From Streptomyces tsukubensis (GTDB taxonomy: Bacteria; Actinomycetota; Actinomycetes; Streptomycetales; Streptomycetaceae): DNA of 31,070 nt. A program made the position numbers and the translations under genes. The notes beneath the pieces are model-generated. The model was not told the origin of the DNA, made no database searches, and saw only the letters and a program-made list of their open reading frames with translations. Shown here piece by piece: positions 1-31,070 of this stretch (position 1 is its first letter; the number at the start of each line of letters is the position of its first letter). Location: NCBI RefSeq assembly GCF_003932715.1, contig NZ_CP020702.1, forward strand, positions 1 through 31,070. Direction: 5' to 3'.

Positions 1-250
1 GACGGCCGGGAGGCCGGCCGCGGCCGGTTCGGCCGTCGACGGTGAACGCGCGGCCCGCAAGGGGCCCGCACCCGGGGGTGCCAAGCGCGAACGCGCTTGT
101 CCGTTCTACCCCTCCCCCCCTCCAGGCGCGCCGCCGGGAGCGTCCCACCGCGCAGAGTGCGTCCCACCAGCCCGCCGGTGCTGCCCGGACAGCAGAACGC
201 CCACGTTCCCGCTTGCGGAAAGGCAGGCGGAAACGCGGGCGACGGGCCGG
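1..250. other. Non-coding left edge with octamer and 12-bp repeats
   Basis: No convincing gene is seen; the open frames here are Arg/Pro-rich shadows. The first 40 bases are very rich in CCGG/GGCC and include the palindrome CCGGCCGCGGCCGG. The octamer TGCGTCCC lies at 158-165 and the variant AGCGTCCC at 139-146, the same octamer that is clustered at the right end of the window. A short 12-bp array (205-240) follows, just downstream of the parA operon. Confidence 0.5.
205..240 (-). repeat. 12-bp repeat array K (3 units), 3' of the par operon
   Basis: Three consecutive 12-mers: GTTCCCGCTTGC, GGAAAGGCAGGC and GGAAACGCGGGC. Read in the direction of the par operon, the best unit is GCAAGCGGGAAC. 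It matches the family also found in front of parA (1824-1895), inside the RHH gene (763-822), and in leaders near 2.8, 15.7, 18.3 and 19.2 kb. It lies directly after the last gene of the par operon. Confidence 0.6.
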
Positions 251-493
251 TCAGACGCAGAGCGGGGCGAGCGCGGTGTAGCAGCCGATGCACACCGGCA
301 GGGGCCCGCTGGTCTCGGCGGGAGTCTCAACACGCAGCAGCAGGCCGGGCTCGGCGGCCGTCGTACAGCCGGTGGCGCCCGGGAGGCGGTGGAAGATCGC
401 GCACAGGCAGCGACAGCCGCCCGGCCGGTTCTGCTCCCAGTCGAGCAGGACCGGCAGCCGGAGAGTGAGGATGGGTTCCTCGAACCCGGTCAC
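251..493 (-). CDS. small Cys-rich protein, third gene of the par operon
   Basis: An 80-residue protein with six cysteines (a CxC pair near residue 29, one near 42, and a CIGC pair near 68 and 71 with a further Cys near the C-terminus), suggesting metal binding; no named family was recognised. Its ATG overlaps the stop of the upstream RHH gene (ATGA at 490-493), so it is probably translated from the parA mRNA. It ends just before a 12-bp repeat array. Position suggests an accessory role in plasmid maintenance, but this rests only on operon context. Confidence 0.7.
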   Translation of the reverse strand: MTGFEEPILTLRLPVLLDWEQNRPGGCRCLCAIFHRLPGATGCTTAAEPGLLLRVETPAETSGPLPVCIGCYTALAPLCV

Positions 494-951
494 GCAACAC
501 CCTCCCCGGAAGCTGACTCCGGCCCGGGGTCCTGAATCTTGAGCCTCCGGAAGTGCGCCTGCATCGCTTCCTCCACGATCGTCTGCGGATTGAGGCCGGT
601 CTCCTCGACCGCGACGGTCAGCATCCGGTTGGTCGCGGGCAGGACGCGCACGGTCAGCGCCTCACGATCCGGACCGCGCGGCCGGCCCCGCCGCCGAGCC
701 GTACGAGAGGCGGCCTTGGGCGTCCGGGTGGCCGGGGCGGCGGGCTCCGGCGCCTGGCCGTCGTTCCCGTCCGCTGAATCGCCAGCATTCCCGCTGGCGG
801 AATCGCCAGCATCGGACCCGTCGCCACCCCAGGAGTCAGGGTTGTCCCAGTCCGGTTCCTGCGAGCCGGAGAGATCAGCGGGGTCCTTCTCGCCCTGACC
901 CGAGCGCTTCTCCTGCTGCGCCTGGCGGGCTTTCTCGGCGAAGGTGGGCAT
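490..951 (-). CDS. ribbon-helix-helix DNA-binding protein, ParB-like partner of ParA
   Basis: A 153-residue protein. Residues 98-137 (ALTVRVLPATNRML followed by a helix, GLNPQTIV and a second helix) read as a ribbon-helix-helix: a short beta strand then two helices. It is preceded by an Arg-rich stretch (86-93). The N-terminal half is acidic and low complexity, with a period-4 peptide (about 49-64, GDSASGNAGDSADGN) encoded by a 12-bp DNA repeat. The ATG at 951 overlaps the parA stop (ATGA), so the two are coupled. Small RHH proteins next to a ParA ATPase usually bind the centromere and autoregulate. A role as centromere-binding protein is inferred from fold and position. Confidence 0.8.
   Translation of the reverse strand: MPTFAEKARQAQQEKRSGQGEKDPADLSGSQEPDWDNPDSWGGDGSDAGDSASGNAGDSADGNDGQAPEPAAPATRTPKAASRTARRRGRPRGPDREALTVRVLPATNRMLTVAVEETGLNPQTIVEEAMQAHFRRLKIQDPGPESASGEGVA
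763..822 (-). repeat. 12-bp repeat array J inside the RHH gene
   Basis: Five 12-bp units in phase with codons: GTTCCCGTCCGC, TGAATCGCCAGC, ATTCCCGCTGGC, GGAATCGCCAGC and a decayed fifth. In the coding sense the core is GCCAGCGGGAAT, encoding Ala-Ser-Gly-Asn. The same DNA unit occurs in non-coding leaders elsewhere, so selection may act on the DNA or RNA rather than on the peptide. Confidence 0.7.
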
Positions 952-1781
952 CAGGACTTCTCCTTCAGGTGCGGCAGCGTGTGGAACAGGACCTCGCGGT
1001 AGACCTCCTGGAGCAGCTTCGCCTCCCGGCCCGGTGCGGCGGTGATCGGCATGGAGCCGGTGCGGCACACCTCGCGGATGGCGTAGTTGCGGATGATGGT
1101 CGGCAGGATCAGGTCCCCGAAGTCCTCGACCAGGCGGTCGCTCCAGTCCTGGTGGATCTGCCGGTACTCGTTCTCGCGCGGCACGATGCTCCGAACGACC
1201 CCCGAGACCTTCAACCCCTCGTTCAGGCCGCCGGGGTTGGTGTAGTGCTCGATCGAGGTCATGGCCTCGGTCGCGCCGTCGTGTCCGTCGTCGGTCAGCG
1301 TCGCGGGGATGAGCACCTTCTTCGCCGCGATCAGCGCGGAGCCCACGAGCTTCCCGCCGGCGCGCGGCGGGACGTCGAGGAAGAACACGTCGACCTCCTC
1401 GCGCAGCCCCCACAGGGCACGCTTCAACCGGAACTCCATGCCGGTGGTGGCATCGGTCTCGCGGTTGCCGAACTTCCGGATGCAGGGCAGCACCCGGACG
1501 TTCGAGGGCCAGCCCTTCCCCGCGGGGACGAACGCGTCGCGCGCGATCAGCGCCGGGTCCCGGGGCGGCTTCTCGGGGTCGACGTAGTAGATGTCGTTCA
1601 CCGACAGCACGGGGTCGGTGATGCCCAGCTCGTCGGTGAGCGTCGAACGCGGGTCCAGGTCGACACCGCCCACACGCAGTCCCATCTCGGCGGCCACGGC
1701 GATGAGTCCCGCCGTCAGTGACGTCTTGCCGACGCCACCCTTCTCGCTGACCTCAGCGACGATGTCCGGGTCTTCGGCCAC
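951..1781 (-). CDS. parA: ParA family partition ATPase
   Basis: A 276-residue P-loop ATPase. The deviant Walker A motif KGGVGKTS lies at residues 14-21, with the signature first Lys of ParA/MinD proteins. A conserved aspartate follows at about 40-43 (VDLDPRST) and a Walker B-like strand FFLDVPP near residues 130-136. ParA proteins polymerise or form gradients on the nucleoid and move plasmid copies apart through a centromere-binding partner. That partner is likely the overlapping RHH gene downstream. There is no N-terminal HTH, so this is the small type Ib-like form, consistent with autoregulation by the RHH protein. An AAGAAGGAGGGAGGA purine run precedes the start. Confidence 0.93.
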   Translation of the reverse strand: MAEDPDIVAEVSEKGGVGKTSLTAGLIAVAAEMGLRVGGVDLDPRSTLTDELGITDPVLSVNDIYYVDPEKPPRDPALIARDAFVPAGKGWPSNVRVLPCIRKFGNRETDATTGMEFRLKRALWGLREEVDVFFLDVPPRAGGKLVGSALIAAKKVLIPATLTDDGHDGATEAMTSIEHYTNPGGLNEGLKVSGVVRSIVPRENEYRQIHQDWSDRLVEDFGDLILPTIIRNYAIREVCRTGSMPITAAPGREAKLLQEVYREVLFHTLPHLKEKS

Positions 1782-1823
1782 GGGTCCTCCCTCCTTCTTT
1801 CAGGTAAGCCGAAGAGTGCCGAC

Positions 1824-1895
1824 ACCGCTTGCCTAAGCGCAAGCTGACCCGCACGCTTTCCCGCCTGTGATCCCGCAAGCGGAAAAGCCAGCGGG
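1824..1895 (-). repeat. 12-bp repeat array D (6 units) upstream of parA
   Basis: Six contiguous 12-mers: ACCGCTTGCCTA, AGCGCAAGCTGA, CCCGCACGCTTT, CCCGCCTGTGAT, CCCGCAAGCGGA and AAAGCCAGCGGG. It lies in the leader or promoter of parA, where RHH-type partition systems commonly place the centromere. This makes it the best parS/parC candidate here, although similar units also occur in other operons. Confidence 0.65.
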
Positions 1896-1928
1896 CCGAC
1901 CGGAGGGAATCCCGCTGGACTTCGCGCG

Positions 1929-1945
1929 CTATCTAGCTTGATTGA
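1929..1945 (+). repeat. 17-bp direct repeat CTATCTAGCTTGATTGA, copy 1
   Basis: Identical to 30158-30174. Degenerate copies of the core TATCTAGCT are at 2701-2713 (- strand), 2825-2840 (- strand) and 14894-14910 (+ strand). It is an AT-rich, CTAG-centred island in very GC-rich DNA and abuts the 12-bp array in front of parA. Confidence 0.65.
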
Positions 1946-1971
1946 CCGCAAAAGGGCAGGTGAAAGCCATG

Positions 1972-1994
1972 CCACTATCAGCGAGTGGTAGTGA
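1972..1994. promoter_or_regulatory. imperfect dyad between parA and the 2008-2691 gene
   Basis: CACTATCA and TGGTAGTG form an 8-bp inverted repeat with one mismatch around a short loop, followed by a further GAGTGGTAACG repeat. It lies directly downstream of the 2008-2691 gene and upstream of parA, so it could be that gene's terminator or an operator for parA. Confidence 0.35.
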
Positions 1995-2007
1995 GTGGTA
2001 ACGAACG

Positions 2008-2691
2008 TCAGCGAGCGGCGCGTTTGACCGCTGAACGGATGATGTCGCCGGTGGTGACGATCTGGGCCTGGAGCTGGGCCTTCTGCAGTATGGCGTCGGC
2101 GTCCGGGCGGGGGGCCATCGCGGCGCACCACAGGTCGAGGATGGTGACGGCGCCGCGCCGCTCTGCCTCGCGGAAGATGACTTCGGGTCCGTCTCCCCAC
2201 CGCTCCTGCCACTCCCACAGGGCGGTCACGGCCGGCGCGGACGTCCAGTAGCAGCCGCGGATGAGCTGCTCGGCGAGGGAGCCGGGGAGCTTGACGTGCA
2301 TCCGGCCGGTGAGCTTGGTCGGCTCCGAGCCGCTGCGCTGGTAGTGCTGCGGGCCGGTGCCCACCCGGCGGCCGGGCATCGCGGCCTCCTCGGCGGGGAC
2401 GGAGTCGTACTTCTGGTCCAGGCCCCGGCGCTTCAGCTCGGCGCGGACCTCGCGGCTCACCACCAGGTCGCGGGTTCCGGCGAGCTTGCCCCGTTCGCGG
2501 AGCCGGCGGAACTCCTTGCGGATCTCCTTGCGGGCCTCGCTCAGCGCCTTGCCCCGCAGGAACTTGATGCCGTGCATCTTCCGGGCAGCGTCCAGCCACT
2601 CCTGCTCTGCCTTGTGGCCGGCCCGCACGACGCCGTTGAGCGCGGTGAGGTCATCGGGCTCCAGGGCGACAACGAAAGGCATCAGCGACAT
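2008..2691 (-). CDS. hypothetical plasmid protein, 227 aa
   Basis: I do not recognise the family. The chosen ATG (2691) gives a protein starting MSLMPFVVALEPDD; a longer start at 2781 would run back through the AT-rich promoter-like element. Residues about 25-75 are charged and helical (RKEIRKEFRRLRERG), possibly nucleic-acid binding. The C-terminal half has several Trp residues and an ILQKAQLQAQI helix. There is no signal peptide or membrane segment. The gene stands alone between parA and the divergent 2941 operon, with a TATCTAGC element 10-20 bp before its start and a 12-bp array further upstream. A role in replication control is possible but unsupported by a motif. Confidence 0.7.
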   Translation of the reverse strand: MSLMPFVVALEPDDLTALNGVVRAGHKAEQEWLDAARKMHGIKFLRGKALSEARKEIRKEFRRLRERGKLAGTRDLVVSREVRAELKRRGLDQKYDSVPAEEAAMPGRRVGTGPQHYQRSGSEPTKLTGRMHVKLPGSLAEQLIRGCYWTSAPAVTALWEWQERWGDGPEVIFREAERRGAVTILDLWCAAMAPRPDADAILQKAQLQAQIVTTGDIIRSAVKRAAR

Positions 2692-2940
2692 GGCGCGCAG
2701 TCTAGCTAGATAGACCGGATCACAGACCCGTTCCTGAGACCGTTCACGCGCACGCGCGTAGGACGGTCTCACGAGTTCCACGGTGCTTGCTAAACCGCTA
2801 GCATTTCCGCTGGCGAGAAATGTTCAAGCAAGCTAGATAACGCGTGACTAAACGCGCAGGTCAACCCGCGTTTTCGGGTTGTTGCGCGGCCTGGTATTCG
2901 GCTCTACCGTGCCTTACAGGAACCTTCACAGGAGGTCGTC
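2692..2940. promoter_or_regulatory. divergent control region with 12-bp array E and TATCTAGC elements
   Basis: The region separates the - strand 2691 gene from the + strand 2941 operon. It holds CTATCTAGCTAGA (- strand, 2701-2713), four 12-bp units (2783-2830: GTGCTTGCTAAA, CCGCTAGCATTT, CCGCTGGCGAGA and a decayed one), TTATCTAGCTTGCTTG (- strand, 2825-2840), the nonamer-like GCAGGTCAA (2856-2864), and a small hairpin AACCCG/CGGGTT (2863-2880). Promoters for both genes must lie here, but no clear -35/-10 pair stands out. Confidence 0.5.
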
Positions 2941-3897
2941 TTGCCCCGCTCGATTCCGCCCCTCCCGGGTCTCACCCGGTACACCCGCTGGGACCAGGTC
3001 CCGGACGGCCTGCACACCAAGACCCAGCTCGGCCGGATGGACCCGCCGCTCAAGCCCGGTGCCGACCCGGTGGGCCAGGTGCTCTACAACGGCAACAGCT
3101 ACGCCCCGCTGTACGACGTGGACACCGCCGTGCCGAAGCGCACGGTGTCGCCCGCGCAGCGTGCCGTCCTCGACCGCGCCCGCGAGCTGCAGTACCGGTG
3201 CCGGCGGTGCGGCGCCGAGGAGACGGAGCCGCTCGGCAAGGGCCGGTTCTGCGATCCGTGCCGGTACGCGATGACGCTGTGGGACCAGCACAACCAGGCG
3301 CAGACCCTCGCGCGCGAGCTGCTCGCCGACCCGGCCGCCGTGCTCCTGGTCGTGGACGTCGAACCCGACTCGCTCCCCGAAGCCCAGGGCGTCGCGGTCG
3401 TCGCCGTGCACGACGGCCAGGTCCTCTACGCCGCCCCGGCCGGGGAGTACGGCAGCCCCGAGCGCGGCGCCGTGCTCGACCAGCTCGACTCGCTCCTGGC
3501 GGACCGGCGGGTGGTCGAGGAGCCTGACTTCATGGGCCCCCACCGCCGCTACCCGCAGGCCCTGCTGCGCCCGGCCAACTCCGGACCGGTCGCCTCCGGC
3601 CGCGACCCGCTGCACCCGTGGGCCGCGCACCACTCGGCGGCGAACGCGAGCGTGACGCGGATCTGGGCCGGGTGGTTCGGCTGGACCGACCGGCACTCGT
3701 CCACCACCGCGTGCGCCCCGTGGGAGTGGAGCGGCGACCTCCCGATGCCGTGGACGCGCTCGCTGGACGTGGCGGCGGACGGGCAGGCGATGGCGGCCGT
3801 GCTGCACCGCATCGCGGACGGCACCGAGCCGGTCTGGGAGAGGGCCGCCTGGACACTGGACGGGTACGGCGTCGGCCTGCCGGAGGTGAGCGCCTGA
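2941..3897 (+). CDS. zinc-ribbon protein, N-terminus like RRQRL-type zinc proteins
   Basis: A 318-residue protein starting at TTG 2941 with a strong Shine-Dalgarno (ACAGGAGG). Residues about 15-60 (VPDGLHTKTQL, then PVGQVLY and YAPLYDVDTAVPKR) follow the order seen in the 22809-23192 protein on this window (VPTYLWKLAPEGLATRDQL, then VAQVMW, LYPID). Both then carry a four-Cys zinc ribbon (here CRRC and CDPC near residues 87-108). The C-terminal 200 residues are unrecognised; they begin with a strand-rich stretch (VLLVVDVEP, GVAVVAVHDGQVLYAAP) and include a Trp/His-rich part (WAAHHSAAN, WAGWFGW). It heads a three-gene coupled operon. The function is unknown; zinc binding is inferred from the Cys pattern. 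Confidence 0.8.
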   Translation: MPRSIPPLPGLTRYTRWDQVPDGLHTKTQLGRMDPPLKPGADPVGQVLYNGNSYAPLYDVDTAVPKRTVSPAQRAVLDRARELQYRCRRCGAEETEPLGKGRFCDPCRYAMTLWDQHNQAQTLARELLADPAAVLLVVDVEPDSLPEAQGVAVVAVHDGQVLYAAPAGEYGSPERGAVLDQLDSLLADRRVVEEPDFMGPHRRYPQALLRPANSGPVASGRDPLHPWAAHHSAANASVTRIWAGWFGWTDRHSSTTACAPWEWSGDLPMPWTRSLDVAADGQAMAAVLHRIADGTEPVWERAAWTLDGYGVGLPEVSA

Positions 3898-4187
3898 TGT
3901 CCTCGCTGCGCATCATGGACTCCGACCCGGGCAAGGCACAGCGCACCGCCGACGCCGTGCAGCGCGCACTGGAGGCATCCCCGGAGGTCGTCCTCGGCAA
4001 CGTGTCCGTCGTGCCCAACCGGCGTGACGGCGGCGCCCGGGTCTTCATGGAGGTGCTGCTCCTGGAGGCACCGGCCGCGCCCGGCGACGACGACCAGGAG
4101 GTGACCGTCGAACGAGCAGACCGGCCACGGCCGCGCACATCACGGCGGTCCCTGCCGCGCGGTGGCCGCGGGGAGGTGGGCGCCTGA
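3897..4187 (+). CDS. small hypothetical protein, second gene of the 2941 operon
   Basis: A 96-residue protein whose ATG overlaps the upstream stop (TGATG at 3895-3899) and whose stop overlaps the next ATG (4187). This tight coupling supports it being real. The N-terminal 70 residues look like a small alpha/beta domain (AVQRALEASPEVVLGNVSVVPNR, then VFMEVLLLEAP); the C-terminus is Arg-rich and probably disordered. There are no Cys motifs, signal or membrane segment, and the family is not recognised. Confidence 0.7.
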   Translation: MSSLRIMDSDPGKAQRTADAVQRALEASPEVVLGNVSVVPNRRDGGARVFMEVLLLEAPAAPGDDDQEVTVERADRPRPRTSRRSLPRGGRGEVGA

Positions 4188-4603
4188 TGTCGGCCTCCGA
4201 CGTCTGGCGTTCCCCGGCGGGAGAGCACTTCCGCTCCTGGGGACGCGAGTACGGCTCGACCGTCGTCACGCTCCGGCCCGTCACGTACGACGCGGACACC
4301 GGCCAGTGGAGCACCGACCGCAACGCGCTGCCGGTCGAGGTCGAGGCGGACGTGTTCGAGGAGACGTACGTCCAGGTCCCGCTCGAACGGCTCCGGGACC
4401 CGCGCATCACCCGGCTGACCGGACTCGTCCACGAGCTGCTCGCCGACTACGAACGGACCACGGGCCGCCCGCCGGCGGACGCCGAGGCCATCCGCACCGA
4501 GCTGGAGGCCGTCGCCGAGATCCCCGAGGAAGCGCGCAAGCGACGCCACGGTGCCGCCCGCGCCGCCGCACACCAGGGCTTCCACCGGGGCCGTGGGCGG
4601 TAG
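4187..4603 (+). CDS. hypothetical protein, third gene of the 2941 operon
   Basis: A 138-residue protein starting at an ATG that overlaps the previous stop. The N-terminal half is strand-rich (STVVTLRPVTYDADTGQW, then LPVEVEADVFEETYVQVPLERL); the second half is helical and acidic (LTGLVHELLADYERTTGRPP, AIRTELEAVAEIP) and ends in a basic His/Arg tail. No catalytic motif or known family was recognised. It is the last gene of the operon and is followed by a strong terminator hairpin. Confidence 0.72.
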   Translation: MSASDVWRSPAGEHFRSWGREYGSTVVTLRPVTYDADTGQWSTDRNALPVEVEADVFEETYVQVPLERLRDPRITRLTGLVHELLADYERTTGRPPADAEAIRTELEAVAEIPEEARKRRHGAARAAAHQGFHRGRGR

Positions 4604-4613
4604 TCGGACGGAC

Positions 4614-4631
4614 TGACACCTCTTGCAACTC
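4614..4631 (+). repeat. 18-bp repeat TGACACCTCTTGCAACTC, copy 1
   Basis: Matches 10676-10693 (TGACATCTCTTGCAACTC) with one mismatch. The two copies are 6 kb apart in otherwise unrelated intergenic DNA. The function is unknown; it could be an operator or a remnant of a duplicated module. Confidence 0.5.
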
Positions 4632-4653
4632 GCGTTCCGTCCAGGACGAAACA

Positions 4654-4679
4654 GGCCCGTGCCGACAGCGGCGCGGGCC
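4654..4679. terminator. hairpin terminator between convergent genes
   Basis: An 11-bp stem (GGCCCGTGCCG with CGGCGCGGGCC, one G-T pair) closes on the loop ACAG. It lies between the ends of the + strand 2941 operon and the - strand replication-relaxation gene, where a bidirectional terminator is expected. Confidence 0.75.
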
Positions 4680-4698
4680 TTCGTCATGCCGGGCGGGG

Positions 4699-5463
4699 CT
4701 ACGCGGTGCCGCTCTCCAGCGAGTCCAGCAACGAGGGCTCCCACACCCGTACGCCGATCGCCGCGGGCCCCCGGCCCAGCTCCCGGGCCGACGCGTTCGC
4801 GGCCTCGGCCGCCCGCATCGTGTTGTCGTACAGCTCAGGCCAGGTCCAGTAGATGACGTACGTGACGGCGTCGGACCACACGTACGAGAGCATCAGCCGG
4901 GTCAGCCGCGGCACGTCCTTGCGGGTGCGCTCCAGCTCGTGCGCCCATACGACGTCCATCTCCTCCAGCCGCACCGAGGCGAGGTCGGGGAACTTCAGGC
5001 CGCCGGTGCCCAGCCCCGCCGTCATCTCGACCCCGTCGTACAGCCGCCACTCGTGGCCGGCCGCCGGGTTCGGCTCGCGCCGCCGGATCTCCCGCTCGGT
5101 CACCACCAGGTGCCGCCGGTTCCGCTCGATGAAGTGCGCGACGTCGACCACCGCCAGGTCGTGGTGGAGCTCGGCGAGCTTCGGGCGGGCGACGTCCCCG
5201 TGGATGCCCACCGCAGTCATCCCGGCCCGGGTCAGCCAGTGCACGCGCGGGACGTCGGCGAGCATCCGCCGGCCCTCGACCAGACCCAGCTCCGACAGCG
5301 CCCGCATCCGGCGCTCGACCACCTTCACCGACAGGTCGAAGCCGCGGGCGATCTGCGGGGACGTCACCCCGCGCCAGCGGCCCACCCACCCCAGCAGCTC
5401 CAGGTCCCGAGAGGTGAGCTGCCATCGCCTGCCCTGGTCCACCACGGCCCCCTTCGTGATCAC
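4699..5463 (-). CDS. replication-relaxation family protein
   Basis: About 254 residues from a GTG at 5463 (the frame stays open upstream, so the start is uncertain). Residues about 12-60 form a winged HTH (LTSRDLELLGWVGRWRGVTSPQIARGF, then VVERRMRALSELGLVEGRR). This is followed by VHWLTRAGMTAVG and a DLAVVDVAHFIERN-type core with REIRRREPN and LKFPDLASVRL. This order matches the actinobacterial replication-relaxation family found on Streptomyces plasmids. These proteins are plasmid-borne DNA-binding or relaxase-like factors whose exact biochemistry I cannot assign from sequence. Upstream lie AGGGTGT direct repeats and a large perfect hairpin, which may be its binding sites. Confidence 0.8.
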   Translation of the reverse strand: MITKGAVVDQGRRWQLTSRDLELLGWVGRWRGVTSPQIARGFDLSVKVVERRMRALSELGLVEGRRMLADVPRVHWLTRAGMTAVGIHGDVARPKLAELHHDLAVVDVAHFIERNRRHLVVTEREIRRREPNPAAGHEWRLYDGVEMTAGLGTGGLKFPDLASVRLEEMDVVWAHELERTRKDVPRLTRLMLSYVWSDAVTYVIYWTWPELYDNTMRAAEAANASARELGRGPAAIGVRVWEPSLLDSLESGTA

Positions 5464-5512
5464 TCGGTCAAGGCCGCGAGTGTAAACACGGGTGTACTCC
5501 AGCCCATGCCCC

Positions 5513-5554
5513 AGGGTGTTCCGAGGGTGTTCCCGACCTGCCTCCCCAGGGTGT
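5513..5554 (+). repeat. AGGGTGT direct repeats near the replication-relaxation gene
   Basis: AGGGTGT occurs at 5513, 5524 and 5548, with a related GGGTGT near 5490 and again within the hairpin arm at 5617. The spacing of 11 and 24 bp is roughly helical. Such short direct repeats next to a replication protein resemble iterons, but there are few of them. Confidence 0.5.
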
Positions 5555-5571
5555 CGGTGAGCTGCGCGTTC

Positions 5572-5642
5572 GCCCCGTCCCGACCGACACCACACCCACC
5601 CTTCGTCCCTCTGAGTGGGTGTGGTGTCGGTCGGGACGGGGC
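5572..5642. repeat. perfect inverted repeat with 28-bp arms (origin or control hairpin)
   Basis: The left arm 5572-5599 and right arm 5615-5642 are exact reverse complements, separated by a 15-nt loop (CCTTCGTCCCTCTGA). The hairpin sits between two divergently transcribed genes, so it is not an ordinary 3' terminator. The arms contain GGGTGTGGTG, related to the adjacent AGGGTGT repeats. It may be a replication initiation or single-strand structure, or a strong block between divergent promoters. Confidence 0.85.
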
Positions 5643-5716
5643 TGAGGTCAAAGAAGGATGAGGGGAGGCAGGTCGGGAGGTCAGGGTCGGTGAGCAGGGT
5701 CAGGAAGGGTGCGGGG

Positions 5717-6109
5717 ATGAAGCAGGGGGAGAGCGGCGGCGGGCATCTGGTGGTCGTCGGAGTGGGTGCGGAGCGGCTGGGAGAAGCAGGGCCGGGGGTC
5801 GAGCAGCGGGCGGAAGCGGTGGCGGACGCGGTGTGCGAGCTGGTCGACGTGGTGGCGCCGGGGAGCTGGAGTGCGGGCGCGGTCGAGGACGCGGCCGACG
5901 CCATCGACCTCCTCGCCGAGGCCCTGGCGGCGATCGACCCGGAGGCCGCGCGCGCCCTCGCGGCGGTGCCGGCCGCCACCGCCGCACTGCGCCGCCGACT
6001 CGTGCCGGGGGCCGTCGAGGAGGCGCCCGAGGTGCCCGCGCCGCGCTCGGAGCGACCGCCGCGGCGAGGACTCGGACCCGGATGGAAGGGCGTACGGACC
6101 ACCGGCTGA
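5717..6109 (+). CDS. hypothetical helical protein, 130 aa
   Basis: Starts at ATG 5717 (MKQGESGGGHLVVVG); the frame is open back to 5615 but that would run through the hairpin arm. The middle is an Ala/Asp/Glu-rich helical segment (EAVADAVCELVDVVAPGSW, then AVEDAADAIDLLAEALAAIDPEAARALAAVPAA split by short turns). The tail is Pro/Arg-rich and ends GPGWKGV. It has no membrane segment or known motif and is not recognised. It is divergent from the replication-relaxation gene and may share its control region. Confidence 0.55.
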   Translation: MKQGESGGGHLVVVGVGAERLGEAGPGVEQRAEAVADAVCELVDVVAPGSWSAGAVEDAADAIDLLAEALAAIDPEAARALAAVPAATAALRRRLVPGAVEEAPEVPAPRSERPPRRGLGPGWKGVRTTG

Positions 6110-6350
6110 ACCCGTGCAACCGGTCCAACACCCGGTGGTCGACCAAACTCGTCGGACATTGCGGACTCTCCGCAGCTCACAGGCTTGCAAGTCCAACAGG
6201 GTGAGGCCGATCCTGCTCCAACTCAGGGGTATGAGGATGTGCGGGGAGCGGGGGCCGGCGGCCGGGGCGCGGCGGGTACCCGGGGTACCCGGTCGGATCA
6301 TCGTTCTCCCGTGGGGGACGGCTGTCCCCGACCGCGAGGATGCTGGAGAG
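6110..6350. promoter_or_regulatory. intergenic region with GGTACC dyad
   Basis: A 17-bp near-palindrome GGGTACCCGGGGTACCC (6276-6292) is a plausible operator for the downstream zinc-finger gene. A very short frame (ATG at 6340, Met-Leu-Glu-Arg-stop) overlaps the GTG proposed as the zinc-finger start, which might couple translation. Nothing else is recognised. Confidence 0.35.
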
Positions 6351-6704
6351 GTGACCAGCAAGGTGCGACGGTGCGGCTGCTGCCGGGCAGTGCTGCCGAA
6401 GGACGCGGGGCCCAACCGGCGGTACTGCGACGCGACGTGCCGGAGCAGGCACTGGCGGCGTGTCCAGCGCCGGGAGAACATCTTCCAGCGCGCGGTCCAG
6501 CAGGGGATCGAGATCCTCGCGGGCGGCGTCGACCGGTACGTCGAGGGCCGGTGCCCGGTCTGCGGGTGGAGCGTCTCCCTGCGCAAGCGGCGTGACTCGG
6601 TCTACTGCTCGCCGCGCTGCCGTACGAGGGCCTGGAGGCTCCGGGCCGGGCTCCGTGACGCTTCCGAACGCTCGTTGCCGGAGACGTCACCCGGTGACGC
6701 GTAG
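6351..6704 (+). CDS. double zinc-finger protein, 117 aa
   Basis: Starts at GTG 6351 after GGAGAG. It has two copies of a CxxC...YCxxxCRxRxWR finger: CGCC with YCDATCRSRHWRR (residues about 7-35) and CPVCGW with YCSPRCRTRAWRLR (about 69-100). A helical linker (NIFQRAVQQGIEILAGGVDRY) joins them. Such treble-clef-like fingers are common in small actinomycete plasmid proteins and probably bind DNA or protein. An upstream ATG at 6231 in the same frame is possible but lacks a ribosome-binding site. It lies just before the recombinase res-like region; its function is not known. Confidence 0.72.
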   Translation: MTSKVRRCGCCRAVLPKDAGPNRRYCDATCRSRHWRRVQRRENIFQRAVQQGIEILAGGVDRYVEGRCPVCGWSVSLRKRRDSVYCSPRCRTRAWRLRAGLRDASERSLPETSPGDA

Positions 6705-6737
6705 CCGTAACGATGGATCATGGGGAGCCGGAGCGGC

Positions 6738-6765
6738 TGTTACATAGGTGGTCGCTCATGTAACA
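6738..6765. promoter_or_regulatory. 28-bp recombinase-type site (res I candidate)
   Basis: The arms TGTTACAT (6738-6745) and ATGTAACA (6758-6765) are perfect 8-bp inverted repeats separated by 12 bp. The total of 28 bp equals the site I length of Tn3/gamma-delta type res sites. Two further inverted pairs with the related half-site TGTTTCAT follow before the recombinase gene. Confidence 0.6.
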
Positions 6766-6797
6766 CCCCGCCGAGCAACGGCGGCACTGGCCGTTTT

Positions 6798-6852
6798 CTG
6801 TTTCATAGGCTGTTTCAAATGGTCTGGCATCTGAAACAGACACATGAAACAG
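6798..6852. promoter_or_regulatory. nested recombinase half-sites (res II/III candidates)
   Basis: The outer pair CTGTTTCAT (6798-6806) and ATGAAACAG (6844-6852), and the inner pair CTGTTTCA (6810-6817) and TGAAACAG (6832-6839), are both perfect inverted repeats. The inner TGTTTCA/TGAAACA pair again spans 28 bp (6811-6838). Together with 6738-6765 this gives six TGTT(A/T)CA half-sites ending 8 bp before the recombinase start, so the sites could also autoregulate that gene. Confidence 0.65.
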
Positions 6853-6859
6853 TGATCGC

Positions 6860-7756
6860 GTGACCGACGACTTCCAGCGCGTTGAAGCGCACGACTGCCC
6901 CATGTCCACCTGCGCGGCCCCGGCGGGCTCGCCGTGCCGTACGACCAAGGGCCGGGTGGCTATCCAGTACCACACCGCCCGGTTCCGGCTCGTGCCCTCG
7001 CTGGCGAAGACGCTGAACGTCCCGGTGCCCGCCGTGCGCAAGCCGGGCACGGCCTGGGTGGAGCTGCCGCGCCCGGCCGGGGCCGGCGCCGAACCGGTCG
7101 GCCACGTCCGCATCGGGTACGCCCGTGCGTCCACCGCCCGCCAGTCGCTCGACTCCCAGCTCGACTCCCTCGCGGAGGCCGGTGTCACCCGGGTCTTCTC
7201 GGAGAAGGTCTCGACCCGCGTCACCTCGCGCCCGGAGCTGGAGAAGGCGGTCACCCTCGCCCGCGAGATCCGCGCCTCCGGCGTCGCGGTGACCCTCGTC
7301 GTGCACGAGCACAAGCGGCTCGGCCGCGGCATGGACCTCGCGGTGCTCGCCGAGGAGCTGCGCGCGGGCGACATCGGCCTGCAGTTCCTCACCGGCGACC
7401 TCCAGGGCAGCCACGACCCGGGTGGTGTCGTCTTCACCGTCCTCGCCGCGATGTCGGGCATGGAGCGCGAGTACATCCGCGACCGCACCCTGGAGGGACA
7501 CGAGTCGGCCCGCCTCCGGGGCAAGAGCATCGGCGGCGCGAGCGTCACCAACGACGACATGCTCGGCATGGCGCTGCATCTGCGGGACCAGGAGCTGAGC
7601 CTGCGCGAGATCGCGTCGCGGCTCGTCATCACCAAGGGCAGCAAGAAGGGCCAGCACCCTTCCGCGCCGACCGTCATGCGAATGCTGCGCGAGCACGACG
7701 ACCGGGTGGCCGCCACGAAGCCCACGGCGGCGCTGGAGGCCGCTGAGAGCCGCTGA
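6860..7756 (+). CDS. serine recombinase with N-terminal zinc-binding extension
   Basis: A 298-residue protein from GTG 6860. The resolvase catalytic domain starts near residue 83 (VRIGYARASTARQSLDSQL): the nucleophile is Ser91 and Arg89 is the conserved Arg of the YAR motif. HKRLGRGMDL carries the second catalytic Arg pair, AAMSGMEREYIRDRT is the start of helix E, and residues about 195-285 hold a C-terminal HTH (LSLREIASRLVI). The first 80 residues are unusual for a resolvase: a CysX4CysX7Cys...His pattern (C13, C18, C26, H38) followed by a linker, suggesting a zinc finger. The size and adjacent res-like repeats fit a resolvase, which keeps plasmids monomeric, or an invertase. Confidence 0.9.
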   Translation: MTDDFQRVEAHDCPMSTCAAPAGSPCRTTKGRVAIQYHTARFRLVPSLAKTLNVPVPAVRKPGTAWVELPRPAGAGAEPVGHVRIGYARASTARQSLDSQLDSLAEAGVTRVFSEKVSTRVTSRPELEKAVTLAREIRASGVAVTLVVHEHKRLGRGMDLAVLAEELRAGDIGLQFLTGDLQGSHDPGGVVFTVLAAMSGMEREYIRDRTLEGHESARLRGKSIGGASVTNDDMLGMALHLRDQELSLREIASRLVITKGSKKGQHPSAPTVMRMLREHDDRVAATKPTAALEAAESR

Positions 7757-7945
7757 GAGCACCACAGGGCACCAACGGGGCCCCGGAGCCGCCCACGGGC
7801 GCGCACGGGGCCCTTCCCGCGCTCCGGGACGGTCTCCGGTTCGTCAGGAACGATCCTGCGGGCGGAGACGGCCGTGGCAACGCGTGGATACCGGCGTAGC
7901 CACCCAGTAGCCACCACGGCGGCCGGGACGAACCGCACGGCAGCA

Positions 7946-8340
7946 GGCGGAAGCGAGTTAGTGCTCACTGATATCAGTAAGCCGCCGCCGCGCACTCGGC
8001 GCGCGGAGTTTCCTCGGCGACCGGGCACGGTCGGGTGGCGGGAGTTTCCGCCGACGGACGTGGCGAGCGGTCCGGCCCTCACTCGCCCGCAGGGAGCGGA
8101 AGCGAGTTAGTGCCAACTGGGCCCACTTTCGTGGCGGCCGTCGACGGGGCCGCGCCTGAGCCCGGTGGCCGCTGGTGGCCTTCGCCGGCCCCCAGGCCCC
8201 CGCTCCGGTCGGCATCCCCCGGCGCGGTCCGGCATCGTCCTGGCGACGGCCGTCCGCGCCGGAGGACACCGCCCCCTGGGGGACTCGGCTCGGCATCAGG
8301 GGGCGGCAGCGAGTTGTGGGTTACTGACCCCAGTAAGCCC
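7946..8340 (+). repeat. hairpin modules R1-R3 (GCGAGTTAGTGC type)
   Basis: Three related 19-mers at 7946-7964, 8096-8114 and 8302-8320 share the core AGCGAGTT(A/G)(G/T). Each is followed at once by a palindrome: ACTGATATCAGT after R1, an AACTGGGCCCACTT near-palindrome after R2, and TTACTG-ACCC-CAGTAA after R3. The DNA between copies is not conserved, and R1 is in a different frame from R2 and R3, so the repeat is a DNA or RNA element rather than a coding repeat. Confidence 0.65.
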
Positions 8341-8517
8341 GTGGACCGCGCGCACGGGTTGGTCCGTTCGTCTTCGCGCGCGCCCGCGATGGGGCGGTCC
8401 AGAAAGTCCAGAAACTCGACCGCCAGGACGGCGAGCACGACCAGGAGCACGACGACGTCGACGGTCCGGCCGCCGCTGGGGACACGACTTCGCACGGTCT
8501 CCCGCCCGGAGGGGGGT

Positions 8518-8536
8518 CCGTAGGGAAGTAGTCGGC
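8518..8536 (+). repeat. hairpin module R4 (GGGAAGTAGTCGGC)
   Basis: CCGTAGGGAAGTAGTCGGC at 8518-8536 is almost repeated at 8716-8734 (CCGTACAGAAGTAGTCGGC) and 9117-9135 (CCCCAGGGAAGTAGTCGGC). The common 12-mer GAAGTAGTCGGC is exact in the three copies. Each is preceded by a GAGGGG-containing stretch. Confidence 0.7.
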
Positions 8537-8609
8537 GTGCGACGTCGCCGGAGACCGTGCCGAACGTGCTGGTCGTAGGGCCGGGTGAGGCACGGCCGCG
8601 CGAGGGCTG

Positions 8610-8693
8610 GCGCGACCAGAGGCGCGACCTGAGACGGCACCAGAGGCGCGACCAGAACCGCGACCAGGAGCGCGACCAGAGGTGCGACTTCGT
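8610..8693 (+). repeat. 12-bp array A, seven units (GCGCGACCAGAG)
   Basis: Seven contiguous 12-mers: GCGCGACCAGAG, GCGCGACCTGAG, ACGGCACCAGAG, GCGCGACCAGAA, CCGCGACCAGGA, GCGCGACCAGAG and the decayed GTGCGACTTCGT. The total is exactly 84 bp, the same as arrays B and C. Module R5 follows 22 bp later. Confidence 0.85.
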
Positions 8694-8715
8694 ACGTCGA
8701 CCAGCCGGAGGGGTG

Positions 8716-8734
8716 CCGTACAGAAGTAGTCGGC
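8716..8734 (+). repeat. hairpin module R5
   Basis: A copy of the GAAGTAGTCGGC module, running into the palindrome CGGCGCGCCG. It lies between 12-bp arrays A and B. Confidence 0.65.
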
Positions 8735-8809
8735 GCGCCGGAGCACCGCCGCTGCCCCTTGACCACCCAGCTCAGCCCCACGAGAGAACCGCGGCCGCCG
8801 CCGCGTGGA

Positions 8810-8893
8810 GGCAAGTTGTACGGCAAGCCCGGAAGCTAGCTGTAGGGCAACTTGTACGGCCAGTTGTAGAGCCAGTTGTAGGGCAAGCCGGTG
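8810..8893 (+). repeat. 12-bp array B, seven units (GGCAAGTTGTAC)
   Basis: Seven 12-mers: GGCAAGTTGTAC, GGCAAGCCCGGA, AGCTAGCTGTAG, GGCAACTTGTAC, GGCCAGTTGTAG, AGCCAGTTGTAG and GGCAAGCCGGTG. The unit overlaps the core of the single hairpin modules (GCAAGTT) and shares the skeleton GCNAG with the repeats in the operon leaders, which suggests all belong to one family. It starts 200 bp after the start of array A. Confidence 0.85.
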
Positions 8894-9116
8894 AGCGAGG
8901 ACCAAGGTATCGTCACTCCGCTCCGATACCGGGGGCCCCGAAACCCGACGTGGCCACCGGCCCGAGCACCGCCAGGACCACGCCCCGCGCCGCGGCTGCT
9001 GTTCGCCGAGCGCGTCGAGGCAGAGCAGCTCCTGGACGACGTCGAGCACCAGGCTGTGGCCGACCACAAAGGCCGGCGGACCCTTGGGCCGGGCATCTCG
9101 CGGGAGCCAGAGGGGT

Positions 9117-9135
9117 CCCCAGGGAAGTAGTCGGC
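9117..9135 (+). repeat. hairpin module R6
   Basis: Third copy of the GAAGTAGTCGGC module, 80 bp before array C. It is preceded by GAGGGGTCCCC. Confidence 0.65.
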
Positions 9136-9214
9136 GTCCGCTGGCCCTCGCGGTGCACCCCTGGTCCTCCAGGTCAGAGCCGTGCTGCACCGGTATCCGC
9201 CCGCTTCCCGAAGA

Positions 9215-9298
9215 GGACCTGAAACGGGACCCGGTAGAGAACCCGAAACGGGACTCCAAACGGGACTCGCAACAGGACCCCAAACGGAACCCCGGGTG
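9215..9298 (+). repeat. 12-bp array C, seven units (GGACTCCAAACG)
   Basis: Seven 12-mers: GGACCTGAAACG, GGACCCGGTAGA, GAACCCGAAACG, GGACTCCAAACG, GGACTCGCAACA, GGACCCCAAACG and GAACCCCGGGTG; exactly 84 bp. In another phase the unit reads CCAAACGGGACT, which matches the leader unit GCAAGCGGGAAC at 8 of 12 positions by eye. Confidence 0.85.
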
Positions 9299-9389
9299 TC
9301 CACCGCCGTGCTCGGAGAGCCCGACCGTGGACACCCGCTGCTGCGCATCGACCGTCCCGTCCACCGCGCTCCGCGCTTCATGATCGAGA

Positions 9390-9438
9390 CGGTCACACCT
9401 CATGCATTACGAATGACCTCGGTTTCGTCCGTGACGAA
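9390..9438 (+). repeat. 49-bp inverted duplication, left copy
   Basis: Matches the reverse complement of 10503-10551 at 47 of 49 positions. It contains CATGCATTACGAATGACC and the dyad TTTCGTCCGTGACGAAA. In the right copy the same sequence is the promoter, 5' end and GTG start of the 9848-10510 gene. Here GTGACGAAAG leads rightwards into DNA with no protein-like frame. Confidence 0.9.
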
Positions 9439-9533
9439 AGACGGCGCGCATCGACCCCGTCCGCCACGCGCTGAAGGGGTCGTGGGCGCGCACCGCGTGC
9501 AGCTGCACGACGTGGTGCGTCGCCACCCGCACC

Positions 9534-9586
9534 GGGTGCGCTGCACCGTCCGCCGGCGGGTGCGCACCGGTCGGTGCAGCGCACCC
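9534..9586. repeat. long inverted repeat GGGTGCGCTGCACCG / CGGTGCAGCGCACCC
   Basis: The arms 9534-9548 and 9572-9586 are perfect 15-bp inverted repeats with a 23-nt loop that itself contains the palindrome GGTGCGCACC. More GGTGCGC/GCGCACC words lie on both sides (9490-9640), so this stretch could fold into a large branched structure or bind a dimeric regulator in tandem. Confidence 0.7.
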
Positions 9587-9660
9587 CCGCCAGGTGGTGC
9601 ACGACACCCAGCGCACCGGCAGCCCCCGGCCGGTGCGCACCCCGGGAGCGATGCTCACGG

Positions 9661-9757
9661 GATAACTTGCTCGACCGCCGTAGGACGGTCGTGCGGGACA
9701 ACTTGCTCGGCTCGGCCGGGCTCGCGGAAAGCTATGCTTCCGCACCAACTTGCTCGC
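9661..9757 (-). repeat. three inverted hairpin modules (AACTTGCTCG)
   Basis: AACTTGCTCG starts at 9664, 9700 and 9747. Read on the - strand each gives CGAGCAAGTT followed by a hairpin: CCCGTGAGC/GCTCCCGGG, CGACCG/CGGTCG and GCGGAAGC/GCTTTCCGC. GATAACTTGCTCGACC (9661-9676) and CCGCACCAACTTGCTC (9740-9755) recur exactly in inverted orientation at 11040-11055 and 10976-10991. Confidence 0.75.
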
Positions 9758-9832
9758 CGAGAACGACGTCGGGGGGACGCTGTCCGGCCGCGGATCGACG
9801 GTGCAGACCCTCGTCCGGCTTCTGTTCTGCAG

Positions 9833-9856
9833 GCGGCTGAGGGGTCCTCAACCGCG
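9833..9856 (-). terminator. hairpin at the 3' end of the 9848 gene
   Basis: GCGGCTGAGG and CCTCAACCGC pair with one mismatch around a short GGT loop, overlapping the stop codon of the - strand zinc-finger gene. This is typical of a short GC-rich terminator. Confidence 0.55.
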
Positions 9857-10510
9857 ATGCTTGCGAGCCTCCCGCTCCCGGCGGCGACGCTCTGCACGGG
9901 AGAGCGCAGGCTGCGCAACGGGAGCCGAGTAGGGCGCCAGCGTGAGCCCGGAACCGCGACGCAGCTCGTCCACGACGGCCTCGCAGGCACCCGCGAGCAT
10001 CGCCCTCTGGTCGGCGGTGAACCTCCCGGACTGCGCATCGCCCGCGAGGTACTGGAGGGCCTGGAACCACTCCTGCGCACCCTCCGGCAGGGTGTACGGC
10101 GCACCGCTCGCACGCGCCGCGGGGATGCGGCGCACCTCTCCCGGGCCGCGCCGTACGACGGTGCGGGTGACCGTCTCGGTGCGCTCGATGACCTCCCGGA
10201 CCGGTTCGGTGGTGCGCCCGCCGACGTCGACCGGACGGTCCGCGCGGGCCTGCGCCGTGCGCAGTTCGGAGGCGCGCTTGCGGTGCGAGTCCTTGCAGTA
10301 GCGCGGGGGCCGGCCGACGCCGGAGTAGTCGATCGGGTCGCCGCACCACTCGCACGTACGGCGCACCAGGCGGTCGTGCACGGTCGTCTTCACGCGCTCG
10401 GCGAGGACGTCGCCGAGCTGCTCCTGGTCGTCGTTCTCGGTCGTCGGCACTCGCACGCCGAGCATCTCGGCGAGTTCTTCATCGGTGTACGGCCGCTGCT
10501 GATTCGTCAC
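9848..10510 (-). CDS. zinc-finger plasmid protein, 220 aa
   Basis: Starts at GTG 10510 inside the right copy of the 49-bp inverted duplication. Residues about 50-85 hold a treble-clef-like finger (CEWCGDPIDYSGVGRPPRYC followed by KDSHRKRASELR), similar in layout to the double-finger protein at 6351-6704. The N-terminus (YTDEELAEMLGVRVP) looks like an HTH helix pair. The middle has a helical EVIERTETVTRTVVRR segment, and residues 140-190 (AQEWFQALQYLAG, then ADQRAMLAGACEAVVDELRRG) a compact helical domain. The basic tail is SRAERRRREREARKHRG. It is probably a DNA-binding regulator. The dyad TTTCGTCCGTGACGAAA spans its start codon and could be an autoregulatory site. Confidence 0.8.
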   Translation of the reverse strand: MTNQQRPYTDEELAEMLGVRVPTTENDDQEQLGDVLAERVKTTVHDRLVRRTCEWCGDPIDYSGVGRPPRYCKDSHRKRASELRTAQARADRPVDVGGRTTEPVREVIERTETVTRTVVRRGPGEVRRIPAARASGAPYTLPEGAQEWFQALQYLAGDAQSGRFTADQRAMLAGACEAVVDELRRGSGLTLAPYSAPVAQPALSRAERRRREREARKHRG

Positions 10511-10551
10511 GGACGAAACCTAGGTCATTCGTAATGCATGAGCTGTGACCG
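10503..10551 (-). repeat. 49-bp inverted duplication, right copy (5' end of the zinc-finger gene)
   Basis: The inverted counterpart of 9390-9438 (47/49 identical). It carries the GTG start of the 9848-10510 gene and the DNA just upstream, so it probably includes the ribosome-binding and regulatory site. The two copies point towards each other and enclose the gene. Confidence 0.9.
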
Positions 10552-10594
10552 GGTTGGCCTTGCCGTGGAATCGGCGCAGGTCAGCACGCCCGAT

Positions 10595-10612
10595 GCAAAA
10601 GTGCCAGAGGTG
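10595..10612 (+). repeat. 18-bp direct repeat GCAAAAGTGCCAGAGGTG, copy 1
   Basis: Identical to 10837-10854. GCAGGTCAGC lies upstream of both copies. On the - strand both encode His-Leu-Trp-His-Phe-Cys, but the flanking frames differ in quality, so a non-coding role is more likely. Confidence 0.7.
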
Positions 10613-10836
10613 CGCGGTCATCGAGGCGTCGTTCACCGGGGGCGCGCACGGTCCCCGGGTCGGGAGCGAGCGGCATGACATCTCTTGCAACTCCGCAACG
10701 CGCAGGTCAGCGGAGCCGCGCGGTAGGCCAAGGCAATGCACATGGTGTGCTTCGTGCAGCCGTTACGTCCGGGACGAATTGGCGTCTACCGGAAGAGCAG
10801 GTCAGCGGGCGGGGAGTCCGTGTGGCGGGCCGGAGA

Positions 10837-10854
10837 GCAAAAGTGCCAGAGGTG
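10837..10854 (+). repeat. 18-bp direct repeat GCAAAAGTGCCAGAGGTG, copy 2
   Basis: Second exact copy, 242 bp after the first. Confidence 0.7.
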
Positions 10855-10948
10855 TACGTGCGCGGGCGGCTGTCCGGCGGGGTGCTCCTGGTCGTCGTTG
10901 TCGACGGCGGGCCGGGGTGGGCGAGGCCCGATCAAGGAGGGCAGCAAG

Positions 10949-11257
10949 ATGGAGGCCGGGACACTCCCCGGCCAGGAGCAAGTTGGTGCGGGAGTCATAC
11001 TCCCGCGCGGAAGTATGACTCTCCCGCGTGCCCGACCGAGGTCGAGCAAGTTATCGGTGAAGACACTCTTCGTCGTCGGACCGGGGGCGGTCCGAGTCGT
11101 GGCGGGGTCGGCGGCCGGTGGGCTCGCGCCTACCCTGGGCACGAAGCGACCCCCGGCACTTACCCTGCCGGGGGTCGCTTCGGTGGTGGCGCCGGATCAG
11201 GGTCCGGCGATGAGCCAGAGGATCAGCACGGCGTCCAGGTCGCGGTCGTGGCGGTAG
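10949..11257 (+). CDS. doubtful ORF with a very good ribosome-binding site
   Basis: ATG 10949 is preceded at ideal spacing by AAGGAGG (10934-10940), the best Shine-Dalgarno in this region. It would give a 102-residue protein (MEAGTLPGQEQVGAGVILPR...). However, the frame runs through two hairpin modules and the strong terminator at 11142-11182 and overlaps the end of the convergent toxin-like gene. Only a short peptide, or none, is likely. It is listed because the start signal is striking. Confidence 0.15.
   Translation: MEAGTLPGQEQVGAGVILPRGSMTLPRARPRSSKLSVKTLFVVGPGAVRVVAGSAAGGLAPTLGTKRPPALTLPGVASVVAPDQGPAMSQRISTASRSRSWR
10976..11055 (+). repeat. two hairpin modules (GAGCAAGTT)
   Basis: GAGCAAGTTGGTGCGG (10976-10991) runs into the perfect hairpin GCGGGAGT-CAT-ACTCCCGC. 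GGTCGAGCAAGTTATC (11040-11055) is followed by GAAGA-CAC-TCTTC. Both 16-mers are exact inverted copies of 9740-9755 and 9661-9676. An additional dyad AGTCATACT/AGTATGACT links the two. Confidence 0.75.
11142..11182. terminator. strong terminator after the toxin-like gene
   Basis: A perfect 17-bp stem, CGAAGCGACCCCCGGCA with its reverse complement, around a 7-nt loop (CTTACCC). It lies 15 bp after the stop of the last gene of the - strand operon starting at 15656. Confidence 0.9.
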
Positions 11258-11472
11258 ACGACGGTGATCCCGCGTCCGCCGGTCTGCTCGGGGAGCAGGT
11301 CGATGGCGTACGACTCCGAGCGGGGGTCGGCGTCCGGCAGCCCGCGCGCGTGGTCGGGGGTGGGGTCGTCCTCCAGGGAGGCCCGCACCGACATGACGGC
11401 CGTCCGTTCGCTGACGGTGAGGTCGCCCCGCAGGATCTTCTCGGCGGCGTCGCTGTAGAACGCGTAGGTCAC
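11197..11472 (-). CDS. RelE/ParE-like toxin candidate, 91 aa
   Basis: Starts at GTG 11472, overlapping the stop of the upstream gene (GTGA). The layout is that of small RelE/ParE-fold proteins: an N-terminal helix (YSDAAEKILRGDLTVSERTAVMSVRASLEDDP), a polar middle (SESYAIDLLPE), then two C-terminal strands (GRGITVVYRHDRDLDAVLILWLIAGP). Toxins of this fold cleave mRNA on the ribosome or inhibit gyrase, but the catalytic residues vary too much to assign by eye. Pairing with the overlapping upstream gene supports a toxin-antitoxin module. The order (antitoxin first, coupled) is typical. Confidence 0.6.
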   Translation of the reverse strand: MTYAFYSDAAEKILRGDLTVSERTAVMSVRASLEDDPTPDHARGLPDADPRSESYAIDLLPEQTGGRGITVVYRHDRDLDAVLILWLIAGP

Positions 11473-11756
11473 CTGGCGTTCCTCTCGGCCATCTTCTGGC
11501 CCAGCTCGAAGGCGACGTCGTGGGTGGGGCGCATCAGGGCCGCCATCGCCTGCGGGTCGCACCGCAGCAGGACCCGGTGCCGGTACGCCTGGGTGATCTC
11601 GCGGACACGGGTGAGGTCGTCCAGGTCCGCGTCCGCCAGCTCCCTCTCGAACTTCTCGGAGTCGCCCGGGATGCCCCACACACTCAGGGCGTTGCGCAGT
11701 TCGGCGAGCGTGCGCATCGGCGGCGCGACGTCGTGGTGCTCGGGTTGTGCGGTCAC
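11469..11756 (-). CDS. DUF6247-like protein, probable antitoxin partner
   Basis: A 95-residue protein from GTG 11756 with an excellent AAGGAGGGG upstream. The sequence (MRTLAELRNALSVWGIPGD, then FERELADADLDDLTRVREITQAY, RVLLRCDPQAMAAL) resembles the actinomycete DUF6247 group, which I recall as short helical proteins often encoded just before a RelE-like gene. The downstream overlap with such a gene fits an antitoxin. The family assignment is from memory of its pattern. Confidence 0.6.
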   Translation of the reverse strand: MTAQPEHHDVAPPMRTLAELRNALSVWGIPGDSEKFERELADADLDDLTRVREITQAYRHRVLLRCDPQAMAALMRPTHDVAFELGQKMAERNAR

Positions 11757-11788
11757 TGCCCCTCCTTGGGTCGGTGGTGTCGAGTCTC

Positions 11789-12511
11789 CTACGCTCCCGC
11801 GCTCGGGACAGCCTCTTCGAGCGCGACGATGACGAGGGCGTGGTCGACCAGCCGGTGCGCCGGGATCTCGCCCCGGTCGGCCATCTCCCGGAGCGCCGGC
11901 AGCTTGCCGAGCACGACGACCAGGAGGTCGAGCAGCGCGCCGAGGATGCGCGGGCGGGCCTCGGTGAACGCCTCCCACAGTGCCGACTCCGGCCGGGGCG
12001 CGGTGATGTGCTCCAGCTCCACGACGACCGTGCGGTCCACCAGGTCGGCCCTCAGCTCGTCGGGCGCGATGGTCCCGGCGAGGATGACCGCACGGCTGGG
12101 CTCCTCGACCGTGACCGGGGTGTCGGTGTAGAGGGGGCGCCGTACCGTCGTGCCGCCGGTCACCGCGCGGCACAGGCGGTCCGAGGTCTCGTCGGGGATG
12201 CGGGTGACGTTGTCGAACACGGCGACCGCCCCGGCCTGTGCGGCCTGCCACGCGTCCTCGTTGTGCGGGAGCCGGCCGAAGGGCACCACCCCCGCGTCCA
12301 GGAGGTGGGCGAGCATCCGGGCCGTCAGGGACTTGCCGCTGCACGGTCCGCCGGTGAGGAGCAGCAGGGGGCGCGGGATGTCGGGGAGCATCCCGGTGAC
12401 GAGCCAGGGGACGATGCGCGCCCACGACTCGTCCGTGACGTTCAGCAGGTCGCGCAGCTCGGTGAGCGAGCCGCCGCTGACGGGCGGGAGCGGTTCGGTG
12501 TTCGGATTCAT
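11789..12511 (-). CDS. P-loop ATPase, short paralogue of the 28450-30084 helicase-like protein
   Basis: A 240-residue ATPase with Walker A GGPCSGKS at residues 54-61 and a Walker B-like AVAVFDNVTRIPD near 95-107. The opening GGSLTELRDLLNVTDESW and many later blocks (SDRLCRAVTGG, LYTDTPVTVEEPSRAVILAGTIA, DRTVVVELEHI, LGALLDLLVVVLGKLPALREMADRGEIP) align with residues about 188-400 of the 544-aa protein at 28450-30084. It is therefore a stand-alone ATPase core without that protein's N-terminal and C-terminal domains. In the paralogue the P-loop is GEQGTAKS. It may act as a modulator, a separate motor, or a remnant kept for another use; its good ribosome-binding site and intact motifs argue against decay. 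Confidence 0.8.
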   Translation of the reverse strand: MNPNTEPLPPVSGGSLTELRDLLNVTDESWARIVPWLVTGMLPDIPRPLLLLTGGPCSGKSLTARMLAHLLDAGVVPFGRLPHNEDAWQAAQAGAVAVFDNVTRIPDETSDRLCRAVTGGTTVRRPLYTDTPVTVEEPSRAVILAGTIAPDELRADLVDRTVVVELEHITAPRPESALWEAFTEARPRILGALLDLLVVVLGKLPALREMADRGEIPAHRLVDHALVIVALEEAVPSAGA

Positions 12512-12529
12512 GCCGGTCCTTCTGATCGG

Positions 12530-12552
12530 CCGGGGCCGCCGATCGGCCCCGG
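12530..12552 (-). terminator. intercistronic hairpin (CCGGGGCCG/CGGCCCCGG)
   Basis: A 9-bp perfect stem with a 5-nt loop between the 12583 and 11789 genes. Similar GC-rich hairpins containing CCGGGGCC occur between other genes of this operon (13430-13456), suggesting internal attenuation or mRNA processing. Confidence 0.6.
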
Positions 12553-12582
12553 GGTCCGTCTGTCCAACGAGCGGTGGGTCGA

Positions 12583-12945
12583 TCAGTCCTTGTACGCGAT
12601 GGGGCTGAGTCCGGAGTGGGCCCGGTTGAGCGCCTCGAACAGCGTCTGGGCCGCCGCCTTCGCCTCGGCGAGGCCGTCGTACGTGGCGGCGAGGTCGGTG
12701 TCGAGCGTGTTCCTGTCGCTGCGCAGGTTCCCGCTCGCCTCAAGGTGCTTCACCAGGGCCTCGGTCTGCTCCAGGGCCTGCGGGAGGACCATCGCCGCCT
12801 GAGAGAGGTTGCCGACCACGCTGTAGGCGTCGCCGGGGAATTCCCAGTCCTCGTCTCCCCGGGTCGGGGCGAGCGTGGCGTGGTTGAGGGCACGGAGGGC
12901 CTCGTACGCGTCGTCGGCGAGCTTGGCGGGCGTCTTGTCGGTCAT
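12583..12945 (-). CDS. hypothetical helical protein, 120 aa
   Basis: Starts at ATG 12945 (MTDKTPAKLADDAYEALRAL). Almost entirely helical: LADDAYEALRALNHATL, then LSQAAMVLPQALEQTEALVKHLEAS and LAATYDGLAEAKAAAQTLFEALNRAHSG. No Cys, signal or membrane segment. This heptad-like composition is common in small Streptomyces plasmid proteins of unknown role. The operon context (15656 to 11197) gives no direct clue. Confidence 0.72.
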   Translation of the reverse strand: MTDKTPAKLADDAYEALRALNHATLAPTRGDEDWEFPGDAYSVVGNLSQAAMVLPQALEQTEALVKHLEASGNLRSDRNTLDTDLAATYDGLAEAKAAAQTLFEALNRAHSGLSPIAYKD

Positions 12946-13000
12946 GGGGTCGGTCTCCTCTGAGATGCGGTGGTGGTTGTGGTCGTCTCGGTGGTCGTCG

Positions 13001-13402
13001 TCAGCCGTCGAGTTCGGCGCGGAAGCGCCGGGTGCGCTCCTCTCCGTCGAGGACCGCCTGGCGTACGGCCTCGTCCTTGATCTGCTCGGCGGGGTGCAGC
13101 AGTTGGCCCGCGCGGTACGCGCGAGCGAAGGCAACGGCGGCAGTGGCGGTCTTCGCTCCGTCCAGGTCCCGTCCGGCGAACCGCTGGAAGGTCTCGCCGT
13201 CGTCGGTGACCTCCTCGCCGAGCCGGGCCTCGAAAGCGTCGAGCGCGCTACGCAGCCCGCTCACCTTGTCCCAGGCGTAGTAGAGGTTGCCGTCCTCGAT
13301 GGCGCCCGCGATGCGGCCGAAGTGGTCGACAACGCGGGCGTACTCCTCGGCGAGGTTGTTCTCGGGGGTGGAGCCGCCGAGCAGGGTGTGCAGGTCCGTC
13401 AT
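13001..13402 (-). CDS. hypothetical protein, 133 aa
   Basis: Starts at ATG 13402 (MTDLHTLLGGSTPENN). Helical throughout: LAEEYARVVDHFGRIAGAIED, then WDKVSGLRSALDAFEARLGEE and ATAAVAFARAYRAGQLLHPAEQI. The C-terminus is basic (GEERTRRFRAELDG). No recognised motif. Preceded by a CCGGGG/CCCCGG hairpin that separates it from the RapZ-NUDIX gene. Confidence 0.72.
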   Translation of the reverse strand: MTDLHTLLGGSTPENNLAEEYARVVDHFGRIAGAIEDGNLYYAWDKVSGLRSALDAFEARLGEEVTDDGETFQRFAGRDLDGAKTATAAVAFARAYRAGQLLHPAEQIKDEAVRQAVLDGEERTRRFRAELDG

Positions 13403-13429
13403 GAGGTGGTGCCTTCCTTGTGCGGCGAG

Positions 13430-13456
13430 CCGGGGCCGCCGTGGTGGCGACCCCGG
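13430..13456 (-). terminator. intercistronic hairpin (CCGGGGCCGCC...CCCCGG)
   Basis: A perfect 6-bp outer stem plus an inner CGCC/GGCG pairing. It shares the 11-mer CCGGGGCCGCC with the hairpin at 12530. It lies between the RapZ-NUDIX gene and the downstream hypothetical. Confidence 0.55.
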
Positions 13457-13494
13457 GTTCATCCTGTCGTGCGGTTCGGACAGCGCTGGGAGGA

Positions 13495-14379
13495 TCAGGC
13501 GATGTCGCCCGGAAGGGGACCACCGCGGCCGCCGTCCAGGTCGACCATGAGCATGTCGGTCGGGTTCAGGGCCTCGGGGGCCCTGGGGATCAGGTCGAGG
13601 ATGTCGGCGTGGTCGAAGGCGAGCGTCGGCAGGCTGGAGGCGGGCCACCAGCGGGCGGTGCGGGCGTCGTCCCCGGCGACGATCGGGGTGCCGGCCGGAA
13701 CGACGGCGAGGTAGGCGGCGGTGACGTACCGGCCGCGCGGGTCCCGGTCGGGCCGGTCGAAGACACCGATCTCCCGCAGGTCGGAGGCCAGGACGTGGAC
13801 GCCGGTCTCCTCGGCGAGTTCACGGACTGCCGCCTCGATCGCGGTCTCTCCCCTGTCCACGTGACCACCCGGCAAGGCCCATGCGCCCTCGTGCGGCGGC
13901 CAGCCGCGCTCGATGAGCAGCACGTCGCCGTCCGGCGTCATGGCGACCACGTCGGCGGTGTAGCGGATGGTCTCGGGCTCGGGCTCGGTGCGGTTGTGGA
14001 CTCCGGCAGGCAGGAGGTCCTGGTCGACATCGCGGTGCTCGATGGTGGCCTCGTCGCCGACGCCGAGCAGCAGCTCGTGCGTGAGGCGGGCCAGGCCGAC
14101 GCTCCGGTGCCGGCCGCCGGTGCAGCCCCACGCGATCGTGACGTCGGCGCCGGTGTCCTCGGCGAGGCCGCGGGCGGTGGCGACCGCGTTGAACGCGAGC
14201 CGCTCGGCGCCCGGAGTGTCGCGGACGTGGTCGTACACCGGCTGGTCGAGGCCCGTGAGGGTCTTCAACTCCTCGTTGTGGAACGGGTTGCGGAGCAGGG
14301 CCCTCAAGTCGAAGACCAGGTCGGCGGTGGGGGCGGGGGCGTGGCCGTAGCCGAAGGACACGATGCGGATGGTGGTCAT
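13495..14379 (-). CDS. RapZ C-terminal-like domain fused to a NUDIX hydrolase
   Basis: A 294-residue two-domain protein. Residues 1-125 match the C-terminal domain of RapZ/YvcJ proteins: SFGYGHA, FDLRALLRNPF, TGLDQPVYDHV, and CTGGRHRSV at 86-94. Residues 138-270 are a NUDIX domain: WALPGGHVDRGETAIEAAV and the rest of the box Gx5Ex7REUxEExGU span 172-194, with the metal-binding REXXEE at 186-191. NUDIX enzymes cleave nucleoside diphosphates linked to another moiety; RapZ-C is a sugar-phosphate or RNA-binding fold that controls RNase E in E. coli. The substrate cannot be told from sequence. It starts 2 bp from the upstream stop, so it is in the same operon. The P-loop half of full-length RapZ is absent. 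Confidence 0.88.
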   Translation of the reverse strand: MTTIRIVSFGYGHAPAPTADLVFDLRALLRNPFHNEELKTLTGLDQPVYDHVRDTPGAERLAFNAVATARGLAEDTGADVTIAWGCTGGRHRSVGLARLTHELLLGVGDEATIEHRDVDQDLLPAGVHNRTEPEPETIRYTADVVAMTPDGDVLLIERGWPPHEGAWALPGGHVDRGETAIEAAVRELAEETGVHVLASDLREIGVFDRPDRDPRGRYVTAAYLAVVPAGTPIVAGDDARTARWWPASSLPTLAFDHADILDLIPRAPEALNPTDMLMVDLDGGRGGPLPGDIA

Positions 14380-14380
14380 G

Positions 14381-14866
14381 TCAGCTCTCCTCGAATCGCT
14401 TGGTGGCGCAGGGCGGGCAGAGCGGGATCTGCCGGTGGTCGGTCTCCTCGGGGTAGAGCGCGGTCGAGAACGGGTCGGCCATGACCTGCACGTCCGGCTT
14501 CTGCTGGCCGCACTCCTCGCAGCGCGTCAGGAGCGGCGCCAGGAGGTCGAGGGCGTGGCGGATGCAGTCGCCGGTGCTGTCCTGGACGAAGCCCTGGGCC
14601 TCGTCCAGCAGCTCGGTGACGCGGTCGATGTCGTCGTGGTCGACCTCGGTCACCGACACCGTGATGGTGCCGACGACGTCGGCGACGGCCGCGAGAACGC
14701 CGGCGTCGGGGTGGGCCGGGTCGTACAGCGCCTGGAGGGCGGCGGCGTGCGGGCCGACGTCCTCGGTGCGGCACGCCGCGTCGCGGATGCGGTCGAGGCC
14801 GATGCGCACGATGGCGACGGCCGCCTGCAGTTCCTGGTCGAGGGGGAGCTTCGGGGTGCGGTCCAC
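14381..14866 (-). CDS. hypothetical protein with C-terminal zinc ribbon, 161 aa
   Basis: Starts at GTG 14866 with GGAAGGA upstream. The N-terminal 110 residues are helical (LDQELQAAVAIVRIGLDRIRDAA, ADVVGTITVSVTEVDHDDIDRVTELLDEAQG). Four cysteines in CEECGQQK and CPPC (about residues 115-153) form a zinc ribbon. It is immediately upstream of the RapZ-NUDIX gene (1-bp gap), so the two are probably co-translated; a physical partnership is possible but unproven. A TTATCTAGC element sits 28 bp before the start. Confidence 0.72.
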   Translation of the reverse strand: MDRTPKLPLDQELQAAVAIVRIGLDRIRDAACRTEDVGPHAAALQALYDPAHPDAGVLAAVADVVGTITVSVTEVDHDDIDRVTELLDEAQGFVQDSTGDCIRHALDLLAPLLTRCEECGQQKPDVQVMADPFSTALYPEETDHRQIPLCPPCATKRFEES

Positions 14867-14925
14867 TGGGGTCCTTCCGGAGTGAGTCGCGGATTATCTA
14901 GCTGGTTTGGCTGTGTGTGCCCTGC

Positions 14926-15420
14926 TTACAGCGCCGCGATGAGGAGCGCGGCGACGCCGAGGAACAGGTGGTGGAAGCTCTGGTCGAGGGCGTAGGCGCC
15001 GGTGCCGAGCGTCGGCGCGTACCCGCCTTCGGCGTTGACCGGGTGCGCCGGGTTGGCGGGCGTGCCGAGGCTCAGGAACTCCGTCTTGCCGGTGACCTTG
15101 GCGAGCCAGGCGAGCGTCGACCGGCGGTCCGCCCACCAGTGGGTTGCCGCGTCGATGCCGAGGCCGGCCACCACGCCGGTGACGGTGACGGGGAGGTCGA
15201 GGACCAGGACGACCGCGGCGAGCGCGATGCCCTTGGTGATCGTCAGTCCGAGGACGTGCATGGTGCAGGCGATCCGACCGGCGCGGCTGGACTGGCCGGG
15301 GTTCCGGTCGTTCTCGCCCTTGTGGGCGGCCTGGTGGGAGGACTGGACCCAGTGGTCGCCGACGCTGTGCGCGATGTACAGCGCGATGAACACGGCGGCG
15401 AAGACGGCTGCTGCGGTCAT
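14926..15420 (-). CDS. membrane protein, DUF3307-like
   Basis: A 164-residue protein from ATG 15420. It has about four hydrophobic segments: AVFAAVFIALYIAH, a central HVLGLTITKGIALAAVVLVL, VTVTGVVAGLGI, and a C-terminal FLGVAALLIAAL. The polar motifs HSVGDHWVQS near residue 18, ATHWWADRR near 92 and DQSFHHL near 145 recall DUF3307 membrane proteins, which have a conserved HxxxDxxxQ in the first helix. The function of that family is unknown. It is the second gene of the 15656 operon. Confidence 0.7.
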   Translation of the reverse strand: MTAAAVFAAVFIALYIAHSVGDHWVQSSHQAAHKGENDRNPGQSSRAGRIACTMHVLGLTITKGIALAAVVLVLDLPVTVTGVVAGLGIDAATHWWADRRSTLAWLAKVTGKTEFLSLGTPANPAHPVNAEGGYAPTLGTGAYALDQSFHHLFLGVAALLIAAL

Positions 15421-15461
15421 GGGTTCTGGCTCCTTCGGGAGGCGGTGCGCGGTCGGGGTGA

Positions 15462-15656
15462 TCAGCGGTCGGTGCGGACGGTCCAGCCGCCCTCGAAGTT
15501 CCGGCGGATCTCCAGGCCGGGGCCGGAGATGCGGCCGGGTCCGGCCTGGACGCTGCCGGGCTGCAAGGCGTCGAGCTGCTCCAGGAGCGCGGCGACCTGC
15601 GTGGCCAGCTCCAGCGCGCGGGCGTTCTCGTCGGCGCTCGGCATCGTCTGTCGCAT
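15462..15656 (-). CDS. small hypothetical protein, 64 aa, first gene of the 15656 operon
   Basis: Starts at ATG 15656 with AGGGGA upstream. It has a helical N-terminus (ENARALELATQVAALLEQLDAL) and a strand-rich C-terminus (GLEIRRNFEGGWTVRTD). Not recognised. It directly follows the leader carrying the 12-bp array and the paired dyads. Confidence 0.65.
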   Translation of the reverse strand: MRQTMPSADENARALELATQVAALLEQLDALQPGSVQAGPGRISGPGLEIRRNFEGGWTVRTDR

Positions 15657-15770
15657 GTCATCCCCTGAGTTAGTCGCTTGCGTTTCCGCTGGGTTTTTCG
15701 CTTGCAGTAATTCAATGATGCAGACTCCGAGTCTGCATGTCTAGGGGTTCGCAGACTCCGAGTCTGCATA
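15657..15770 (-). promoter_or_regulatory. promoter/leader with 12-bp array F and twin dyads (copy 1)
   Basis: Two palindromes with arms GCAGACTC/GAGTCTGC around one base (15718-15738 and 15751-15767) are centred 31 bp apart. On the - strand TAGACA just precedes the first dyad and CATTGAAT follows it, spaced like -35 and -10 boxes with the operator in between. Three 12-bp units (15673-15708: GTCGCTTGCGTT, TCCGCTGGGTTT, TTCGCTTGCAGT) fill the leader. Almost the whole arrangement is repeated at 19146-19239 in front of another operon, so one repressor probably controls both. Confidence 0.75.
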
Positions 15771-15986
15771 GCGTGGGTCTGTGCTGGTCAGGCCCGGAAA
15801 GAATCTCGCGGACGGCGGGTGTCGTCCGCTCCCGGGGCGCGTACCGGGTGTGGTCCGCGTCTCACCGGAGCCGCTCAGCACTCAGCCCGGAAGCGGCCGG
15901 GCTTGCGGCCGGTTCCGGGCTGATCTCCTGCCACCCAAAAGCGGGGGAGGGCGGGTGCTGGCCAGGGCGACGTCGCCGGGTGCGGG
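15771..15986. other. intergenic stretch upstream of the 15656 promoter
   Basis: No gene seen. The first bases (GGGTCTGTGCTGGTCAG) resemble the corresponding position upstream of the 19135 promoter (GCGTTCGTGCAGGTCAG). The rest lies after the stop of the 15987 gene and should hold its terminator, but no strong hairpin is evident. Confidence 0.4.
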
Positions 15987-16778
15987 TCAGCGGGCGGGCT
16001 GCTCCTGGTCGCGGTCGGCGTCGGCCTCTTCGCACGCCTCGCTGCAGTACGGGCCCCGGTGGTGGATCGGGGCGCCGCACAGGGCGCACTCTCCGGGCTC
16101 GGGCTCCAGGTCCTCGTACGGGTCCCACTTCGGCTCGTCGGACCACGGGTCGTCCTCCGGGGCCGGCACGGGACGCAGGCCGGTGAGGATGTCGAGGACG
16201 ACCCACAGGCGTTCGCCGCCGAGGCCGTACTCCGGCGCGATGATCGAGACGTACGTGCCGTGGGCGACCTGGTCGTAGAGGGCGCGGTCGAGGCCGGGCC
16301 ACTGGATGGCCATGTCCGCCCGGCCGATCCGGCCGCCGAACGCGGTGACCGCCTCGCCGTCGCGGGTCGTGACGACCACGCCGTCCTCCTGGAGGCCGCC
16401 GTCGCGGCGGTGGTCGTTGATCCGCACGATGAACCCGGCCGCGCTCGCGGCGGCGACCAGGCGGTCGAGCAGCTCGGCGTCGGTGACGACCAGCTCGACC
16501 GCGGCGCGCTGCTCCCACCACAGGCCGTCCGCGCCGGTGCCCGCGAATCCGGGCTGCGAGCAGGTGGTGACGTACCCGGCCCGGCACAGCGCAGCGAGGG
16601 TGGGCACCAGGTGCGCGGTCTCCTCGTCGGGCCCGAACCGCGGCTGGTAGCCGGGACGGGAGGCGATCTCGCCCTCCAGCCACAGCGCCATCAGCGTGCC
16701 GAGGTCGAGGACGGAGCGGGCGGACTTCCAGCGGCGACGGTCGGCGCGGCTCATCCAGGGCAGCGGCATGGTGGTCAC
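15987..16778 (-). CDS. hypothetical protein with C-terminal zinc finger, 263 aa
   Basis: Starts at GTG 16778, overlapping the stop of the 55-aa gene (GTGA); an ATG three codons later (16769) is an alternative. The N-terminal half (MSRADRRRWKSARSVLDLG, then ELLDRLVAAASAAGFIVRINDHR) is a mixed alpha/beta domain that reads like a search or recombination accessory domain, but I cannot name it. The C-terminus has CALCG...YCSEACEE (about 232-250), a treble-clef finger similar to others on this window. Last gene of the 19135 operon. Confidence 0.75.
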   Translation of the reverse strand: MTTMPLPWMSRADRRRWKSARSVLDLGTLMALWLEGEIASRPGYQPRFGPDEETAHLVPTLAALCRAGYVTTCSQPGFAGTGADGLWWEQRAAVELVVTDAELLDRLVAAASAAGFIVRINDHRRDGGLQEDGVVVTTRDGEAVTAFGGRIGRADMAIQWPGLDRALYDQVAHGTYVSIIAPEYGLGGERLWVVLDILTGLRPVPAPEDDPWSDEPKWDPYEDLEPEPGECALCGAPIHHRGPYCSEACEEADADRDQEQPAR

Positions 16779-16942
16779 CGCCCCACGATCATGTTGCCGT
16801 GGCCGTTGTTCATGTGGTCCACGCACGCCGGGCAGTCCTCGCGCGGACCGAGGTGCTTGTGCTGCTCGCGGCTGTCGTAGGCGTGGAGCCAGCACTGCGT
16901 GCATTCGCCGGCGGGCGGGTTGAGGGCCTTCTTGCTCGGCAT
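16775..16942 (-). CDS. small zinc-finger protein, pRL2-8-like
   Basis: A 55-residue protein missing from longer-ORF views: MPSKKALNPPAGECTQCWLHA, then DCPACVDHMNNGHGN and MIVGR. Two CxxC pairs (14/17 and 37/40) with nearby His residues suggest one zinc site. I recall similar short proteins labelled pRL2-8 on Streptomyces plasmids. It starts at ATG 16942, and its TGA overlaps the GTG of the next gene. Its small size and conservation in transfer regions suggest an accessory regulator, but this is inference. Confidence 0.75.
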   Translation of the reverse strand: MPSKKALNPPAGECTQCWLHAYDSREQHKHLGPREDCPACVDHMNNGHGNMIVGR

Positions 16943-16955
16943 CGCGGTCTCCCGA

Positions 16956-17456
16956 TCAGTGGTTGACGGTGGTGGTGGACCGGCCGAACCACTTGTTGTG
17001 GTTCGAGACGTGCGTGTGGTTCTCGACCTTCGGACCGGCGGCGGCGGGCGCGATCTTCCACGCGACGATGGCGATGGCCAGCCACATCAGGGCGCCCGCG
17101 CTGATCCCGGCGAGCGGGGCCAGGGCCTGCCCGATGCCCCATCCCGTCCCGGCCGCGAGGATGCCGCCGGCCGCGATGCGCTGGGCTCGCACGTCGAACA
17201 GCGGCTGCGGGGTGAGGTCGCGGGGCGGCATCGGCTGCATCGCGGCCGGGGCGGCGGACCGGCGCATCGGGACCATCTGCCCGTACGCGTCCGGCACCCA
17301 GACGACCGGGTCGTTCTCGGCGTACAGCTCGACCGGGCCGGAGAGCGGGGCCTGGACGGGGAGGCGGTAGTGCGGGGTGACGTCGACCTCGTACGGGCGG
17401 TACGGCTGCACCGCGGCCTCGGTGCGCGGGATCTGGGGGGCGCTCTCGGTGCTCAC
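16956..17456 (-). CDS. SpdD-like membrane protein, 166 aa
   Basis: Starts at GTG 17456 with GGAGG at good spacing. Residues 1-90 are a Pro-rich cytoplasmic region containing VVWVPDAYGQMVPM. Residues about 95-135 hold two hydrophobic segments (AAGGILAAGTGWGIGQALA and GALMWLAIAIVAW). The tail KVENHTHVSNHNKWFGRSTTTVNH is rich in His and Asn. This layout matches small spread-type membrane proteins in Streptomyces plasmid operons; the exact family is uncertain. Spd proteins help distribute a transferred plasmid within the recipient mycelium. Confidence 0.65.
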   Translation of the reverse strand: MSTESAPQIPRTEAAVQPYRPYEVDVTPHYRLPVQAPLSGPVELYAENDPVVWVPDAYGQMVPMRRSAAPAAMQPMPPRDLTPQPLFDVRAQRIAAGGILAAGTGWGIGQALAPLAGISAGALMWLAIAIVAWKIAPAAAGPKVENHTHVSNHNKWFGRSTTTVNH

Positions 17457-17492
17457 GGTGGTGACCTCCGCTTTCTGGGTCTGGGGAAGTGG

Positions 17493-17519
17493 CCGGCCCC
17501 CGGGGGTTCCGGGGGCCGG
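17493..17519 (-). terminator. intercistronic hairpin CCGGCCCCCGG/CCGGGGGCCGG
   Basis: An 11-bp perfect stem with a 5-nt loop between the 17525 gene and the SpdD-like gene; a probable partial terminator or mRNA stabiliser. Confidence 0.65.
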
Positions 17520-17524
17520 GCCGG

Positions 17525-17767
17525 TCAGTTCTGGCGGTACGGCTTGGTGCGGCGCAGGACGTGGTCGCGGGAGAAGCCGGTGGCCTCCACGACGTCGAGC
17601 TGAAGCGCGTTGCCCGCGTCCAGCTCGGCGGCGATGGCCTGCCACATCGCCTCGTCGGCGGCGGCCTTGGCCTTCTCAGCGGTCTCGTGCGCCTGGTCGC
17701 GGACCTTCTTCAGCTCGGTGAAGCGGTCCTTCGCCGCGGCGCGGCTTTCCTGGTCGGGGCTGGGCAT
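17525..17767 (-). CDS. small HTH protein, 80 aa
   Basis: Starts at ATG 17767 (MPSPDQESRAAAKDRFTELKK). A helical charged N-terminal half (KVRDQAHETAEKAKAAADEAMWQAIAAELDAG) leads into an HTH-like segment (ALQLDVVEATGFSRDHVLRRTKPYR). A longer start is possible but is Arg/Pro-rich and lacks a good site. It is likely a DNA-binding or helper protein of the operon. Confidence 0.68.
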   Translation of the reverse strand: MPSPDQESRAAAKDRFTELKKVRDQAHETAEKAKAAADEAMWQAIAAELDAGNALQLDVVEATGFSRDHVLRRTKPYRQN

Positions 17768-17887
17768 TGCTGGCTCCGTTTCGGTGTCGGGGATGATGTG
17801 GCTCCCCCCGCTGCCCTTGCGGAGCGGGATCGGGGCCCGTGGCGGTCGGCGGACCTTGGCCGGGATGGCGACCGCCACGGGGCGTCC

Positions 17888-18271
17888 CTACTTTCTCGCG
17901 GGGATCGCGGGGGAGGGGACGGTGTTCTCGGCGGCCGTGGCCACCGCCTGGAGGACGTCGCGGGTGGAGTCGGCGGCGGCGTCCAGGTTCTCGGTGAGCG
18001 TGCCGTATCCGAGGTCGCGGGCGCGGGCCTTGAGGGCGGTGAGGTAGTGCCAGGTGTCGTGGAGCTCGTCGTGCAGGTCGAGCAGGCCGGGCTGGAAGGC
18101 GAGGGAGTCGCTCAGCCGGTCGGCGCCCTCTCCGTGGGTCCGGGCGCGCTCGGCGAGGGTGTTGAAGCAGTTGTCGGCGATGACCTCGCGGACCTCGTCG
18201 GCGGTGTCGTACGCGTGGGCCATGCCGACCAGGCCGTAGAGGAAGGTCACGAGGCGGTTGGGCTTCTTCAC
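17888..18271 (-). CDS. hypothetical helical protein, 127 aa
   Basis: Starts at GTG 18271 with GGGGAGA upstream. Helical throughout (LVTFLYGLVGMAHAYDTADEVREVIADNCFNTLAERA, HDELHDTWHYLTALKARARDLG, ENLDAAADSTRDVLQAVATA, in that order). No membrane segment or recognised family. A 12-bp array (18280-18327) fills the gap to the upstream gene. Confidence 0.68.
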   Translation of the reverse strand: MKKPNRLVTFLYGLVGMAHAYDTADEVREVIADNCFNTLAERARTHGEGADRLSDSLAFQPGLLDLHDELHDTWHYLTALKARARDLGYGTLTENLDAAADSTRDVLQAVATAAENTVPSPAIPARK

Positions 18272-18279
18272 TGCTGTCT

Positions 18280-18327
18280 CCCCTGCTTGCTTTTCTGCTG
18301 GCGGATTTGATCGCGGGATTGCTTGCG
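18280..18327 (-). repeat. 12-bp array G (4 units) between two genes of the 19135 operon
   Basis: Units CCCCTGCTTGCT, TTTCTGCTGGCG, GATTTGATCGCG and GGATTGCTTGCG. In mRNA sense: GCAAGCAGGGGA, GCCAGCAGAAAA, and so on. It lies directly upstream of the ribosome-binding site of the 18271 gene. Confidence 0.65.
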
Positions 18328-18334
18328 GACAGCG

Positions 18335-19135
18335 TCAGTTCTTGCTGACGTGGCCGTTGCGGGTCTTGGCGATAACGTCCAGCTCGGGGCGGTTGGAGAC
18401 GCCGCGCAGGCGGACGTTGCCGTTGTGGGCGCGGGCCTCGATCTGGCCGCTCGCCGAGGGGGCGGCGGACAGCTCGACGTTGCCGTTGTGCGTGATGAGC
18501 CGGGCGGCGCCACCGCCGTAGGTGCCGATGTAGGTGTTGCCGTTGTGGGTCTCGATGTCGGCCCACTCCTGGACGGCCTGGATGTCGTTGTCGCCGTTGT
18601 GGCCGCGCACCTTGGCCCGGCCGACGATCCCGGCGCGCAGGCTGCCGTTGTGGGTGTCGAGGTCGAGCGCGGCGAGTACGCCGGTGACGACCAGGTCGGC
18701 GTTGCGGGAGTTCATCCGCACGCCGGACCCGGCGGGCAGGGTGACGAGGACCTCGATCCCGCTGGAGACCGTGCCGCTGCCGCCACCGGTGATGACCTGG
18801 CCGTTGACGATGGTCACGCCGGTCACCGAGCCGGTGATGTTGCCGAAGATCTGTGTGACCCGGGTGCCGCCGCGGCTGGTGGTGACGGTCTGGGTGATAC
18901 CGCCGGCGCCCCCCTCGACCTCCGGGACGGTGATGGTCAGGCGCTGGCCGTCCTGGCTGACCCGGGACTTCGCGACGGCGTCCGCCGAGGGGCCCGTGGC
19001 GTCGTCGGTGCGGACCTCGGCACGGGCGACACTGGCGGCCGGGTCGATGGTGACGCGGACGGTGCCCATCGGGCAGGTGATGTCGGCGAGTACGGGACCG
19101 ACAGCGGCGGGGGTGGGGAGGTTCTTCGAGGTCAT
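18335..19135 (-). CDS. DUF4097-like beta-helix protein with HNG repeats
   Basis: A 266-residue protein from ATG 19135. The second half has at least five copies of a roughly 20-residue rung centred on HNG (THNGSLRAG, GHNGDNDIQ, THNGNTYIG, THNGNVELS, AHNGNVRLRG) and a final TRNGHV. This is the signature of DUF4097/DUF2807-type right-handed beta-helix proteins. No signal peptide is evident (MTSKNLPTPAAVGPVLADITCPMG), so it is probably cytoplasmic or exported without a classical signal. Members are common in actinomycetes with unknown roles. First gene of the operon behind the twin dyads at 19190-19239. Confidence 0.82.
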   Translation of the reverse strand: MTSKNLPTPAAVGPVLADITCPMGTVRVTIDPAASVARAEVRTDDATGPSADAVAKSRVSQDGQRLTITVPEVEGGAGGITQTVTTSRGGTRVTQIFGNITGSVTGVTIVNGQVITGGGSGTVSSGIEVLVTLPAGSGVRMNSRNADLVVTGVLAALDLDTHNGSLRAGIVGRAKVRGHNGDNDIQAVQEWADIETHNGNTYIGTYGGGAARLITHNGNVELSAAPSASGQIEARAHNGNVRLRGVSNRPELDVIAKTRNGHVSKN

Positions 19136-19145
19136 GCCCTGCTCC

Positions 19146-19239
19146 TTCAGCTTGTTTCCGCTTGCTTTATCGCTTGCGGTAATTCAATGATGCAGACTCC
19201 GAGTCTGCATGTCCAGGGGTTCGCAGACTCGGAGTCTGC
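19146..19239 (-). promoter_or_regulatory. promoter/leader with 12-bp array H and twin dyads (copy 2)
   Basis: Dyads at 19190-19210 (10-bp arms ATGCAGACTC around a C) and 19223-19239 (GCAGACTC/GAGTCTGC around G), with TGGACA on the - strand before the first and CATTGAAT after it. The 12-bp units lie at 19146-19181 (the best are CCGCTTGCTTTA and TCGCTTGCGGTA). About 60 bp are nearly identical to 15697-15770. Confidence 0.75.
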
Positions 19240-19265
19240 ATAGTGTGCGTTCGTGCAGGTCAGCA

Positions 19266-19283
19266 GCCGGAAATTTCTTCCGG
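19266..19283 (-). terminator. small hairpin after the transfer operon
   Basis: CCGGAA and TTCCGG pair around ATTTC, 12 bp after the stop of the 19295 gene; a weak terminator for the transfer operon. Confidence 0.4.
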
Positions 19284-19294
19284 GCCCGGTGGCG

Positions 19295-20005
19295 TCAGGT
19301 GCTGCTGCGGTGGCACACACCGCACGGGATCTTGACCTCGGAGGTCTTGCCCGTGGCCGCGTGGAGCCGGGTCGAGATAGTGACCTTGCCGCCCCGGCAG
19401 CCCTTCACCGTGCAGCGCCGGCGCTTCGGCTTCACGGTGGTGGTCGGCCCGGCCCCGCCGGTCTGCAAGGTCCAGGCCGTGCTGATCGCGGCGGCCTTCG
19501 CGGTGCTGACGGCCTCGCCCGCCCTGTCCTTCGCCGCGTCGGTGACGTCCTTGGCCTTGCCCTTCGCCGCCGCGGTGACCGCGTCGGTCTTCTCCTTCAC
19601 GTGGGCCGTGGCCGCCTGCTTCTTGGACCGGCCCCACGCCTTGGCGTCCTTGGTGACCTGCTCCTTGAGCACCTTCACCACGACCACCGCGTCGTCCAGG
19701 ACGAACCCGGGCTGCAGTTCGCCGGTGAGGGTGACACCGCGCCACTCGGCGGCGAAGGTGTCGCGGTCCTCGGCCTTGCGGCGGCCGGTGCGCGCGGCGA
19801 GGGCGGCGTCGACCAGGCCGTTGGTGATGACCGGGTGGTCGTCCCCCTTGCCGCACGAGAGGCAGGTGACGAAGGCCGGCCACACCTCGCGGAAGCCGCG
19901 CTTGAAGATCTCCAGGGAGTAGCCGCTGCCGCACTCGGCGCACAGCAGCGGCTGGCCGTTGACCTCGGCCAGGCCCTGGAGCTTGAGGTCGGGCTTCGGG
20001 ACCAT
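19295..20005 (-). CDS. protein with zinc ribbons at both ends, 236 aa
   Basis: Residues 20-53 hold CAECGSGY and CLSCGKGD, a four-Cys ribbon; residues 198-233 hold CTVKGC and CGVC, a second one. Between them is a long Ala/Lys-rich amphipathic helix (about 112-180: VKVLKEQVTKDAKAWGRSKKQ, then KEKTDAVTAAAKGKAKDVTDAAKDRAGEAVSTAK), like LEA or apolipoprotein repeats. Family not named. It is the last gene of the transfer operon, 1 bp after the TM protein gene, and may work with TraB at the membrane. Confidence 0.75.
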   Translation of the reverse strand: MVPKPDLKLQGLAEVNGQPLLCAECGSGYSLEIFKRGFREVWPAFVTCLSCGKGDDHPVITNGLVDAALAARTGRRKAEDRDTFAAEWRGVTLTGELQPGFVLDDAVVVVKVLKEQVTKDAKAWGRSKKQAATAHVKEKTDAVTAAAKGKAKDVTDAAKDRAGEAVSTAKAAAISTAWTLQTGGAGPTTTVKPKRRRCTVKGCRGGKVTISTRLHAATGKTSEVKIPCGVCHRSST

Positions 20006-20006
20006 C

Positions 20007-20210
20007 TCAGTGCTCCTTGGTCGCGGGGGTCCGGGACTGGGTGATGCTCGGGGCGGGGCTGGGGTGGTTCGGGCTGGGAGTGGCCGTGTCGTCGCATCCG
20101 CCCGCGAGGTAGAGGCCCAGGGCCAGGCCCGCGACGGCGGCGACGACCGCCTTGTTCTTCGCCCACCAGCTCGGGGGCAGTGGCTCGCTCAGCACGTACT
20201 TGACGCCCAT
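20007..20210 (-). CDS. small single-span membrane protein, 67 aa
   Basis: Starts at ATG 20210. A basic N-terminus (SWWAKNK) precedes one hydrophobic segment (AVVAAVAGLALGLYLAGG), then Cys and a Ser/Pro/Thr-rich tail. The LAGGC end of the segment recalls a lipobox but lacks the usual residue at -3. Its place after traB suggests a spread or transfer helper. Confidence 0.7.
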   Translation of the reverse strand: MGVKYVLSEPLPPSWWAKNKAVVAAVAGLALGLYLAGGCDDTATPSPNHPSPAPSITQSRTPATKEH

Positions 20211-20439
20211 CGGGAGTCGTCCTCCGTCGAATCGGGTTTGTCAGGGTTTGGGACCTGGATCGGTCCCGGATGGCGAGTGCGTTGATGCAGGTCAGAAGGG
20301 GTGAGGCTCCTGGACGGGACCCGGCCCGACCTGGACAGGGCGCGTCCAGGTCGAGGGGGTCGCTGTCCGGGACGACGGCCACCCGGTCCGGGGTGATACC
20401 AGGACATACCGGGCGGCCGTCCGGGGTGAATCCGGGTTC

Positions 20440-22722
20440 TCAGGCCGTGAGGCCGTACTTCGACTGCACCGTGCGCAGCAGCGCCGCGAGGGGGAAGCCG
20501 TTGAGCGCGGACGTGCTGTCGGCCCAGGCGCGCTTCTTCTTCTCCTCGGCCTCGCGCACCACCAGGCGACCGAGCTTCTCGGGGGTGATCTCGATCCCGG
20601 CCGCCTTGAGCGCGTCGACCAGGACGCTGCCCGGGAGCCAGTCGACCTCGCCCGCGGCGTCGTCCTCCTTGGCCGCCTGGTCGTAGGCGTTGAAGACGTC
20701 GACCAGGACCGCGAGGACGTCGGCGTCGGCCTCGCCCTTCTCCCGGAGCTGGTCGGCGAGGGTCTTCGGTCCGTCCGGCAGAGTGCCGGCCGCGTCCCGC
20801 AGGTCGTACGCGCGCTTGCAGAGCAGCTCGACCTCGTCGTCGCTGTAGTAGTCGGCCCGGACCAGGGTCGGGTTGGACCCTTCGGCCCAGAGCAGACCGG
20901 CGCCGCGCATCTCGGGCTCGATGGTCTTCGCCGAGTACCCGGCCGCCGCGGCTCCCTTGCCGAGGATCGTGTCGGACGCCTCGGGGGTGGTGCACCGCAG
21001 CGCCCACCGGATGGACAGCAGGTCGCGCAGGCTGGTGTCGACCACGTCGGAGCCGGGCTTCTGGGTGGCGCAGAAGGTCACGATGCCCGCCGCGCGGCCC
21101 CGGGAGACCAGGTTGCGCAGGAGCTTGGTGATCTTCTTCCCGAACTCGTCGTCCGTCGTGTAGAACATCAACTCGTCCACCCACAGCAGCTTCTGGCGCA
21201 GCAGCGGGTATTTGTTCGCCAATTCCTCGGTGACCTTGCGCTTGCCCAGCTTCTTGAGCAGGGCATATCGCGCCTTCATGTCCGCGACGGCCGCCTTGAG
21301 CATCTCGTAAAACGCCTCGGGATCGGCGTCGCCCTCGAAGTACTCGCACAGCTCGGCGAACGGCTCCAGGTCGCCGCCGGCCTTTCCGTCCGCGAGCCAG
21401 AGAATGACGCGCGGGTCGAGGGCGGCGGCCAGCAGGATCACGTTGCCGGACGCGCTCTTACCCGCGCCGGGCTCGCCGCCGACCAGGCCGGAACGCTCGA
21501 CCACGGAGATGGAAATCGGCAGGCCGCGCACGTCGGGTCCGACCGCGATTCGGCCCCAGAAGTTGGTGGCGGCCTCCAGCGCGAGCAGCGGGCCCGGGTC
21601 CGCCTTCTCGGTGAACGGCAGTTGCTTGGCGACGTAGATTTCCAGGCGACCGGAGCGGGCGCCCTTCCCCTTCGTCTTCACCATGTTGACCTGCGCGTCA
21701 TCGACTCCGAGCGCCGAGGCGATTTCGGAAATGGCGCGCATTGCCTTCCTCGCGGGAATTCCCGGGGGCAGGTCAATAACCGCCGACCAGGCGCCGCGCG
21801 CGTCCAGCATCGGCATCTGGACCATGTGCAGCGACTCGTCCGAGCCGATCACCTTGGCGTGGCGGAACACCTCGTCCAGCATCGGGGCGCTCATCGGGTC
21901 GCCGTCGCCGAGGGAACGCCAGTCGGCGGACCAGTCGGTCTCCTCGGTGACCAGGTGGCGGCCCGCGAACGCACCGCCGCTGAAGGTGGCGAGCAGACCG
22001 GCGGACGCGCCGAACGCTCCGGCCTCCACGTAGCCGCCGGTGATCGCGGCCAGCGGGGGGCCGTACGCCGCGCCGGCGCGCAGGGCCCGCAGCTTCCGGC
22101 GGTAGCTCTTGGCCTTCTTGTGGGCAGCGACGGCCTGCATGGCGACCGTCTGGGTGCGGTCGGCCTCCCGGAGGGCGACCTCCTTCTTGTTCTTCATCAG
22201 GGCCGGGGTGAAGCGGGCGGTCTTGGCCGCACCGCGGGCCTCCTTCGCGGCGACGTACGCCTGGTGGGCAAGCGCCTGGGTCTGGATGCCCTCGAAGCCG
22301 GTGACCCAGTCCTGCACCCGGCGCGACCCGCGCTTGAACTGCGCGGCGTGGCCCCGGTCGGTGCGCTGGCGGCGGACCCAGCGGCGGTAGGCCCGCAGGC
22401 GGGAGCGGTACAGGACGCCGGAGTACATGGCCCAGCCCTCGGGCGTCTTGGCCCAGGCCGGGATGAGCGGGCGGTCGTCGAACGCGTCGAGGTCGAGGTC
22501 GGTCGGCTTCTCCAGCTCGGCGGGCGCCGGGGTGACCGTGCCCTCCAGGACCCGGCGGGCCGACTCGACCACGGCCGCGCGGTCGGTGGCCTCGGTCTTG
22601 CCACCCAAAGCGGGGGCGGCGTCGGCCGGGCTGCTGTCCGTGGCCGGCCCCGCGCCGTGGACGTAGGTGATGGTGGCCAGGTCCGTACGGTCCGGGTTCG
22701 GGGTGGTCGGCTGTTCCGTCAT
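20440..22722 (-). CDS. traB: FtsK/SpoIIIE-type conjugal DNA translocase (TraB)
   Basis: A 760-residue protein from ATG 22722 with AAGGAG upstream. The N-terminal 200 residues are charged and helical, with a hydrophobic pair near 215-250 (AYGPPLAAITGGYVEAGAFGAS, then LLATFSGGAFAG). The motor domain has Walker A GGEPGAGKS at about 413-421, Walker B KLLWVDELMFY near 511-521 and an ATQKPGSDVVDTSLRDLL block typical of FtsK/SpoIIIE. The C-terminus (ALNGFPLAALLRTVQSKYG) may be the DNA-reading winged helix. In Streptomyces this protein alone moves double-stranded plasmid DNA between hyphae after binding 8-bp repeats at clt. The GGGACGC(A/T) cluster at 30.2-30.8 kb is a candidate target. Confidence 0.9.
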   Translation of the reverse strand: MTEQPTTPNPDRTDLATITYVHGAGPATDSSPADAAPALGGKTEATDRAAVVESARRVLEGTVTPAPAELEKPTDLDLDAFDDRPLIPAWAKTPEGWAMYSGVLYRSRLRAYRRWVRRQRTDRGHAAQFKRGSRRVQDWVTGFEGIQTQALAHQAYVAAKEARGAAKTARFTPALMKNKKEVALREADRTQTVAMQAVAAHKKAKSYRRKLRALRAGAAYGPPLAAITGGYVEAGAFGASAGLLATFSGGAFAGRHLVTEETDWSADWRSLGDGDPMSAPMLDEVFRHAKVIGSDESLHMVQMPMLDARGAWSAVIDLPPGIPARKAMRAISEIASALGVDDAQVNMVKTKGKGARSGRLEIYVAKQLPFTEKADPGPLLALEAATNFWGRIAVGPDVRGLPISISVVERSGLVGGEPGAGKSASGNVILLAAALDPRVILWLADGKAGGDLEPFAELCEYFEGDADPEAFYEMLKAAVADMKARYALLKKLGKRKVTEELANKYPLLRQKLLWVDELMFYTTDDEFGKKITKLLRNLVSRGRAAGIVTFCATQKPGSDVVDTSLRDLLSIRWALRCTTPEASDTILGKGAAAAGYSAKTIEPEMRGAGLLWAEGSNPTLVRADYYSDDEVELLCKRAYDLRDAAGTLPDGPKTLADQLREKGEADADVLAVLVDVFNAYDQAAKEDDAAGEVDWLPGSVLVDALKAAGIEITPEKLGRLVVREAEEKKKRAWADSTSALNGFPLAALLRTVQSKYGLTA

Positions 22723-22746
22723 GCTGGTGCTTCTCCTTCGGGAGGA

Positions 22747-22793
22747 GCGGGGACCTGGCGGTCGCTGTAGGAGGTGGAACGCCAGGTCCCCGC
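22747..22793 (-). promoter_or_regulatory. hairpin in the traB leader
   Basis: GCGGGGACCTGGCG (22747-22760) and its perfect complement (22780-22793) flank a 19-nt loop. It lies between the zinc-protein gene and traB. On the mRNA the loop carries CCACCTCCT, an anti-Shine-Dalgarno-like sequence, ahead of the traB AAGGAG. It may attenuate or tune TraB production, which is toxic in excess in related plasmids. Confidence 0.6.
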
Positions 22794-22808
22794 GCTTTCG
22801 GGGGTGGG

Positions 22809-23192
22809 TCAGGCGGCGGCGGTGAAGCCGTCCGCGCACGGGGCGCAGGCTTTGAGCGAGGTGGCGATGCAGTACGGCTTGACCTCGCCGCACTCGGGGC
22901 AGGTCCTCCGGGCCCGCATCGCCGCCGCGAGGGAGGCGATCTGGCCGGGGGAGCGGGGCTTGGGCGGGGTCGCCCGGTCGATCGGGTAGAGGCGGGCGAA
23001 CCGCGGCACACCCGGCGTCGTCGTCTTGTTGCTGAACCACATGACCTGCGCGACTGCCGGGCCCCGGGGCCGGAGCCCCTTCGCCACGAGCTGGTCGCGG
23101 GTCGCCAGGCCCTCGGGGGCCAGCTTCCAGAGGTACGTCGGCACGTCGTGCCGCTCCCCCTCCGGGTCCCAGAGATCAGCGAGGCGACCCAT
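22809..23192 (-). CDS. RRQRL-motif-type zinc-binding protein
   Basis: A 127-residue protein from ATG 23192. It shows the pattern of the Streptomyces family with this label: VPTYLWKLAPEGLATRDQLVAKGLRP, then AQVMWFSN, LYPIDRATPPKP, and the zinc ribbon CPEC...CAPCADG at the C-terminus (about 96-119). The usual RRQL is TRDQL here. The family is regularly found beside traB in actinomycete conjugative elements; its role is unknown. Its N-terminal layout is shared with the 318-aa protein at 2941-3897. Confidence 0.85.
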   Translation of the reverse strand: MGRLADLWDPEGERHDVPTYLWKLAPEGLATRDQLVAKGLRPRGPAVAQVMWFSNKTTTPGVPRFARLYPIDRATPPKPRSPGQIASLAAAMRARRTCPECGEVKPYCIATSLKACAPCADGFTAAA

Positions 23193-23195
23193 GAC

Positions 23196-24596
23196 TCAGG
23201 CCCCCAGCGCGGCGGTGTCGTCGCCGCCGTCGATCAGCCGGAGCTTGCGCTCGGCGACGACCAGGTCCCGCAGCCGCCGGGCGTCGTCCCGGCGGATGCC
23301 CAGACGCTTCGACAGAGCGGCGGCGGAGATCTGGTTGCCCTCCGCCACAAGCTCGGCGGCGGCCTTCAGCCCGTCCGGCACGAGGGTCTTCAGCTCCTCG
23401 TCCGTCCGGCCCCGGCGACTGTTCCCGCTGGCGTCATCGCCATCGTTCCCAGAAGCCTTCCCGCTGCCCTTCTCGCTGGCTTTCTCGCTTGCGCCTTCAG
23501 GGGCGTACACCCCAATTCCCGCAAGGGCTGTAGCGCCCTGAGAGGGCCGCCGGAGAGCGGGCAGCGGGAGGGTCGGACCGAGGGTCGGGATGCCCTCGGA
23601 GAGACGGTGCGGAAGCGGGTTGTAGAGACTGGCGAGCATCCCCGCACGGACCAGTTCGGGGCGGACGTGCTCACCCAGCTCGAAGGCCGCACCGAGCTGG
23701 ACCCGGGCGTCGGTGGCCGCCGCGTACACCTCGGCGGACAGCCCCGGCTCGGCACCCTTCTTGATCCGCCACGCAGTGCCGAACGCCTCCTCATCGGAGA
23801 TCGCCTCGAAGGGCAGAGCCGACAGCAGCCGGTCGGCCTCCTCGGCAATGTCCTTGTGGTGCTTGCGGCGGGCCTTGAGGTGCTTGCGCCGGGCCTTCTC
23901 CTGGCGGCGCTCCTCGTGGGTCTTGCCGTGCGACCCGTGGGTCTTCATGTCCCACAGGTAGATCGCGACGATGGACGACCCGGCAAACACCCAGGCGACC
24001 CAGGCGTGCTCGGGCAGCGCCTCGGCCCAGTGCCAGTACTGCACCGCCGCCGCGAGGAACGCGGTCACCCACGTAGCGATCCGGTACTTCCCCGCCGGCC
24101 TTCCCGCGTCCTCGGCCGCCTTGCCCATGAAGGTCAGGGCCCAGGCCGTGCCCTCCAGCATCGCCGAGAGCAGCGCGGCCAGGAGGACGAACACCCCGGC
24201 GCCCGCGAGCGAGACGACCTGGGAGATGACGGCCGGGACGATCGAGCAGACCATCACGAAGCCCACGAAGGCCGTGACGGGGTTCTTGTTCAGCCAGCCG
24301 GTCAGCTTGCCGAACCGGGCCCGGCGGGCGGCACGCTTGCGGTCCTTCTCCTGCTGGCGGACCCGGCGGTCGGCCTGCTCCTGGCGGCGCTTGGCGTCGG
24401 CGTCCTTGCGGGCCTTCTCGTCGGCGGCCTCCTTGTCGAGGCGCTTCTGCTCACCAACGAGCCGGGCCTCCTCGCGCTTGGCCTCCAGCTCCAGGCGGCG
24501 GTCCTCGCGGGCCTGCGCGGCTCGGACTTCGGCGTTCTTCCGGGACTGCTCAGCCTGGGCCGCGGCGTCGGCGCGGCGCTCCTCGCGGTAGCTCAT
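23196..24596 (-). CDS. DUF2637-type membrane protein with coiled coil and C-terminal HTH
   Basis: A 466-residue protein. Residues 1-95 form a highly charged coiled coil (REERRADAAAQAEQSRKN onward). About 105-215 contain four hydrophobic segments (TAFVGFVMVCSIVPAVISQVV, GAGVFVLLAALLSAMLEGTAW, IATWVTAFLAAAVQYWHW, AWVAWVFAGSSIVAIYL). Residues 367-396 are the period-4 low-complexity stretch (ASEKASEKGSGKASGN) encoded by a 12-bp array, and 400-456 a winged-HTH-like domain. The membrane core matches DUF2637 proteins of Streptomyces transfer regions. A membrane anchor with a DNA-binding tail would suit a partner of TraB. It overlaps the upstream gene by ATGA. Confidence 0.82.
   Translation of the reverse strand: MSYREERRADAAAQAEQSRKNAEVRAAQAREDRRLELEAKREEARLVGEQKRLDKEAADEKARKDADAKRRQEQADRRVRQQEKDRKRAARRARFGKLTGWLNKNPVTAFVGFVMVCSIVPAVISQVVSLAGAGVFVLLAALLSAMLEGTAWALTFMGKAAEDAGRPAGKYRIATWVTAFLAAAVQYWHWAEALPEHAWVAWVFAGSSIVAIYLWDMKTHGSHGKTHEERRQEKARRKHLKARRKHHKDIAEEADRLLSALPFEAISDEEAFGTAWRIKKGAEPGLSAEVYAAATDARVQLGAAFELGEHVRPELVRAGMLASLYNPLPHRLSEGIPTLGPTLPLPALRRPSQGATALAGIGVYAPEGASEKASEKGSGKASGNDGDDASGNSRRGRTDEELKTLVPDGLKAAAELVAEGNQISAAALSKRLGIRRDDARRLRDLVVAERKLRLIDGGDDTAALGA
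23421..23492 (-). repeat. 12-bp array I (6 units) inside the DUF2637-type gene
   Basis: GTTCCCGCTGGC, GTCATCGCCATC, GTTCCCAGAAGC, CTTCCCGCTGCC, CTTCTCGCTGGC and TTTCTCGCTTGC. In coding sense GCAAGCGAGAAA and similar, encoding Ala-Ser-Glu-Lys, Gly-Ser-Gly-Lys and Ala-Ser-Gly-Asn. It is the same DNA unit as in the leaders. Confidence 0.75.
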
Positions 24597-24838
24597 CGGG
24601 TACCTCCAGCGGCCGGGCCAGCGAGCCCGGACAGCACGGTCGCCATCTCGGTGCGGAGTCGGGGGGAGACAGGGCGGATGCGCACGCGCCGGGCGAAGGA
24701 GTCGCCGCCGGCGGCCGTCGCGCGGGCCACCATCTCGGTGATGACGCTGACCAGGGCGGCCACACCGGCGATCAAGCCGAGGACCATCTCCAGCACGGTC
24801 AGCAGGAACAGGGCGAGGTGGGCGAGGGCGCGCTTCAT
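24593..24838 (-). CDS. small membrane protein (Spd-like), 81 aa
   Basis: Starts at ATG 24838 (overlaps the upstream stop). One long hydrophobic stretch (HLALFLLTVLEMVLGLIAG, then VAALVSVITEMVA; residues 6-38) probably spans the membrane once or as a hairpin. The basic tail is RRVRIRPVSPRLRTEM. A typical size and place for a spread protein in the transfer operon; no named family. Confidence 0.7.
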   Translation of the reverse strand: MKRALAHLALFLLTVLEMVLGLIAGVAALVSVITEMVARATAAGGDSFARRVRIRPVSPRLRTEMATVLSGLAGPAAGGTR

Positions 24839-25329
24839 GCCGCCACCCCCGTCTGGACCTCGTCGCGGACCAGGCGCAGGACCGTGCGGACGGCGCGGCG
24901 CTCGGCGCGGGGCTGACGGGCGCGGGTGACGGCGGCGGCCGGGTTCGGCCTGCCCACCGAGGCGAGCACCTCGTACGAGTCGAAGTCGGCGGCGGTCCAG
25001 TCGGCGGTGAAGTCGTCGTCCTCGAAGCCGAGGGCGTCGTCGGCGGTCTCCAGCTCGACGGCCAGGACGGCGGGGGCGGCGGTCGTCCGGCGGCGCAGCT
25101 CCCTCGGCATCCGGCGGAGCAGGGCCCGGTAGTACGCGGCGTCCTCGCGGTCGGTGTCGTTCTCGACCTTGAAGTCGCTCATGAAGGACGTCAGCGCGTC
25201 CCGGCTGGCGAGTCCGCCGGCGGTGAAGTCCAGCTCTTCCAGCTCCAGCGGCTCGGGGGAGAACCCGTTCGCGGCCTCGATGAACTCAGCCTCGGTAACG
25301 ATCCGCTGTCCGTTGACGATGGTGCGCAT
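24835..25329 (-). CDS. hypothetical protein, first gene of the transfer operon
   Basis: A 164-residue protein from ATG 25329 with GAGAGGAG upstream. The N-terminal half is acidic (MRTIVNGQRIVTEAEFIEAANG, LELEELDF); the middle carries YYRALLRRMPRELRRR and an acidic FEDDDFTADW, and the C-terminus is basic (RQPRAERRAVRTVLRLVRDEV). No membrane segment. Not recognised; its stop overlaps the next start (ATGA). Confidence 0.7.
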   Translation of the reverse strand: MRTIVNGQRIVTEAEFIEAANGFSPEPLELEELDFTAGGLASRDALTSFMSDFKVENDTDREDAAYYRALLRRMPRELRRRTTAAPAVLAVELETADDALGFEDDDFTADWTAADFDSYEVLASVGRPNPAAAVTRARQPRAERRAVRTVLRLVRDEVQTGVAA

Positions 25330-25362
25330 GGGTCGTGCTCCTCTCGATGGAACGGCCCGAGT

Positions 25363-25395
25363 GGCCCCGATTGCCGCCCTACGGCGCTCGGGGCC
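25363..25395. terminator. hairpin between the transfer operon and gntR
   Basis: GGCCCCGA and TCGGGGCC form a perfect 8-bp stem with an inner GCCG/CGGC pairing. In the + direction it is followed by CCGTTTTA. It may isolate the divergent transfer and gntR transcription units, or form an attenuator in the transfer leader. Confidence 0.55.
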
Positions 25396-25463
25396 ACGCC
25401 CGTTTTAGGCATGGCTGTGACCCGGGTACGAACGGCATACCGGGCCCTTCGCCGCTTTCCGCT

Positions 25464-25629
25464 GAACTAGTTCTGCGGTGCGACGTGACGATTAAGACAC
25501 CCTCCGCAGCCGGTGTCAATAGAACTAGTTCAGCGAGTCGCCAAGATCTATCCCTGAACTAGTTCTAGGGTTCCAAACGACACGCCGCCAAGGTATGGTC
25601 TGGCCTGGCTGTCCAGACAGAACTAGTTC
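25464..25629 (+). promoter_or_regulatory. four GAACTAGTTC operators upstream of gntR
   Basis: The 10-bp palindrome GAACTAGTTC occurs exactly at 25464, 25522, 25556 and 25620, usually extended to CTGAACTAGTTCTG. The steps are 58, 34 and 64 bp. The cluster lies between the divergent transfer operon (start 25329) and gntR (start 25672), which suits a GntR/HutC dimer autoregulating itself and repressing transfer, as KorSA-type proteins do in Streptomyces plasmids. Confidence 0.88.
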
Positions 25630-25671
25630 TGACAGACTGGGGTACGCGCAATCACACATGAGGGAGCAGGC

Positions 25672-26448
25672 GTGGAGGAGAGCAAGGTCCCGAAGGTTCA
25701 GCGGCTGGCCGCTGAGCTTCGAGACAAGATCCGACGGGGCGTATATCCGCCCGGGTCCCCCCTGCCGAAGGTCCGCGACCTACAAGAGGCCGAAGGTGTC
25801 GCCTTCCAGACGGCCCGGGATGTGTACAAGGTCCTGGAAGACGAGGGCCTGATCTTCTCCCGGCGAGGAGAGGGCACCTTCGTCTCCCCGATCCTCGGCA
25901 AGATCCATCGCGACGGGACCGGCCGGTACATCAAGGCTGCCCGCGAGGAGGACGGAGCCCGCGGCGCGTTCGCGAGCGAGATCGCCCGCCTGGGCATGAC
26001 GCCGTACTCCGAGACCGTGATCGCCCGGCTCAAGCCTCCGGCCAGGATCGCCAAGATCCTGGGCACACACCACGCCGCGAAGGTCTTGGTCCGCGCGCGC
26101 ACCATGCGTGCGAACCAGTCCGTCGTACAGGTCGCCACCTCGTACTTCCCCGGAGACATCGCCTTCGGGACCCAGCTCGAAGAGCAGGACACAGGTGAGG
26201 GCGGCAGCAAGTCCCGCCTCGCGGACGCCGGCCACGCTCAGCGGCGGATTCGCGAAGAGGTCGACGTCCGCCCTCCGACCAAGGAGGAGGCAGAGGCCCT
26301 CAACATCCCGACCTCTCGCTCGGTCTACGAGATCACTCACATCGGCCTGACCGCCGAGGGGCGAGCTGTCGAGGTCTGCATCCACGTCCTGCCCACCACC
26401 CTGTGGTCGCTCAGCTACGAGTGGCCCATCGACCAGCCCGAAACCTGA
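25672..26448 (+). CDS. GntR/HutC-family repressor with UTRA domain
   Basis: A 258-residue protein from GTG 25672. Residues 8-70 are the GntR winged helix (VQRLAAELRDKIRRGVYPPGS, LPKVRDLQEAEGVAFQTARD, VYKVLEDEGLIFSRRGEGTFV). Residues about 95-250 form the UTRA ligand domain (FASEIARLGMTPYSETV, VLVRARTMRANQSVVQVATSY, YEITHIGLTAEGRAVEVCIHVLP). This is the layout of KorSA/KorA-type plasmid regulators that repress transfer and their own gene. Four GAACTAGTTC palindromes upstream are the likely sites. The effector is unknown. Confidence 0.9.
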   Translation: MEESKVPKVQRLAAELRDKIRRGVYPPGSPLPKVRDLQEAEGVAFQTARDVYKVLEDEGLIFSRRGEGTFVSPILGKIHRDGTGRYIKAAREEDGARGAFASEIARLGMTPYSETVIARLKPPARIAKILGTHHAAKVLVRARTMRANQSVVQVATSYFPGDIAFGTQLEEQDTGEGGSKSRLADAGHAQRRIREEVDVRPPTKEEAEALNIPTSRSVYEITHIGLTAEGRAVEVCIHVLPTTLWSLSYEWPIDQPET

Positions 26449-26460
26449 GAGGACCCCACC

Positions 26461-27009
26461 TTGAGCACCAAGAACGCGATCGTCCGTGACGCGACCGAGC
26501 GGTACCTGAAGGAGCGTCGGGAGTCCGGCGAGAGCCGCGGCGCCTTCGAGACCGAGATCAAGCGGCTCGGCGGTACTCCTCGCGTCGAAACCCAGGTTCG
26601 TCGGGGCTCTGCCCCGGTGGAGGTCGCCTCCATCCTGGGGATCACGGAGGCCGAAGAGACCGTGGTCCGCGCCCGCCACATGTACAACGGCGACCAGCTC
26701 GTCCAGCTCGCCGACTCGTACGTGCCGCTGGACGTAGCCGAGGCTGCGGGCATCGAGAACCCCGACCCGGGCCGGGGCGGCATCATCAGCCGGATGGCAG
26801 AGGCCGGGTTCGCCCAGACCGAGATCATCGAAGAGGTCGTGCAGTACCCGGCCACCCAGGTCGAGGCCGACGCCTTCGGTGTGGAGGTTGGGAGTCTGCT
26901 CATGCAGATCACGCACATCGGCCATGCGGCAGACGGACGGGCCGTCGAGGTGACCGTTCACAAGCCGGGACCCGGCTGGGTGCTCCGCTTCAGCACTCCC
27001 CTGAGCTGA
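26461..27009 (+). CDS. UTRA-only paralogue of the GntR protein, no DNA-binding domain
   Basis: A 182-residue protein from TTG 26461, 12 bp after gntR. It aligns with residues about 80-255 of that protein: RYLKERRESGESRGAFETEIKRLGG against RYIKAAREEDGARGAFASEIARLGM; VVRARHMYNGDQLVQLADSY against LVRARTMRANQSVVQVATSY; and MQITHIGHAADGRAVEVTVH against YEITHIGLTAEGRAVEVCIH. No HTH precedes it; the start sits directly in the linker homologue. It could form heterodimers that weaken the repressor, or buffer its ligand. The blocks are intact, so it is not an obvious pseudogene. Confidence 0.88.
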   Translation: MSTKNAIVRDATERYLKERRESGESRGAFETEIKRLGGTPRVETQVRRGSAPVEVASILGITEAEETVVRARHMYNGDQLVQLADSYVPLDVAEAAGIENPDPGRGGIISRMAEAGFAQTEIIEEVVQYPATQVEADAFGVEVGSLLMQITHIGHAADGRAVEVTVHKPGPGWVLRFSTPLS

Positions 27010-27014
27010 CTCCC

Positions 27015-27040
27015 GTGGGGCCCGGAACCCCGGGCCCCAC
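27015..27040. terminator. terminator after the GntR pair
   Basis: GTGGGGCCCGG and CCGGGCCCCAC form a perfect 11-bp stem with loop AACC, 6 bp after the stop of the UTRA-only gene. Confidence 0.85.
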
Positions 27041-27260
27041 ACCCCGTTCTCATCACGACGCGGTCACCGCACTTGATCGTCTGCACCGCAAAACGGGATG
27101 GATCATCCCGAGCGAGCGTGCACGATGAAGATCCACAGCGGATGTGGGTGCACGATGACCCCAGAAACGCCGAAGGCGCCCCTGGCAGGGCGCCTCGGTT
27201 ACAGCAAGGCCGGGATGGTCCCCGGCGAAGTTCGAGCGGTACGAGAAAGGACGCTCTTCC
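27041..27260 (+). promoter_or_regulatory. leader region of the prim-pol operon
   Basis: Contains the hairpin GGATG-GAT-CATCC (27097-27109), the exact 11-bp direct repeat GTGCACGATGA at 27118 and 27148 (30 bp apart), a second hairpin AGGCGCCC/GGGCGCCT (27174-27195), and AAAGGAC as the ribosome-binding site. The direct repeats three helical turns apart suggest a regulator or initiator site; the second hairpin may be an attenuator. Confidence 0.55.
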
Positions 27261-28268
27261 ATGAGGGTACGAGATGTATCGGCCCCGGTGCCACATCGCC
27301 GGGAGAACAACACGGCTGCAACCCGGGCGCTCCGGGCAACATTGCTGGCCAGCGCTCTGCGGTACGCCGAGCGCGGGATGTACGTCCATCCGCTGCTGGT
27401 GGGCGCGAAGGAGCCGAGGTGGCTCGACTGGGAGGCGCGGGCGACCCGCGACCCCGAGGTCATCGAGCGCACCTGGGGCCGCGCCCCGTTCAACATCGGC
27501 GTCGCCTGCGGTCCGTCCGCTCTCGTCGCGGTCGACCTGGACGTCCCCCACGACGGTGAGGTGTCCGGTCTGGCCGACATTGTCGACGGCATGACGATGC
27601 TCGACTCTCTCGCCGCGCAGATCCCCGGCGCGCAGATCACTCCCACGCTGACCGTCCGTACGCCGAGCGGCGGACGTCACCTCGTCTACCGGGCTCCGGC
27701 CGGGGTCGGGGTGCGCAACACCGCCCGCACCATCGGGTGGTGCATCGACACCCGGGCCGCCGGTGGCTACATCGTCGGCATCGGCTCGCAGGTCGACGGG
27801 GTTCCGTACGAGCTGGAGGGCAGCGTCACCGATCCGGCGGTCCTGCCGGAGTGGCTACTGACCCTGATCACGGCCGCCCCTGAGCCACCCAAAGCCGGGG
27901 GAGCGCCGCGCCGGGCCGATGTGGTCGCCCGGCTGCGGGACCTGACCCGGCAGGGCACCCGCGAGGACCGGTGGGCGCACGGCATCCTGCGCAGCGAGTG
28001 TGACGAGCTGGCGGCGATGAAGCCCAACTCCGGCCGCAACAACCGGCTGAACCTCGCGGCGTACCGCGCGGGCCAGCTCGTCGCCGCCGGCCTCCTGGAC
28101 CAGGCCGTCGCCGAGGAGCACCTGACGGAGGCCGCGCAGGCGTCCGGGCTCGGCGAGAAGTCAGCGTTCGAGATCGAGAAGACGCTCCGCTCCGGCATGA
28201 CCGCTGGGCTGTCCCGGCCGCGCCGGATGGCGACCGCGCCCGCGCGCCGGATGGGCGGTGCTGCGTGA
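27261..28268 (+). CDS. bifunctional DNA primase/polymerase (prim-pol, AEP superfamily)
   Basis: A 335-residue protein from ATG 27261. The prim-pol N-terminal domain includes ALRYAERGMYVHPL (31-44), EPRWLDWEARATRDPEVI, NIGVACGPSALVAVDLDVP with metal-binding Asp92 and Asp94, TPSGGRHLVYR with His140, and CIDTRAAGGYIVGIGS with Asp163. Residues 210-320 (the AAPEPPKAGG linker, then GREDRW-like EDRWAHGILRSECDELA, and NRLNLAAYRAGQLVAAGLL) are a helical domain common to plasmid prim-pols. It synthesises primers for plasmid replication together with the helicase-like ATPase encoded two genes downstream. Its stop overlaps the next GTG (GTGA). Confidence 0.9.
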   Translation: MRVRDVSAPVPHRRENNTAATRALRATLLASALRYAERGMYVHPLLVGAKEPRWLDWEARATRDPEVIERTWGRAPFNIGVACGPSALVAVDLDVPHDGEVSGLADIVDGMTMLDSLAAQIPGAQITPTLTVRTPSGGRHLVYRAPAGVGVRNTARTIGWCIDTRAAGGYIVGIGSQVDGVPYELEGSVTDPAVLPEWLLTLITAAPEPPKAGGAPRRADVVARLRDLTRQGTREDRWAHGILRSECDELAAMKPNSGRNNRLNLAAYRAGQLVAAGLLDQAVAEEHLTEAAQASGLGEKSAFEIEKTLRSGMTAGLSRPRRMATAPARRMGGAA

Positions 28269-28453
28269 ACGACTTCGCACCGCAGGACACTAAGGTTCAG
28301 CGCCACGTAGACCACGCCTCGGAACTGATGACGGCCCCGGCGGCGTACCACCGCCCCGGGGCCCGGCACCCGAGGAGTGGCCTCGAATGCGAGACCGTCG
28401 TACCCCGCCGCACCTGCTTGCGTCCCCGTCTGGCGATCGGGGGTGCGGCATGA
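28265..28453 (+). CDS. small coupled protein between prim-pol and helicase-like genes
   Basis: A 62-residue frame from GTG 28265, overlapping the prim-pol stop; its TGA overlaps the ATG of the next gene (ATGA at 28450-28453). The double overlap argues that it is translated. The N-terminus is MNDFAPQDTKVQRHVDHASELM; the rest is Arg/Pro-rich with two Cys. It may serve mainly as a translational bridge. Not recognised. Confidence 0.55.
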   Translation: MNDFAPQDTKVQRHVDHASELMTAPAAYHRPGARHPRSGLECETVVPRRTCLRPRLAIGGAA

Positions 28454-30084
28454 GCGAGGACATGGACCTCAGCCCCGAGGACCTCGCCGCCTTCCGGGCC
28501 TGGAAGGAGTCGACGCAGTCGGCGCCGCCGCAGCCGCGGGGGCCGGCCGCGAAGAAGGGTGACGGCAAGCCGCCGTCCGTGGCGGACCAGATCATCGCGA
28601 TGGCGGACAGCCGGTACGAGTTCGGCACGTCCGACGCGGGCGACCTGTACGCCGTGCCGAAGGACGGTCCGCGGATCGCGCGCCTGCTGCGCGGCGGTCG
28701 GATCTCGCTGCGCGCCGAGCTGGCCCGGACGTACTACGGCCTGCACGGCAAGGCGGCGTCGTCCTCGGCGCTGGCCGACGCGATGCTCGCCATCGAGGGC
28801 CGGGCGCAGGCGGAGGACCCGGTGCCGCTGCACCTTCGGGTCGCGCCGCTCGGGAAGCGTCCCGAGGACGGGTTCCTCCTCGACCTCGGACGCGCGGACG
28901 GCCTGGTCGTCACCGTCACTCCGCAGATGTGGAGCGTGGGGCCGGCCGCGCCGGGTCAGCCTCTCTTCCGGCGCTCCCAGCTCACCCAGCCGCTGCCGAT
29001 CCCCAAGGGCGGCGGCTCGCTCAAGGAGCTGCGCGGGCTGCTGAACGTCACAGACGAGTCGTGGCCGCTGCTCGTGTCGTGGCTGGTCGCCGGTCTCGTC
29101 CCGGGCATCCCGCACCCGCTGCTGTTCCTCTCCGGCGAGCAGGGCACCGCGAAGTCGACCGCGACGAAGATGCTCGTGCAGCTGCTCGACCCGTCCGCCG
29201 CGCCCGCGCGGTCGACGCCGAAGGACCCGGACGACTGGTCCACGGCGGCGGTCGGCTCGTGGGTGGTCGGGCTCGACAACCTCTCGCGGATTCCCGAGTG
29301 GCTGTCGGACGCGATGTGCCGCGCGGCCACCGGTGACGCCAACGTGAAGCGGACCCTGTACTCGGACTCCGACGTCACGGTGCAGGAGTTCCGCCGGGTG
29401 CTGATCGTCAACGGCATCGACGTCGGCACGCTGCGCGGTGACCTCGCGGACCGCATGATCCCGGTGCACCTGCACCGGATCACCCAGCGGCGCACCGAGA
29501 CCGCGCTGTGGGAGGCGTACGACGAAGCGCAGCCGCGTATCGTCGGCGCCCTCCTCGACCTCCTCGTCCGCACCCTCCAGGAGCTGCCGGAGGTCCGGGA
29601 GAAGGCCGACAAGGGCGAGATCCCGCTGCCGCGTATGGCGGACTACGGCCTGATCATGGCCGCGCTCGACAAGGTCAGCGGCAGCACGACCACGAGCATC
29701 CTGAGCGACTACCTCAAGCAGCGCACCGAGCTTGCCGAGGAGGTCGTGGAGTCCAACCAGGTCGGCACCCAGGTGCTGACCTTCATGAAGCGGATGCCGC
29801 CCCGCCAGGAGGACGGCCTCCAGGTGTGGCACGGCACGGCCGCCGAGCTGCTGGACGAACTGACCAGCCAGATCGGCATGACGAACGAGCACTGGCCCAA
29901 GACGCCGGGCGTCCTGTCGAACCGGCTGAACCGCGTCGCCTCCGACCTCGACAAGCTCGGGGTCGACATCGCCCGTACCAAGTCGGGGTCGAAGCGCTCC
30001 TTGACCGTCACCTACGTGCCGAAGCCCGACCCGTCCGTCCCGCAGCCGGCACCCGAGCCGGTGCAGGAACCGCTGATGCAGTAG
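28450..30084 (+). CDS. helicase-like P-loop ATPase of the prim-pol replication module
   Basis: A 544-residue protein from ATG 28450. Residues 1-150 are a charged N-terminal domain (VADQIIAMADSRYEFGTSDAGDLYAVPKDG, split by RIARLLRG and LRAELARTYYG), resembling the region before plasmid D5/primase-helicase motors. Walker A GEQGTAKS is at 229-236 and Walker B-like WVVGLDNLSRIPEW near 271-284. Later come LIVNGIDVGTLRGDLADRM and IPVHLHRI, sensor-like strands. The C-terminal 120 residues (WHGTAAELLDELTSQIGM, WPKTPGVLSNRLNRVASDLDKLG) are a winged helix. It probably unwinds DNA for prim-pol. The shorter paralogue at 11789-12511 covers only the ATPase core. Confidence 0.85.
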   Translation: MSEDMDLSPEDLAAFRAWKESTQSAPPQPRGPAAKKGDGKPPSVADQIIAMADSRYEFGTSDAGDLYAVPKDGPRIARLLRGGRISLRAELARTYYGLHGKAASSSALADAMLAIEGRAQAEDPVPLHLRVAPLGKRPEDGFLLDLGRADGLVVTVTPQMWSVGPAAPGQPLFRRSQLTQPLPIPKGGGSLKELRGLLNVTDESWPLLVSWLVAGLVPGIPHPLLFLSGEQGTAKSTATKMLVQLLDPSAAPARSTPKDPDDWSTAAVGSWVVGLDNLSRIPEWLSDAMCRAATGDANVKRTLYSDSDVTVQEFRRVLIVNGIDVGTLRGDLADRMIPVHLHRITQRRTETALWEAYDEAQPRIVGALLDLLVRTLQELPEVREKADKGEIPLPRMADYGLIMAALDKVSGSTTTSILSDYLKQRTELAEEVVESNQVGTQVLTFMKRMPPRQEDGLQVWHGTAAELLDELTSQIGMTNEHWPKTPGVLSNRLNRVASDLDKLGVDIARTKSGSKRSLTVTYVPKPDPSVPQPAPEPVQEPLMQ

Positions 30085-30157
30085 CGCCGCCGCTCTGCCG
30101 CCGACCCGCCGTGCACCGCACAGGCGGGCTTTCGGCGTACCCGCGTGGAAGGGCGGA

Positions 30158-30174
30158 CTATCTAGCTTGATTGA
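30158..30174 (+). repeat. 17-bp direct repeat CTATCTAGCTTGATTGA, copy 2
   Basis: Identical to 1929-1945, in the same orientation. If the element is circular, the two copies bracket a 2.8-kb segment holding the octamer cluster and the par operon. Confidence 0.65.
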
Positions 30175-30197
30175 ACGCGAAACCCCAGGCCAGGAAC

Positions 30198-30222
30198 CCC
30201 CGCACGGAGGTTCCGTGCGGGG
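30198..30222. terminator. bidirectional terminator after the prim-pol operon
   Basis: CCCCGCACGGA and TCCGTGCGGGG form a perfect 11-bp stem with a 3-nt loop (GGT), between the ends of the + strand ATPase gene and the - strand 30253 gene. Confidence 0.85.
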
Positions 30223-30224
30223 TT

Positions 30225-30832
30225 GGGACGCACTCTCGGGGGAGTGGGACGCTCATCGCCGGGCGGCGTACTGGGCCCAGGCGTCGGCGAGGGTCTCCAG
30301 CGCGGCCGGGGAAGCGCCGGCGGCGTCGAGGTGGTCGACGTACGTCTCCAGCTCGTCGGGTTCCTCCGGCCAGTCGGCGTCCGCCGCGGCGTCCCTCGCG
30401 AGGTCTCCGATTGCCCCCCTGACCTGCGTGAACTGGTTCAGCCAGTCACCGAAGCCGCTCATCCGCCCGCCCCTGTCTCTCGCCTGCAGTCGACCGCCGC
30501 ACCCTATCCCGGGGCCCCGTCGAGCTGCTCACGGAGCGTGAGGGATTCGTGGGGCGAGGGACGCTCTTGGTTGGGACGCACACCAGGGACGCACTTGGGA
30601 CGGAGTGCGTCCGGAGGGCCCAAAGTGCGTCCCTGGGACGCACTGCGTCCCTGCTGCGTCCCACGTGCGTCCCTACCTCTGACCTGGCGCGCGCCCCATA
30701 TGCGGCTTTTTTTGGGACGCAGGGACGCTCTAGACCCCCTCATCTCTGTTGGAATGTCGAGGAAGAGAAGAGAAGAAGAGGTGGAGTGGGGAGCCATCAG
30801 AGATGACGGGTCAGAGTGCGTCCCTGCGTCCC
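30225..30832. repeat. GGGACGC(A/T) octamer cluster, candidate clt transfer locus
   Basis: Exact GGGACGCA or its complement TGCGTCCC at 30225, 30573, 30586, 30626, 30635, 30644, 30655, 30666, 30714, 30817 and 30825. GGGACGCT is at 30246, 30558 and 30722, and near variants at 30597 and 30606. Most fall in 30558-30729, in both orientations. TraB proteins of Streptomyces plasmids recognise clustered 8-bp repeats at clt, and the density and length here fit that role. The copies at 30225 and 30246 flank or touch the end of a small gene. Confidence 0.75.
30253..30462 (-). CDS. small acidic protein, 69 aa
   Basis: Starts at ATG 30462 (MSGFGDWLNQFTQVRGAIG). Acidic and helical (DLARDAAADADWPEEPDELETYVDHLDAAGASPAALETLADAW, interrupted by Pro and Gly turns). 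Codon use looks normal, but the ribosome-binding site is weak. Not recognised. It lies between the prim-pol terminator and the octamer cluster. Confidence 0.55.
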   Translation of the reverse strand: MSGFGDWLNQFTQVRGAIGDLARDAAADADWPEEPDELETYVDHLDAAGASPAALETLADAWAQYAARR

Positions 30833-31070
30833 AACTTCTGTCCGCGCGATCAACGGAAAGTGATCTCCTTCGACCCGCACCCGGCGTCGAAGCGTCGCGC
30901 CGAGCACGCCGCCCCGCCTTTGGGTGGCCCAGAGCAGCCACGTGACCGCTCAAGCGCGCTTCGCGGCCGGTAGGCAGGACGACCTTCGTGGGCCGGGCCG
31001 CAGCGCTCATGCGGTGTGCAGGAGCGCGGCGGTGCGGGTGACGTGCGGTAGGCCGCGGGCCGCGCCCGGC
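30463..31070. other. right edge: octamer cluster and mostly non-coding DNA
   Basis: Besides the octamers it holds a run of eight T (30706-30713), the dyad GGTAGGGACGCACGTGG/CCACGTGCGTCCC near 30660, and a purine-rich stretch GAGGAAGAGAAGAGAAGAAGA split around 30759-30780, all unlike neighbouring coding DNA. One - strand frame opens at 31010 (listed separately). Confidence 0.5.
30504..31010 (-). CDS. doubtful ORF at the right edge
   Basis: A frame of 168 codons from ATG 31010 (MSAAARPTKVVLPTGREARLSGHVAAL). The ATG overlaps a TGA of another frame entering from beyond the window (ending TAALLHTA at 31007), like a coupled gene pair. However, most of the frame runs through the octamer cluster and looks non-coding (many Arg, Ser and Pro). 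Perhaps only the first 40-50 codons, or none, are real. Confidence 0.2.
   Translation of the reverse strand: MSAAARPTKVVLPTGREARLSGHVAALGHPKAGRRARRDASTPGAGRRRSLSVDRADRSWDAGTHSDPSSLMAPHSTSSSLLFLDIPTEMRGSRASLRPKKSRIWGARQVRGRDARGTQQGRSASQGRTLGPPDALRPKCVPGVRPNQERPSPHESLTLREQLDGAPG

Follow-up and report, generated by a model that had tools for sequence, protein, structure and literature searches.

Streptomyces mycelia exchange double-stranded DNA by means of TraB, a hexameric translocase of the FtsK type. The cis-acting site of this transfer, clt, is described in the pWTY27 paper as a locus of inverted and direct repeats to which the FtsK-like protein TraA binds. According to the same text, the minimal clt of pIJ101 occupies about 54 bp near korB and comprises three 5-bp repeats along with an inverted repeat that is essential, while the clt of pWTY27 contains four TGACACC repeats beneath a 53-bp footprint. 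Hexameric TraB is stated to assemble at clt on 8-bp repeats (PMC4170104, introduction). As far as the literature examined extends, TraB-recognised sites have been described for few plasmids only, and the mobility of Streptomyces plasmids and chromosome ends is poorly understood. Noncoding iterons lie beside rep in the Streptomyces theta plasmids, as reported in PMC3583192.

The window considered here, meaning the whole stretch of DNA analysed, is a 31,070-bp plasmid of Streptomyces tsukubensis NRRL 18488 (NZ_CP029158.1). It contains three modules, each consisting of a leader followed by an array of seven 12-bp units, and similar plasmids carry one to three modules each. The modules may be clt-like loading sites for TraB DNA translocases, with one unit class per TraB specificity, a reading that we adopt tentatively and credit at somewhat below even chances. 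The modules were not described in the literature searched, clt papers behind subscription lying outside that search.

Arrays, leaders and intervening elements

The module region of the window comprises the following features:
8485-8541, + strand: leader of module 1, with CGACTTC at 8485-8491 and the core GAAGTAGTCGGCG at 8525-8537
8610-8693, + strand: array 1, 7 x 12 bp, class a, consensus unit GCGCGACCAGAG
8685-8735, + strand: leader of module 2, with CGACTTC overlapping the final unit of array 1 and the core GAAGTAGTCGGCG at 8723-8735
8755-8764, + strand: CCCCTTGACC element of module 2
8768-8775, + strand: CAGCTCAG of module 2, resembling CTGACCTG in reverse orientation with one mismatch
8810-8893, + strand: array 2, 7 x 12 bp, class b, consensus unit GGCAAGTTGTAG
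9105-9140, + strand: leader of module 3, with the core GAAGTAGTCGGCG at 9124-9136 and without the CTTC arm
9170-9177, + strand: CAGGTCAG of module 3, the exact reverse complement of CTGACCTG
9215-9298, + strand: array 3, 7 x 12 bp, class c, consensus unit GGACCCGAAACG
9293-9337, no strand assigned: inverted repeat straight after array 3, with arms at 9293-9313 and 9317-9337

The first-pass annotation had described three 84-bp (7 x 12) arrays at these coordinates, with units that differ between arrays and are similar within them, and both points are confirmed: there are three consensus units, and mean pairwise unit identity is 0.70 in array 1, 0.63 in array 2 and 0.64 in array 3. The three arrays are far beyond chance. 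The best lag-12 counts per array are 52, 44 and 47 matches in 72 positions (arrays 1, 2 and 3), and every array exceeds all of 1,000 dinucleotide shuffles of 7757-9847, among which the region-wide lag-12 maximum is 41. Tandem Repeats Finder also returned a period of 12 for all three; its copy numbers of 6.7, 3.7 and 4.4 indicate that arrays 2 and 3 are imperfect, with divergent outer units. The skeleton thought to be shared by all units holds loosely, a by-eye alignment of the classes giving G-S-R-A-C-Y-N-G.

Each array is preceded by a leader containing a 32-nt direct repeat (at 8510, 8708 and 9109). The core start lies 85, 87 and 91 bp before the array start in modules 1, 2 and 3, and in 30 strong Streptomycetaceae cases the periodic stretch begins 59-102 bp past the core start. 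The CTTC...GAAG arms are missing from module 3. Elements between leader and array were scored in a set of 53 modules, obtained by removing L001, L160 and the loci from L194 on and then reducing 81 modules to 53 at 72% ungapped identity, in which window modules 1 and 3 are represented by near-identical copies in L108. The 8-mer CTGACCTG, on either strand and with at most one mismatch, lies in this interval in 36 of the 53 modules (2.5 expected); within the window it is exact in module 3 (scored on the near-identical copy L108-2305), has one mismatch in module 2 and has two in module 1 (scored on the L108 copy). Likewise, CCCTTGAC, allowing up to one mismatch, occupies the interval in 36 of the 53 against an expectation of 1.7, and its reverse complement does so in one of 53.

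A structured non-coding transcript, one of the functions initially proposed, found little support. Such a small RNA would have a folded leader, an array acting as seven 12-nt binding sites (a sponge or multivalent antisense) and a terminating hairpin. In the modules compared, the array units all face the same way with respect to the leader, our own gene caller places several modules between convergent genes, and hairpins follow arrays 2 and 3 and several telomere-type arrays, all of which suits a transcript. Further, a 12-sequence alignment of the telomere-type subgroup yields a consensus fold with a few stems, and the best leader stems are cognate-favoured (z -3.1 and -2.6), although among 253 window pairs such complementarity and covariation are marginal. 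Against this, no consensus fold was obtained across 45 leaders, inspection by eye revealed no promoter ahead of the leaders, modules may abut directly, as where the leader of module 2 runs into array 1, and Rfam at threshold gave no match in 6700-11500, a single sub-threshold HIV_PBS hit (E 0.86) lying outside the arrays. A functional RNA is considered quite unlikely, and of the options first suggested that of a binding array is favoured.

Protein-coding arrays are also thought unlikely: the distances from leader to array do not run in multiples of three, and one forward frame of class b has a stop in every unit with TAG. Other frames stay open, however, and the window arrays are spanned by ORFs 221 and 360 aa long. 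Readings of the arrays as tRNA-like or as antisense to rRNA were weighed by eye and set aside.

Recurrence, unit classes and genomic setting

Leader and array predict one another. A strong array is present at 18 of the first 20 leader sites compiled; arrayless leaders are L005 3405, which keeps a remnant, L008 3143, which has none, and both leaders of L316. A scan of public genomes for AGRGAAGTAGTCGGCG gave at least 39 Streptomycetaceae matches, with a strong 12-bp array just downstream in 30 of the 39 listed. Among the matches listed outside Streptomycetaceae, arrays are present at 2 of 110; the prokaryotes among them account for 2 of 85, both from Alistipes and both at threshold, and none of the 25 viral matches listed has a downstream array. 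In the reverse search, the class b array alone was found at nine places in eight of 199 Streptomyces genomes, and a leader lies upstream at eight of the nine (two as a one-base variant, one by way of a fused array). The exact 18-base leader is confined to 7 of 295 Streptomyces genomes, indicating that the module is accessory. Phage records gave no match to a class b module used as query, and gene-neighbourhood clustering revealed no gene family common to every module locus, the biggest clusters comprising 11 loci with antisense frames among them.

The original argument, that simple slippage hardly accounts for units whose sequence varies while their period and copy number stay fixed, stands, given that the leader-plus-array unit recurs across Streptomycetaceae. 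The claim of exactly seven units is true of the window arrays, while elsewhere seven is the mode: the 53 non-redundant arrays, counted in the rotation that gives most units, have seven units in 34 cases, eight in nine, six in four, five in four and four in two, with window array 2 counted as five because of its divergent outer units. A neutral minisatellite was rejected on this preponderance of seven and on the conserved flanking leader. One genome contains two modules with the same leader and three versus five units.

Recurring unit classes are a (GCGCGACCAGAG), b (GGCAA(C/G)TTGTAG), c (GGACCCGAAACG), d (GGCGCCTCGTAG) and g (GGTGACACGGG), together with rarer ones. Leaders and arrays are shuffled relative to each other, the two modules of L008 having the most alike leaders of any same-locus pair and arrays of different classes. 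Among modules passing the array threshold, none of 19 same-locus pairs shares a class. Permutation among multi-module loci only gives P 0.02 for this exclusivity (0.035 without L003), and this stricter range is preferred to the P of 0.0004 obtained by permutation over all modules, a count that left out L001, L160, L108, L163, L173, L156 and L194-L313. Two modules of the same class do occur 300 kb apart within one genome (L159, L164). Searches with 12-bp-spaced GCGACC matched 16 of 199 genomes, against four for the reversed pattern; these matches are a mixture with many hexamer repeats, and one of them (G175) resembles a class a array.

Two unusual arrays were observed alongside. In the minus-strand module of L028, arrays of classes d and b are joined in phase into a natural chimera of 13 units, and L314 has seven identical GGCCCGACCACG units at 8370-8457, with no recognised leader, about 200 bp past a class a module.

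The modules occur on differing backbones, which include a MobA-type relaxase and a weak Rep_1 match (L190), ParA and GntR (L189), MobF (L007, L315), MobC (L004, L006), and Prim-Pol and ParA (the window). This independence from the plasmid backbone, and the presence of several classes per replicon, would suit decoy arrays that are recognised by host regulators or nucleoid proteins and are unrelated to transfer; however, there is no candidate protein, and decoys would leave the shared leader and the clt-like element unexplained, making this a very unlikely account. If the arrays were instead iterons for replication, or a secondary origin to which Rep proteins bind, the noncoding iterons adjoining rep in theta plasmids would be a precedent (PMC3583192). 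Yet the module plasmids differ in their replication genes (Prim-Pol in the window, the Rep_1 match in L190), modules also lie near the ends of a chromosome-sized contig, and the window arrays at 8610-9298 are not beside rep, Prim-Pol being located at 27261-28268. A role in replication is thus regarded as highly improbable.

The modules are frequently subterminal. When one class b module was used to query a plasmid collection, 31 records matched, which are not independent lineages, and in 26 of them the match lies at most 5 kb from the record end. Seventeen of the 21 records of at least 100 kb have a module within 5 kb of an end, and 15 of those 17 modules point inward. Topology is linear as read for six of the 17 subterminal records, and two of all 31 records are circular. 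The subterminal gene layout is alike in pFRL5, pSCL3 and a plasmid of S. longwoodensis, and in a 7.72-Mb contig a module lies 2.4 kb in from each end, the identity of its two records being deduced from their equal position. The architecture of the modules, their recurrence, their class pattern and their positions are established; the leader, the unit classes and the subterminal locations are additions to what the first-pass annotation contained.

Centromere-like partition sites, another of the initial options, would require an RHH or HTH protein that coats the repeats and anchors the plasmid to ParA. At 10.5 bp per turn, seven 12-bp steps make up eight helical turns, and a set of seven dimers would thus go round the helix once. 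In keeping with this, the 12-bp spacing is unchanged throughout the arrays compiled, with no shift seen, the window encodes ParA, and modules lie directly upstream of parA in L009 and L189. However, L009 and L189 are the only adjacent cases among the annotated loci examined: parA/parB adjacency was not found in the window, where the ParA gene (951-1781) is 7 kb from the arrays (8610-9298). In addition, no ParA match was found in the 8 of 12 proteins scanned from L190, a 14.3-kb module plasmid, and several unrelated unit classes per plasmid would be needless for one centromere protein. Partition is accordingly a possible function at some loci and not a general one, and as an explanation of the family we rate it as rather unlikely.

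Location beside a serine recombinase, which had been pointed out for the window, also applies to L003, L007 and L315 and does not extend to most other annotated loci examined. Several further repeats were noted in this part of the plasmid. A 43-bp element bearing a palindrome occurs three times (7941-7983, 8090-8132 and 8297-8339) just downstream of the serine recombinase, possibly as res-like sites. A 49-bp inverted repeat (9390-9438 and 10503-10551, 96% complementary) flanks a gene for a 220-aa zinc-finger-like protein in the manner of a cassette boundary. The sequences AACTTGCTCG/GAGCAAGTT, which resemble the class b core, are dispersed over five sites in 1.4 kb (9663, 9699, 9746, 10978 and 11046), and an exact 18-nt repeat, GCAAAAGTGCCAGAGGTG, is present at 10595-10612 and 10837-10854, with related copies in L003.

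Resemblance to clt loci

In pIJ101, we take positions 6031-6756 to be korA and 6966-7208 to be korB. The interval between them contains CTGACCTGC and, with three repeats of G[C/A]AAC type in addition to an inverted repeat, fits the published 54-bp clt; behind korA it runs from CCGGTTG...CAACCGG through TCTGACCTGC to GTTGC, GTTGC and GTTTC. This order of inverted element, TTGACC, CTGACCTG and direct repeats resembles that of the modules, and pIJ101 has no 12-bp array. Of four further plasmids with pIJ101-type translocases, L401, L402 and L403 each have one site with TGACCTGCG amid GCAAC or GCAAG repeats, and L404 has it beside GGCAGGTT repeats. Seven pIJ101-type stretches (three of them close relatives, L404 left out) contain 34 copies of the class b core GCAA[C/G], where 4.1 would be expected, a selected count, since TGACCTG has three to eight sites per pIJ101-type plasmid and only the repeat-flanked one was scored; classes a, c, d and g are at background level in the same seven stretches. 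L402 combines a pIJ101-type TraB with a class b module that has the exact leader and about six units. A pIJ101 translocase at 99.8% identity was also observed on NZ_CP061945.1, labelled as a plasmid of Pseudomonas sp. SK2, a record that is perhaps mislabelled or vector-derived.

Two other classes have comparable counterparts. The core of class g, TGACAC, agrees with the TGACACC repeats under the pWTY27 clt footprint, which are spaced irregularly at 7-19 bp, and is found 17 times in three pWTY27-type loci (0.14 expected). Spaced at 12 bp, TGACAC was detected in 13 of 246 genomes and the reversed pattern in none; of the 13 distinct loci inspected, one is beside traB, and the rest resemble coding or generic repeats. 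Class c arrays fit GACCCGGA at six sites in L028 and four to five in L011. Compared with 57 arrays by means of permuted motifs, the three known TraB repeats gave weak P values of 0.15, 0.07 and 0.036, the motifs having been picked after looking.

The CTGACCTGC motif has a wider distribution. It is found beside repeats adjoining traB genes (L339, L340, L341 and L347-L349) and is weakly enriched at traB loci, with eight matches in 8 of 30 loci against 3.3 expected, and it is absent from the pWTY27-type clts examined. The window plasmid has six copies (10576, 10702, 10797, 19255, 20287 and 30419), where the whole-genome rate, 181 in 8.02 Mb, would predict about 0.7, and module-bearing plasmid stretches have 22 (3.9 expected). 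The surroundings of CTGACCTGC sites outside modules are repeat-rich, exceeding the control 95th percentile at 10 of 34 sites; one of the 34 (L007 4177) sits in a module that the mask missed. The motif is not clt-specific. Indeed, CTGACCTGCGGNTTT is present in 317 of 392 Streptomyces genomes, versus four for the reversed pattern, and the 29 loci inspected include some gene 3' ends, a tRNA-Lys terminator and an oriC-like site; given this spread, CTGACCTGC is no proof of a transfer function. One gene with CTGACCTGCGGNTTT at its 3' end terminates, by eye, in the manner of a TrmA/RlmD methyltransferase.

The window also encodes a candidate transfer protein, with a putative clt behind it:
20440-23040, - strand: FtsK/SpoIIIE-family DNA translocase, TraB-like
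20200-20442, - strand: candidate own clt, directly downstream of the TraB-like gene

Over 82% of its length, the translocase shares 65.5% identity with its counterpart in NC_007431.1 from S. venezuelae, which is presumably pSVH1, with the repeat GACCCGGA. Seven GACCCGGA-like sites, each with one mismatch, lie around the CTGACCTGC copy at 20287 within the 243 bp that follow the TraB-like gene; this is the densest such cluster in the window (0.42 sites expected from permuted motifs, P 0.004). On the strength of this cluster and of CTGACCTGC behind the TraB-like gene, the plasmid probably has a clt of its own at 20200-20442. The TraB-like gene is 11 kb from the arrays, and the window arrays do not match its predicted repeat GACCCGGA, array 3 coming closest with one site (P 0.16).

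Transfer-site reading and comparison with known systems

If the modules are clt-like, each would be a transfer locus made up of a conserved leader, TTGACC and CTGACCTG elements and about seven direct repeats, and its array would be the recognition address of one TraB specificity class. Bound to the repeats by its C-terminal winged helix, TraB would form a hexamer and export the molecule. Plasmids bearing several array classes could then be moved by several types of TraB, their own or those of co-resident elements, and inward-pointing subterminal arrays would permit a linear replicon to be moved from its end. We infer all three of TraB recognition, mobilisation in trans and direction.

Consistent with this reading, the modules are noncoding loci with an inverted repeat and multiple direct repeats, the CTGACCTG element is common to modules and some clt loci, and three known TraB repeats are similar to the cores of class b, c and g units. 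The modules also sit on unrelated backbones, and no FtsK or TraB was found among the scanned proteins of two small module plasmids (8 of 11 in L189, 8 of 12 in L190). Adjacency to traB was tested and not found: no module adjoins traB among the annotated loci examined, the nearest annotated transfer genes being 3-4 kb off, and for this reason the modules are not classed as clt. For classes a and d, no corresponding TraB turned up. The presence of CTGACCTGC in 8 of 30 traB loci and its absence from pWTY27-type clts also lower the likelihood of a clt-like function.

A more far-reaching proposal, which we put forward as unlikely, is that the modules are standardised, swappable transfer addresses, in which one leader is combined with classes read by different TraB families, and which are collected even by replicons without a transfer gene and by the ends of large linear plasmids for carriage by many conjugative elements; the 84 bp, or eight helical turns, would then be an optimised landing pad for a hexamer. 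Were the transfer reading true, the module family would supply candidate transfer addresses, open to direct testing, for dozens of plasmids, and would predict which elements mobilise which. Were the function partition instead, the modules would form an unusually regular family of centromeres.

Compared with described systems, the modules are similar to the iterons of the theta plasmids pWTY27, pFP1 and pFP11 in being noncoding repeats, those iterons being bound by a plasmid protein, but unlike them the window modules do not adjoin rep. They share with the centromeric arrays of RHH type-I parS, ParR parC and TubR tubC short direct repeats at a fixed spacing of about one helical turn and unit sequences that are not conserved between systems, whereas they have no constant partner operon and do have a conserved leader and several classes per plasmid. 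FtsK KOPS and SpoIIIE SRS are short oriented recognition motifs dispersed over chromosomes; the modules are like these motifs of FtsK-family translocases in being short and oriented, and unlike them in being clustered in seven-unit arrays. With the clt loci of pIJ101, pWTY27, pSVH1 and pJV1 they have in common a noncoding inverted element and direct repeats, and with pIJ101-type loci also the CTGACCTG element, CTGACCTGC being absent from pWTY27-type clts. The modules differ from known clt loci, which adjoin traB, in their position away from that gene, their regular 12-bp spacing, their modal copy number of seven, their conserved GAAGTAGTCGGCG leader and their several classes per replicon. In their cores, class b units are similar to the repeats of pIJ101-type loci, class c units to those of pSVH1-type loci and class g units to those of pWTY27-type loci.
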